Shown: positions 1 through 43,756 of the stretch, in pieces
Numbering within the stretch: position 1 is the first letter of the stretch
Layout: every line of letters begins with the position of its first letter
Assembly (NCBI GenBank): GCA_016192705.1
Contig: JACPTQ010000032.1
Coordinates: forward strand, 1-43,756
Direction: 5' to 3'
Length of the DNA stretch: 43,756 nucleotides
Origin: Deltaproteobacteria bacterium
Lineage (GTDB): Bacteria; Myxococcota; JACPTQ01
The notes under the pieces: model-generated
The model's input: only the letters and a program-made list of their open reading frames with translations
Database searches by the model: none
Told to the model about the DNA's origin: nothing
Position numbers and translations under genes: made by a program

Positions 1-12
1 CCGCTGCCTTCT

Positions 13-37
13 GCGGATGCTCCAGTGGAGCGTCCGC
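13..37. repeat. 25-base near-perfect palindrome
   Basis: Twelve-base arms, GCGGATGCTCCA and TGGAGCGTCCGC, flank a single G. The only imperfection is one position that would form a G-U pair in RNA. The right arm, TGGAGCGTCCGC, occurs again at 40170-40181, next to another element shared with this region. It is probably part of a dispersed palindromic repeat. There is no T-run, so it is not an obvious terminator. Confidence 0.55.
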
Positions 38-38
38 G

Positions 39-121
39 CAGCGGAAATGGCAAGGGCGACCGAATGGGAGCCCGAAGTCTACACCGGGCCGGCGCGAGCG
101 GAATGGCGAGGGCGACGGAAC
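39..121 (+). repeat. Imperfect direct repeat, two units
   Basis: The unit AGCGGAAATGGCAAGGGCGA at 39-58 (continuing CCGAA to 63) recurs as AGCGGAATGGCGAGGGCGAC at 98-117 (continuing GGAA to 121). There are a few substitutions and one indel, and the period is about 58 bases. It looks like a decayed tandem duplication in intergenic DNA. No function can be read from it. Confidence 0.5.
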
Positions 122-175
122 ACCCGAGATCTTTGTGTGCTCGGAGTTGCAAATGCCGGTTGTGCTCGACCGAAC

Positions 176-200
176 TTGGTGTCGCGGCAGTGCCGCGCAG
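176..200. repeat. 25-base palindromic repeat, copy 1
   Basis: The 25 bases from 176 to 200 contain the palindrome CGCGGCA-g-TGCCGCG. They match the reverse complement of 40143-40167 at every position. Two exact 25-base copies 40 kb apart in non-coding DNA indicate a dispersed repeat family. Confidence 0.6.
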
Positions 201-224
201 CCCGCAGCCCCACAATTGAGCAGG

Positions 225-388
225 GTCTGCAGCGCAATATCGGATGGGCATCTCCGAGATTTCGCACGCCACAAAACAGTGGCTCGAGCGCTCGTTCGCG
301 TTCAGACCCGAGGACGTCGGCGCGCCGAAGCGGGCTCCTGTCGACCCTCACGCTCACGAGCGAACGAACCGCTTATCCGGGGATTGGG
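225..388 (+). repeat. Long dispersed repeat, left copy
   Basis: About 164 bases match the reverse complement of 43594-43756. The core (302-388, 87 bases) differs at only two positions (367 and 375). The outer part (225-301) is colinear but diverged: both copies begin GTCTGCAGCGC, continue ATAT, and then share scattered blocks up to the core. Its right end abuts the probable -35 box of the first gene. A frame reading RPEDVGAPKRAPVDPHAHERT is open in both copies, but both core substitutions change the amino acid in that frame, so this is weak evidence for coding. It is probably a MITE- or REP-like intergenic element. Confidence 0.7.
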
Positions 389-389
389 C

Positions 390-418
390 TTCCCCTTATC
401 CATTTCACAATGTAGACT
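390..418 (+). promoter_or_regulatory. Candidate promoter of the 1550-residue gene
   Basis: A -10-like TAGACT at 413-418 follows a weak TTCCCC (390-395) at a 17-base spacing. The start would fall near 425, leaving a leader of about 23 bases that contains the Shine-Dalgarno sequence AAGGGAGGG before the ATG at 448. The -35 box is poor, so this is tentative. Confidence 0.3.
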
Positions 419-447
419 CCTGCTTTCTAATAAAGGGAGGGTTCTCA

Positions 448-3400
448 ATGAAACATAGTTGCCTCAAAACCGTGACATTCCTTTTCGCCGTCGGTCCGCT
501 CGCGTCCGCTGTAGAGGCCGCGAAGAAAGCCGAACCAAAGAAGGCACCCGCTAAAGCAGCGCCGGCCGCCGCATCGAAAAAGCACGACGCGCCGCCGCCG
601 CCTCGTCGACCCGTCCGGATAATCAAAATCCCAGAGTGGAAGCCGTTTCGCGACGCGCTCGGGAAAGCGTCGCTCGCCGAGGTGAAGCGCGCGGTCAATC
701 TCGAGTTTGCGAAAATCGACGCCGCCGCGACGTTCGACGTTGCCGTTGCGCTGTACGTTCTTTGGCAAGAGGGTGCGATCGGGTCGCCCGCCGGCAAGCG
801 ACTCGACCTCTACATCAAGAACCGCAAGGTTTCGCGCGGCATGCATAAAGGGAACGCGCGGTCGCGCACGGGCACCGAGGTCGTTCGTTATGCACGGTTT
901 CTCCAGACGTCGTACGCGATGCCATGCGAAGGGGAAAAGGAGCGCGCAAACCCAAATCACTTGCCGCCCGTTTACCGCTGCAAAGGGGCGCCGAAAGATA
1001 CGCCGCTCTCGAGGGCGCCGGAGCAGATCGTCCCGATTTCGTCGTTCACGGTCGAGAAGCGTCCGCCTGCCGACGTGGAGGGCAGCGGCGGCGAAGACCA
1101 GCCGAACGAGAAGGTCAAGAAGGAGCGGCTCGACTGGCTGCACGATTCAACGCGCGTCGTTCCGGCGGAGGGCAAGGGCGTTCCCAAGCCGGACGTGTTT
1201 TGGGCTGGCAAGAAAATGCTCGCGACGTACATCAGCGTCGCGCGTGAGATTTATGGTCGGCGCCACGTTTCAGAAAGAAACGACGACATGCCGATCGTTT
1301 TTTGTTCGCCGAAGCGCGTTGGAAAGCGCGGCGCAGCGGACGAGTGGTCAAGGAAAGAGGTTGTGTGCTCGTCCGATTGGCGCACGACCGTTGGCGATGG
1401 CGTCGCCGACAGCCCCGATTGGGCGTGCGTGGGAAGTCCCGAGTTTCTTGATTCGTTTGTCTTGCCGGGGGGCGGCGTCGCCGGGGACGACAGCGGCTTT
1501 CGTTGTCGCCGACGTGTTTTTCGCGTGCTCCAGCCGACGAACGAACTCTCCGAGAAGGCGGCGGAAGGTGAGATCGACAAGATGTGTCTCGTGATGCGCC
1601 GGCAAACGTGGGGCGACGACATCGCGCAGCGCGTCGCCGATAAAGAGGCAAAGGAGAAGGGCGAAAAACCGAAGCCGATCAAAGACCCGCCGCAGTGGCC
1701 GCTCACGCGCGAGGAGTTTCTTTATTTTTACGGGCACACGAACAAATATTGCCGCGCGAACCGCAAGCTCACGCATCGCATCGACAACGAGAAATGGTCG
1801 GACGACGTGACGTTCACGTGCGGGGTGCCGCGCGGAATTGTCGAGTCGGGGCCGTTCGAGGAAGGCGTGCAGGTGTGTGCGACGACGCCGTACGTCGACC
1901 GGGCGTTCCCCGAGATTCGCCGGGTGATGCGTGATGCGAACAAGGGACGACTCCACTGCTGGAAGTTTGATCGCCCGTGGTGCAAGGAGATCGCGAAGGG
2001 CGAGACCAAGAAGCGAATGTGGATCTCGGATGTTTTTGACCACTACGACATCGTCGGCGAGCTTCGGCGGACGCGCGATCCGAAGGTTCTCGGAATGCCC
2101 GACATGAAAAAGATCACCGACCTGCCGACGTTTGAAGTGACGCAGGGACTCGCCTTTGCGGATGCGGCGAAGGACAGCGGTGTTGGGAGCGTGAAGGAGT
2201 TTTGTCGGTTTCATGGGACTGGGAGGCGCGTCGTCTGTGGGTACGACCAAAAGAGCATGGCGCAGTATTACGAGGTGCGGGCGCACGAGGCACCGGAAGG
2301 GTGTCACGACGGCATCTGCGCGCGCGGGCAATACGATCGCGGTTACATGTGCGCCGTGCACCGGTCGCCGCAGATTTTCGGCGGCAAGAAGCTCATGTGG
2401 GTTTGCGGTTACGACCGCGGCTATTTTGGGCGCTCAAAGCTGGCGCCGGCGGAATGGGTCTGCACGGGCGGCAAGTGGCTGAAGAGTTACGTCGACCCAG
2501 ACGGCAGTCGCACGACGCTTCGGTGCGGGCGGCGCGCATTTAAGTTCGCGGAAACGCTCGCGGTGAACGACATCGTCGAGAATTTCGATCCGCTCGACGG
2601 GGTTCGCGATTGGGTGAAGAACCATCGGCTCGAGCGAAGGAAAATCACTGTTACGCGGCGTTTGCAGGACGAACATTCAGCGGAGTATCAGAAGTTCAAG
2701 GGTATCATGCACGGCGCGAAAGGTGTGCTCAAGTCGGCGCATGATCAGGTGATGAAAGTTTTTGAGACGCGCGTGATTGAGGTGCCGGCGGAGAAAGCAT
2801 TTTACGGGCTTGGCCACGACGAGAAGAAGATGCGCCACCTTCTCGACGCGCACGACGGGCGCTGGGACAAGGTCCTCGACGACAAGATGAAAGTGCTTTT
2901 CAACACGCTCGACGATTTGCGAATCGACCAGGCGGGGTTTCTGGGGCATCGGCTCACAATTCGAAACTACTACCTCGCGCATCGAGACTCGCATTTCAAG
3001 GCGCTGCAACATTTCAAAGATGAATTCCCGAAACTTCGGGTGCTGCTCGAGGAGGGGTTTGAGCAGACGCTGCGCAGCGGCGAGAAGAGCGCGAAACCGA
3101 TCAAGGGCCTCATTGGCGACGTTCTCGGCAACAAGCGTGCGCCCGATGGCCAGTGGTTTCAGGAGATGCGAAATGCGCTCGCCGATGAGAAACGCGACCT
3201 CATCATGCGCGAAGATATTCCGGGTGGGCGCGGAACGCTGATCTCGGCGTTTCTCCATTTCGCGATGTTCAACATGCTCGATCACACGCGCGGAATAACT
3301 CTTCGTCGGGCGAAGGACTACTTCAACGCGCTCGCCGACCACGCGAAGAACGCGGCGCCGCTCTCGCGGTATGAACTGCTCGAAGCGGCTCGCACGGCGC

Positions 3401-5100
3401 CCTTTGCCCCGCGTTTCCACGGGCCATTGTTTTGCGTTGAGCGACTCGGAACGTTGCCGCGCACGTGGGATAAGGTGCAGAAGAAGAAGGTGATTGAGTT
3501 TGCGCCGACGGGTGAACACATCTGCGGGACGTCGCCCTTGTTGCTCGCGGGCGCGGTCGAGGTGTTCGCGGACAGGCGATTCAAGGACTACGAGGCGCGG
3601 TATTCGGCAGCCGTGCGGCATGGGCGGAATGCGAAGGACTGGCGGGTGACCGAGAACGAGCGCGAGGATATTCGGCTCGAAGCGAAAAACAGCGTGGGCG
3701 GGATTTGGTGTTACGGGGCGATCCCGGGTGAGACGGCGAAGGTCGACGACGCGTCGCGAGCGCTTGAGCCGGGGGCCGGGTCGCCGTGGGTCGTCGATGT
3801 GCCGAAGCGCGAGAAGGACGACAAGCGCGATGGGTGGCTTCGGTGCGAGAAGTATCAGTTCTCCGATGAGGCGTGGTTTTTGGCGCTGCTCGCGGACGAG
3901 AAGCAGGCGGAGCGCGATGACGCGGGGGGCGGTGCGGCGGGGGGCGAGGCGGGGCAGGCGATGTCGCTCGTGGGGGGCGGCGTTGAGTCGATGATGGGGA
4001 AGCTCGGGGATGTTGCGAAAATCGTCTCGGACTTGGGGGGGCCGGACTTGACGATGATCAAGAAGTACATAGACCAGGCGATGGAGCTCGTGAAGGGGGT
4101 CGCCGAGGCGGCTAAGGGAAACATGAAGGGCCTCACGGAGCTCGTGGACAAGGGCGCCAAGGCGATCGACACGCTCGTGAGCGACGAAACGAAGGCGATG
4201 GTTGCGGCCGCGGCGACGCCGGGCGATGCGACGACGAAGGCCGTCGAGGCGGTGAAGCAAAAACTCGCGGAGGCGAAGACGAAGTTTAAGGACGCGAAGA
4301 CGGCCGCGGAGGCGAAGTTCAAGGACCTCAAGCAAGCGGCGATGAAGCTGAAGGGGAGCGGCGGGATCGTGACGGCGCTTGCGAACGAGCTCATCGGGTT
4401 TTTGTCGAAGAAGATTGTCGGGTTCATCGAGCCGTTTGCGCGAAAGTTGATTTCGCTCGTCATGAATCTGTTGCAGCCGCTGGTCGTTGGCTTGCGGACG
4501 GCGATTGCGGGTGCGGTCGCGGGGATCCCGTTCGGCGGCGGCGCGCTCGTGATGGCGGTCAACGCGGCGTTTGATTACGTCTGGTCGGCGATCGTCGATC
4601 TGCTGACGAATAAGCTGTTTGGCGTGATCGAGCGAATGCTGACCGCGGGACTTCGGGCCGTGTTTGGGCCGATCGTCAAGGCGATCAAGCAGATGGTGAT
4701 CGACGGCGTTCAGACGGCGTGCCAGGGGCTCGGGATTTCGGATTTCTGCCCGAGCCAGTTTGCCGAGCTGCCGCCCAAGGACCGGTGGCTCGAAGGTGCG
4801 CTCGCGTGCGAGGGGGCGCCGGTCGTGCCGACGCACGAGGAGTTGAATGCCATCGCGGCGGTTGCGCGCGAGCGGCTCGAGCGGCGGCACCAGCGCCTCA
4901 TCGAGGAGGCGCCGCAGATTGCGCGGCGGTTCGCAGATCGGCACTTCGCGCGGTACGGGCATACGCTCGACTCGTGGATGGCGATGGTCGGGCCTGCGGC
5001 GACGGCCGGGCAGCGCGCGATCGCGGAGCGCATCGGGCGCGAGATGGAGCGCGACGTGCGCGCGCAACTCGCGATGAGGCGCACGGTGGTTAAGCGGTAA
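448..5100 (+). CDS. Large secreted protein of unknown function (1550 residues)
   Basis: I do not recognise the family. The ATG at 448 is chosen because AAGGGAGGG lies seven bases upstream and a signal peptide follows (charged start, hydrophobic core, cleavage near LASAVEA). An upstream in-frame ATG at 244 would read through the dispersed repeat. After a Lys/Ala/Pro-rich linker comes a long cysteine-containing region, in which VCGYD-type motifs recur around residues 660-740. A charged helical middle follows. The last 350 residues are different: an Ala/Lys-rich probable coiled coil near residues 1250-1310, then amphipathic and hydrophobic helices including a Gly/Ala-rich stretch (AIAGAVAGIPFGGGALVMAV). 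That tail could associate with membranes, but a pore-forming or toxin role would be speculation. A 796-residue antisense frame over this gene is a GC-driven shadow. Confidence 0.85.
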   Translation: MKHSCLKTVTFLFAVGPLASAVEAAKKAEPKKAPAKAAPAAASKKHDAPPPPRRPVRIIKIPEWKPFRDALGKASLAEVKRAVNLEFAKIDAAATFDVAVALYVLWQEGAIGSPAGKRLDLYIKNRKVSRGMHKGNARSRTGTEVVRYARFLQTSYAMPCEGEKERANPNHLPPVYRCKGAPKDTPLSRAPEQIVPISSFTVEKRPPADVEGSGGEDQPNEKVKKERLDWLHDSTRVVPAEGKGVPKPDVFWAGKKMLATYISVAREIYGRRHVSERNDDMPIVFCSPKRVGKRGAADEWSRKEVVCSSDWRTTVGDGVADSPDWACVGSPEFLDSFVLPGGGVAGDDSGFRCRRRVFRVLQPTNELSEKAAEGEIDKMCLVMRRQTWGDDIAQRVADKEAKEKGEKPKPIKDPPQWPLTREEFLYFYGHTNKYCRANRKLTHRIDNEKWSDDVTFTCGVPRGIVESGPFEEGVQVCATTPYVDRAFPEIRRVMRDANKGRLHCWKFDRPWCKEIAKGETKKRMWISDVFDHYDIVGELRRTRDPKVLGMPDMKKITDLPTFEVTQGLAFADAAKDSGVGSVKEFCRFHGTGRRVVCGYDQKSMAQYYEVRAHEAPEGCHDGICARGQYDRGYMCAVHRSPQIFGGKKLMWVCGYDRGYFGRSKLAPAEWVCTGGKWLKSYVDPDGSRTTLRCGRRAFKFAETLAVNDIVENFDPLDGVRDWVKNHRLERRKITVTRRLQDEHSAEYQKFKGIMHGAKGVLKSAHDQVMKVFETRVIEVPAEKAFYGLGHDEKKMRHLLDAHDGRWDKVLDDKMKVLFNTLDDLRIDQAGFLGHRLTIRNYYLAHRDSHFKALQHFKDEFPKLRVLLEEGFEQTLRSGEKSAKPIKGLIGDVLGNKRAPDGQWFQEMRNALADEKRDLIMREDIPGGRGTLISAFLHFAMFNMLDHTRGITLRRAKDYFNALADHAKNAAPLSRYELLEAARTAPFAPRFHGPLFCVERLGTLPRTWDKVQKKKVIEFAPTGEHICGTSPLLLAGAVEVFADRRFKDYEARYSAAVRHGRNAKDWRVTENEREDIRLEAKNSVGGIWCYGAIPGETAKVDDASRALEPGAGSPWVVDVPKREKDDKRDGWLRCEKYQFSDEAWFLALLADEKQAERDDAGGGAAGGEAGQAMSLVGGGVESMMGKLGDVAKIVSDLGGPDLTMIKKYIDQAMELVKGVAEAAKGNMKGLTELVDKGAKAIDTLVSDETKAMVAAAATPGDATTKAVEAVKQKLAEAKTKFKDAKTAAEAKFKDLKQAAMKLKGSGGIVTALANELIGFLSKKIVGFIEPFARKLISLVMNLLQPLVVGLRTAIAGAVAGIPFGGGALVMAVNAAFDYVWSAIVDLLTNKLFGVIERMLTAGLRAVFGPIVKAIKQMVIDGVQTACQGLGISDFCPSQFAELPPKDRWLEGALACEGAPVVPTHEELNAIAAVARERLERRHQRLIEEAPQIARRFADRHFARYGHTLDSWMAMVGPAATAGQRAIAERIGREMERDVRAQLAMRRTVVKR

Positions 5101-5109
5101 ACTTTTCTC

Positions 5110-5138
5110 TTGCGTTTTTTATCGCGAATGACTAAGGT
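5110..5138 (+). promoter_or_regulatory. Candidate promoter, short-leader type
   Basis: TTGCGT (5110-5115), a 17-base spacer and TAAGGT (5133-5138) lie just upstream of the ATG at 5150. Transcription would begin near 5145. That leaves almost no leader, which fits the absence of a Shine-Dalgarno sequence. Confidence 0.4.
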
Positions 5139-5149
5139 CCGCGCCCCAT

Positions 5150-6718
5150 ATGGGTCGGCGCGTAATTTCGACTATTGCGTTTGTTTTATGTTTCGCCGCC
5201 GCTTGCGGTGACGGCGGAGTCGCGCCGTCGTCGTCGCGCTCGACGGATTCGGCGTTTCCGTTGGTGCCCGACGCGGATTCTCTTGACCCTATCGGCAATC
5301 GGTTGGGCGTCGCGATGCAGCTCACGTGGGGCACCGGTTCACGCGAGGCGGCCGCACGCGCGGCTGAGCTCATGCGCCTTCGCGCGACCGGACTTCGACG
5401 CATCCGAATCGACTTTTCGTGGCATCGTCTCGAAACCACCCGCGGCGTCTGGGATTTTTCCGGCCTCGACGCAGTCGTCAATGACGCCACACAGGCCGGC
5501 GTCGCGATTCTTGGACTCCTCGCTTACGGAAACCCGCTCTACGCACCAAACGGCCGGTTGGGGTTTGAATCAACTCCTCGTGACGATCTCGCGTCATGGA
5601 TCTACGCGGCCGTCTCCGACCCGGCTCCGTTTGCGCGCTACGTCGCAGCTGTTGTCGCACGCTACAAGGACCGCGTAACCGATTTCGAAATCTGGAACGA
5701 ACCAAACGTCGGCTGGCGCTTTTGGCGTCCCACCGCGGATGCCGCGTCGTACGTGGCGCTGGTTCGTGCGGCCGCGACGTCGGCTCGTGCCGCATGCGCG
5801 TCGTGTCGCTTCTCGCTGGGCGGCGTTGCCATGGCACAGCCGGTTCCCAGCTTCGATCTTTTTCCGACGGGGCCCGCGTTCCTCGCCGACGTCTTCGCGC
5901 GCCTCCCCGAATCCGCGGGGATTGTCGACGCCGTCGCGCTCCATCCTTATCAGTTTCCGAAAGACCCGCCTGAAGCCGAAACCGCGCCCTTCCCTTCGCG
6001 GGTCCAAGGAAGCCTTGCAACGCAGCTTCGGTCCGTGGCCCAGCTCTCTGGTTCGGCGCGACGCGGACTTGCGCTCTGGGTCACCGAAAACGGTTGGCCG
6101 ACGAACATGTCCGTGCCAACGACCGACGAGGAGATCGCGCGACTTCTCGGTGTTAGCGTATTGGTCGTGGCCGGGGCACGACACCTCCTTGGCGACGCGC
6201 GCTTCTCACGGCTCGTCGATGCGTTTCGCGGCGTCAGCGAAAACGACCAAGCGAGTTTTACGATTCGCGCGGCGCTCATCGCGATGGCACAAGGCGCGAC
6301 CCGCTACGACATCTACACGCTCGATGATTGGGCGACCGGCGCGGACAAGAACCAAGAAGCGGCGTTTGGCCTTTTTCGCGCAAACGGAGATCAAAAACCG
6401 GTCGTCGCGGCACTCCGACATTTGACGTCACGCTATCGCGCGTATCGTTTTGTGGACGACATGAGCGCGCTCTTGGGGCTCGATACCGACGACCGGCGCG
6501 AATGGGCACTCGCGTTTCGCGATGGAGCTCGCGTTGCGATCGCGATGTGGCGCTGGAAAGATGGGCGTCGAACGATTCGCTTGCCGGCGGTTCCGGGCGC
6601 AACTGAAATCGTCAACGCCGTCGGCGCCATCCTCGAACGTGGACCGGCCGGGACCTCTTTTGACGTGACGCTCGGCCCCGAAGTCGTCTGGTTAGAAATC
6701 GACGAGACCCGTTCTTAG
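5150..6718 (+). CDS. Lipoprotein glycoside hydrolase, clan GH-A type (GH39/GH5-like)
   Basis: This is a probable exported polysaccharide-degrading enzyme of 522 residues. The N-terminus has a signal sequence ending in a lipobox-like FAAAC (Cys19). The body reads as a (beta/alpha)8 glycosidase: IDFSWHRLE near residue 90, the strand-4 motif FEIWNEPN with acid/base Glu184, and the strand-7 motif WVTENGWPT with nucleophile Glu313. These two glutamates and the NEP motif define clan GH-A retaining enzymes. The pattern NEPN...WRP followed by YVALVRAA resembles GH39/PslG-like exopolysaccharide hydrolases. The C-terminal 90 residues look like a small beta domain. The substrate cannot be read from sequence. 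The gene stands alone, with no clear Shine-Dalgarno and a promoter almost touching the start. Confidence 0.8.
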   Translation: MGRRVISTIAFVLCFAAACGDGGVAPSSSRSTDSAFPLVPDADSLDPIGNRLGVAMQLTWGTGSREAAARAAELMRLRATGLRRIRIDFSWHRLETTRGVWDFSGLDAVVNDATQAGVAILGLLAYGNPLYAPNGRLGFESTPRDDLASWIYAAVSDPAPFARYVAAVVARYKDRVTDFEIWNEPNVGWRFWRPTADAASYVALVRAAATSARAACASCRFSLGGVAMAQPVPSFDLFPTGPAFLADVFARLPESAGIVDAVALHPYQFPKDPPEAETAPFPSRVQGSLATQLRSVAQLSGSARRGLALWVTENGWPTNMSVPTTDEEIARLLGVSVLVVAGARHLLGDARFSRLVDAFRGVSENDQASFTIRAALIAMAQGATRYDIYTLDDWATGADKNQEAAFGLFRANGDQKPVVAALRHLTSRYRAYRFVDDMSALLGLDTDDRREWALAFRDGARVAIAMWRWKDGRRTIRLPAVPGATEIVNAVGAILERGPAGTSFDVTLGPEVVWLEIDETRS

Positions 6719-6781
6719 CGTCGCCTTTTCGGTAACGTCAAGAGTTGTGTGTCACGTCCATTCTGTCGAATGCATAAGAGG

Positions 6782-6790
6782 TGCGATAAT
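6782..6790 (+). promoter_or_regulatory. Extended -10 element shared with the gene at 42153
   Basis: TGCGATAAT is an extended -10 (TGn followed by GATAAT at 6785-6790). The surrounding GGTGCGATAATGT occurs identically on the minus strand upstream of the IgGFc-like lipoprotein gene, and similarity continues for about eight more bases. Both lie roughly 40-50 bases before the start codon of an exported protein. Confidence 0.45.
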
Positions 6791-6835
6791 GTGGTATCAT
6801 GTAGTTTTTAATGAGAATGGAGTGTTGTCGAGAAT

Positions 6836-8689
6836 ATGTTTCAACATAGCGTGCAGTTTCGGCGAGCTATTCTCAGCATCCCCTTTTACGCTCTGTTTTC
6901 AACGATTTCCGGAGGGTGTGGGAGCGCACCGTCGTCCTCCGCGGCACCGACTGCGGACTCGCCGCCCGCGAACGGTGCGGGCCCAGAACAACCGGGTGTA
7001 ACGCCGGCAACGCCGCTGGATGCCGGGGCGACTGCAGCGCGACGAGCTCCGACTGACGAACCCAGCGCCGCCACACGTCTCGCCGCCGCGCTCAAGGGCT
7101 TGCCGTTTGGCGACGCCAAAGTCGACGCCCTTATTGAGGCGTTTGCGCGCGCCGGAGTTTCGACGTTTGAAGACGACGGAACGCGGCTTGTGCAAAACAC
7201 GTCGGGACGCGCCTCTGCGATACGATTCGTGCGAACCCAAGTTCGCAACATGGCGTTCGAGGCGGCGCATGGCGCCGGTGTTCTCGGTGAGGCGCTCGAC
7301 GCAATCGCACCGATCGACGGCGCCAACGTCGGTGTGTCTGCGTTTGTCGTCGCGTACGCAAAGGGCGTAACGACGTTTGGCGCAACGCTGACTAAAGCGC
7401 TGCTCGACGGCCAACCGCTCGATGCGCCCGCGCGCGTGACGTTTCCGACGCTCGCACTCGCTCTCTTCGTCGCAGACCTTTATCCCGCGCCGCCCGCATC
7501 GCATGGGAAACCGGGTGACGCCGCGATTGCTACCGTGCGCGCCGCCGCGACCGACCCGTGCGCTGCCATCAACGATTTTCTCGACATGCTTCCCGATATC
7601 CTCGCGGGCGTTGTGCCGCAAGACTGGGGTTTTTGGGGAGCCGCCGCGCGCGCCATCATTGCTGGGTTTGCGCGAATGTCGACCAGCGCCGCACAAGCAC
7701 TCCTACAGCAGTTTGCGGCGCCGCTGCGACTCCTCGCCGTGTTCGTAAATGCCCGCGCCCTGTTCAGCGACTGGCTCGTCACCATCACGCCCGACGCGCC
7801 ATCGTCGCATTACGCCGTTGGCAGCCAAAACGTCGAGCATTCGTTTACGGCCGCGGTCGCATCGCTCGGGCAAAACAGTTTGGTGTCGAACTGCGCGGCC
7901 GCCGCAGGCCTTCCGCTCCCGGCGACGCCCGAAGGTTCAAAGGTCACCTGGTCCGAGCGTCATGGACTCCCGGAGCACGCGGCGAAATTGTCGGCCGACG
8001 CGGCGCTCAGCGCAGCCAACACCGCGACCTACCGCGTGCGTATGAAGAGCGAGCCGGACGACGTGCACAAGCCTGAAAACACCGAGAAGACTGGGTGGAT
8101 TGTGCTCGCCGCCGATGTCGAACGAAAGCCGAGCAGCGAAATTTCGAACATGCTCGGGGCACTCATGGGGAACCCAGTCATGGCGTCGCTCGCGAGACTG
8201 TTCGGTGCCGCCGAGCTCGACCGGTTTCGAAACACCGTGACCTACCACGGCGTCGGCGGGATGACCGTGACGTGGCACGAGAAAAAGAAGATCGAATCGG
8301 TGAGCTACAACACGGCCGACGTCTGGGGCACTCCCGGCGAAGTTCAGTTTGCGATCGTCGGGCAGGGTTGTCCTGTGGAGACCACGTGGCGCGGGACCGC
8401 GACGTTCACGGGGCGCATCGCTGGCTCGGCGCCGGTCGCGTGGGATTTCGCGAACACGACATCGGCGTCGCTCGCCTTGGGCGTCCCAGTTGTGGTCGAG
8501 GGACTTAGCGGAACGTACAGCGAGCAAGGGACCGTAACGCGCGTAGGCGACTCGCTCCAATTCACGAGCCCGCCCGCGGGTGGACAGCTCTGCGTCGCCG
8601 TCGGCGGAATCACAAGCTGCTCGCCAATGAAATTTATGAACGGCAGCACCCCGGTTAGCGACACCGATCGCGGCATCTGCGGACCGTGA
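6836..8689 (+). CDS. Exported protein of unknown function, possible lipoprotein (617 residues)
   Basis: The family is not recognised. The N-terminus has two Arg residues, a hydrophobic core and then ISGGC at Cys28, so it is exported and may be lipidated, although the lipobox is imperfect. A Ser/Ala/Pro-rich linker (residues 30-75) leads to an Ala-rich helical domain to about residue 290. A beta-rich region follows from about 330, with a motif-like VTYHGVGGMTVTWHEKKK near 470. The end is Cys-containing (CVAVGGITSC, then RGICGP). No strong Shine-Dalgarno is seen: GGAG lies 13 bases upstream of the ATG. The gene ends three bases before a convergent gene. Confidence 0.8.
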   Translation: MFQHSVQFRRAILSIPFYALFSTISGGCGSAPSSSAAPTADSPPANGAGPEQPGVTPATPLDAGATAARRAPTDEPSAATRLAAALKGLPFGDAKVDALIEAFARAGVSTFEDDGTRLVQNTSGRASAIRFVRTQVRNMAFEAAHGAGVLGEALDAIAPIDGANVGVSAFVVAYAKGVTTFGATLTKALLDGQPLDAPARVTFPTLALALFVADLYPAPPASHGKPGDAAIATVRAAATDPCAAINDFLDMLPDILAGVVPQDWGFWGAAARAIIAGFARMSTSAAQALLQQFAAPLRLLAVFVNARALFSDWLVTITPDAPSSHYAVGSQNVEHSFTAAVASLGQNSLVSNCAAAAGLPLPATPEGSKVTWSERHGLPEHAAKLSADAALSAANTATYRVRMKSEPDDVHKPENTEKTGWIVLAADVERKPSSEISNMLGALMGNPVMASLARLFGAAELDRFRNTVTYHGVGGMTVTWHEKKKIESVSYNTADVWGTPGEVQFAIVGQGCPVETTWRGTATFTGRIAGSAPVAWDFANTTSASLALGVPVVVEGLSGTYSEQGTVTRVGDSLQFTSPPAGGQLCVAVGGITSCSPMKFMNGSTPVSDTDRGICGP

Positions 8690-8692
8690 TCG

Positions 8693-9475
8693 TCACGGTG
8701 CCCAAAGGTGAGTCGCATCGATATACGGCGCGCTGCAGGGCGGCCCATCGGAGGACAGCAGGCGCAACGGCGACGCTGCGTTCTCGCCAATGAGGGCAAT
8801 GAGCGACGAGCGCGTTCCATAAGGGCCCGCATGTACACACGGGGCATAGGTTTCCGCGGGGCGCACGAATGCTGAGGCGGAAGCGGGCGTAGATGCAGGT
8901 TCAGGGATGTCGTGACTTCGAAGAACGTCCGCGAGTCGCGCGACGACGGCCTCGCCCCGGGCCGATTCGATGTTTTTGAGCGCCGTGATCACCAGGTCGA
9001 CCTTGCGCGATGGCGAAAAAAGCGGCGCGTTCTCGAGAACATAAAGTCCCGGCGAAAGTCGCGTCACGCCTGCTCGCGCACCGCCACTCGCCAAATCGAT
9101 GAAGTACAGATCCGACCGATCGCCGGCGAAGAGCCAGGCCGGGCTAAAATCCGCGGGGGATACGCATTCCTCAAAAGCGGCTACCGCCTCTTGAGCAGAT
9201 CTTCGCCTTGCGAGGATGAGCGGCAACTCACCGCGCGATCGCTTCGACGGGTCACGGGCGCCGGGAACGTTTGTCAGCCCAGCAAAGACGCCGCGCTCAT
9301 TGAGCGCGAGCCAAGTGCCGCCGGCCAACGCGTCTCGCCCACCGAGAATGCGCGGGTCTTTCTCGGAAAGGACCGCCATCGCCGTCGCAGGGCGTGCCAA
9401 AAACTCATCGCGATTGGCGGCGACGACAAGGGGCGCGTCGGGGTGAACCTGAAACACAACGACGAGGAGACACAC
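8693..9475 (-). CDS. NRDE family protein (TANGO2-like, Ntn-hydrolase fold)
   Basis: This cytoplasmic protein of 260 residues belongs to the NRDE/TANGO2 family (PF05742). It is named for the motif seen here as ANRDEFLARP, near residue 20. Other family blocks follow: ILGGRDALAGGTWLALNERG and AGLTNVP. The start is GTG followed directly by TGT, placing Cys2 at the mature N-terminus as expected for an Ntn-hydrolase nucleophile; this supports the start. The biochemical role of bacterial members is not settled, though eukaryotic TANGO2 is linked to haem and lipid handling. There is no Shine-Dalgarno. A -10-like TAAGCT lies exactly six bases upstream, which suggests leaderless translation. Confidence 0.88.
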   Translation of the reverse strand: MCLLVVVFQVHPDAPLVVAANRDEFLARPATAMAVLSEKDPRILGGRDALAGGTWLALNERGVFAGLTNVPGARDPSKRSRGELPLILARRRSAQEAVAAFEECVSPADFSPAWLFAGDRSDLYFIDLASGGARAGVTRLSPGLYVLENAPLFSPSRKVDLVITALKNIESARGEAVVARLADVLRSHDIPEPASTPASASAFVRPAETYAPCVHAGPYGTRSSLIALIGENAASPLRLLSSDGPPCSAPYIDATHLWAP

Positions 9476-9481
9476 ACCCGA

Positions 9482-9487
9482 AGCTTA
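9482..9487 (-). promoter_or_regulatory. Candidate -10 hexamer of a leaderless gene
   Basis: TAAGCT on the minus strand is separated by six bases (TCGGGT) from the GTG start of the NRDE gene. No good -35 is visible. Its position matches three other starts in this window that lack a Shine-Dalgarno. Confidence 0.3.
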
Positions 9488-9525
9488 GCTGATATTCAAT
9501 CGCATGACGTTTTCCATCCGCGGAA

Positions 9526-10026
9526 TCAGCGCGGACAAATGACGGCGCTCGTGTGCGTCACCTTGCCGGCGCCAAGCGTCGACCCGAAATGCGTCTCGAT
9601 TTCGACCTTCTTCCCGCATGCTGGCAGACCCGAACCCTTGAGAACCGCGCGGTAAGTGTTCTTGAGGACTTCACCGGGCGCGAGCGTCGTCTTCTTGCCG
9701 TCGGTCAAATCCAAGAACCGCTCGGCCGTCCACGTCCACCGCGTTCCGAGTGCGCCAGCCGGCCGCACCTTCGTCCGAAACGGCCAGACGCGCTTCGCTG
9801 TCTTATCTTTCGACGTGTTGCGAATGCTCACCGTGACGCCCACATTAGCGAGCGACTTCCCAGCCGTCTTCGACGGCCCGATCGCCACAACAGAATAACC
9901 GTCGATCTGGAGAATCGACGAAGAAACGTTCGCCGTTCCAGGGTCCTTTTGCGCCGACGCAACCCCCGACCACGCGAACGTCGAAACTCCTCCCAAAACA
10001 AGCGCCGAAAACAGTGCTTTTTTCAT
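9526..10026 (-). CDS. Small secreted protein of unknown function (166 residues)
   Basis: A clear Sec signal peptide (MKKALFSALVLGGVSTFAWS, cleavage after GVASA) precedes a compact, probably all-beta domain of about 140 residues. Phrases such as VGVTVSIRNTSKDKTAKRVW and FLDLTDGKKTTLAPGE read like an immunoglobulin-like fold. Two cysteines (in LPACGKK and AVICPR) could form a disulfide. The start is supported by GGGAGG seven bases upstream. It is divergent from the antiporter gene, with about 80 bases between the starts. No family was recognised. Confidence 0.82.
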   Translation of the reverse strand: MKKALFSALVLGGVSTFAWSGVASAQKDPGTANVSSSILQIDGYSVVAIGPSKTAGKSLANVGVTVSIRNTSKDKTAKRVWPFRTKVRPAGALGTRWTWTAERFLDLTDGKKTTLAPGEVLKNTYRAVLKGSGLPACGKKVEIETHFGSTLGAGKVTHTSAVICPR

Positions 10027-10086
10027 AAGTTTCCTCCCTTTCCTGTTTATTGGACGAATCTGGACCGATTTTATTCATTTCCGCCG

Positions 10087-10095
10087 TGCTATACC
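10087..10095 (+). promoter_or_regulatory. Candidate extended -10 before the antiporter
   Basis: TGC followed by TATACC (10090-10095) forms an extended -10 nine bases upstream of the GTG at 10105. No -35 is evident. If used, the transcript would be nearly leaderless. Confidence 0.25.
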
Positions 10096-10104
10096 TCCGA
10101 TCGC

Positions 10105-11391
10105 GTGCATCTTTCCGCTGCCGACACCGCTCACGTCTTCTTGTCGCTCGGACTCATCGTCGTTTTCGCCCACGGCTTCGGCACCTTGTTCGTCCGCCTC
10201 CATCAACCGCGCGTCGTCGGCGAAATCCTCGGCGGCCTTCTGCTCGGCCCCACCGTTCTCGGCGCCCTCGCGCCCGACATCCACGCCGCTCTCTTCATCG
10301 GCGGCCGCGCAACGCCGTGGGTCCTCGGCATCGCGAGCCACCTCGGCCTCCTCCTTCTCATGTTCTCGTCCGGCGCCGAAATCCGCACGTCGTTCGATCG
10401 CAGCGAGCGCCGCGTCGTCATCGCCGTTTCCGCCGCCGGCACGCTCTTGCCGTTCGCCGCCGGAATCGCCTTCGTACAGTTCATCGACACCGTGTCCTTG
10501 CTGGGCGCCGCCGCCGACCCCACCGCCTTCGCCCTCATCCTGGGTGCCGCCATCGCGGTCACAAGCATCCCCGTCATCTCGCGCATCATGCTCGATCTCG
10601 GCCTCATCGAAACGCCGTTCGCGCGCATCGTCCTCGCAGCCGCGGTGCTCGAAGACATCCTCCTCTACTTCGTCGTCGCCATCGCGCTCGGAATCGTCGG
10701 GACCAGCCACGACCAACTCTTTGGACTCCCGGCGATCCTCAAGGACTTTCGACCGGACTTGTGGGCAGTCATCTATCACGTCGCCGCGACGATTGGATTC
10801 TTCGCCGTCACGCTCGTGGCCGGCACCGCGCTCGTCCGACGCACGGCCCTCTTTCGCCGAAAAGAAATCCCCAAGGCGACCGACATCGCGTTTCAGTTCG
10901 TCTTTCTTCTAAGCGTCGTCGCAATCGCGATGCTCCTCGGCGTCGCACCGATGTTCGGCGCGTTCGTTGCGGGGATCGTCGCCGGGCGCGCGGGAGACCA
11001 GTCCGCGCAAGCGCGCGAGTCGCTAAAGAGTTTTTCGTTTGCGCTGTTTATTCCGATCTACTTTGCGAGCGTCGGGCTGCGACTCAATCTCATCCACGGC
11101 TTCGACCCGCTCTTCTTCGTCGCGTTTCTTGGTTATGCGTGTGTCGCGAAAGCGGCGAGCGTGTTCGGGAGCGCGCGGCTCGCGGGTGAGTCGACGCGCG
11201 GCGCGCGAAACCTTGCGGTCGCGCTGAACGCCCGCGGCGGGCCCGGCATCGTGCTCGCGACGATCGCTTACGAAGCGAAGATCATCAGCGACAGCTTTTT
11301 TGTCGTGCTCGTTCTTTTGTCGATCGTGACGTCGATGCTCGCGGGGGCTTGGCTCGGCTGGATCGTCCGGCGGAAAGAGCCGCTGCGGTAA
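10105..11391 (+). CDS. Cation/proton antiporter, CPA2 (KefB/NapA-like) family
   Basis: This inner-membrane Na+ or K+/H+ exchanger has 428 residues and about 12 hydrophobic segments. Family features are RLHQPRVVGEILGGLLLGPT near the N-terminus, HLGLLLLMFSSGAEI, and the conserved RIVLAAAVLEDILLY helix, whose acidic pair sits where CPA transport aspartates lie (here Glu-Asp). No TrkA-N domain follows, so it is a short membrane-only member. The frame is open upstream to 9553, but that part is Arg-rich and antisense to the neighbouring secreted protein. I take the GTG at 10105, just before the first membrane helix, as the start. It has no Shine-Dalgarno. Confidence 0.85.
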   Translation: MHLSAADTAHVFLSLGLIVVFAHGFGTLFVRLHQPRVVGEILGGLLLGPTVLGALAPDIHAALFIGGRATPWVLGIASHLGLLLLMFSSGAEIRTSFDRSERRVVIAVSAAGTLLPFAAGIAFVQFIDTVSLLGAAADPTAFALILGAAIAVTSIPVISRIMLDLGLIETPFARIVLAAAVLEDILLYFVVAIALGIVGTSHDQLFGLPAILKDFRPDLWAVIYHVAATIGFFAVTLVAGTALVRRTALFRRKEIPKATDIAFQFVFLLSVVAIAMLLGVAPMFGAFVAGIVAGRAGDQSAQARESLKSFSFALFIPIYFASVGLRLNLIHGFDPLFFVAFLGYACVAKAASVFGSARLAGESTRGARNLAVALNARGGPGIVLATIAYEAKIISDSFFVVLVLLSIVTSMLAGAWLGWIVRRKEPLR

Positions 11392-11420
11392 TTCGGAGGG
11401 CCTATCGAACGCTCAAAGAA

Positions 11421-11879
11421 TTAGTAGTTTGTGCTAACGCAAACGCCGTAGTTCTTATTCCAGCAGCAAAAGATTGAACCGTAATCCTTGCACGTGATTG
11501 CGCTTCCACCGCCGCCACCGCCGGCCGCGCGCGCATCCGCCGTCGTCGTTCGCGGCGCTCTGGGCGTCGTTGCATTCGCGATCGGCTGCCCCGCCGCATT
11601 CTTCGCAACGCACGCCGAGATGCGAAGCGGCTTCACGCGTCCCGCCGCGTCGGTCTTTTTCACGTCCCACTCGACCCGAATCGTTCCCGCAGGGCACACG
11701 CTCACGACGCCATCCGCCTTCGTGAGATCGCCCGTCGCCTCGCTCGCCACAACATCCGTCGGCTCCTCGACGCTGAATCCCTCGCCGCCACACGCGACGA
11801 GCGCCCCACCCGAAACCACCGCGACCAAACCGATTGCCATCGAGAAACTCTTTCTGCTCATTGCCTTCATCGTTTTCAT
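11421..11879 (-). CDS. Small lipoprotein with Gly-rich linker and Cys-containing tail
   Basis: The protein has 152 residues. The start at 11879 is supported by AAAGGA upstream and by a lipoprotein signal (basic n-region, hydrophobic core, LVAC). An in-frame start at 11939 would add 20 charged residues. After the lipidated Cys comes an acidic linker and a short domain with two cysteines (VCPAGTIRVEWDVKKTD and ISACVAKN). Then a six-glycine run precedes a 27-residue tail with four cysteines (CKDYGSIFCCWNKNYGVC). The tail could be disulfide-rich or metal binding. It shares its design (lipobox, linker, Cys-rich C-terminus) with the minus-strand gene at 34507-35073. No function is known to me. Confidence 0.75.
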   Translation of the reverse strand: MKTMKAMSRKSFSMAIGLVAVVSGGALVACGGEGFSVEEPTDVVASEATGDLTKADGVVSVCPAGTIRVEWDVKKTDAAGRVKPLRISACVAKNAAGQPIANATTPRAPRTTTADARAAGGGGGGSAITCKDYGSIFCCWNKNYGVCVSTNY

Positions 11880-12143
11880 CCGTCCTTTTTTTTCGTAGCC
11901 GTCGTCATCCCGACCGTCGTTCATCGCTCGGCCTTCCATTTGGCCAAGCGCAAACGACGACCGTTGACGTTCGCTCCCAAAAGCAACTTAGCGGCCAACG
12001 CGGAATCGCAGGAATCTGATGCCCTTTGTGGATTCGGTGATGAAGTCGATCAACTCAAGGGATCAAAACTGCGATCAATCGATCGGAGGCCAACAGATCC
12101 GCTTTCCGCCATGCTGTGGTCATCAATCGCGTGGCGCCTCGAC

Positions 12144-12172
12144 TCGAAATGCCGTGTTGGGCGTGATAAGCC
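12144..12172 (+). promoter_or_regulatory. Promoter of a leaderless gene
   Basis: TCGAAA (12144-12149), a 17-base spacer ending in TGA, and TAAGCC (12167-12172) are followed by exactly six bases and the ATG at 12179. Transcription would start at the ATG itself. The preceding 11880-12143 shows no gene or clear structure. Confidence 0.45.
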
Positions 12173-12178
12173 GAGACC

Positions 12179-13072
12179 ATGGATTTTTTGACGGTCCTCA
12201 TTCCGACCGTTGTCGTTGTTGGGGTCGGCGTTTTTTTCGCGTTCAAGTCGGGGCGTGCCGCTTTGGCCATACGAGCCGCGGCGTCTGGACAAGGTCCCCA
12301 AGCGACGGCGCTTGCCGATGCGTACCGACGCTTCTTTGAGGCGACGGGGTATTGCTACGTGGAGCTTGCCGACACGCCGATCGACGCGCAGGTCGCTGAC
12401 GCCATGCGCCGCATGCAGGAAGCGACACGCGACCCGTACAAGAAAACACATATGGTGCGCCAGATTCACGACTTCACGATCCACTGGGAACAGCAGACGA
12501 CCGCGGGCCGAGCCGGTGGTTGGTCGACGTCGTGTGATTTTACGATCCCGCTCAGCGCGAAGCCGCGGGTTCTGTGGCACGTCGCCGAACGGAGCTTTGG
12601 GTCGACGGGCGAGAAGCTGAAGGGGATGGTGACCAACCTCGAACACAACTATTTTCGCCGCGATGGTGTGAAAGCCGGTGGCTTGAACGCGCGGCGAAAA
12701 TGGGGAGCCCCTGTTTACAGAGGGCGACCCCACCCTTTGAAACCGGCGTTTGCGACGCGCATCGAAACGGGCGATGCGGCCTTCGACAAGCGATTTCAGG
12801 TTTTCGGAGAAGATGCAGCCGCGGTGCTTGGGATACTTGGCTATGCGCCGATACGCGCCGGGCTTCTTTCATATACGGAGGTCGATCTGCGCGTTTTATC
12901 CGACCGCGTTTGGTTCGCCGACCCGCTCATGAACAACTTGCGGGCCGCGTACGGTGGAAACGCGGGGATGATGGCCGCCGCGAACAACCCGGGACGACTC
13001 CTCGAGTTGTCGACGCCTTTTCACAACCACGTCGCGGACCTTCTCGTCGCTGTGGCGCGGTGGTCAGCGTAG
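12179..13072 (+). CDS. Membrane-anchored protein, DUF3137-like
   Basis: The protein has 297 residues with one N-terminal transmembrane helix (LTVLIPTVVVVGVGVFFAF, residues 4-22), so the rest is probably cytoplasmic or periplasmic on a single anchor. The C-terminal third (AAFDKRFQVFGED, then AAAVLGILGYAPI, and LSDRVWFADP) resembles the pattern of DUF3137 proteins, in which a fold around F-x-V-x-x-x-D is followed by an alpha/beta block. This is a visual match only. There is no Shine-Dalgarno. A promoter six bases upstream suggests leaderless translation. Confidence 0.75.
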   Translation: MDFLTVLIPTVVVVGVGVFFAFKSGRAALAIRAAASGQGPQATALADAYRRFFEATGYCYVELADTPIDAQVADAMRRMQEATRDPYKKTHMVRQIHDFTIHWEQQTTAGRAGGWSTSCDFTIPLSAKPRVLWHVAERSFGSTGEKLKGMVTNLEHNYFRRDGVKAGGLNARRKWGAPVYRGRPHPLKPAFATRIETGDAAFDKRFQVFGEDAAAVLGILGYAPIRAGLLSYTEVDLRVLSDRVWFADPLMNNLRAAYGGNAGMMAAANNPGRLLELSTPFHNHVADLLVAVARWSA

Positions 13073-13109
13073 TTCCATTCCGCGGCCGTTAACGCCCCGT
13101 TCAGCAAAG

Positions 13110-13145
13110 ACGCGAGCGGCGCCGTCGCGACGCGTGTGGTTTTTT
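13110..13145 (+). terminator. Possible rho-independent terminator
   Basis: About 38 bases after the preceding stop, ACGCG (13110-13114) can pair with CGCGT (13131-13135) around an inner CGGC/GCCG stem. Six T residues (13140-13145) follow after a short GTGG. The stem is imperfect and the T-run is offset, so the call is moderate at best. Confidence 0.35.
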
Positions 13146-13170
13146 CACTTACATCCGGGTTCCAGTTGTA

Positions 13171-13199
13171 TTGAAACAACCCAACGCGTTCGGTAGTAT
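13171..13199 (+). promoter_or_regulatory. Sigma-70-type promoter of the giant Ig-repeat gene
   Basis: TTGAAA (13171-13176), a spacer of exactly 17 bases and TAGTAT (13194-13199) make the best promoter match in the window. Transcription would begin near 13206, three bases before a stable hairpin. The TTG at 13171 opens the reading frame, but it is better read as the -35 box than as a start codon. Confidence 0.6.
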
Positions 13200-13208
13200 T
13201 GTTTTAAG

Positions 13209-13235
13209 ACACCAGCCAGATTTCCGGGCTGGTGT
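13209..13235 (+). promoter_or_regulatory. 5' stem-loop in the leader of the giant gene
   Basis: ACACCAGCC (13209-13217) pairs perfectly with GGCTGGTGT (13227-13235) over a nine-base loop. It sits at the predicted 5' end of the mRNA and has no T-run. It could protect the transcript from 5'-end decay or serve as a regulatory leader structure. Confidence 0.5.
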
Positions 13236-13344
13236 TCGGCCGATATGCGGGATGACATTTGGAACCACAACAGCGGCTCATGTGTTACCGCGCATGTCGT
13301 TCGGAGAATCGAAAGCCCCGCTCGCGGTAAGTGACAGGGAGCGG

Positions 13345-16300
13345 TTGTCCGTTCGCGGGGGCGCCACGCGCCGTCGGCTCGCGCTTGTCGTCTCTGTGGC
13401 CGCCACGGCGTGTACGGACCGGTCAATCGATAATGGCGCAGAGTCCGCGCGGCCAGAAGAAACGCGCACCGTCAAGCAGGCCGTCGTGACGGCGTTCGCG
13501 GCGGGTTCACTCGTCATCCCCATGGACACGACGTACCAGGACAACGGGATGCTCAAAGCGTTCGGGCTCGTTTACACGTTGGTGAAACGGGGCGTCCCGG
13601 TGAGGTGGGCGATCTTGACGCCTAAAGCGCAGGGCGCCACCGACTTCACGGCGAGCGGCGTCGATTTTCAGACGGGCGCGGTCATCACGGATTTTGGATA
13701 TCGTGGTGGTCCCTTCATCATCGACTCGGCGGATCGCGCGACGGCGGTGCCGATCGTTCAAGCGTGGCACGGAGCGGGGAACGTCACGACGGTGCACGAC
13801 ATGACCGCCGCGTTCAGCGCGGATGTTCGGTCGACGATAACCGTTGCGCCGCGCATCGCCGTATTCGTCGATGGGTACGAGACGATTCTTTTCGGATACT
13901 TGAATGCCGCTGGGATTACGGACAGCGCGGGACAGGCGTGGCCAGCGGCTCTCGACGCAACCGGTGTTTATGCGGGTTATCCAGATATTCTGAACGCCAC
14001 TGAAACAAAGGGCCCCGTCAACGGGTCGAACGACGGCGCTCTTTTCCGCGCGGGGGGCGTGCCCGATTTTTGCCAGTTCGCGGTGGCGCACCACCCACTG
14101 TCGGCGATCGACAACGAAGTTCGTCGCGAAGTTCGGCAATGGCTTGCGTCGAGCGCGTCGGTGCACGCGTTCATGGAGTGCGAGGCGATCCTCGCCTTTG
14201 AGAACAACGTGGCCACCGGGCGTTTCCTGTCGACAGCCGGCGTTAAACAGGACAGTTCGACAGCGCCCACGCCGCTCACGAACCGCACGCCAGACAACGC
14301 GATTTCGCAATACGACGGGACGATTCAGGCGAACAACTCAGCCTTCGCGATGGACTCGTTGACAAAGAATGGTGGCTCTTGGAAAGCGACGGTCGCGACC
14401 CATTTGAATCGCTCGACGTCTGCTCTCGGAACACGCGTCATGTGGCTCTCGGGAAACCTCGACGGCAACGCAGCGCAAGGAAAAGTCACGTACCTCACGG
14501 GGCACCAATACCCGACGACGCTGCCGATTTCGGCGAGCGCGCAGACGAATGGATCACGCCTCTTCCTTCAAAGCCTGCTTGACCCCGGGTGCACAACGGC
14601 GGTTCCGTCGCCAACTCTCACGTTCACGAAATCGGCACCCGCGTACACGAACGGCTCGTCGATCACTTTCACGATTTCGTACGGTAACACGGCCGGCGGC
14701 ACCGCCGAGGGCGCGGTGATTAAAGACGCGATCCCCGCGGGAACAACGTTCGTGTCGGCGACGGGCGGCGGCACGTTTGCGAGCGGCGTCGTGACGTGGA
14801 CGCTCGGCGATCTTGCGCCAGGCGCGTCGGGCTCCGTGTCGGTAACCGTTAGTGTCGCGTCCGACGGGACGTACACAAATGAGGCGCTCCTCAATTACCG
14901 CGTAGGACCGACGGCCAAGGCCCTTGCGAGCAACACCACGACCACGGTGCGCGACACCGCGGAGCCGACGACCACCATCGTTTCGGGACCGGCGAATCCG
15001 ACGAACTCGCCGATTGCGACTTTTGATTTCTCGTCGGACGACCCGCTTGCGACGTTCGAATGCAACCTCGACGCCGCGGGCTGGGCCGCGTGCAGCGACC
15101 CCGTGACCTTTACGGGCCTCTCCGAAACGCCGCACACGCTCGACGTCCGCGCGAAGGACGCAGCCGGTAACAGCGACGGAACACCCGCAACGCATACGTG
15201 GACAGTCGACACGACGCCGCCCGACACAAGCTTTTCGGTGACGCCGTCTGACCCGTCGAATACGCCAAATCCAACGTTTGGTTTCACGTCGACTGAGAGC
15301 CCAGCGACGTTCGAGTGCAAGCTCGATTCGGGTTCGTGGGCGCCGTGCACAAACCCGAAGTCGTACAGCGGCCTCGGCGACGGGAGCCACACATTCCAAG
15401 TTCGCGCGATGGACGCCGCAACCAACACGGACCCGTCGCCCGCATCGTACACGTGGACAATCGACGCGACCGCGCCTGACACGAGCATCACATCGAATCC
15501 GCCGGCCGCGACGCCCGCGACGTCCGCAACGTTCGTGTTTACGTCGACCGAAACCCCCTCGACCTTTGAATGCAAGCTCGACACGGGCGCGTGGACACCC
15601 TGCACGAGCCCCCAATCCTACAGCGGCCTCAGCGAAGCGACCCATACGTTCCAAGTCCGCGCGACGGATGCCGCGACCAACACCGACCCGACGCCCGCGC
15701 CGTACACATGGAGCGTCGACGCGACCGCGCCCAACACAACCATCACATCGAATCCACCCTTGGCCTCGAACTCCACATCGGCATCGTTCGCGTTCACATC
15801 GGACGAGAGTCCCGTGACGTACGAATGTCGGTTTGACACGGGCCCGTGGGCATCCTGCACATCGCCCCAGAGTTTTAGCGGCATTGCCGACGGCTCGCAC
15901 ACCTTCGCCGTGCGCGCGACCGACGCCGCGGGCAACATGGACGGCTCACCTGCATCGTACACTTGGACGGTCGATACCGTTGCGCCCGACACCAGCTTCT
16001 TATCGACACCGCCCAGCGCGTCGAATTCCTCGGCCGCATCGTTCAGTTTCACGTCGCTCGATGGAACGGCGACATTCGAATGCCGGCTCGACTCGGGCTC
16101 GTGGTCCGTCTGTACGAGCCCAGCGTCGCTTTCCGGCCTCGCCGATGGCTCGCACACCTACGACGTGCGTGCGAAAGACCCGGCTGGCAACACCGATGCA
16201 TCACCCGCGTCGTACACATGGACCGTCGACACCGCCATCCCCGAGACGAGCTTCACCGCGACTCCGCCCGTCCTCTCGAACACCGCGAGCGCGAGCTTCA

Positions 16301-19300
16301 GCTTTTCGTCGAACGAGGTTGGCGCGACGTTTGACTGCAAACTCGACACCGGCGCCTGGACCGCGTGCGCGAGCCCTCGAGATCTGACTGGGCTCGCGGA
16401 TGGATCCCACACGTTCTGGGTGCGCGCGAAAGACGCCGCCGGAAACGTCGATGCTTCACCCGCGCCATACACTTGGGCGATCGATACGGTTGTTCCGGAT
16501 ACAAACCTAACATCGACGCCGCCTTCGCAAAGCGCGTCGGGAAACGCGAGCTTCGGCTTTTCATCGCTCGACGTCACGGCGACTTTCGAGTGCAAACTTG
16601 ATACGGGCGCGTGGGGCGTCTGTACAAGTCCAACAAGTTATTCGAGTCTTGCGGACGGTGTTCACGCGTTCCAAGTTCGCGCGAAGGACCCGGCCGGCAA
16701 CGTTGACGCTTCGCCGGAATCGTACACTTGGACGATCGACACCGGTCCGCCGGATACATCGATCACGTCGAGTCCGCCGACGCTCACCAACGGCACGTCT
16801 GCCAATTTCGCGTTCACCTCGAACGAAGGGAGCGTGACGTACGAGTGCAAACTCGACGCGGCCGCGTGGTCGTCTTGTACAAGCCCTGTCTCGTTCACGG
16901 GCCTTTCGGCAGGAAGCCACACTTTCCTCGTGCGCGCGACCGATGCGGCTGGCAACGTTGATGCGACGCCGGCGTCGTACCCCTGGACGATCGACACGAC
17001 GGCGCCGGACACAAGCCTTACGTCGACGCCACCAGCCGTAACGTCATCAACCTCGGCGACCTTTGTCTTCTCATCGTTGGACGGCACGGCGACGTTTGAA
17101 TGCCGACTCGATGGCGCCGCGTGGGCCGCCTGCACGAGCCCCACGGATTACACAGGCTTCGCGGACGGGAGCCACGCGTTCGATGTTCGCGCGAAGGACC
17201 CCGCGGGCAATGTCGACGCAACGCCCGCTTCTTACACCTGGTCCATCGACACGACCGCGCCCGATACCTCGATCACGGCGAGCCCAGCGGCGACGACCGC
17301 AGCCAAGTCGGCCGCTTTCGAGTTCGCATCCGCCGACACCGCGGCCACGTTTGAATGTCGCGTGGATGGTGCTCCGTGGTCCACCTGCACGAGTCCGGCG
17401 ACGTACAGCGCGCTCGCCGAAGGGAACCATACTTTTGACGTCCGCGCGAAAGACCCGGCCGGCAACGTTGACGCGACGCCAGCTTCGTTCACATGGACCA
17501 TCGACCTCACAGCGCCCGATACGGCGATCGCGACAAAACCGGCAGCCATTTCAAACGTTTCGTCGCCGAGCTTTGGGTTCACGTCGAATGAAGTCGGCGC
17601 GACGTTCGAATGTAAGCTCGACGGCGCGGCGTTGTGGACAGCCTGCGCGACGCCCGTCACGTTTGCAGGTGTCGCGGACGGCAGCCATTCGCTCGACGTT
17701 CGCGCGAAGGACGTGGCTGGCAATCTCGATTCAACACCCGCGACATACACATGGGTCGTCGATACAGTCGCTCCCGACACCACCATCGATTCGGGCCCGG
17801 CCGCTCTCGTCGCGACGAGCAGCGCGAGCGTCACCTTCTCGTCTAACGACACCGCGGCGACGTTTGAGTGCAAGCTCGACGGTGCACCGTCTTTTACGGC
17901 GTGTATCAGTCCTTTCGCGCTCACCGGACTCAGTGACGGACCGCATTCGCTTGAGATTCGTGCGAGAGACCAAGCCGGCAACACCGATGCAACACCCGCG
18001 ACTCACGCTTGGACCGTCGACACTTCGGCACCGGTCGTGGCGATCGTTTCTGGCCCACCGGCTCAAAGCGGAAGTGCGAGCGCGACCTTCGATTTCTCGT
18101 CGAACGAAACGGGTGTCACATTCGAATGCAAACTCGACAGCGCCACCGGCTGGACGGCATGCACGGACCCTGTGACGTTCAACAGCCTCGTCGACGGGAG
18201 CCACACGCTTTCGGTGCGCGCGAAAGACGCCGCGGGGAATGTCTCGACCTCACCGGCCTCACAGACGTGGATCGTTGCGCCGGGTGCGCCCAACACAAGC
18301 GTCACGAGCGGACCGTCCAATCCAACCGACCAAACGAGCGCAACATTTGTTTTTTCCTCGGACCTTGCTGGCGTTTCGTTCGAGTGCCGTCTCGACGGTG
18401 CGTCGAGCTTCACCGCATGCCCGGGCACGGCGACGTTCCCGGGGCTTGGTGACGGCGAGCACACGCTTCAAGTGCGCGCCAAAACAAACGAAGGAGTCGT
18501 CGATCCGACGCCCGCGACCTGGACGTGGATCGTCGACACCGACGCGACGCCAGGCACAACCATCGTCTCTGGGCCATCGTCGCCAACCTCCGAGACCGCC
18601 GCCGCCTTTGACTTTTCTTCCGACGTTGCAGGCGTATCGTTTGAATGCAAGCTCGACTCGGCGACAACGTTTACGGCGTGCACGGATCCCGCGGTCTTCA
18701 ACGGGCTTGTGGATGGAACGCATCTCCTTGCCGTGCGCGCGAAAGACGCGGCGGGCAACGTCGATCCGACGCCCGCGACCTGGACCTGGATCGTCGACAC
18801 CGCCGCAACGCCCGAGACGACCGTTGCCCTTGGACCGCCGACCACGAATGCGCCCTCGAACGCGACCTTCTCGTTTTCATCCGATGTCGGGGACGCAACG
18901 TTTGAGTGCAGGCTCGACACGGCCGAGGCGTTTGGCGCTTGTGCGAACCCGGTGACCTACACCGCGCTTCTCGATGGCCCACACACGCTCGAAGTTCGCG
19001 CGAAGGCGACGACTGGGGCGGTCGATCCAACGCCCGCGACCTGGTCGTGGACGGTCGGTTCCGAAGTCGTCGATGGCGGACCGGATGCCGGCGGCGGCGC
19101 GCCAAGTCAAGATGCGGGGGTCTCGGCGGACGGGGGATCGTCGCCCGAGGATGCCGGGGCCATTGGCGGAGGAGTCTCGGCGCCGGACGGTGGCGAATCG
19201 CTCGTCAACGAAACGCCATCCGGGAGTGACGGCGGATGCGCGGTTGCGGCAACGTCGAATTCGACGCCCCACCTTGGGTTCGCGCTCCTCATCGTTGTCG

Positions 19301-19356
19301 GCGCGGCGACCCGCGCGCTTCGCCGCCGCGTATCGGCTCGCTCAAGAACCCGTTAG
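13345..19356 (+). CDS. Giant lipoprotein with 16 Ig-like repeats and MYXO-CTERM-like tail
   Basis: I choose the TTG at 13345 (about 2003 residues) because AGGGAG lies just upstream and a compact lipoprotein signal follows (ATRRRLALVVSVAATAC). The ATG at 13294 is the alternative. Residues 50-415 form an alpha/beta domain (VVTAFAAGSLVIPMDTTY, later MWLSGNLDGN) that I cannot name. Residues about 419-530 are a DUF11-like domain (FTISYGNTAGGTAEGAV). Residues 537-1905 are 16 tandem units of about 85-86 residues, each with two cysteines, of the form FECKLD...W..C..P and GSHTFxVRAxDAAGN. An Asp-Gly-Gly-rich linker follows, then a Cys, a hydrophobic helix and an Arg cluster (RALRRR), matching a MYXO-CTERM sorting tail. 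It is probably an anchored, stalk-like surface protein for adhesion or contact. It overlaps the convergent regulator gene by four bases. Confidence 0.88.
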   Translation: MSVRGGATRRRLALVVSVAATACTDRSIDNGAESARPEETRTVKQAVVTAFAAGSLVIPMDTTYQDNGMLKAFGLVYTLVKRGVPVRWAILTPKAQGATDFTASGVDFQTGAVITDFGYRGGPFIIDSADRATAVPIVQAWHGAGNVTTVHDMTAAFSADVRSTITVAPRIAVFVDGYETILFGYLNAAGITDSAGQAWPAALDATGVYAGYPDILNATETKGPVNGSNDGALFRAGGVPDFCQFAVAHHPLSAIDNEVRREVRQWLASSASVHAFMECEAILAFENNVATGRFLSTAGVKQDSSTAPTPLTNRTPDNAISQYDGTIQANNSAFAMDSLTKNGGSWKATVATHLNRSTSALGTRVMWLSGNLDGNAAQGKVTYLTGHQYPTTLPISASAQTNGSRLFLQSLLDPGCTTAVPSPTLTFTKSAPAYTNGSSITFTISYGNTAGGTAEGAVIKDAIPAGTTFVSATGGGTFASGVVTWTLGDLAPGASGSVSVTVSVASDGTYTNEALLNYRVGPTAKALASNTTTTVRDTAEPTTTIVSGPANPTNSPIATFDFSSDDPLATFECNLDAAGWAACSDPVTFTGLSETPHTLDVRAKDAAGNSDGTPATHTWTVDTTPPDTSFSVTPSDPSNTPNPTFGFTSTESPATFECKLDSGSWAPCTNPKSYSGLGDGSHTFQVRAMDAATNTDPSPASYTWTIDATAPDTSITSNPPAATPATSATFVFTSTETPSTFECKLDTGAWTPCTSPQSYSGLSEATHTFQVRATDAATNTDPTPAPYTWSVDATAPNTTITSNPPLASNSTSASFAFTSDESPVTYECRFDTGPWASCTSPQSFSGIADGSHTFAVRATDAAGNMDGSPASYTWTVDTVAPDTSFLSTPPSASNSSAASFSFTSLDGTATFECRLDSGSWSVCTSPASLSGLADGSHTYDVRAKDPAGNTDASPASYTWTVDTAIPETSFTATPPVLSNTASASFSFSSNEVGATFDCKLDTGAWTACASPRDLTGLADGSHTFWVRAKDAAGNVDASPAPYTWAIDTVVPDTNLTSTPPSQSASGNASFGFSSLDVTATFECKLDTGAWGVCTSPTSYSSLADGVHAFQVRAKDPAGNVDASPESYTWTIDTGPPDTSITSSPPTLTNGTSANFAFTSNEGSVTYECKLDAAAWSSCTSPVSFTGLSAGSHTFLVRATDAAGNVDATPASYPWTIDTTAPDTSLTSTPPAVTSSTSATFVFSSLDGTATFECRLDGAAWAACTSPTDYTGFADGSHAFDVRAKDPAGNVDATPASYTWSIDTTAPDTSITASPAATTAAKSAAFEFASADTAATFECRVDGAPWSTCTSPATYSALAEGNHTFDVRAKDPAGNVDATPASFTWTIDLTAPDTAIATKPAAISNVSSPSFGFTSNEVGATFECKLDGAALWTACATPVTFAGVADGSHSLDVRAKDVAGNLDSTPATYTWVVDTVAPDTTIDSGPAALVATSSASVTFSSNDTAATFECKLDGAPSFTACISPFALTGLSDGPHSLEIRARDQAGNTDATPATHAWTVDTSAPVVAIVSGPPAQSGSASATFDFSSNETGVTFECKLDSATGWTACTDPVTFNSLVDGSHTLSVRAKDAAGNVSTSPASQTWIVAPGAPNTSVTSGPSNPTDQTSATFVFSSDLAGVSFECRLDGASSFTACPGTATFPGLGDGEHTLQVRAKTNEGVVDPTPATWTWIVDTDATPGTTIVSGPSSPTSETAAAFDFSSDVAGVSFECKLDSATTFTACTDPAVFNGLVDGTHLLAVRAKDAAGNVDPTPATWTWIVDTAATPETTVALGPPTTNAPSNATFSFSSDVGDATFECRLDTAEAFGACANPVTYTALLDGPHTLEVRAKATTGAVDPTPATWSWTVGSEVVDGGPDAGGGAPSQDAGVSADGGSSPEDAGAIGGGVSAPDGGESLVNETPSGSDGGCAVAATSNSTPHLGFALLIVVGAATRALRRRVSARSRTR
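14953..19059 (+). repeat. 16 tandem coding repeats of about 257 bases
   Basis: Sixteen in-frame units encode the two-cysteine Ig-like modules of the giant lipoprotein. Nucleotide identity between units is moderate. Both cysteines are kept in every unit, as are the DGSHTF-like strand and the closing TWxVD in nearly all. The last four units (from about 18270) form a subfamily ending DPTPATWTW. This points to at least two rounds of duplication. Confidence 0.85.
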
Positions 19357-19772
19357 CGTCGGGCCAACTCTTCGCGGAGCTCCCGTATTTCACGATCTCT
19401 CGCGCGATTCGCGGCGATGCGCCGGATTCGCCATTCCAACTCGCGGTAGCTGAACGGCTTCGTGAGCAGGTCGCTCACGCCCGCGTCCATCGCCGCCGTC
19501 GCCGCATCGGCCGTTCCGTACGCGGTCATCAAGACCACATCCACCTCGGGCGCGCACCGCTTGATTTCCCGAATGAGCTCAAGCCCATTCATTCTTGGCA
19601 TCCGCAAGTCCGTCAAAACCACGTCCCACCTCGCTTCCGCCAATTGCTTGAGCGCAACCTCGGCGTTCTCAACCGGTCTTGCGATGTAGCCATCCCCCTC
19701 AAGCAACTTTGCCGTTGTCTCTCGCGATAGCCGTTCGTCATCGACCACAAGAATCTTTAACCCTGCTGCCAT
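19353..19772 (-). CDS. Single-domain response regulator (receiver only)
   Basis: This is a phospho-receiver protein of 139 residues. Visible signature residues are the acidic pair in LKILVVDDE, the phospho-acceptor Asp in VVLTDLRMP, Thr in LMTAYG and Lys in LTKPF. The sequence resembles NtrC-type receivers, but a charged helix of about 25 residues follows and then the stop, so there is no AAA+, HTH or other output domain. The start at 19772 is chosen for GGAGGG eight bases upstream. A TTG at 19808 overlapping the kinase stop is possible but lacks that support. It lies directly downstream of the kinase gene and probably receives its phosphate. Output would need a partner protein. Confidence 0.88.
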   Translation of the reverse strand: MAAGLKILVVDDERLSRETTAKLLEGDGYIARPVENAEVALKQLAEARWDVVLTDLRMPRMNGLELIREIKRCAPEVDVVLMTAYGTADAATAAMDAGVSDLLTKPFSYRELEWRIRRIAANRARDREIRELREELARR

Positions 19773-19804
19773 CGATCGCCCTCCGTCACTGGCCCCAAGC
19801 CACC

Positions 19805-21145
19805 TCAATCGCTCCCCAGCGGTGCCCCCGGGAACCGCATCGTGACAACCGTTCCGACACCAACCTCACTCTCAACAGTCACCGTACCGCCATGCTCTTC
19901 GACGATTCGTCGCGCCATGGCGAGTCCCAGCCCCGTGCCTTCTCCAACCGCCTTTGACGTGAAGAAAGGGTCGAACACCCGCGTGAGATCAACCGGCGCG
20001 ATACCTACGCCGGTGTCGCGCACGACCAATTGTGCGAACGAAACGCCGTTCAGCTCTTCGTTCGTCGTGACCGAAACCGCGCCACCCACGGGTGTCGCAT
20101 CGAGCGCGTTGTCAATGATGTTGAGGAGCGCCTCGCTCACGCGCATCGCGTCGACGTGTACGATCGGAATACGCCCGAGCCCAACTTGCAGTTTGATGCC
20201 CGCTTGCTTCGCCCGTTCTTCAACGAACCGAACGCCGTCGCGCACGATGTTGTTGAGGTCAACGCGGGCGCGCTGCGGCGGATCCTCGCGTGTTAACACC
20301 AAGAGGCGTTGCGTCACCCCCTCGATGCGCGACAGCCCTTCGCCCATCAGCGCGAGGGTCTCCGCGGTATCGGTGACGCCTGCGACCTTTGACTTTAGTA
20401 ACTCGACGCAGTTCATCACGCCATGGAGAGGGTTTCGCACGCTGTGGGCGACGCCCGCCGACAACTCACCGACACGCGCCAGGCGCTCACGCGACAGAGC
20501 GACGCGGCCGCTCTCTTCGCGCTCGGCTTCAGCAAGTCGGTGACGCGCGGCGATCGACTGCACGAAATAGATGACACCGAATTGCATGACGACAAACGCC
20601 ATCAGGTAGCCGAACAGATACCCCGGTGAGCTCCAATAGCCGGGCGAGAGAAAAAGAGTTTCGGTGCCCCCGAGGAAGAGGGGATGATGAGCGAGAAGGT
20701 CGACGTGTTTGCCGATGACGAAGATGGCGTGCGACGCCGTCGAGATGACGCCGAGGGCGATTGCGCTCTTGAGCGGAAGGAGCATGGCTCCTATGGCCAC
20801 AAGGAAAGCGAAAAACATCGCGAACGGATTTCCGATGCCGCCTGAGAGGTGGAGCAAACAGGCGAGCGCCGAGCTGTCGAGGATCATTTGCACGAAGACC
20901 GCGCGCTCGACCGTGGTGATTTGAATCTTCGAAGCCGCGCGTGACCAGCGCCAGTAACCTAAATTGTAGAGAACCATCGCAAGGGCGATGGCGATAAGCG
21001 GTAACGGCTCGCGGACGATGCGCATGAATCCTGTAGCAGTGATGGTGACGGCAATGCCCGCAAGAGCGATCCATCGGAGAGACACGAGCCACCGCAAGCG
21101 ATCGATGAGATACGCCCGTCGTGCGTTTTCGCGAGGGGAGGCCAT
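19805..21145 (-). CDS. Membrane sensor histidine kinase, RegB/PrrB-like
   Basis: The protein has 446 residues. Residues 20-198 contain about six transmembrane helices. The loop after the third carries GGIGNPF (102-108), matching the GGxxNPF motif that binds ubiquinone in RegB-type redox sensors. A HisKA domain follows with phospho-acceptor His234 in AGVAHSVRNPL, then an ATPase domain (N-box NIIDNALDAT, DTGVGI, GTGLGLAM). The residue after the histidine is Ser, where most kinases have Glu or Asp. A Cys sits in VMNCVEL downstream of the His. The start at 21145 is preferred because it follows GGGAA and begins just before the first helix. Divergent from it runs the fatty-acid operon, whose control it might sense. 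Confidence 0.87.
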   Translation of the reverse strand: MASPRENARRAYLIDRLRWLVSLRWIALAGIAVTITATGFMRIVREPLPLIAIALAMVLYNLGYWRWSRAASKIQITTVERAVFVQMILDSSALACLLHLSGGIGNPFAMFFAFLVAIGAMLLPLKSAIALGVISTASHAIFVIGKHVDLLAHHPLFLGGTETLFLSPGYWSSPGYLFGYLMAFVVMQFGVIYFVQSIAARHRLAEAEREESGRVALSRERLARVGELSAGVAHSVRNPLHGVMNCVELLKSKVAGVTDTAETLALMGEGLSRIEGVTQRLLVLTREDPPQRARVDLNNIVRDGVRFVEERAKQAGIKLQVGLGRIPIVHVDAMRVSEALLNIIDNALDATPVGGAVSVTTNEELNGVSFAQLVVRDTGVGIAPVDLTRVFDPFFTSKAVGEGTGLGLAMARRIVEEHGGTVTVESEVGVGTVVTMRFPGAPLGSD

Positions 21146-21300
21146 TTCAGATTCCCACAACGTAGCCTGGTCCCTGCGCACCTGACGTGGCGTGGTTGGC
21201 CGCGCGCAAAAAATTCGCCACGCAGCCCCACCCTGCATCGGTCTTGCGCCGTGCGGGGATGATGGAGCCCGCAAAACGATGGACTGCAAGAGTGATTCCG

Positions 21301-21329
21301 TGGACGGTCAGGTGCCGTCGTGAGAACAT
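21301..21329 (+). promoter_or_regulatory. Candidate promoter of a leaderless gene
   Basis: TGGACG (21301-21306), a 17-base spacer ending in TGA, and GAACAT (21324-21329) are followed by six bases and the ATG at 21336. The -10 is poor, but the geometry equals that at 12144-12179. Confidence 0.33.
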
Positions 21330-21335
21330 GTCGAC

Positions 21336-22232
21336 ATGATGACGCCGACGCCAGCCGCAATCGCTCTCGCGCTGATGGCTCTCACGCGCGGTACGGGCGG
21401 TGCGCCGGCGGAGGCAAATGGAGGCCCTAAAACCGGAACCGCGGTGTCGGAGTTGGTTGCGACGCTAACAAAGGACCCGGCCTCGTTCGTTGTTGCCGCG
21501 ATAGCCCTTGAGCAGTGCGGCGATGAATCGGGGCGATGCATCGCGATGGCCCGGCGCGTGTTTCGCGCGAGCCGCGTCGTTGCGCGCGCCGTTAAGAGGT
21601 CGGGGACGCGTGGGTTTGCCGCGTTCGTGCGCCGGCAGCAGAACGTCGTGGCGGCGGTGTTTCGGTGCATCGCCATCGCGCGCGCGGAATGGGCGCTGCG
21701 AAATCCGAACGCGGGACGAAGTCGAAGCTCGTTTCGTGCGTTGCGCGAGGGAGAAAAACTGCTCGACGTCGCGCTGATTTCTGGACGATTGCCGCGCCGG
21801 CTCCCGCCCGGTCTCGCGTTTCTGAAACGGTTCGTTGTGCGCAAAGTTGCGGGCGCCGCGGACGATGCACTCGCACTTGGATCCGGGAACGTGCCAGTGA
21901 CTGATTCGAAAGCGGGCGGTGCGGCGCGTCCCGCTGAATCTACGGAAGGCGCGGCTCGCACACGTTCGCCAGATGGAAAACGGGACATCGACGCGCTTCC
22001 TAATTTCCTCTGGCGAAAGTCAGAGCTCGATGCGCGCGACACCGACAAGGTGCCGCTCAAACGGATCATCGCGGAGCTCAGGGGCATTGCAGAGATCGTG
22101 AACAGGGGCGTGCCGATTGGCGGCGGCGTATCGATTCGCCCCGACAAGGTCGAGGGGCATTGGGGAATTCGAATCATGGGAGTCTTCGCGGAAGAGGAAG
22201 ACGACGCCGTGGACCAGGCAAGTCCGCGCTAG
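21336..22232 (+). CDS. Exported protein of unknown function (298 residues)
   Basis: The N-terminus is hydrophobic and Ala-rich (AAIALALMALTRG), like a short signal peptide or anchor. Residues 40-190 are helical and Arg/Ala-rich. A low-complexity linker (about 190-225) leads to a C-terminal block with IRPDKVEGHWGIRIMGVF. No known family is recognised. There is no Shine-Dalgarno; a -10-like hexamer sits six bases upstream. Two adjacent ATGs (21336, 21339) are equally possible starts. The gene lies 130 bases before the fatty-acid operon on the same strand and could be its first member, though the gap argues against tight coupling. Confidence 0.7.
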   Translation: MMTPTPAAIALALMALTRGTGGAPAEANGGPKTGTAVSELVATLTKDPASFVVAAIALEQCGDESGRCIAMARRVFRASRVVARAVKRSGTRGFAAFVRRQQNVVAAVFRCIAIARAEWALRNPNAGRSRSSFRALREGEKLLDVALISGRLPRRLPPGLAFLKRFVVRKVAGAADDALALGSGNVPVTDSKAGGAARPAESTEGAARTRSPDGKRDIDALPNFLWRKSELDARDTDKVPLKRIIAELRGIAEIVNRGVPIGGGVSIRPDKVEGHWGIRIMGVFAEEEDDAVDQASPR

Positions 22233-22362
22233 GTCCGCATTTCCTGCGTATCGCGTTAATTCGGGCGCAAGACGCGCACCGTAAACGACTAAACCACATG
22301 AGTTTCCTCGCCGGGCGCGTGGCATTGATGTTGAACGCGATCCGCGCAGCCAGGAAAGGGGA

Positions 22363-24087
22363 ATGGGCGCGTTGGAGGACGGAGAGTCGGGTGGTACTGC
22401 GTTTTTACCGGATCGGCAGCTGGATGTGCGTGCGGCGGTTCTCAGTCATCGCGCTTTGCCGCAACCCAAAGTTCGCACTGTCGCCGAGCTGATCACCAAG
22501 TGGCGTCGCGACGACCACGCCGATCCGCTCACGTTCATCGACACACAAAGTCCAAATTCTCCGCTTGCAATTGATCGTTTGCTCGACAAGTCGGAGCGTT
22601 TTGCGTCGGCCCTTTTGTCGCGTGGGCTTGGCGCGGGTGATCGCGTGCTTCTCCTCTTGCCGAGCGGCGAGGAGTTCGTCGCAGCCTTTTTTGGGGCGCT
22701 CATGGCGCGCACGGTTCCCGTCCCATGCGTCTTTCCGGTTGTGCTCGGCGACCCTAAGCCGCTCTTGGCGAACCTTGCCCCGATCGTCGCGAGCGCGCGT
22801 CCAAGGCTGCTCATCACTCTGCCGCAGGTTGCGGGCCCCGCGGCTGAATCGATCATGTCAAACGTTGGAGGCACGAAGGCCGTCCTCATACCGGAGATGG
22901 CGCACGCTACGCCACGCGCAGCCTCGCTTCCAGAAATCGACGAAAACGATCTTGCGCTCATTCAGTACACTTCGGGACCACTTGGCGAGCCGACGGGTGT
23001 CGCCTTAACTCACAATAATATCCTCGCCAATATTGATGGGATCGCATCCGTCTTACGGCTCAGCGACGCCGACATCGCACTGACGTGGGTGCCGCTCGTT
23101 CACGACATGGGCCTCATCGGCATGCTCCTCACGAGCTTTTACGCGCGGGCGCAACTCTTCGTGATGCCACCGCAGGTCTTTCTCATGCGACCGCATGCCT
23201 GGCTTCGCGCGATTTCGGATCTGCGCGCGACATTGTCCGCGGCGCCAAACGCCGCCTATCAGCTTTGCGTTCGACGCGTTACGGACCGCCATATGGAGGG
23301 ACTTGACCTTTCATCGTGGCGACTCGCATTGAATGGGTCTGAGTTTGTTCAGGCCACGACGGTCGATGCGTTCGCCGAGAAGTTTGGGCGCGTCGGGTTT
23401 CGTCGCAGCGCCTTCTACCCGCTTTACGGGCTTGCGGAAAACGCACTAGCGGCGACGTGCCCGGACCTCGAGCGCGCGTTCGTGGTGTCGACGTCTGGAG
23501 ATGGTGCAACGCCCGTCGTCGGCGTCGGTCGGCCGATCCGCGGGCAAGAGGTGGCGATTGTCAATGACGCCGGGGAAGTTGCGCGTGAACGTGAGGTCGG
23601 TGAGATCATCGTGCGCGGCCCTTCTGTCATGCGTGGCTACTTCAACAACGAACCCGCGACAGCGCGCGTGTTGTCTGGCGGCTGGCTTTACACCGGCGAT
23701 CTCGGATTCATTGAGCACGGGCAATTGTTTGTCGTGGGGCGCAAGAAGGAGATGGTTATTAAAGTTGGTCGGAACTACTACCCACGCGACATCGAGGAGG
23801 CCGCCGAGTCGGTGGCAGCGCTCGAGGGGGGGCGCGCGCTCGCCTTTGCATCGCCAAGCGCGACGGAAGGCACGGAGGATTTGGTGCTGATCGTTGAGAG
23901 CCGTGCGTTGGACGAAGCCGCCCGCCGGCAGCTGACCTTGGACGTAAACGGCGCCCTGCTTGCGAACGTTGGAATTCGTGCGGACCGTGTCGTGCCGATT
24001 CCGCCGGGGCGGATTTCGGGCGCGTCCCATCGCGCGGCGATTCGCGGTGAGCTTCGGCGCGAATTCGGAGACGGTCGCCTCGCATGA
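22363..24087 (+). CDS. Fatty acyl-AMP ligase-like protein lacking A3 and A10 lysines
   Basis: This ANL-superfamily protein of 574 residues has the FAAL layout: TWVPLVHDMGLIGMLLTSFY (241-260), SAAPNAAYQLCVRRV, YGLAENALAAT, YTGDLGF and GRNYYPRDIE. FAALs activate fatty acids as acyl-adenylates and pass them to an acyl carrier protein, and an ACP is encoded two genes downstream. Two key lysines are absent. The A3 loop reads YTSGPLGEPTG (202-212), with Thr211 for Lys and Pro-Leu for the usual Ser-Thr. The A10 motif reads RISGASHRAAIR, with Ala554 where SGK supplies the catalytic Lys. Adenylation may be impaired or altered. AGGAAAGGGG just upstream supports the start. The stop overlaps the next start by four bases. 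Confidence 0.85.
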   Translation: MGALEDGESGGTAFLPDRQLDVRAAVLSHRALPQPKVRTVAELITKWRRDDHADPLTFIDTQSPNSPLAIDRLLDKSERFASALLSRGLGAGDRVLLLLPSGEEFVAAFFGALMARTVPVPCVFPVVLGDPKPLLANLAPIVASARPRLLITLPQVAGPAAESIMSNVGGTKAVLIPEMAHATPRAASLPEIDENDLALIQYTSGPLGEPTGVALTHNNILANIDGIASVLRLSDADIALTWVPLVHDMGLIGMLLTSFYARAQLFVMPPQVFLMRPHAWLRAISDLRATLSAAPNAAYQLCVRRVTDRHMEGLDLSSWRLALNGSEFVQATTVDAFAEKFGRVGFRRSAFYPLYGLAENALAATCPDLERAFVVSTSGDGATPVVGVGRPIRGQEVAIVNDAGEVAREREVGEIIVRGPSVMRGYFNNEPATARVLSGGWLYTGDLGFIEHGQLFVVGRKKEMVIKVGRNYYPRDIEEAAESVAALEGGRALAFASPSATEGTEDLVLIVESRALDEAARRQLTLDVNGALLANVGIRADRVVPIPPGRISGASHRAAIRGELRREFGDGRLA

Positions 24088-25076
24088 ACGTTGTCGTCGT
24101 GGGCGGGACCGGGTTTCTCGGTCTCAACATCGTCGAGGCTTTTCGAGACGCCGGACACCATGTCGTCGCGACGCGGCGTCCCTCCTCAAACACGATTTTT
24201 TTGCGACGCCTCAAAGTCGGCATGGCAACGGCGTCGTTGACCGATGTTGATTCGCTCGTCTCGGTGCTGTCGGGCGCTGACGTCGTTTGCTTTGCCGCAG
24301 GCCACTACCCGCGCTTCTCGATCGACACCACGGCGCACGTCGCCCGCGCTGTCGCTGAGGTTGCAAACGTGCTCGAGGCCACGCGCCGTGCGGGCGTCGC
24401 GCGATTCATCTACACGGGCACGGTCGCAACGGTGGGCCGTCCGCGCGAGGATCGCCCAGCGGTCGAGACCGACGGAACCGCCGCGACGCCAGAGGGCTCA
24501 ACGTACATCGCGGTCAAACTCGCCATGGAGCGGGAAATCGAGCGCGCCTCACGGTCGGAACTCGACGTCATTACATTGCTCCCGACAGCGTGTATCGGGC
24601 CGTACGACCACAAGGTCGGAACAGGGTTTTTTCTCGTCGGGCTTGCGAACGGACTTTTGGACGTTTATGTCGACGGAAAGATTAACATCGTCGATGCGCG
24701 TGACGTGGCGCGTGCGCATGTCGCAGCGGCCGAAAAGCGGCGTCGTGGTGAACGCTTCATTATCGGTGGCACGAACATCCGCGTCGAAGAACTCTTTCGG
24801 CGCGTGGCAGAGCGATTTGAGGTGGCGATGCCGTCGCGGTGTCTCGACCCCGAGGCGGCGATTGCGTTTGCGATCGACGAGGAAGCCCGCGCTTCGAGCG
24901 AGAAACCGCCCGGTCGACCCAAAATCTCGCGCGAAATGGTCGACCTCATCATTCACGGACAGTTCGTCGATTCCGAAAAAGCGGCGCGTGAGCTTGCCTT
25001 CACGGTCCGTCCGCTCGACGAAACGATCGCGGCGGCGCACGCGTGGTATCGGGCCAACGGTTATTTGAAGCGATAG
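24084..25076 (+). CDS. NAD(P)-dependent epimerase/dehydratase (extended SDR)
   Basis: This is a 330-residue extended short-chain dehydrogenase/reductase. The Rossmann motif GGTGFLG is at residues 7-13 and the catalytic YxxxK is Y141/K145 (YIAVK). The C-terminal pattern RELAFTVRPLDETIAAAHAW followed by YRANGY resembles HpnA-like and dihydroflavonol-reductase-like members. The family oxidises or reduces hydroxyl and keto groups on sugars, steroids or acyl chains; the substrate is not evident. It starts inside the stop of the ligase-like gene (ATGA overlap), so the two are translationally coupled. In this operon it may act on a carrier-bound or released acyl product. Confidence 0.88.
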   Translation: MNVVVVGGTGFLGLNIVEAFRDAGHHVVATRRPSSNTIFLRRLKVGMATASLTDVDSLVSVLSGADVVCFAAGHYPRFSIDTTAHVARAVAEVANVLEATRRAGVARFIYTGTVATVGRPREDRPAVETDGTAATPEGSTYIAVKLAMEREIERASRSELDVITLLPTACIGPYDHKVGTGFFLVGLANGLLDVYVDGKINIVDARDVARAHVAAAEKRRRGERFIIGGTNIRVEELFRRVAERFEVAMPSRCLDPEAAIAFAIDEEARASSEKPPGRPKISREMVDLIIHGQFVDSEKAARELAFTVRPLDETIAAAHAWYRANGYLKR

Positions 25077-25094
25077 CAAGGGAGGATGCTCACA

Positions 25095-25352
25095 ATGGGA
25101 ACGACCAAAGAAAAAGTTGCTGACCGCGTGTTCGGGATTCTCTCGGAACTCGCGGCGATACCGCGCGGCGATATTCGCGGTGGCGATCGATTGCGCGAAG
25201 ACCTTGGGCTCGATTCGATGCAGAACATGGAGTTGTTGTCGCGGGTCGCCGAGGAGTTCAACATCGACCCCGACATGGACAAGGTGATGAAGGTTGTCAC
25301 CGTTGATGAAGTCGTGACGCTCCTCGCGGGACACATCGGGGTCGGGGAATGA
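25095..25352 (+). CDS. Acyl carrier protein
   Basis: This is a free-standing carrier of 85 residues. The phosphopantetheine motif is DLGLDSMQNMEL, with Ser41 as attachment site, in a typical four-helix acidic fold. The ATG at 25095 is chosen because AAGGGAGG is correctly spaced from it; an ATG at 25086 would touch that site. The stop overlaps the radical SAM start (ATGA), so stoichiometric coupling is likely. Between an acyl-AMP-ligase-like gene, a radical SAM and an acyl-CoA-dehydrogenase-like gene, it most likely carries the fatty acyl substrate, as in the stand-alone ACPs of lipopeptide starter units. Confidence 0.93.
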   Translation: MGTTKEKVADRVFGILSELAAIPRGDIRGGDRLREDLGLDSMQNMELLSRVAEEFNIDPDMDKVMKVVTVDEVVTLLAGHIGVGE

Positions 25353-26647
25353 AAATCACGTTCGTCTACCCGGCGTTTGAGCGTCACGCCGACGCGCACC
25401 CGGAGCTCAAGGCGTGGGTTCCTGCGAACGAGTACATTGGGCCACCGTCGCTCGGCATCGCGTGTGTCGCCGCCGCGACGCCGCCGGGACACACCGTGGA
25501 GTTTATCGATGACCGCGTGACGCCCTTCAATGTCGATCACGAGTCCGATCTCTTCGCGCTTTCGTTTTTCACGCCGGCGGCAACCCGCGCGATCGAAATT
25601 GCGGACGCCTTGAGGGCGCGCGGGAAACGAGTTGTTGCAGGCGGCATTTTCCCGTCGATGATGCCGGAGGCCGTCGCGTCCCACTTCGACGCCGTCGTGG
25701 TCGGCGAAGGGGAACCGGTCTGGGCGGACGTGGTCAACGACGCCGAACACGGCGCGCTCCGCCCGCGCTACAGCGCGCCACCCGCGGATCTCGCGCCGCT
25801 TGTTCCGCCGCAGGTCGATCTCTACCTCGGCGCCGAACGTGACGGCTATCGTCCCGACGACTATCCACTCCAGATTTCGCGCGGTTGCCCGCTCCATTGC
25901 GACGCGTGCGTTCTCCCCGAATACCTCGCGCCCAAGATGCGTTTTCATTCGATGGACTACTTGACCGCGACCATGAAGCGGTACGCGGCCGCCGGCAAAC
26001 TCGCATCGTTCACCGAGGACACATCGTTCTTCCCGCAGGCGCGACGCGGTTTTCGTGAGCTCATCGAACTTTGCGTAAAGCTCCAGGGCGAAGGCCTCAA
26101 TCTGCGTCTCAGCTACATCGGCATTAGCCTTCCCATAATTCTCAACCTCGATCCGACGCTCCTCGCTGACCTAAAGAGAACTGGCATCGATCGCTTTTAC
26201 GTCGTTGGCGGCTTCGATCCCGTGACGCGCGGCGCGTTTGGCCCCGGCGATCCCAAGATGCTCGACAAAGCCGTTCGCGCCATCGCGCGTTGCCACGAAT
26301 TTGGTATCGACCCGTATGTTTCGTTTCTTGTGGGCAACAGGGATGACGATGAGGGAACGTTCGACCGGATGCTCGAATTCACGCGGGTCGCGAAGATTGA
26401 CCTCGCGGAGTTTTGTATCTCAACGCCTTACCCTGGGACGCCGATCTGGCGGCGGTACAACGACGAGGGGCGCGTCTTCGATCGCGCGTGGAAACATTAC
26501 AACGACGCGAACATCGTTTTTCGTCCGCACAATATGACGCCGGAGCGACTCTTCGAGGGATATCTCTACCTTTGGCGCGAGTTTTATCAGGGGCGGGCGC
26601 GCGACATGTCGGAACGCCCGCACACGCGAAGCACCATCCAATTTTGA
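25349..26647 (+). CDS. Cobalamin-type radical SAM enzyme (BchE-like class)
   Basis: The protein has 432 residues. The N-terminal 130 form a B12-binding-like alpha/beta domain (PPSLGIACVAAATPPGHTVE, VVAGGIFPSMMPE, VVVGEGEPVW). The DxHxxG motif of base-off cobalamin binding is not seen. Residues 175-380 are the radical SAM domain, with CPLHCDAC supplying the 4Fe-4S ligands Cys180, Cys184 and Cys187. The end (STPYPGTPIWRR, later NIVFRPHNMTPERL) matches the DUF4070-like tail of this class. Members methylate, cyclise or rearrange unreactive carbons. Its coupling to the ACP gene suggests that the substrate is an acyl-ACP. The reaction is not predictable from sequence. Confidence 0.88.
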   Translation: MKITFVYPAFERHADAHPELKAWVPANEYIGPPSLGIACVAAATPPGHTVEFIDDRVTPFNVDHESDLFALSFFTPAATRAIEIADALRARGKRVVAGGIFPSMMPEAVASHFDAVVVGEGEPVWADVVNDAEHGALRPRYSAPPADLAPLVPPQVDLYLGAERDGYRPDDYPLQISRGCPLHCDACVLPEYLAPKMRFHSMDYLTATMKRYAAAGKLASFTEDTSFFPQARRGFRELIELCVKLQGEGLNLRLSYIGISLPIILNLDPTLLADLKRTGIDRFYVVGGFDPVTRGAFGPGDPKMLDKAVRAIARCHEFGIDPYVSFLVGNRDDDEGTFDRMLEFTRVAKIDLAEFCISTPYPGTPIWRRYNDEGRVFDRAWKHYNDANIVFRPHNMTPERLFEGYLYLWREFYQGRARDMSERPHTRSTIQF

Positions 26648-26668
26648 GCGAGGAATAAGGGAGGCGAA

Positions 26669-28318
26669 ATGACGACAACAACGGCGACGAGAGAGGTGAG
26701 CGATCCCATTTCGAAAGTTCTCGCGCGGCCGGACGAAATCGCCGACAGCCTCGTGATGACAGGGGCGAGCGCCGCCGAGGCGGAGTCGGTGGATTTGATG
26801 CTCGGCGCAGTTCGGACCTGGGCGGGGCGTCACGTCAACAGCGAGACGACCGATCGGTGTGGCCAGGTGCCCCGCGCCCTTTACGCGTCGGCCGCCGAGT
26901 TGGGGTTGTTTGGTTTGCTCGTGCCCGAAACGCACGGCGGTGCGGGGTTCTCGTTGACCGCCGCTGGGCGCCTCATCGAGGAAGTTGCCACGTTTGACCG
27001 CTCCGTCGCAACCGGCATCGGAATGCACAACGGGCTCGGGCTCCGGGGACTGATTCGCTTTGGTTCGCGCGCGCAGCGGGAAAGGTACTTGCCGGAAATC
27101 GCTGTTGGGAAGCGGATTACCGCGTTCGCATGCACAGAGCCGGAGGCTGGCTCTCACATCGCCGGTGTTAAAACCACGGCGCGTTGGGATGGAGACAAGA
27201 CGCTCACCATCAGCGGCACAAAGTGCTTCGTGACGAACGGCGCGTTCGCCGATCTCTTTACGATTCTCGCGGCAACGCCCGGATTGGGCGGCGCGAAGCG
27301 GGGCCTCTCGCTCATTTTGGTTCCGCGCGAAACCGCCGGCATCTCAATCGGCAAAAAAGAAGAGACGCTCGGCATTCGCGGGTCTTCAACAACAACGGTC
27401 ACGTTCGACGACGTCAAGATTGGCATTGACCACGTCCTTGGGGAGCCATCGCGCGGACTCGAGCATCTCGCCGATGTGCTGGCGTGGGGGCGAACGCTCA
27501 TGTCGGCTGGGTGCGTTGGGACGGCCCGCGAGGCATATCGACGCGCTGCGGGCTACGTCATGACGCGGCACCAGTTCGGGCGCGCGATCGGGACGTTCGG
27601 ACAAGTGCGCGCGAAAATCGCCGCGATGCGATCGACGCTCTTCGCGATGGAGAGTCTCGTGCGCCTGACGACGCAACTTGCGTCGACGGCGACATCCGAT
27701 ATCGTTTGGGAGTCGTCGATTGCGAAAGTCTTTGCGAGCGAGGCGACATGGCGGATCGCGGACGACGCGGTACAGCTTCACGGCGGTTCGGGCTTTTGCG
27801 AAGAGACAGGCGTTGCGCGTCTCTTGCGCGATTGCCGCATCACGCGCATCTTTGAGGGGGCGAACGAACTCCTCAGATTTCACATTTCATCGGCGGCACT
27901 TGGGTTCACGGCGAGCCTTACGGGAGGACCGCGGCTCACGGCGCGCGTCGATGGTCGACTCAGCGATCTCACCCACATCGTCGATGGACACGTTACCTCG
28001 TACGTCCAGGCGATCGACGTATTGCGCGAGCGGTACGGCATTCGCGTCGCCGAACACCAATCGCTCCTCGCGCACCTTGCCGATGCGTCCATTGGGCTCG
28101 TCGCGCTGATCGCCGTCGTCTTGCGGGCGCACGGTGAACTGCGTGTTGCGCCAAGCAGCGAGCGGGCCGAACACGTCGTGATGTTGGCGCATCACGCGGC
28201 GGAAACGCTGTCCCGCACCGTCGTTGACGGCCTCGTCGCAACCGCGACGGAATCGACCGAGAAGCGTGCCCGAGCCATTTCCGACCACGCGTATGCCGAG
28301 ATTTCACGAGGTCTTTAA
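26669..28318 (+). CDS. Acyl-CoA dehydrogenase family protein, VLCAD-like
   Basis: This FAD-dependent alpha,beta-dehydrogenase has 549 residues. The core shows TEPEAGSH (157-164), the flavin-binding LHGGSGFCEE region near 370-380 and the catalytic base Glu396 in IFEGANELLRF. About 140 residues of extra helical C-terminus follow, as in very-long-chain enzymes (VLCAD/ACAD9); simple family members have about 380-400 residues. The start has GGGAGG upstream. It is the last gene of the operon, 21 bases after the radical SAM. In enduracidin- and ramoplanin-type clusters, such enzymes desaturate fatty acyl-ACPs made by a FAAL/ACP pair, and a similar role is plausible here. Confidence 0.9.
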   Translation: MTTTTATREVSDPISKVLARPDEIADSLVMTGASAAEAESVDLMLGAVRTWAGRHVNSETTDRCGQVPRALYASAAELGLFGLLVPETHGGAGFSLTAAGRLIEEVATFDRSVATGIGMHNGLGLRGLIRFGSRAQRERYLPEIAVGKRITAFACTEPEAGSHIAGVKTTARWDGDKTLTISGTKCFVTNGAFADLFTILAATPGLGGAKRGLSLILVPRETAGISIGKKEETLGIRGSSTTTVTFDDVKIGIDHVLGEPSRGLEHLADVLAWGRTLMSAGCVGTAREAYRRAAGYVMTRHQFGRAIGTFGQVRAKIAAMRSTLFAMESLVRLTTQLASTATSDIVWESSIAKVFASEATWRIADDAVQLHGGSGFCEETGVARLLRDCRITRIFEGANELLRFHISSAALGFTASLTGGPRLTARVDGRLSDLTHIVDGHVTSYVQAIDVLRERYGIRVAEHQSLLAHLADASIGLVALIAVVLRAHGELRVAPSSERAEHVVMLAHHAAETLSRTVVDGLVATATESTEKRARAISDHAYAEISRGL

Positions 28319-28381
28319 GGTGCAGCCCCGAAACGCTCGCGCGCGGTGACGGATGATGTGAAGAAGAACCAAGCGTGCGAA

Positions 28382-28410
28382 TCGATTCGATGGGACCGAC
28401 GCGCTAAACT
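28382..28410 (+). promoter_or_regulatory. Candidate promoter of the kelch lipoprotein
   Basis: TCGATT (28382-28387), 17 bases and TAAACT (28405-28410) lie 13 bases before the ATG at 28424. The leader would be about seven bases, without a Shine-Dalgarno. Confidence 0.35.
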
Positions 28411-28423
28411 GAATTCGGGCGCT

Positions 28424-31400
28424 ATGAAACGTTCAGTCGCAGCGGCCGTTGTTAGTCTGGGCCTTGTGTCCTGCACGAACACAACGATTTTGAACACGAT
28501 GGAGATGCGGATCACGCTTCCCACGTCGCGCGTCCCGAACGAAGAGATCGCGTCGGTCGAGGTTGTTCTTGAGCTCGCAGCCGGCTTTGAATCGCGGTGG
28601 GGGCCGAGCGACGAGACGGCGGTCGTCGGCGTCAGGACGGCGGAGGGTTTTCAGGCGACAACCCAGATCGCCGATGTCAACGCGAACGGGCGCCGCGAAT
28701 TTACGCTCAAGCTTCCGCTGAATCCGTTCGGCGCCGGGAGCTCGTGGCCACTCTTTCTTAACTCGAACCCAGAGGAATCCCAGTTCACCGCATCAGCAAA
28801 AGTGTTGTCGTCGACGCGCGTTCTTTACACGGGCGGACAAACCGTCGATACGGCATATCGCCCGATTCGGTTTTTTCGTGAGGGGAACGTCGTCGTCGTG
28901 GTGCTCAGTTGCGCCATCGCAAGCGATTGTGACCTTGATGGGGGCACCGATGGCGGCGGCACCGACGCGGGTGATGCAGGTGATGCGGGTGTTGCAGCGG
29001 ACGCGAGCGTTCCCGTTCAAGATGCGTCGGTATCGGTCGACCTCGCGCTCGTTCGCTTGATCCGAAATCCGGTTGGAACGGCCGATCGGATCGAGGGAGC
29101 CGACGCCTCCGCGAGCGCGGGCGCGCTTGTCACGGCGTATCGCGACCTCGATGGAGGTGCGTCGATCGGCTCGGGGACCGTTGCCCCATCGGGTGCATTC
29201 GCGATCACGCTGACGGACGAGGATGTTCAATCCGCGGCGATTCGAGCCACAAACGGCGACGCTTCAACGGCGCTTTCGCTCGTCACCCAAAAACGGCTCG
29301 TCGCAACGTTCGCCGGCAAGGACGCGGGTTCAACCACAGAGAACCCGCACGTCGCGCGCTGGACCTTCACGAATCAGCTCCAGCCAACGTTGTCGACGCT
29401 CGTTGCCGACGGCGGCTCGTTTGAATTCTCGACGGGCGACTATGGAGCGCTCGCATCGAGCGATGCGACATCCGCCGTCAACGACGCGGGTCTTGCGTCG
29501 ACCGGGCTCACCGCGACGAAGCTCTTTGTCGACGCGCGACGATCGGTCGGTGCGGTTTACCGACCCATCGACCAGTCGATTTACATCTTCGGAGGAAACC
29601 TCGCCTCCGACGTGTGGACTTGGAATGGGTTCATGTGGTTTCAGGTTACGCCGACCGATGGCGGCCCGCCGTCGGAGCGCGACACGGCGGCGGTTGCGTA
29701 CGACCGGCGACGCGACAAGATCTGGGTTTTTGGCGGATGCTCGACGCTGAACTGCGTCGGCCCCTTCAAAGACGATCTTTGGGAGTTTCACGTGGCGAGC
29801 AAGACGTGGACGAATCGGACTCCGGTGGGCGATGCCGGTCTTGTTCGGCCAGCTGGACGGATCGACCACGCGATGGCCTTCGACGAGCGAAACGACGCGC
29901 TCGTTCTTTTCGGTGGCACGCTTTCACCGTCTGACACCAAGACGTGGGTTTTTAGTCCAGACGCGTCGACATGGACCGCCTACGACGCAAGCGTCGCCTC
30001 TCCGACAAACCGGGCTGAGCACGCGATGGTGTTTTGGGGGGATGCCGGGAGCGCAAGCTCGCGGGTGATCTTGCACGGTGGGTACCGCACGGGGTCTGGC
30101 GTCTTGAGCGACACGTATCTTTGGGACGGAAACACGAAAGCGTGGTCGCAGCCGACGCCGACGTCATTCCCAGATGCAGGGCGCCGTAGATTCCGCCTCA
30201 CGCGGAAAGAGACCGATCCAAACGGGAATCCGATTTTCCTGTTTGGCGGAATCCCGGCATCGGGTTCGACGTGGCCAACCAACGTCTTCGAGATGAGCTA
30301 CAACCCTGGAACAACGACGATCACATGGAAAGAGTACGGGACAACGGGGATCGACGCGGGTCGGCTCGAGATGGCGTGGGCGACGCGGTCAGACGGGAAG
30401 CTCGTTATTTTCGGCGGATACCGGCAAGACACGACGCCGAGCCCGATGGGAGACACGCTTGTTGGCACCGTCAACGTGAGTCAGGTCGATTTTGTTGACC
30501 AGCAATCCAGCTCGACGCGAATGCCGCCCGCGCTTTTCCAGGCCGGGCTTGTTTACGACGCAACGCAAACGCGCGTTGTTCTTGCGACCGGTCGAACGCT
30601 GGGTGGAGCGCAAACAGCAACCGCCGAAACTTGGATTTACGACACCGGGAGCTGGACGCGTGGCAGCGATCATCCCGCAGCGCGATGGGGAGCGGTCGTG
30701 ACGGATGATCCGGTGACGAGTGGACTGCCGCTCCTTTTCGGAGGCAACAACGGGACGTCGCTTTTCCAGGACACGTATCTTTTTTCGAGCAACAGCTGGT
30801 CGCCCCGATCTGTCACGACGAAACCGGCCGTGAGGTGGGGCGCGGCGGTCATGACCGATCCCCAACGAAGCCGCGTGGTGGTGTTTGGCGGGTGCGGCGG
30901 ACTCGGGGGCATAAACGGCGGCCCGCCTCTCGCTGACACGTGGGAATGGGATGGGACAAATTGGTCGTCGGTGACGACGACGACGGCGCCGCCCGCGAGG
31001 TCGTTCGCGACGTTTGCTTACGACTCGGTAAGGAGGAAAGGCGTGCTCTACGGCGGTGATGCCGACGAGGAGTGTGACGGCTACGTTGGTGCGCTAAACG
31101 ACACGTGGGAGTTTGACGGAACGGGTCCGAGCTGGACGCAAGTCGACGCCGGTGGGCCGGGTGACGGAAGAAAGGACCACGCGGCGGTGTTCGATTCGAG
31201 GCGGGGGCGCGTTGTCATGCACGGTGGGCGCGCCGACGGAGGGATGAGCGCCGAGGTGTTCGAGTACGATGGCGTCGCTTGGACGCAGCTCGGATTGACG
31301 AGTTTGACGCCTCACGAAAAGCACAGCATGACATTCGACCATTCGGTCGGAGAGGCTTACATTTTCGGTGGCGTCTCGAACGACTTCTGGAAGGTGACCC

Positions 31401-31771
31401 TTGGTGGACGGTTCGCGGAGCAACTGTTCCAGTTCAATGTTGCTGCGGCGGGCGTAACGGCGCCGTACGGGGCGCTCCGCGTCAAGGCCGTTGCGACGGG
31501 GAGCGGCGCACGTGGAACGACGCCGTCGCCTACGTTTCAGATTACGAACGGCGTTTATGTTTTTGCGTGGAACGCGTCGCTTTCACGTTGGGACGCCGTT
31601 TTTCTGGGTCCAGGCGAGGGCACGATCGAAGCGACCATCGCGACGACCAGCACAGCTCAATACGTTTCGAGCGGCGTTGTTAGTCTTCTCGTCGCGACGC
31701 GACACCCGTCGTCGACAAACATTCCGTCCGTCCTCGCGGCAGATTTCATCGAGCTCTCGATCGATTATTAG
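28424..31771 (+). CDS. Kelch-repeat lipoprotein, probable double beta-propeller
   Basis: The start at 28424 begins a good lipoprotein signal (MKRSVAAAVVSLGLVSC); the upstream in-frame start at 28346 would add charged residues before it. The protein is 1115 residues. A beta domain (20-170) precedes an Asp-Ala-Gly linker (about 175-205). A second small beta domain with carboxypeptidase-regulatory-like phrasing follows. Residues about 390-1000 carry some eleven kelch motifs (YIFGGN, WVFGGC, VLFGGT, LLFGGN, VVFGGC, VLYGGD, VMHGGR and others) plus one degenerate motif, enough for two propellers. A final beta domain closes the protein. It probably binds ligands or glycans at the outer membrane. Which ligand is unknown. 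Confidence 0.87.
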   Translation: MKRSVAAAVVSLGLVSCTNTTILNTMEMRITLPTSRVPNEEIASVEVVLELAAGFESRWGPSDETAVVGVRTAEGFQATTQIADVNANGRREFTLKLPLNPFGAGSSWPLFLNSNPEESQFTASAKVLSSTRVLYTGGQTVDTAYRPIRFFREGNVVVVVLSCAIASDCDLDGGTDGGGTDAGDAGDAGVAADASVPVQDASVSVDLALVRLIRNPVGTADRIEGADASASAGALVTAYRDLDGGASIGSGTVAPSGAFAITLTDEDVQSAAIRATNGDASTALSLVTQKRLVATFAGKDAGSTTENPHVARWTFTNQLQPTLSTLVADGGSFEFSTGDYGALASSDATSAVNDAGLASTGLTATKLFVDARRSVGAVYRPIDQSIYIFGGNLASDVWTWNGFMWFQVTPTDGGPPSERDTAAVAYDRRRDKIWVFGGCSTLNCVGPFKDDLWEFHVASKTWTNRTPVGDAGLVRPAGRIDHAMAFDERNDALVLFGGTLSPSDTKTWVFSPDASTWTAYDASVASPTNRAEHAMVFWGDAGSASSRVILHGGYRTGSGVLSDTYLWDGNTKAWSQPTPTSFPDAGRRRFRLTRKETDPNGNPIFLFGGIPASGSTWPTNVFEMSYNPGTTTITWKEYGTTGIDAGRLEMAWATRSDGKLVIFGGYRQDTTPSPMGDTLVGTVNVSQVDFVDQQSSSTRMPPALFQAGLVYDATQTRVVLATGRTLGGAQTATAETWIYDTGSWTRGSDHPAARWGAVVTDDPVTSGLPLLFGGNNGTSLFQDTYLFSSNSWSPRSVTTKPAVRWGAAVMTDPQRSRVVVFGGCGGLGGINGGPPLADTWEWDGTNWSSVTTTTAPPARSFATFAYDSVRRKGVLYGGDADEECDGYVGALNDTWEFDGTGPSWTQVDAGGPGDGRKDHAAVFDSRRGRVVMHGGRADGGMSAEVFEYDGVAWTQLGLTSLTPHEKHSMTFDHSVGEAYIFGGVSNDFWKVTLGGRFAEQLFQFNVAAAGVTAPYGALRVKAVATGSGARGTTPSPTFQITNGVYVFAWNASLSRWDAVFLGPGEGTIEATIATTSTAQYVSSGVVSLLVATRHPSSTNIPSVLAADFIELSIDY

Positions 31772-31792
31772 CGGTTCTGGCGTCTGTTGAAG

Positions 31793-32452
31793 CTAACGCG
31801 GTTGCGGAACGATGCGAAGGTACGGCTTAGGCGCTTTCCAACCTTGCGGGTAAACCTTCTTCGCCTCTTCGTCCGAGACCGAGCCGGCGATGATGACGTC
31901 GTCGCCCTGCTTCCAATTGACCGGCGTCGCAACGCGATGCTTCGCCGTCAGCTGTAGCGAATCGATCACGCGCAACACCTCGTCGAAGTTACGGCCGGTG
32001 GTCATTGGGTAAACGAGAATGAGCTTCACTTTTTTGTCGGGCCCGACAACAAACACGTTGCGCACGGTGAGGTTGTCCGCGGCCGTACGCTTTGTCGGGT
32101 CGCCCGAAACGCTTGCTGGGAGCATCCCGTAAAGCTTCGACACCTTGTAGTCGCTGTCGCCGATGATCGGGTAGTTCGGTGCGGTCCCTTGCGTCTCCTT
32201 GATGTCGTTCGCCCAACGGCCGTGCGCATCGACCGGGTCAACCGACAACCCAAGGACCTTCACGTTGCGCTTATCGAACTCGGGCTTGATCTTCGCCATA
32301 TAGCCAAGCTCGGTCGTGCACACTGGCGTAAAGTCCTTCGGGTGTGAAAAAAGGACGACCCAACCATCACCTCCCCATTCGTGAAAGCGAATGGTGCCTT
32401 GCGTTGTGTCGGCCTCAAAATCGGGTGCGGTATCGTTAATCTGTAGCGTCAT
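31793..32452 (-). CDS. 1-Cys peroxiredoxin (Prx6 type)
   Basis: This thiol peroxidase has 219 residues, the usual length for the Prx6 subgroup. It reduces hydrogen peroxide and organic or lipid hydroperoxides in the cytoplasm. The peroxidatic Cys45 sits in PKDFTPVCTTEL. The long C-terminal dimerisation segment (DNLTVRNVFVVGPDKKVKLI, then TPVNWKQGDDVII and YLRIVPQPR) is typical. The start is preceded by a near-perfect AGGAGGTG Shine-Dalgarno and a recognisable promoter, so expression is likely high. Confidence 0.95.
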   Translation of the reverse strand: MTLQINDTAPDFEADTTQGTIRFHEWGGDGWVVLFSHPKDFTPVCTTELGYMAKIKPEFDKRNVKVLGLSVDPVDAHGRWANDIKETQGTAPNYPIIGDSDYKVSKLYGMLPASVSGDPTKRTAADNLTVRNVFVVGPDKKVKLILVYPMTTGRNFDEVLRVIDSLQLTAKHRVATPVNWKQGDDVIIAGSVSDEEAKKVYPQGWKAPKPYLRIVPQPR

Positions 32453-32511
32453 GAAACACCTCCTGGCCCCCCATTCTCAAATCCGGGAACGGTTTCAATG
32501 GGCCCGGCTCC

Positions 32512-32540
32512 ATATAACGCCGCGGGGCCGAGGCGGGCAA
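32512..32540 (-). promoter_or_regulatory. Promoter of the peroxiredoxin gene
   Basis: On the minus strand, TTGCCC (32540-32535), a 17-base spacer and TTATAT (32517-32512) precede the start by about 60 bases. The leader contains the strong Shine-Dalgarno. Bases 32541-32667 show nothing further that I can name. Confidence 0.5.
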
Positions 32541-32667
32541 CAGTTATCGACCGCGTGCGTCGACATCGCTCTTGACCGAAGGAGCTTAATCAAAGTGAGC
32601 CCGGCGTCGCGCGCGATGGCGACGAAAACGCCTCGAAGTTCATTTGCGCGTGAGGGCTCGCCCGCGC

Positions 32668-34320
32668 TCACAAACCGCAGCCGGTTGTGCCGGCGGTCAG
32701 GGGACAAGGATCGCAAACATCGCCAACACCGTCGCCGTCCTCGTCGGCCTGGCGCGCATTGTCCATCGGTCGCGGTGGGTTAAAGACGTTCGGGCAGTTG
32801 TCGGTTGCGTCCGGCACTCCGTCGCCATCGGCATCGCCGGAACGGCCGACGCCTGTGAATTCGTTCGGGCGCGACGGCACGCACGTCGGCTCGTTGTCTG
32901 GGTCGCCGCAGAAGAAAAGAGGGTACGACGAGCCGTTCGCCGAGCGAAGCGCTGTGAGCGTCTTCCCCGTTTCGCGCGAAACGCAAAGCCGCTTCGCCGA
33001 GCCGCACACGTCGATCGCCTCGCAACCGGTCTCCGCGTCTTGGGCCACGGCTCGCACGAGCGCATCCTCACCGTGAAGCGCTGTTCCGCCGCGCAGCACG
33101 AGCGCGACATCGGCTGGCCCGGCCTCGAGAACCGCGCGATGCGGTGTGCGCGTCCGACCGTCAAAGACGGTGATGTCGGCCAGCATCCCCGTTTTCAGTC
33201 CGCCGATCGATTCGTTGAAAAGCGCCGCGCGCGCGGGAATCGCCGTCGCCATGCGCCAAAGCGCCGCGTCGGAAAAGTAGCCGCCCAGGCTTTTTCGATT
33301 GAACTCGTCTGCGCAGCGCAACTCGCGGAGGATGTTCACCGAACCGCTCGCCGTCCAATCGGTTCCGAGCGCAATCGGAATTCGCAGGCGGTCGAAAAGT
33401 GTGACCGATGCCGTATGTCCGTAAAGGCTGATGTTCGAGCGTGGCGACCACGTGACGACCGCGCCTTGCGACGCGATGCGCTCGGCGTCTTTTGCCGTAA
33501 GTCCAATCGAATGCGTGATCGCGACGTTTCGCCGCACGATGTCAACGGCGCCCGCCTGCCCGCCTGAGAGACACAAGAATTCGTTGCGCGCTTCAACGCC
33601 GACGCCTTCGGAGATATGCGGCAAATACGAATTTTCGCCGCTCACGGTGTCGGCGCCGGGGAGCGCTGGGTACGAGCAGCCGCTCGCGATGAGTTGCCCG
33701 GAGCTGTCGCCAAGTGGAAACGTCTCGTAATCGGCCGCTGGGTGCGTGAGCCCCTCGCTGTCGCGGTCGAGGTTTCGCGCGAGTCCGTCGGCGCCGCCCG
33801 AACCGATGATCGACGTCGTCCCCGCGAGAACCTGCCGGAGCTCGCCCCATCGCACGACGTCGGCGCCAGACGTTGATGGAACGGTGAGCTTTGTTTTTCC
33901 GTTTTTCCCTTTTCGCCATTCGTGTCGGTGATCGTACCGTTCGCTGCCCGCGGAGACCGGCGAATTCCCCGTGAAGGTGATGTGGTCGTGCGCGTTGATG
34001 AGCCCCGGCGACACGACGCCGCGCGGACACTCGATGCGCGTTGCGGCCGCGTAGCCCGCGGTTGCCGAACAGTCGCAATCGACGCAAGCAATGCGGCCAT
34101 CGCCGCCGACGACGATTGAACCCCCCTCAAGCACGGCAGCGGGCGCCAAAATCGAGCCGACGATCACGAGGCCAGCCGAGCCGCGCGACGCGACACGACA
34201 GGCAGTGCCATCGGGCGACGGTGCGAGCGCGGTTGCGCACTTTGTCACAACGGCCGGATCCGCGAGCGTGGTCGCGGCGATCGCGAAAAATGAGAGCAGG
34301 AGAGTCGTTGGTTGGGGCAT
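32668..34320 (-). CDS. Secreted amidohydrolase with thrombospondin type 3 calcium repeats
   Basis: The protein has 550 residues. A Sec signal peptide (hydrophobic LLLSFFAIAATTLA) sends it out of the cytoplasm. The amidohydrolase core shows a complete metal set of the cytosine-deaminase/chlorohydrolase type: HxH at His111/His113 (INAHDHITF), a His in PHISEGVG, a His in AITHSIGL and an Asp in GTDWTASGS. WSPRSNISLYG is the usual neighbouring block. Residues about 496-550 carry two Asp-rich TSP3 repeats (DADGDGVPDATDNCP and DEDGDGVGDVCDPCP), which bind calcium in stalk proteins. A deaminase-like enzyme fused to a surface calcium module is uncommon. AAGGA upstream supports the start. The substrate is unknown. 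Confidence 0.88.
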   Translation of the reverse strand: MPQPTTLLLSFFAIAATTLADPAVVTKCATALAPSPDGTACRVASRGSAGLVIVGSILAPAAVLEGGSIVVGGDGRIACVDCDCSATAGYAAATRIECPRGVVSPGLINAHDHITFTGNSPVSAGSERYDHRHEWRKGKNGKTKLTVPSTSGADVVRWGELRQVLAGTTSIIGSGGADGLARNLDRDSEGLTHPAADYETFPLGDSSGQLIASGCSYPALPGADTVSGENSYLPHISEGVGVEARNEFLCLSGGQAGAVDIVRRNVAITHSIGLTAKDAERIASQGAVVTWSPRSNISLYGHTASVTLFDRLRIPIALGTDWTASGSVNILRELRCADEFNRKSLGGYFSDAALWRMATAIPARAALFNESIGGLKTGMLADITVFDGRTRTPHRAVLEAGPADVALVLRGGTALHGEDALVRAVAQDAETGCEAIDVCGSAKRLCVSRETGKTLTALRSANGSSYPLFFCGDPDNEPTCVPSRPNEFTGVGRSGDADGDGVPDATDNCPNVFNPPRPMDNARQADEDGDGVGDVCDPCPLTAGTTGCGL

Positions 34321-34506
34321 CGCGGTCCTTCTTGTCGCAAAGCGCGCGCCACGAGGCGAGATGAGAAAGTGTTTGAATTATCAGGTTTTTCGGGCAATGC
34401 GGCGGCTGTGAGCGTCCAATCGGTCACCGTCCGTGGCCAAAGTTGTCACAGTCGGGGTTAGGCGTCCCCAGAGAACGAAGGAGGATTCTCGGCGGGCAGC
34501 GTCCGT

Positions 34507-35073
34507 TCAGCAGATCATCGTGCACCAGATCATTCCACAGTATGCCCTCTTGCAGCCGCCACACCAGGATTCGCACTTCGAAAAGCATGAGTCGCACGTG
34601 CCGATATGGACGTCGATGTTGCTCTTCTGTTGCTGGTTGTCGTCGGTGCAAACGGTGTCGCGGAAAGCGCAGGAGGGTGCCTCGTTGTCCACCGTCAATC
34701 CGTTTGCAATCGCCCTGGCCTTGCTGCGCGCGTCGCAGAGAAGTCCGGAAAGCCCTTCATGTGCGGGATTCGATCGATCGGCGAGCGCTTCGCACACCTC
34801 CTTCACAACCTTTCGACGCGTCGGCTGCGCATCGGGGCGATTCGTGACGAGGGTGCCGTCGAAGAGCTGAATGCCGAGCCTGCGCTTGGAGAGAATGTCC
34901 CCGTTCGCCATACCGCGCTCCGCGCCGCCACGGACACCGCCCCTGACCCCGCTCAACTCAGCCTCGCTCGTGTCGACCTCCGTGGCATTGCCCGACTCGG
35001 GCGTCGACTCCATTCCGCACGCACTCAAGACGACCATCACTGAAACCAAAGCCGCGAGTTTCGTCGATTTCAT
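34507..35073 (-). CDS. Lipoprotein with eight-cysteine C-terminal tail
   Basis: The protein has 188 residues. The lipoprotein signal ends in LSAC (Cys19), and AAGGGGAT lies just before the ATG. An acidic linker and a GVRGGVRGG stretch lead to a helical middle (RRKVVKEVCEALADRSNP). The last 28 residues hold eight cysteines, spaced C-x2-C-x3-C-x3-C-x2-C-x4-C-x4-C-x3-C, and the chain ends on Cys. Two more cysteines lie shortly before. This could be a compact disulfide knot or a metal site. The layout echoes the lipoprotein at 11421-11879. No family was recognised, and nothing nearby looks like a peptide-modifying enzyme. Confidence 0.8.
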   Translation of the reverse strand: MKSTKLAALVSVMVVLSACGMESTPESGNATEVDTSEAELSGVRGGVRGGAERGMANGDILSKRRLGIQLFDGTLVTNRPDAQPTRRKVVKEVCEALADRSNPAHEGLSGLLCDARSKARAIANGLTVDNEAPSCAFRDTVCTDDNQQQKSNIDVHIGTCDSCFSKCESWCGGCKRAYCGMIWCTMIC

Positions 35074-35281
35074 TTCTAAATCCCCTTTCTTACTTTTTCA
35101 CGTTGCCGGTGCATCTCATCGCGCCGGCTTAACCGATCGAAAATGCAAACGCGCGCCCAGCGATCCGTCGCCAACTTCCCGTGTTTTCCGCAATGGAATC
35201 AGGGGCACCGTCAGCGTGCGGCAGCCGCCAAACTCTGACAGGTGACAAACTCGCTTTACAGAACGAACGGGGCGAGGCGCG

Positions 35282-36055
35282 CTACGCGACCATTCCGGTG
35301 AGTGGGCTTGACGACGTCGCGTACAGCTTTCGGGGGATGCGCCCCGCGAGAAACGCTTTTCTCCCGGCGATAACGGCGTCGCGCATCGCTTCGGCCATCA
35401 AGACCGAGTTTTGCGCGAGCGCGATCGCCGTATTCATAAGTACGCCATCTGCCCCAAGCTCCATCGCAATCGCCGCATCGCTCGCGGTGCCGACGCCTGC
35501 GTCGACGATGACCGGCAGTTTCACCGCCTCGCGGAGCAGCATCAGATTCACGGGGTTCCGAATTCCAAGCCCACTCCCGATCGGCGCACCAAGCGGCATG
35601 ATCGCCGCGCACCCCGCGTCCTCAAGCCGCTTTGCGACAACGACGTCGTCACTTGTGTACGGCATGACCGTGAACCCGTCCTTGACGAGCACCCGCGCGG
35701 CGGCAACGAGCGCCTCGGTGTCGGGGAAGAGCGTCTTCTCATCGCCGATCACCTCGAGCTTCACAAACCCGTGCCCCACCGCCTCGCGCCCAAGCCGCGC
35801 GGTTCGAATCGCGTCGTCTGCCGTGTAGCAAGCCGCGGTGTTCGGCAAGAGCATCACACGCTTCGTGTCGATCCATTGGACGAGCGCCTCCTCCCCGCGC
35901 GCCGCCAGGTCAACGCGTCGCACCGCGACCGTCACCATCTCGGTTCTCGCCGCCTCGTGCGCACGCTTCATCTCCGCGTGTGACCGATACTTACCTGTCC
36001 CTAGAATGAGCCGCGACCCAAACTCCCGATCCCCAATCCTCAGCGCCTTGTCCAT
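35282..36055 (-). CDS. thiG: Thiazole synthase ThiG
   Basis: ThiG builds the thiazole phosphate of thiamin from deoxyxylulose phosphate, dehydroglycine and ThiS-thiocarboxylate. The 257-residue TIM barrel is recognisable throughout: [53 protein letters not shown] and [10 protein letters not shown]. The Schiff-base lysine is Lys99 in FVKLEVIGD. The start at 36055 is chosen because GAGGAG is seven bases upstream; an ATG at 36070 overlaps the thiS stop. It is paired with thiS. Other thiamin genes are not in this window. Confidence 0.95.
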
Positions 36056-36066
36056 TTGGTTTCTCC

Positions 36067-36267
36067 TCATCCCCCGCCGACAAAATGCACAATCTCGACT
36101 TTGTCGCCGTCGTGAAGTGCGCGTGCTGAATGTTCCGCGCGCGGCACCACGTCGCGGTTCACCTCAACCGCCACCGCGCCAACCCGAGCGCCCAGTTGCT
36201 CCAGAACCGCGGCAACCGTCGTCCCCGCCTCTACATCGCGCAGTTCGCCGTTCACGACGATCTTCAT
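36067..36267 (-). CDS. thiS: Sulfur carrier protein ThiS
   Basis: This is a ubiquitin-fold sulfur carrier of 66 residues ending in VHFVGGG; the terminal Gly is adenylated and thiocarboxylated before sulfur transfer to ThiG. N-terminal phrasing ([20 protein letters not shown]) and [10 protein letters not shown] fit the family. It lies directly upstream of thiG. There is no clear Shine-Dalgarno: TCGGG directly precedes the ATG. The upstream gap (36268-36346) shows no TPP riboswitch consensus. Confidence 0.93.
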
Positions 36268-36346
36268 CCCGAACTATTCCGTACCGCGACTATGGGCGTT
36301 TGAAAAGCGGGAATGTGCGATAGGGGGCAAAGAGAAAGCCCTTCGA

Positions 36347-36994
36347 TCAGCGCGGTTTGTCCTTCCCAAACGGATCCAGAACAACTCTGCCCAAAACCTT
36401 CTCGCGCGGAACGACACCAAAGTGCCGGCTGTCCATCGAATTCGCTCGATTGTCCCCCAGAACGAATACGGCCCCGTCAGGGACTTTAACATCGACCGGC
36501 TCGTCGTAACTGTCGGCCTTAGCTGAATCATCTCGAAGTGAATCGAATGTCACGTCACCGATCGTTTCGCGCCACCGCGGGCTACGAACCTTCCGCGACT
36601 CCTCTAACGAATCGTCGTATTCAAAATCCGGGTGTACCCGCTCCGCCCGCACCGGCTGTCCGTTTAGCACGATGGCGCCGTTCACCACGACGACGCGGTC
36701 TCCAGCCGTTCCAATGCAGCGCTTAATAAAACGCTCGCTACCGTCAAAATCGGGACGGAGAAAAACAATGACATCGCCACGTCGTGGACCAGACGTCGGA
36801 AGCCCTTTCACCATCATGACCATTGAGCCCACTTTGAGGGTCGGTGCCATGGACGTAGACATTTCCCTAAGCATCTCATAAGGATGCTCGCCGCACCCGC
36901 GCTGGCAACCAGCCGTTGAAAGAAGAAATACAAAGACAAAGAAGGGCGACCAGCGCGAGAAAAGCACGCTACCGGTTCTGGAACAGCCACGCAT
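36347..36994 (-). CDS. lepB: Minimal signal peptidase I, possible lipoprotein
   Basis: This type I signal peptidase has 215 residues. The catalytic dyad is Ser48 (STSMAPTL) and Lys91 (RFIKRCIGTAGD). The final box FVLGDNRANSMDSRHFG is intact. The Ser-Lys spacing of 43 is like the short Gram-positive-type enzymes. The usual N-terminal anchor is replaced by one hydrophobic segment ending LLSTAGCQRGC, which resembles a lipobox with Cys30, so the enzyme might be lipid-anchored. The ATG at 36994 overlaps the end of the upstream TIG gene by 26 bases; a GTG at 36967 is an alternative start. Translational coupling to the TIG lipoprotein is likely. Confidence 0.9.
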   Translation of the reverse strand: MRGCSRTGSVLFSRWSPFFVFVFLLSTAGCQRGCGEHPYEMLREMSTSMAPTLKVGSMVMMVKGLPTSGPRRGDVIVFLRPDFDGSERFIKRCIGTAGDRVVVVNGAIVLNGQPVRAERVHPDFEYDDSLEESRKVRSPRWRETIGDVTFDSLRDDSAKADSYDEPVDVKVPDGAVFVLGDNRANSMDSRHFGVVPREKVLGRVVLDPFGKDKPR

Positions 36995-39900
36995 TTGCCG
37001 CGTAGCCCTTAACTTTCTCGCCCGCTAGATCCATCATCGTGTAGTCGTTAAAGTTAAACGTCGACTCCGCAAGCTCTGGCACGACCGCCCAGTAGTACTG
37101 CGGCACCGTCGTCTCAAATGGCGTTGGCCCACCCGCGCCCACGAGATCCGGCAGCGTAAACTCCTTCACATTGCCCGGCTGCGTAATTGTCCAAATTGGG
37201 ATCGGCGCCGGGAACGACGGTTTCAAAATGATCCCCGTGTTGAGGCTCGGCATCGCGCCCGCCGCCGTCCACACAAAGCGCCGCCCAACCGGCGCATCGC
37301 CCGGCTGCGGTGATTGCGCCTGCGGGATGTCGACCATCGGCCCGATATCGATTCGCGCATTCGTGTCGGTCACGCTCCACAAGAAATAATACGAGTACGG
37401 GATGTATCCGTCGTTATACGCGCGCGCCCAAACAATGTAAGTCAGCCCCGCGAGATCCCCGACGCGATCGGGCAGCTTATCGACGCGAAAATCGGGCCCC
37501 GCACCGGTCCCCATCGTCCACGTGAAAACTCCCTCACCGCCGAAATCAAGGTACGGAACAATCTCGTAGGCCGTCGGCCCAGCCGGCGCCAGCGGCGGCG
37601 GATCGATCATTCTGAAATTCGCTTCGACAAGAAGACGGTGCTTCATATCAACATTGATGTTGTTCAGCTCCTGCCCATTCCCGACAAACAGATAGCGGTG
37701 AATGCCGAACACAAACGGCGTGAACCCAATCCCGCCCTGGTCGGCCGGCCGCGTGTCGTAAAGCCCCGCGATCGCTACGACCGCGACATCGCCCGTTCGC
37801 GACACGATCTCGTAATCGAACGACACCGGGCTCGTGCTCATCGACGTGTCGATCATCGACGCGCCTGGCCCCGGATTCGGATTCGCGCGAAACATATTTC
37901 GCTGCGTCGTCGCCACGAAAACCGCCTTGTACTCAAACTGGTTCCGCGGCGACGGAACGTCCTTGCCGAACGCCTGCACGCGCCCGCGAATGATCCCACC
38001 CTGCCCTGGCGGTGGCGGTCCCGGCTGCGGATCGGGAATCGGCATCAAGATGACATCGACGTCACGCGCGTTAACCGCGTTGACCGTTCCCGCCGCAAAC
38101 CCCGCCTTCGACGCCGTCACCACCTGCTCGCCATAAACGTCATCACCCGACAGCGTCACCTGACCCGCGGCGTTGGTTGTTCCCTTGTAGGGTGTCGCGG
38201 CCACCGTCCGCAGCATCACGAACGCACCGTCGACGCGAGATCCGTCGTCGCCGTTCAGTACCGTCACGTTGACCGCGCCTTCGATCGGACCGCCACCGTT
38301 CCCACCGTTTGGCCGAAACGGATCGTAATAGGTATACGCCTGCTGCTTCGTGCTCGACCCATTCGGCGACGTCGCCGTCACATCCACCGTGCCGACCGCG
38401 TGCGCCGGCGCGCGCCCAACAATGACCGACGGCCCGACGACCTGCGTTGCAACGAGCGGTGTCACACCAAACGTGACCGCCGTCGCCGAGTCAAACCCCC
38501 GCCCAGAAATCGTGACAAACGTGCCGCCCGCGATCGCGCCGCGATTGGGCTCAACCCACGTAACAACCGGCGGCTCTTCGTACGTGAACGCGTTCGCGAG
38601 CTCGCCGCGCGCGAGCGCCGCCTCAACCGAAACCGAAACAACACCCGCGCCCGCTGGCGTCGTCGCGAGAATCGTCGCGTCGTCACTCACTGAAAAACTT
38701 GTCGCCGCCGCCGCGCCAAACTTCACGCTCGTCGCACCCGTAAACCCGCTCCCCGTGATCGTGACGGGCGTCCCACCGATTGCTGGACCCTTAGGCGGCG
38801 CCACCGCGGAAACGATCACAGCCGCCACAAACCGATACGACTGCGAAAGCGTCGCCGTGTTCACCCCGTTCGTCACAACGACATCGACGAGCCCCGCGGC
38901 ATGCGCGGGTGCCGTGCACCGAATCGTGTTCGCGTCCGCGACCGTCGGCGCCGTGCAATCCGTGCCCCCAACAGAAACCGTTGTCGCCTGCGCGCCATCA
39001 AAACCCGCGCCCGCAATTGTGAGCGTGTTACCACCCGCGGCTGGCCCATACGACGGCGCGACCGCCACAAGCGAAAACGCTGTCGCCGCGGGGTCCACAT
39101 ACGCATAGCCGCCGCTCAGCGTCTCCGCATCGCCCGCGACATCGACCGTTACATCGACCAGCCCCGCTGCGGCCGCCGCGGGAGTTGCAACCGTTAGGCT
39201 CTTCCCGTCCGCCGCAACCGTCGCCGGACTTAACCCACCCGTCGCACCAAATCGAACGGTCGAGCCGACCGCGGCAAAACCGTCGCCTGCAACCGTGACC
39301 GTCGTCCCGCCCAGAACGGGTCCACTCGCGGGTGTGACCGATGTAACGCGTACCTTCGTCAAATACGTGAACCCATCGACCTTTCGCGCGGCCCCAAAGG
39401 GCCCCGCGACTCGGACCTCAACAGGCCCAGCCACCGCGCGCGCCGGCGTCGCCGCCGTAATCGTCTGCTCGTCCACAACAACGACCGAATTCGCTGTTTG
39501 CCCGCCAAACGAAACGATCGACCCCGCGACGAACCCCTCGCCCGCAATCGTCACCGCCGTCCCGCCCGTCGTCAGCCCGCGATCCGGCGTCACACCCGTC
39601 AGCGTCACGAGGATGTAATAGAGGTAACCGCCCACCTTCGTGTCGGAACCGTACGCTGTCGTTACGACGACGTCCGCTGGCCCCGCGACCCCGCGCGGCG
39701 TCTTACAAAACATCGTGATCTGACTCTGCACCTCAACATCGCTGCACGACTGCCCACCAACCGTAACCGCCACCGTCGACGCCGTCCCAAAAAACCCCGT
39801 CCCGCGAAGCGTCACGCGCGTCGCGCCCGCCGTTGGCCCCGTTGCCGGCTCGACGACGTCGATGTGCGGCGGCGGCGGATTGAAAACAGGCTCGCCCCCA

Positions 39901-40124
39901 TCCGCAAAATCGACACTCGCATCACGCCTCGGCCGCGGCGTCCCCGCATCGCGAAAATCGGGCGCCCCCGCATCCTCTTCCGCCGGCCCCGGATGATTCG
40001 GCCGCCACGTCGCAACCTCTCCCGGCCCTTCCCCCGCACCCACGCCCGCGCCCCTGTCATCACAACCCAGCACGGCGATCATGAATGCACCCACGATCAC
40101 ACTAAATTTTTTCTTCTCCCTCAT
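36969..40124 (-). CDS. Lipoprotein with six IPT/TIG domains and a carboxypeptidase-regulatory-like domain
   Basis: The protein has 1051 residues. The lipoprotein signal (MREKKKFSVIVGAFMIAVLGC) is followed by an Asp/Pro-rich linker (about 30-85). Residues about 88-610 hold six IPT/TIG Ig-like domains, each opening with a P-x-x-G-x-x-x-GG-T pattern such as TPDRGLTTGGTAVTIAGEGF. Residues about 625-705 match carboxypeptidase regulatory-like domains (VDGAFVMLRT, then GTTNAAGQVTL). A Gly/Pro linker leads to a 320-residue beta-rich domain of unknown type. It is probably a large surface or periplasmic stalk. The start codon sits inside a repeat-derived stretch (CACAGAGGCACAGAG precedes it). The signal peptidase gene overlaps its end. 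Confidence 0.88.
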   Translation of the reverse strand: MREKKKFSVIVGAFMIAVLGCDDRGAGVGAGEGPGEVATWRPNHPGPAEEDAGAPDFRDAGTPRPRRDASVDFADGGEPVFNPPPPHIDVVEPATGPTAGATRVTLRGTGFFGTASTVAVTVGGQSCSDVEVQSQITMFCKTPRGVAGPADVVVTTAYGSDTKVGGYLYYILVTLTGVTPDRGLTTGGTAVTIAGEGFVAGSIVSFGGQTANSVVVVDEQTITAATPARAVAGPVEVRVAGPFGAARKVDGFTYLTKVRVTSVTPASGPVLGGTTVTVAGDGFAAVGSTVRFGATGGLSPATVAADGKSLTVATPAAAAAGLVDVTVDVAGDAETLSGGYAYVDPAATAFSLVAVAPSYGPAAGGNTLTIAGAGFDGAQATTVSVGGTDCTAPTVADANTIRCTAPAHAAGLVDVVVTNGVNTATLSQSYRFVAAVIVSAVAPPKGPAIGGTPVTITGSGFTGATSVKFGAAAATSFSVSDDATILATTPAGAGVVSVSVEAALARGELANAFTYEEPPVVTWVEPNRGAIAGGTFVTISGRGFDSATAVTFGVTPLVATQVVGPSVIVGRAPAHAVGTVDVTATSPNGSSTKQQAYTYYDPFRPNGGNGGGPIEGAVNVTVLNGDDGSRVDGAFVMLRTVAATPYKGTTNAAGQVTLSGDDVYGEQVVTASKAGFAAGTVNAVNARDVDVILMPIPDPQPGPPPPGQGGIIRGRVQAFGKDVPSPRNQFEYKAVFVATTQRNMFRANPNPGPGASMIDTSMSTSPVSFDYEIVSRTGDVAVVAIAGLYDTRPADQGGIGFTPFVFGIHRYLFVGNGQELNNINVDMKHRLLVEANFRMIDPPPLAPAGPTAYEIVPYLDFGGEGVFTWTMGTGAGPDFRVDKLPDRVGDLAGLTYIVWARAYNDGYIPYSYYFLWSVTDTNARIDIGPMVDIPQAQSPQPGDAPVGRRFVWTAAGAMPSLNTGIILKPSFPAPIPIWTITQPGNVKEFTLPDLVGAGGPTPFETTVPQYYWAVVPELAESTFNFNDYTMMDLAGEKVKGYAANAWLFQNR

Positions 40125-40142
40125 GACTCTGTGCCTCTGTGT

Positions 40143-40167
40143 CTGCGCGGCACTGCCGCGACACCAA
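40143..40167. repeat. 25-base palindromic repeat, copy 2
   Basis: This is an exact reverse-complement copy of 176-200 containing CGCGGCA-c-TGCCGCG, lying in the leader of the TIG lipoprotein gene. TGGAGCGTCCGC (40170-40181), also present at 26-37, is right beside it. On the other side is CTCTGTGCCTCTGTG, a motif type that I recall as common in dispersed bacterial repeats. The gap 40182-40260 shows nothing else. Confidence 0.6.
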
Positions 40168-40260
40168 CTTGGAGCGTCCGCTTCCCCAACATGCTTGGCA
40201 AAGTCCTGTCGATCATTCTCGGGTGTGGTTGCATTTCTCTTTTCTTCCGTTGTCTTCGCA

Positions 40261-42153
40261 TCATTGCACTTGCCCCGTCAGGTCCTCGAGCGACAACCCA
40301 CCCGGGTAACCATACGACACATACCGGTCCCAACCATACACGATGACGCCAACCGGCTTATCGCTGTCGATTCGATGCGTTCCATCCGCGATCGGTATCC
40401 GCGCCGCCGCGTACCGACCCGTTCCAAACGGCACGAGCGCAACCGAGAGCGGCTGCCCATCCAGCGTGATGACAGCGCCCACCGGCGCAACCACATTCAC
40501 AAAGTCGAACTTATACGAATCGGGCGCCAAGAAGATGTAGTTCTTTCGAAACTGCTCAACCGGCACCGCCGTGATCATCGTCGGATCGCCGATCCAATTG
40601 TCGCCATCCTCAAGCCGCCCGGTCCCGGGCGCATCCTGCGCCGTCAAAAACTGCGTCACCAAAACCGGCTTCGTCGCGACAACCTCAAAATCCCCAAACG
40701 ATTCAAACTCAAACCACTGCCCGCGATTGAGCACCGGAATCGCCGCCTGAAACGGCGCCGTCCGCACTTCCGTTCCGTCGTCCTTCGCAAGCACGCGCCA
40801 CAAATCGCCCGCCCGCGACGGAACAATAATATTGCCTTGGTCGTCCATCCGCCCGCGAAGCGCGCTCTTCGTCGCCAAATAGCGCGTCCCCCACGACGCC
40901 TCCGGGTACATCTGCTTCTCGAGGTGGTCGCCACAGCACACGAGCGGCGGCGGCGACGGTGCATACGACGCTTCCGCACCCGAGAACACCGCAACCGGCT
41001 TATCGCTCGACACCTCGGTGCCCGTGAGATCCGCGCCCTCCGCGTTCGACTCGATGTTGAACACGTCGAACCGATTGATCACCTTCTGCACCGTTCCACC
41101 GGGATCGAGCGCCGCAATCCCCTCGCCGCCCATCGTCTTCGCGGTGACCTTGACCGTCACGGTTGTGTTGTCTTCCGTCCCAACGATCGCGACGAACCCT
41201 CGAAACTCAGACACGTTGCCTGGCTGCGCGCGCGTGACCGCCATGTATTTCAGCCCGAGCGCGCTGTTCGGCAGGAGGAGCGACGCGTCGTTCGAAAAGA
41301 CATCTTCGTTTTGGAGCGGATTGAATTGGTACGCAACGATCGGAATGCTCGACTCAACCAAATACGCCTTCTGCGCAATCTCCGTCCCGTTCACATCCAT
41401 GCGCGGCAATCGAAACGCATGCAGCCCGCCCGCCTGCACGACCGCCGAATCGACAAGCACGTTCCCAGGCTTTTTGATCGTCACGCGCGCATCAAAAACC
41501 GGATGCGTGTTCGCAACGACGACCGCGTACTGCGCGCCCTGTGCGTCGCCTTGGCCTGGCAAGTACGCGTTGTCGAGGTCGACCGCCCAATATTCGCAAC
41601 CGATGTTTGTTTTTTCGCGCGCCGCAAGCGTGCAGAACGCAACGCAATCGCCATCAACGCACTTAAATCCCGCGCCGCACCGCGAGCTGTCTTCCCACGC
41701 CGCGCCCGCGCTGTTGCAAACCTGCACTTGAACGTCGTCTTTGCAAATCGTTTGTCCGGGAGTGCAAACACCGATCTTGCAGCGTATTCCGTCGCACACT
41801 TGGCCGCCCGGGCACGTCGAGAGCACATACTCCGTCCCCGCAGCGTTGCACGTCTCGAGCTGATTTCCGTTCACGCACGCCCGCGGCTCATCCGGAACGC
41901 AAATCCGTTGCGCGCACGCCTTCTTGTCTGGGTCACACACCCAGCCCGACGCGCACGGCGCATCGGCCGTCCAAATCCCGTCATCGCTGCACTTTTCCGG
42001 TGCACCGGCCGCGTTACAGCGCGTCGACCCCGGAGGCGTGCAGCTTTCGGTCGTGGTCGACGGCGGTGTATTAGAATCGCCTGGTCCACCACTCTTCTTC
42101 TCTGGTCCGCAGGCGGCGGCCAAGATTGCGAAATACACGATGATTTTACGCAA
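40261..42153 (-). CDS. IgGFc-binding-protein-like lipoprotein
   Basis: The protein has 630 residues. The signal ends in ILAAAC (Cys15). A Pro/Thr linker is followed by a Cys-rich region (about 37-175) with four repeats of the type C..G..C.......C, such as PGSTRCNAAGAPEKC and PGQTICKDDVQVQVC. The rest matches IgGFc-binding N-terminal-type domains (PF17517): YAVVVANTHPVFDARVTI, FRLPRMDVNGT, SSIPIVAYQFNPL, SSDKPVAVFSG and GVIVYGWDRYVSYGYPGG. Family members in myxobacteria are large surface proteins of unknown ligand. The start is TTG at 42153 with GGAGGG four bases upstream. An extended -10 shared with the gene at 6836 lies 45-50 bases upstream. Confidence 0.88.
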   Translation of the reverse strand: MRKIIVYFAILAAACGPEKKSGGPGDSNTPPSTTTESCTPPGSTRCNAAGAPEKCSDDGIWTADAPCASGWVCDPDKKACAQRICVPDEPRACVNGNQLETCNAAGTEYVLSTCPGGQVCDGIRCKIGVCTPGQTICKDDVQVQVCNSAGAAWEDSSRCGAGFKCVDGDCVAFCTLAAREKTNIGCEYWAVDLDNAYLPGQGDAQGAQYAVVVANTHPVFDARVTIKKPGNVLVDSAVVQAGGLHAFRLPRMDVNGTEIAQKAYLVESSIPIVAYQFNPLQNEDVFSNDASLLLPNSALGLKYMAVTRAQPGNVSEFRGFVAIVGTEDNTTVTVKVTAKTMGGEGIAALDPGGTVQKVINRFDVFNIESNAEGADLTGTEVSSDKPVAVFSGAEASYAPSPPPLVCCGDHLEKQMYPEASWGTRYLATKSALRGRMDDQGNIIVPSRAGDLWRVLAKDDGTEVRTAPFQAAIPVLNRGQWFEFESFGDFEVVATKPVLVTQFLTAQDAPGTGRLEDGDNWIGDPTMITAVPVEQFRKNYIFLAPDSYKFDFVNVVAPVGAVITLDGQPLSVALVPFGTGRYAAARIPIADGTHRIDSDKPVGVIVYGWDRYVSYGYPGGLSLEDLTGQVQ

Positions 42154-42196
42154 AGTCCCTCCCGCGATGGGCCCCCGTTAAAGCACATAAGACTAC

Positions 42197-42205
42197 ATTA
42201 TCGCA
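42197..42205 (-). promoter_or_regulatory. Extended -10 element, second copy
   Basis: Minus-strand TGCGATAAT within GGTGCGATAATGT is identical to 6780-6792. It lies in an AT-rich divergent region (42154-42287) between two exported-protein genes. Predicted transcription start is near 42190. Confidence 0.45.
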
Positions 42206-42287
42206 CCCTTTTTGTAAATAGATTCCTTCAGAACAACTTAGTGAATATTTTCGCGACGTCCCACGTCTAATGATTGAAAGGCACCTG

Positions 42288-43184
42288 ATGTTGAATACCG
42301 CTCTTCTATGCGCCGCGTCATTGTTTTTCGGGCGCAGCGAAATCCCAAACCGGTTTCCAGTTGACGTCAACAGCGCGATTGCGGTTGAACTGCTCGCCGC
42401 GGGGTTCAACCTTCCGCAGGCTCTCGGAATAATCGTCGCGCGCGAAACGACCGGGCCGTTTACCGGTTGGAAAGACCTTCGTCAAGAGCTGCGGCGACAC
42501 GGGCTCCTCGATTGCGGGCCGTACTGCTTGCGGGCGATCGAGAAGGCGCGTCCGTACATCGTTTTTTCTGGGCCCACGCGGATGCCGGTTGGCGCGGGCA
42601 TCGAGTTGGTCGTCCGTGCGCGTGACGAGTGGCGCGAGCGTGGCGCGCAAATTGGTACGGCGCTTAAGTCGGTGTCGCGTTGGCTTTTCGAGAACCGGCG
42701 GTTTTTGGGCCGCGTGAACGTGAACGATGCATCGACCGAAGCGCTCCTCGCCGTGGGGATTGGCCTCGTCGAAGCGGAGCTCGTCCGGGCGGTCGTCGCC
42801 GGGGCCGCCAAGCCGTTTGCCAACTTTGGCGAAATCGAAATAAAGCTGCGCGACCTTGAGCGAAACGCGCCGTGTGGGCGATTCTGTCGAAACGCATTTG
42901 AGCGCATGCGGGCGTCTAAGCTCGTCACGTTTGCGTCGATGACAACCGTCGTTCATCCCGATCCCCTGCGCGAGCTCGATGAGGCGAAAGAACAGCTCAA
43001 GGTGAAGCTCAAAAAAATGGCGGCGGCCGATCGCGCGGATCTTGAGACGCTGTCTCGGTTCGCGCGTGCGAACGGCTTGATCATTCCGAGCCTCGTTCTG
43101 GTGAATGCGCCCACAGAAAATGAATCACAAGCACCGTCGCCGACGAGAACACCCGACAGCGCGACGCCAAAACCGAAAAACTAA
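42288..43184 (+). CDS. Secreted protein with two ComEA-like helix-hairpin-helix units
   Basis: The ATG at 42288 is chosen because AAAGG is correctly spaced and a short signal peptide follows (LNTALLCAASLFF); an ATG 18 bases upstream is possible. The protein has 298 residues and two matching blocks: VDVNSAIAVELLAAGFNLPQ (about 25-44) and VNVNDASTEALLAVGIGLVE (about 150-169). Each is followed by an ARETTGPF- or AGAAKPF-type helix, as in ComEA-family DNA-binding helix-hairpin-helix domains. A charged helical tail and a Ser/Pro/Thr-rich end follow. ComEA proteins bind incoming DNA in competence. Two divergent copies in one exported protein could bind DNA or have been repurposed. Confidence 0.75.
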   Translation: MLNTALLCAASLFFGRSEIPNRFPVDVNSAIAVELLAAGFNLPQALGIIVARETTGPFTGWKDLRQELRRHGLLDCGPYCLRAIEKARPYIVFSGPTRMPVGAGIELVVRARDEWRERGAQIGTALKSVSRWLFENRRFLGRVNVNDASTEALLAVGIGLVEAELVRAVVAGAAKPFANFGEIEIKLRDLERNAPCGRFCRNAFERMRASKLVTFASMTTVVHPDPLRELDEAKEQLKVKLKKMAAADRADLETLSRFARANGLIIPSLVLVNAPTENESQAPSPTRTPDSATPKPKN

Positions 43185-43221
43185 GCGCGGCCCGCGGTCG
43201 CGAGAACGGGACATCGGATCG

Positions 43222-43230
43222 TGATAGGGT
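43222..43230 (+). promoter_or_regulatory. Extended -10 of a leaderless gene
   Basis: TGA followed by TAGGGT (43225-43230) lies six bases before the GTG at 43237. No convincing -35 is present. Transcription would begin at the start codon. Confidence 0.37.
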
Positions 43231-43236
43231 GACCCG

Positions 43237-43581
43237 GTGAAACCAAATCGGCGCTGGGCGATCGTACTGGTTGTCCCGATCGCGTTCGTCATCATGAATC
43301 TCATCGACACGCGCCCATACGCCATCACGTTGGTCTACGACGTCACAGCGCTCGACGTTGGAGAGCCAGCCCTCGACGTCCAGGTTTTCCGCGAGGGCGA
43401 CAAGCTCCTTTCGTCACACATCACGCGCGTCCCCGGCCGCATCTCGCATCCTGTTCGGCTCGCGCAAGGCGACTACACCCTCAAGTTTGTCGTAACCCCC
43501 GCTTCCGGCGAGCCCATTCGCGTTCAGCGCACCATCAAAGTCACAAAAGAAGAGACGGTAACGGTTTTCCTTTCTCGCTGA
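43237..43581 (+). CDS. Small membrane-anchored protein of unknown function (114 residues)
   Basis: A basic start (MKPNRR) and one hydrophobic helix (AIVLVVPIAFVIMNLI) anchor a domain of about 85 residues that reads as beta-sandwich (YAITLVYDVTAL, LDVQVFREGDKLL, GDYTLKFVVTP, TIKVTKEETVTVFL). It is probably periplasmic. The start is GTG, without a Shine-Dalgarno and with a -10-like TAGGGT six bases upstream. No family was recognised. It ends 12 bases before the right copy of the dispersed repeat. Confidence 0.75.
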   Translation: MKPNRRWAIVLVVPIAFVIMNLIDTRPYAITLVYDVTALDVGEPALDVQVFREGDKLLSSHITRVPGRISHPVRLAQGDYTLKFVVTPASGEPIRVQRTIKVTKEETVTVFLSR

Positions 43582-43593
43582 ATCGATCATCCC

Positions 43594-43756
43594 CCCAATC
43601 CCCGGTTAAGCGGTCCGTTCGCTCGTGAGCGTGAGGGTCGACAGGAGCCCGCTTCGGCGCGCCGACGTCCTCGGGTCTGATTTGAGACGCGCGAACGATC
43701 CGCGGTTCAGAGGTTCGCGAAAGCTCGGTTGTCCCAGCCAATATCGCGCTGCAGAC
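43594..43756 (-). repeat. Long dispersed repeat, right copy, cut by the window end
   Basis: This is the reverse complement of 225-388: 87 core bases (43594-43680) with two differences, then a diverged but colinear outer part up to the last base of the window, which ends on the same GTCTGCAGCGC block. The copy may continue beyond the window. Confidence 0.7.

Follow-up and report, generated by a model that had tools for sequence, protein, structure and literature searches.

The question raised by this locus is what a fatty acyl ligase, an SDR, a free ACP, a radical SAM enzyme and an acyl-CoA dehydrogenase (ACAD) do together on a fatty chain when no assembly line is encoded next to them. In the window, that is, the whole stretch of 43,756 nucleotides that was analyzed, the five genes form a single same-strand block with two ATGA overlaps and two short gaps, of 9 bp (SDR/ACP) and 21 bp (radical SAM/ACAD). 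A preliminary description of this DNA had reported the same arrangement, and it is borne out by the coordinates and by Pfam and NCBIfam profile searches, in which domains were assigned by gathering or cut-off scores:

22363-24087, + strand: ligase of the FAAL (fatty acyl-AMP ligase) family, 574 aa; Pfam AMP-binding, 206 bits; best NCBIfam match, fatty acyl-AMP ligase
24084-24087, + strand: ATGA overlap of the ligase and SDR genes
24084-25076, + strand: extended SDR of the NAD epimerase/dehydratase type, 330 aa; Pfam Epimerase, 102.6 bits
25086-25352, + strand: free ACP, 88 aa; Pfam PP-binding, 39.5 bits
25349-25352, + strand: ATGA overlap of the ACP and radical SAM genes
25349-26647, + strand: radical SAM protein with a B12-binding fold, 432 aa; Pfam B12-binding, 39.5 bits, and Radical_SAM, 33.5 bits
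26669-28318, + strand: ACAD of the VLCAD/ACAD9 type, 549 aa; Pfam ACAD N, M and C domains and ACAD9-ACADV_C, above cut-off

Recurrence of the block and its likeness to the ceramide operon

The block had been described as a dedicated fatty-acyl-ACP tailoring operon, and its recurrence supports that description: in a neighborhood search across Myxococcota, the orthologues were neither scattered nor found with unrelated partners. Radical SAM orthologues are present in 26 of the 195 Myxococcota genomes, almost always adjoining an ACP and a dehydrogenase, and the gene set turns up in some 30 or more genomes, including many uncultured myxobacteria-like species. Orthologues of the pathway-type SDR are found almost only in genomes that have the operon, and the pairwise distances of the five protein families are correlated (r of 0.87 to 0.94). 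Because of this recurrence with an ACP and a dehydrogenase, the confinement of the SDR and the correlated distances, the five-gene block is a real pathway unit, more than a chance grouping. The direct coupling of the radical SAM enzyme to the ACP, also proposed earlier, holds beyond this genome; the 4-bp overlap of the two genes is kept in several lineages, and homologues elsewhere are fused to two ketosynthases.

The genes on either side do not share in this conservation. Upstream lies a 298-aa ORF, and downstream, after a gap of 105 bp, a Kelch-repeat lipoprotein gene with a likely ATG at 28424; neither is conserved with the block, and in other lineages the neighbors are different ones (FAD oxidases, radical SAM, PAP2, lyase). 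The flanking genes were rejected as pathway members since the upstream and downstream neighbors differ in every lineage. A promoter and terminator scan gave no signal above shuffled sequences.

The closest layout is that of the ceramide operon, which displaces the ramoplanin and enduracidin modules that the preliminary description had offered as the parallel. In Rhodobacteria, an operon of the aasR-epi-acpR-spt type was demonstrated to produce precursors of ceramide (PMC9386255); the corresponding loci are CC_1165-1162 in Caulobacter, where epi is cerR, and ECD_02851-02854 in E. coli BL21(DE3). When positions 22363-25352 of the window were compared with the E. coli BL21(DE3) operon (L147, 10834-13713), aasR-epi-acpR showed the same gene order and the same 4-bp ATGA overlap (aasR/epi). 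The ceramide operon also encodes an ACP of its own and the FAAL-type ligase dedicated to charging it, in parallel to the ligase and ACP of the window, but the window has the radical SAM and ACAD genes in addition after the ACP and no spt. On sequence evidence, the likeness is one of layout and logic, not of orthology, because the AasR clade does not include the operon FAALs and the SDR has no specific closeness to Epi. In the tree, the operon FAALs are placed outside the clade of EcAasR and FAAL2 (support 100/98), and AasR orthology of the ligase was rejected on that ground. The SDR matches E. coli Epi with 42 bits, whereas the genome has two other, unrelated SDRs, both HpnA-like, that reach 53.5 bits each; CerR/Epi orthology was rejected because generic SDRs come at least as near to E. 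coli Epi as this SDR does. The SDR was likewise rejected as the hopanoid sugar epimerase HpnA, its 215 bits falling short of the cut-off of 368 and another SDR of the genome scoring higher.

The partner enzyme of the block varies by lineage and may be the SDR, the SDR with FabF, or an alpha-oxoamine synthase (AOS) resembling serine palmitoyltransferase (SPT), the enzyme that opens sphingolipid synthesis. In the Myxococcota family f2, the SDR is missing and an AOS gene overlaps the ACAD gene by 4 bp (L037, L044, L065, L066 and L068); it directly follows the ACAD gene in genomes G003, G004, G007 and G009 and lies on a separate contig in G002. SPT is the best NCBIfam and PDB match of this AOS, and the f2 operons thus end with an SPT-like gene, as the ceramide operon does. 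In an acidobacterium of the Bryobacterales (L050), whose radical SAM protein is 51% identical, genes for radical SAM, a reducing PKS, AOS and SDR stand in a row. A further cluster in Myxococcota, FAAL2-ACP-PKS(KS-AT-KR-DH-AOS)-methyltransferase, also combines a FAAL and a dedicated ACP with a route to an alpha-oxoamine; it was found in 18 of 20 genomes with SDR-type operons versus 27 of 164 others (counts not corrected for phylogeny), and at one locus (L035), FAAL2 comes immediately after the ACAD gene of the operon. This cluster differs from the operon in its PKS module and AasR-like FAAL2, and its PKS/AOS protein is absent from the window's genome. No AOS or other condensing enzyme is adjacent to the window operon.

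Taken together, the five genes are best read as a dedicated acyl-ACP tailoring module, probably linked to sphingoid-type amino-lipid synthesis. To the full reading, a dedicated module with a sphingoid-type amino-lipid carrying an unusual chain as its end product, we assign a probability of about 0.4. The sphingoid type is suggested because the condensing partner in related lineages is an AOS of the SPT type.

There is also a real possibility that the module's product is no sphingoid base; the SDR might release a modified fatty acid, alcohol or aldehyde, or FabF might elongate it, for use in ordinary membrane lipids or as a signal. The profile and model of the SDR, which has conserved YxxxK (Y141, K145) and YPRxS (75-79) motifs in the alignment of orthologues, fit both cinnamoyl-CoA reductases and nucleotide-sugar epimerases; FabF is the first gene of the operon in L039 and L043 and lies upstream in L038, L041 and L042, where no FAAL was found; and the SDR-type operons have no adjacent AOS. 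Release by the SDR, however, sits poorly with the NCBIfam search, in which no thioester-reductase family scored above its cut-off, and with the f2 operons, where the SDR is missing exactly where the AOS is present, a pattern that fits ketone handling better.

The radical SAM enzyme and comparisons with other acyl-ACP systems

The cluster motif of the radical SAM protein is C180-x3-C184-x2-C187 (Cx3Cx2C), S72 and G98-G99 fit the SxL/GG pattern of B12-binding motifs, and a C-terminal T-[IV]-Q-F is nearly invariant among the operon orthologues. The B12-binding domain (PF02310) exceeds its gathering score of 32.1 bits, as Radical_SAM does its own, and no curated NCBIfam family was reached at cut-off. 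The AlphaFold model (pLDDT 94.5) matches AprD4, MgmA, TsrM, CysS and TokK in overall fold (TM-scores of 0.58 to 0.75 by query length), but identity to these enzymes is 16 to 18% at most, and their substrates differ. CysS acts on a pantetheinylated substrate, a likeness to the ACP-coupled operon enzyme. The enzyme may bind cobalamin and transfer a methyl group, and the rearrangement or cyclization that the preliminary description also proposed would be alternatives to methylation; C-methylation is the commonest chemistry of radical SAM enzymes with a B12 fold.

Among the structural matches, AprD4 ranks first (TM 0.75), and a radical SAM enzyme and an SDR stand together in the operon, as would be expected if the former were an AprD4-like, cobalamin-free dehydratase and the latter an AprD3-like reductase that together deoxygenate a hydroxylated chain. 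This is improbable: AprD4 aligns as Cx3Cx3C, whereas the operon family has Cx3Cx2C, as in MgmA, CysS and TokK; the B12-binding domain is above its gathering cut-off; and the f2 lineage has no SDR.

In the ramoplanin, enduracidin, mycobactin (MbtM/MbtL/MbtN) and isonitrile (ScoA-C) systems, a FAAL-type ligase, a free ACP and an ACAD act on one acyl-ACP. Such starter modules feed an NRPS and contain neither a radical SAM enzyme nor an epimerase-type SDR. The window has the same three enzyme classes, adds the radical SAM enzyme and the SDR, and belongs to a genome without an NRPS. A starter module could serve a lipopeptide or polyketide line encoded elsewhere, and SDR-type relatives mostly do have the PKS/AOS cluster elsewhere in the genome, but that cluster brings a FAAL2 and an ACP of its own. 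The earlier observation that no assembly line is adjacent extends to the whole genome: in G000, which is 96.65% complete, no NRPS condensation domain (PF00668) was found, the single AT domain is free-standing and of the FabD type, and there is no type I PKS. Condensation domains are also lacking in five other genomes (G002, G009, G163, G026 and G150). Furthermore, the ACAD scores 46.6 bits against the NCBIfam model of MbtN, the mycobactin-type acyl-ACP dehydrogenase, far under its cut-off of 700. On the missing condensation domains and type I PKS AT domains, the lipopeptide starter module was rejected for the window's genome, and the broader reading, largely refuted there, is highly unlikely.

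A hydrocarbon pathway of the ladderane or polyene type, in which the radical SAM enzyme builds rings on an ACP-bound polyene, is another highly unlikely reading. The B12-binding radical SAM protein Kuste2803 of anammox bacteria is a ladderane candidate (PMC2649909) and also stands in a fatty-acid/ACP gene context, but a FASII gene set is missing from the window, and its operon encodes no set of ketosynthase, dehydratase or desaturase genes. In Verrucomicrobiota, Fibrobacterota and Chitinivibrionales, more distant homologues of the radical SAM protein adjoin a pair of FabF-type ketosynthases or are fused with them; these ketosynthase-fused proteins, however, form a clade separate from the operon enzymes. 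The match to TIGR04072 is weak (36.4 bits), and membership in the ladderane family was rejected, the score being far below the cut-off of 360.

A degenerate ligase in an otherwise intact operon

The motifs of the SDR, ACP, radical SAM enzyme and ACAD are all conserved in the window. The phosphopantetheine serine of the ACP, S44, lies within an invariant LG(L/M/F)DS (alignment of 34 orthologues), and the catalytic-base glutamate of the ACAD, E396, is intact in the motif RIFEGANE; the ACAD matches ACAD9/VLCAD in the PDB at E~1e-78. The ligase, which had been described as acyl-AMP-ligase-like, does have a FAAL core (HDMGL, GRN.YP and YGxAE in the alignment); its best PDB match is 3pbk, E. coli AasR, and it scores 384 bits against NCBIfam PRK09192, below the cut-off of 600. 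Its A3 loop, however, reads SGPLGEPTGV versus the expected (S/T)GxTGxPKG and is degraded, and its A10 motif has no SGK lysine. Both losses are shared by the near relatives L062 and L063, whereas the remaining 21 complete operon FAALs retain SGK. Adenylation by the window ligase is probably impaired or altered, and the enzyme may not adenylate at all, given its damaged A3 loop and lost A10 lysine. Although these losses could mean that the operon is decaying or repurposed in the window's genome, with a pathway no longer running as in relatives, this is very hard to credit given that all five reading frames are intact, the four other active sites are conserved, intact FAAL2 copies are present in the same genomes as the degenerate-ligase operons, and the motif loss is common to full operons in genomes of two other families, which argues for an old, tolerated change.

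A proposed route and its meaning for Myxococcota

From these data, we infer the reaction order, substrate, radical SAM chemistry and product class as follows. A fatty acid would be loaded on the operon's own ACP, probably by another enzyme, such as an intact AasR-type ligase elsewhere in the genome, given that the window ligase looks catalytically degenerate. The ACAD-type flavoenzyme would then desaturate the chain on the ACP, most likely at the alpha,beta position, and the radical SAM enzyme with its B12 fold would modify that chain, with C-methylation suggested because enzymes of this fold most often carry it out. Onward condensation of the tailored acyl-ACP would yield a ketone for the SDR to reduce, and the pathway would end in a membrane lipid of the sphingoid (amino-alcohol) type whose chain is unusual.

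A search of one open library found no paper combining these enzyme classes. A bolder and rather doubtful version of the sphingoid reading is an undescribed lipid pathway of Myxococcota: methylation or another radical alteration of an ACAD-desaturated acyl-ACP by the radical SAM enzyme, after which an AOS would make from it sphingoid bases of a new class, branched and unsaturated. Such a pathway, with the double bond introduced ahead of condensation, would give bacteria a route to Delta4-sphingosine-like bases. The operon offers a gene set with which radical chemistry on fatty chains bound to a carrier could be tested outside NRPS and PKS systems. Deep, mostly uncultured Myxococcota, whose lipid chemistry has been little explored so far, may on this evidence make unusual membrane lipids, of the sphingoid type or another.

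Conservation of an acyl-ACP tailoring operon

The preliminary description had read five genes of the window as a fatty-acid tailoring operon without a PKS or NRPS, and this was well guessed: they form a genuine, conserved and uncharacterized acyl-ACP tailoring operon. The coordinates, the domains and the compact same-strand layout that it reported were confirmed.

22363-28318, + strand, five-gene operon (ORF positions)
24084-24087 and 25349-25352, + strand, ATGA overlaps within the operon
9 and 21 bp, + strand, intergenic gaps within the operon

The products are a ligase of the fatty acyl-AMP-ligase type by domain assignment (FAAL), an extended, epimerase-type SDR with YxxxK, an ACP with the LG-x-DS serine, a radical SAM enzyme with Cx3Cx2C and a B12-binding domain above the Pfam threshold, and a VLCAD/ACAD9-type dehydrogenase (ACAD) with the catalytic glutamate motif. 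Neither neighbor belongs to the operon: upstream lies a 298-aa ORF that is not conserved, and downstream a Kelch lipoprotein gene. The latter (28424-31771) is large, encodes Kelch repeats, lies on the same strand after a 105-bp gap, and is not conserved with the operon.

Orthologs of the radical SAM enzyme (E ≤ 4.5e-133; next full-length match, 4.7e-51) are present in 26 of 195 Myxococcota genomes, which represent ten families; additional GTDB contigs carry them too. Where the contig extends far enough, ACAD and ACP adjoin the radical SAM gene almost always, ordered ACP-radical SAM-ACAD (the window type) or ACP-ACAD-radical SAM. The exceptions are the acidobacterial L050, L048 (where the radical SAM gene lies beside the set on the opposite strand and the SDR was not found) and contig-edge cases. 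Of 189 genomes, 20 encode the pathway SDR (E ≤ 1e-40), and 18 of these also carry a radical SAM ortholog. Pairwise distances of the five families are correlated (r = 0.87 to 0.94; Mantel P = 0.001), to which the common descent of the genomes contributes. The operon is thus conserved as a block; the scattered orthologs or unrelated partners that were to count against a dedicated pathway were not what the comparison found.

The claim that no assembly line is adjacent also holds. No PKS or NRPS was detected in the scanned flanking ORFs, which took in the 2020-aa ORF at 13294-19356 except for its C-terminal portion. A new observation is that NRPS and type I PKS are absent genome-wide: the 5.21-Mb, 96.65% complete genome (G000) contains no condensation domain and a single AT domain, whose 403-aa frame is what FabD would give. 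Within the limits of the assembly, this rules out a lipopeptide starter role in this organism.

Parallel with the ceramide operon

In both Caulobacter and E. coli BL21(DE3), the genes aasR, epi, acpR and spt are described as making ceramide precursors (Padilla-Gomez et al., PMC9386255). The E. coli locus runs FAAL, epimerase-family protein, ACP and spt, with the same 4-bp FAAL/epimerase overlap as the window and with spt overlapping the ACP gene. The window ligase has E. coli AasR (3pbk) as its best PDB match. This layout, newly recognized in the window operon, and its logic are shared, but orthology is not supported: AasR forms a clade with FAAL2, a second, AasR-like ligase type, that leaves the operon FAALs outside, and the window SDR shows no greater similarity to Epi than do other SDRs. 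By analogy, therefore, the operon would work like the ceramide operon without being a member of its family.

Judged from its motifs, the window ligase, not previously flagged, appears degenerate. The A3 loop is degraded in the window (SGPLGEPTGV) and in the related loci L062 (SGRTHLPGGV) and L063 (SGPALTPRGV), and all three lack the A10 SGK lysine that the 21 other complete operon FAALs keep. In the ANL superfamily, loss of this lysine nearly abolishes adenylation. All three genomes encode an intact FAAL2, which could charge the operon ACP in trans.

Partner enzymes across lineages

A switch between SDR and alpha-oxoamine synthase (AOS) partners distinguishes the lineages, an observation new here. 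The SDR is kept in most relatives. The operon of L039 and of L043 begins with a FabF gene that overlaps or abuts FAAL; in L038, L041 and L042, FabF lies upstream and FAAL was not found. Family f2 is missing the SDR. In four of its genomes (G003, G004, G007 and G009), a PLP enzyme gene overlaps the ACAD stop codon, and in G002 its ortholog is on a separate contig. This enzyme has a GTFSK lysine motif and serine palmitoyltransferases (SPT) as best NCBIfam and PDB matches, below every curated cutoff. The arrangement in Bryobacterales (L050:5178-15069) is similar to that of fungal clusters for sphinganine analogues: a radical SAM gene, ∼51% identical and placed with f2 by the tree (93/99), precedes genes for a reducing PKS, an SPT-like AOS and a short-chain reductase.

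A second cluster is found in many Myxococcota, often with a CMAS-like methyltransferase.

L148-L150, L152-L155 (e.g., L154:3409-13578), FAAL2-ACP-PKS/AOS cluster, widespread in Myxococcota

Its PKS (KS-AT-KR-DH-AOS, ∼2300 aa) ends in the AOS domain, and the cluster may make sphingoid bases by a PKS route. The AOS domain occurs in 45 of 189 genomes: 18 of 20 with SDR-type operons, 0 of 5 from f2 and 27 of 164 others (Fisher P = 6e-11, ignoring relatedness; the association is not seen when family f8 is taken by itself). The only SDR-type genomes without it are G111 and G000. In the nearest relative (G156), a FAAL2-type gene lies directly 3′ of the operon ACAD (L035:4158-5717); it is orthologous to the PKS/AOS-cluster ligases and 64% identical to that of G194.

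The AOS genes of G000 are on contigs C14, C42 and C73, none linked to the operon. The C14 locus (L108:6066-10826), a candidate sphingolipid locus, encodes a 594-aa AOS with GTFSK and a ∼200-aa N-terminal extension without domain assignment; the genes after it specify a UbiA-like prenyltransferase, a diacylglycerol-kinase-like lipid kinase and ThiL.

Radical SAM enzyme and predicted reaction order

The confident AlphaFold model of the radical SAM enzyme (pLDDT, 94.5) provides a new, model-based structural placement. Among solved structures, it best matches AprD4 (TM, 0.75), MgmA, TsrM, CysS and TokK. The cluster spacing of AprD4 is different. CysS, a B12 radical SAM enzyme crystallized with a pantetheinylated substrate, is a precedent for carrier-bound chemistry. 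In Verrucomicrobiota and Chitinivibrionales, more distant homologs form one protein with two ketosynthases.

L053:3865-7626, L054:10001-13756, L055:10001-13801 and L057:10001-13756, radical SAM-ketosynthase fusions, single polypeptides

These begin with the B12-fold homolog (33 to 38%), continue with FabF-type ketosynthase domains, and lie beside FabG, FabD and GcvT-like genes. Such fusions again place the family on ACP-bound chains.

In other FAAL/ACP/ACAD sets, the ACAD carries out alpha,beta-desaturation. What is observed here is the parts and their conservation; the best-supported prediction for their order is that an acyl chain would be loaded onto the operon ACP, desaturated at the alpha,beta position by the ACAD, modified by the radical SAM enzyme, most likely through C-methylation, and condensed by an AOS (or FabF) whose gene lies inside or outside the operon, after which the SDR would reduce the ketone.
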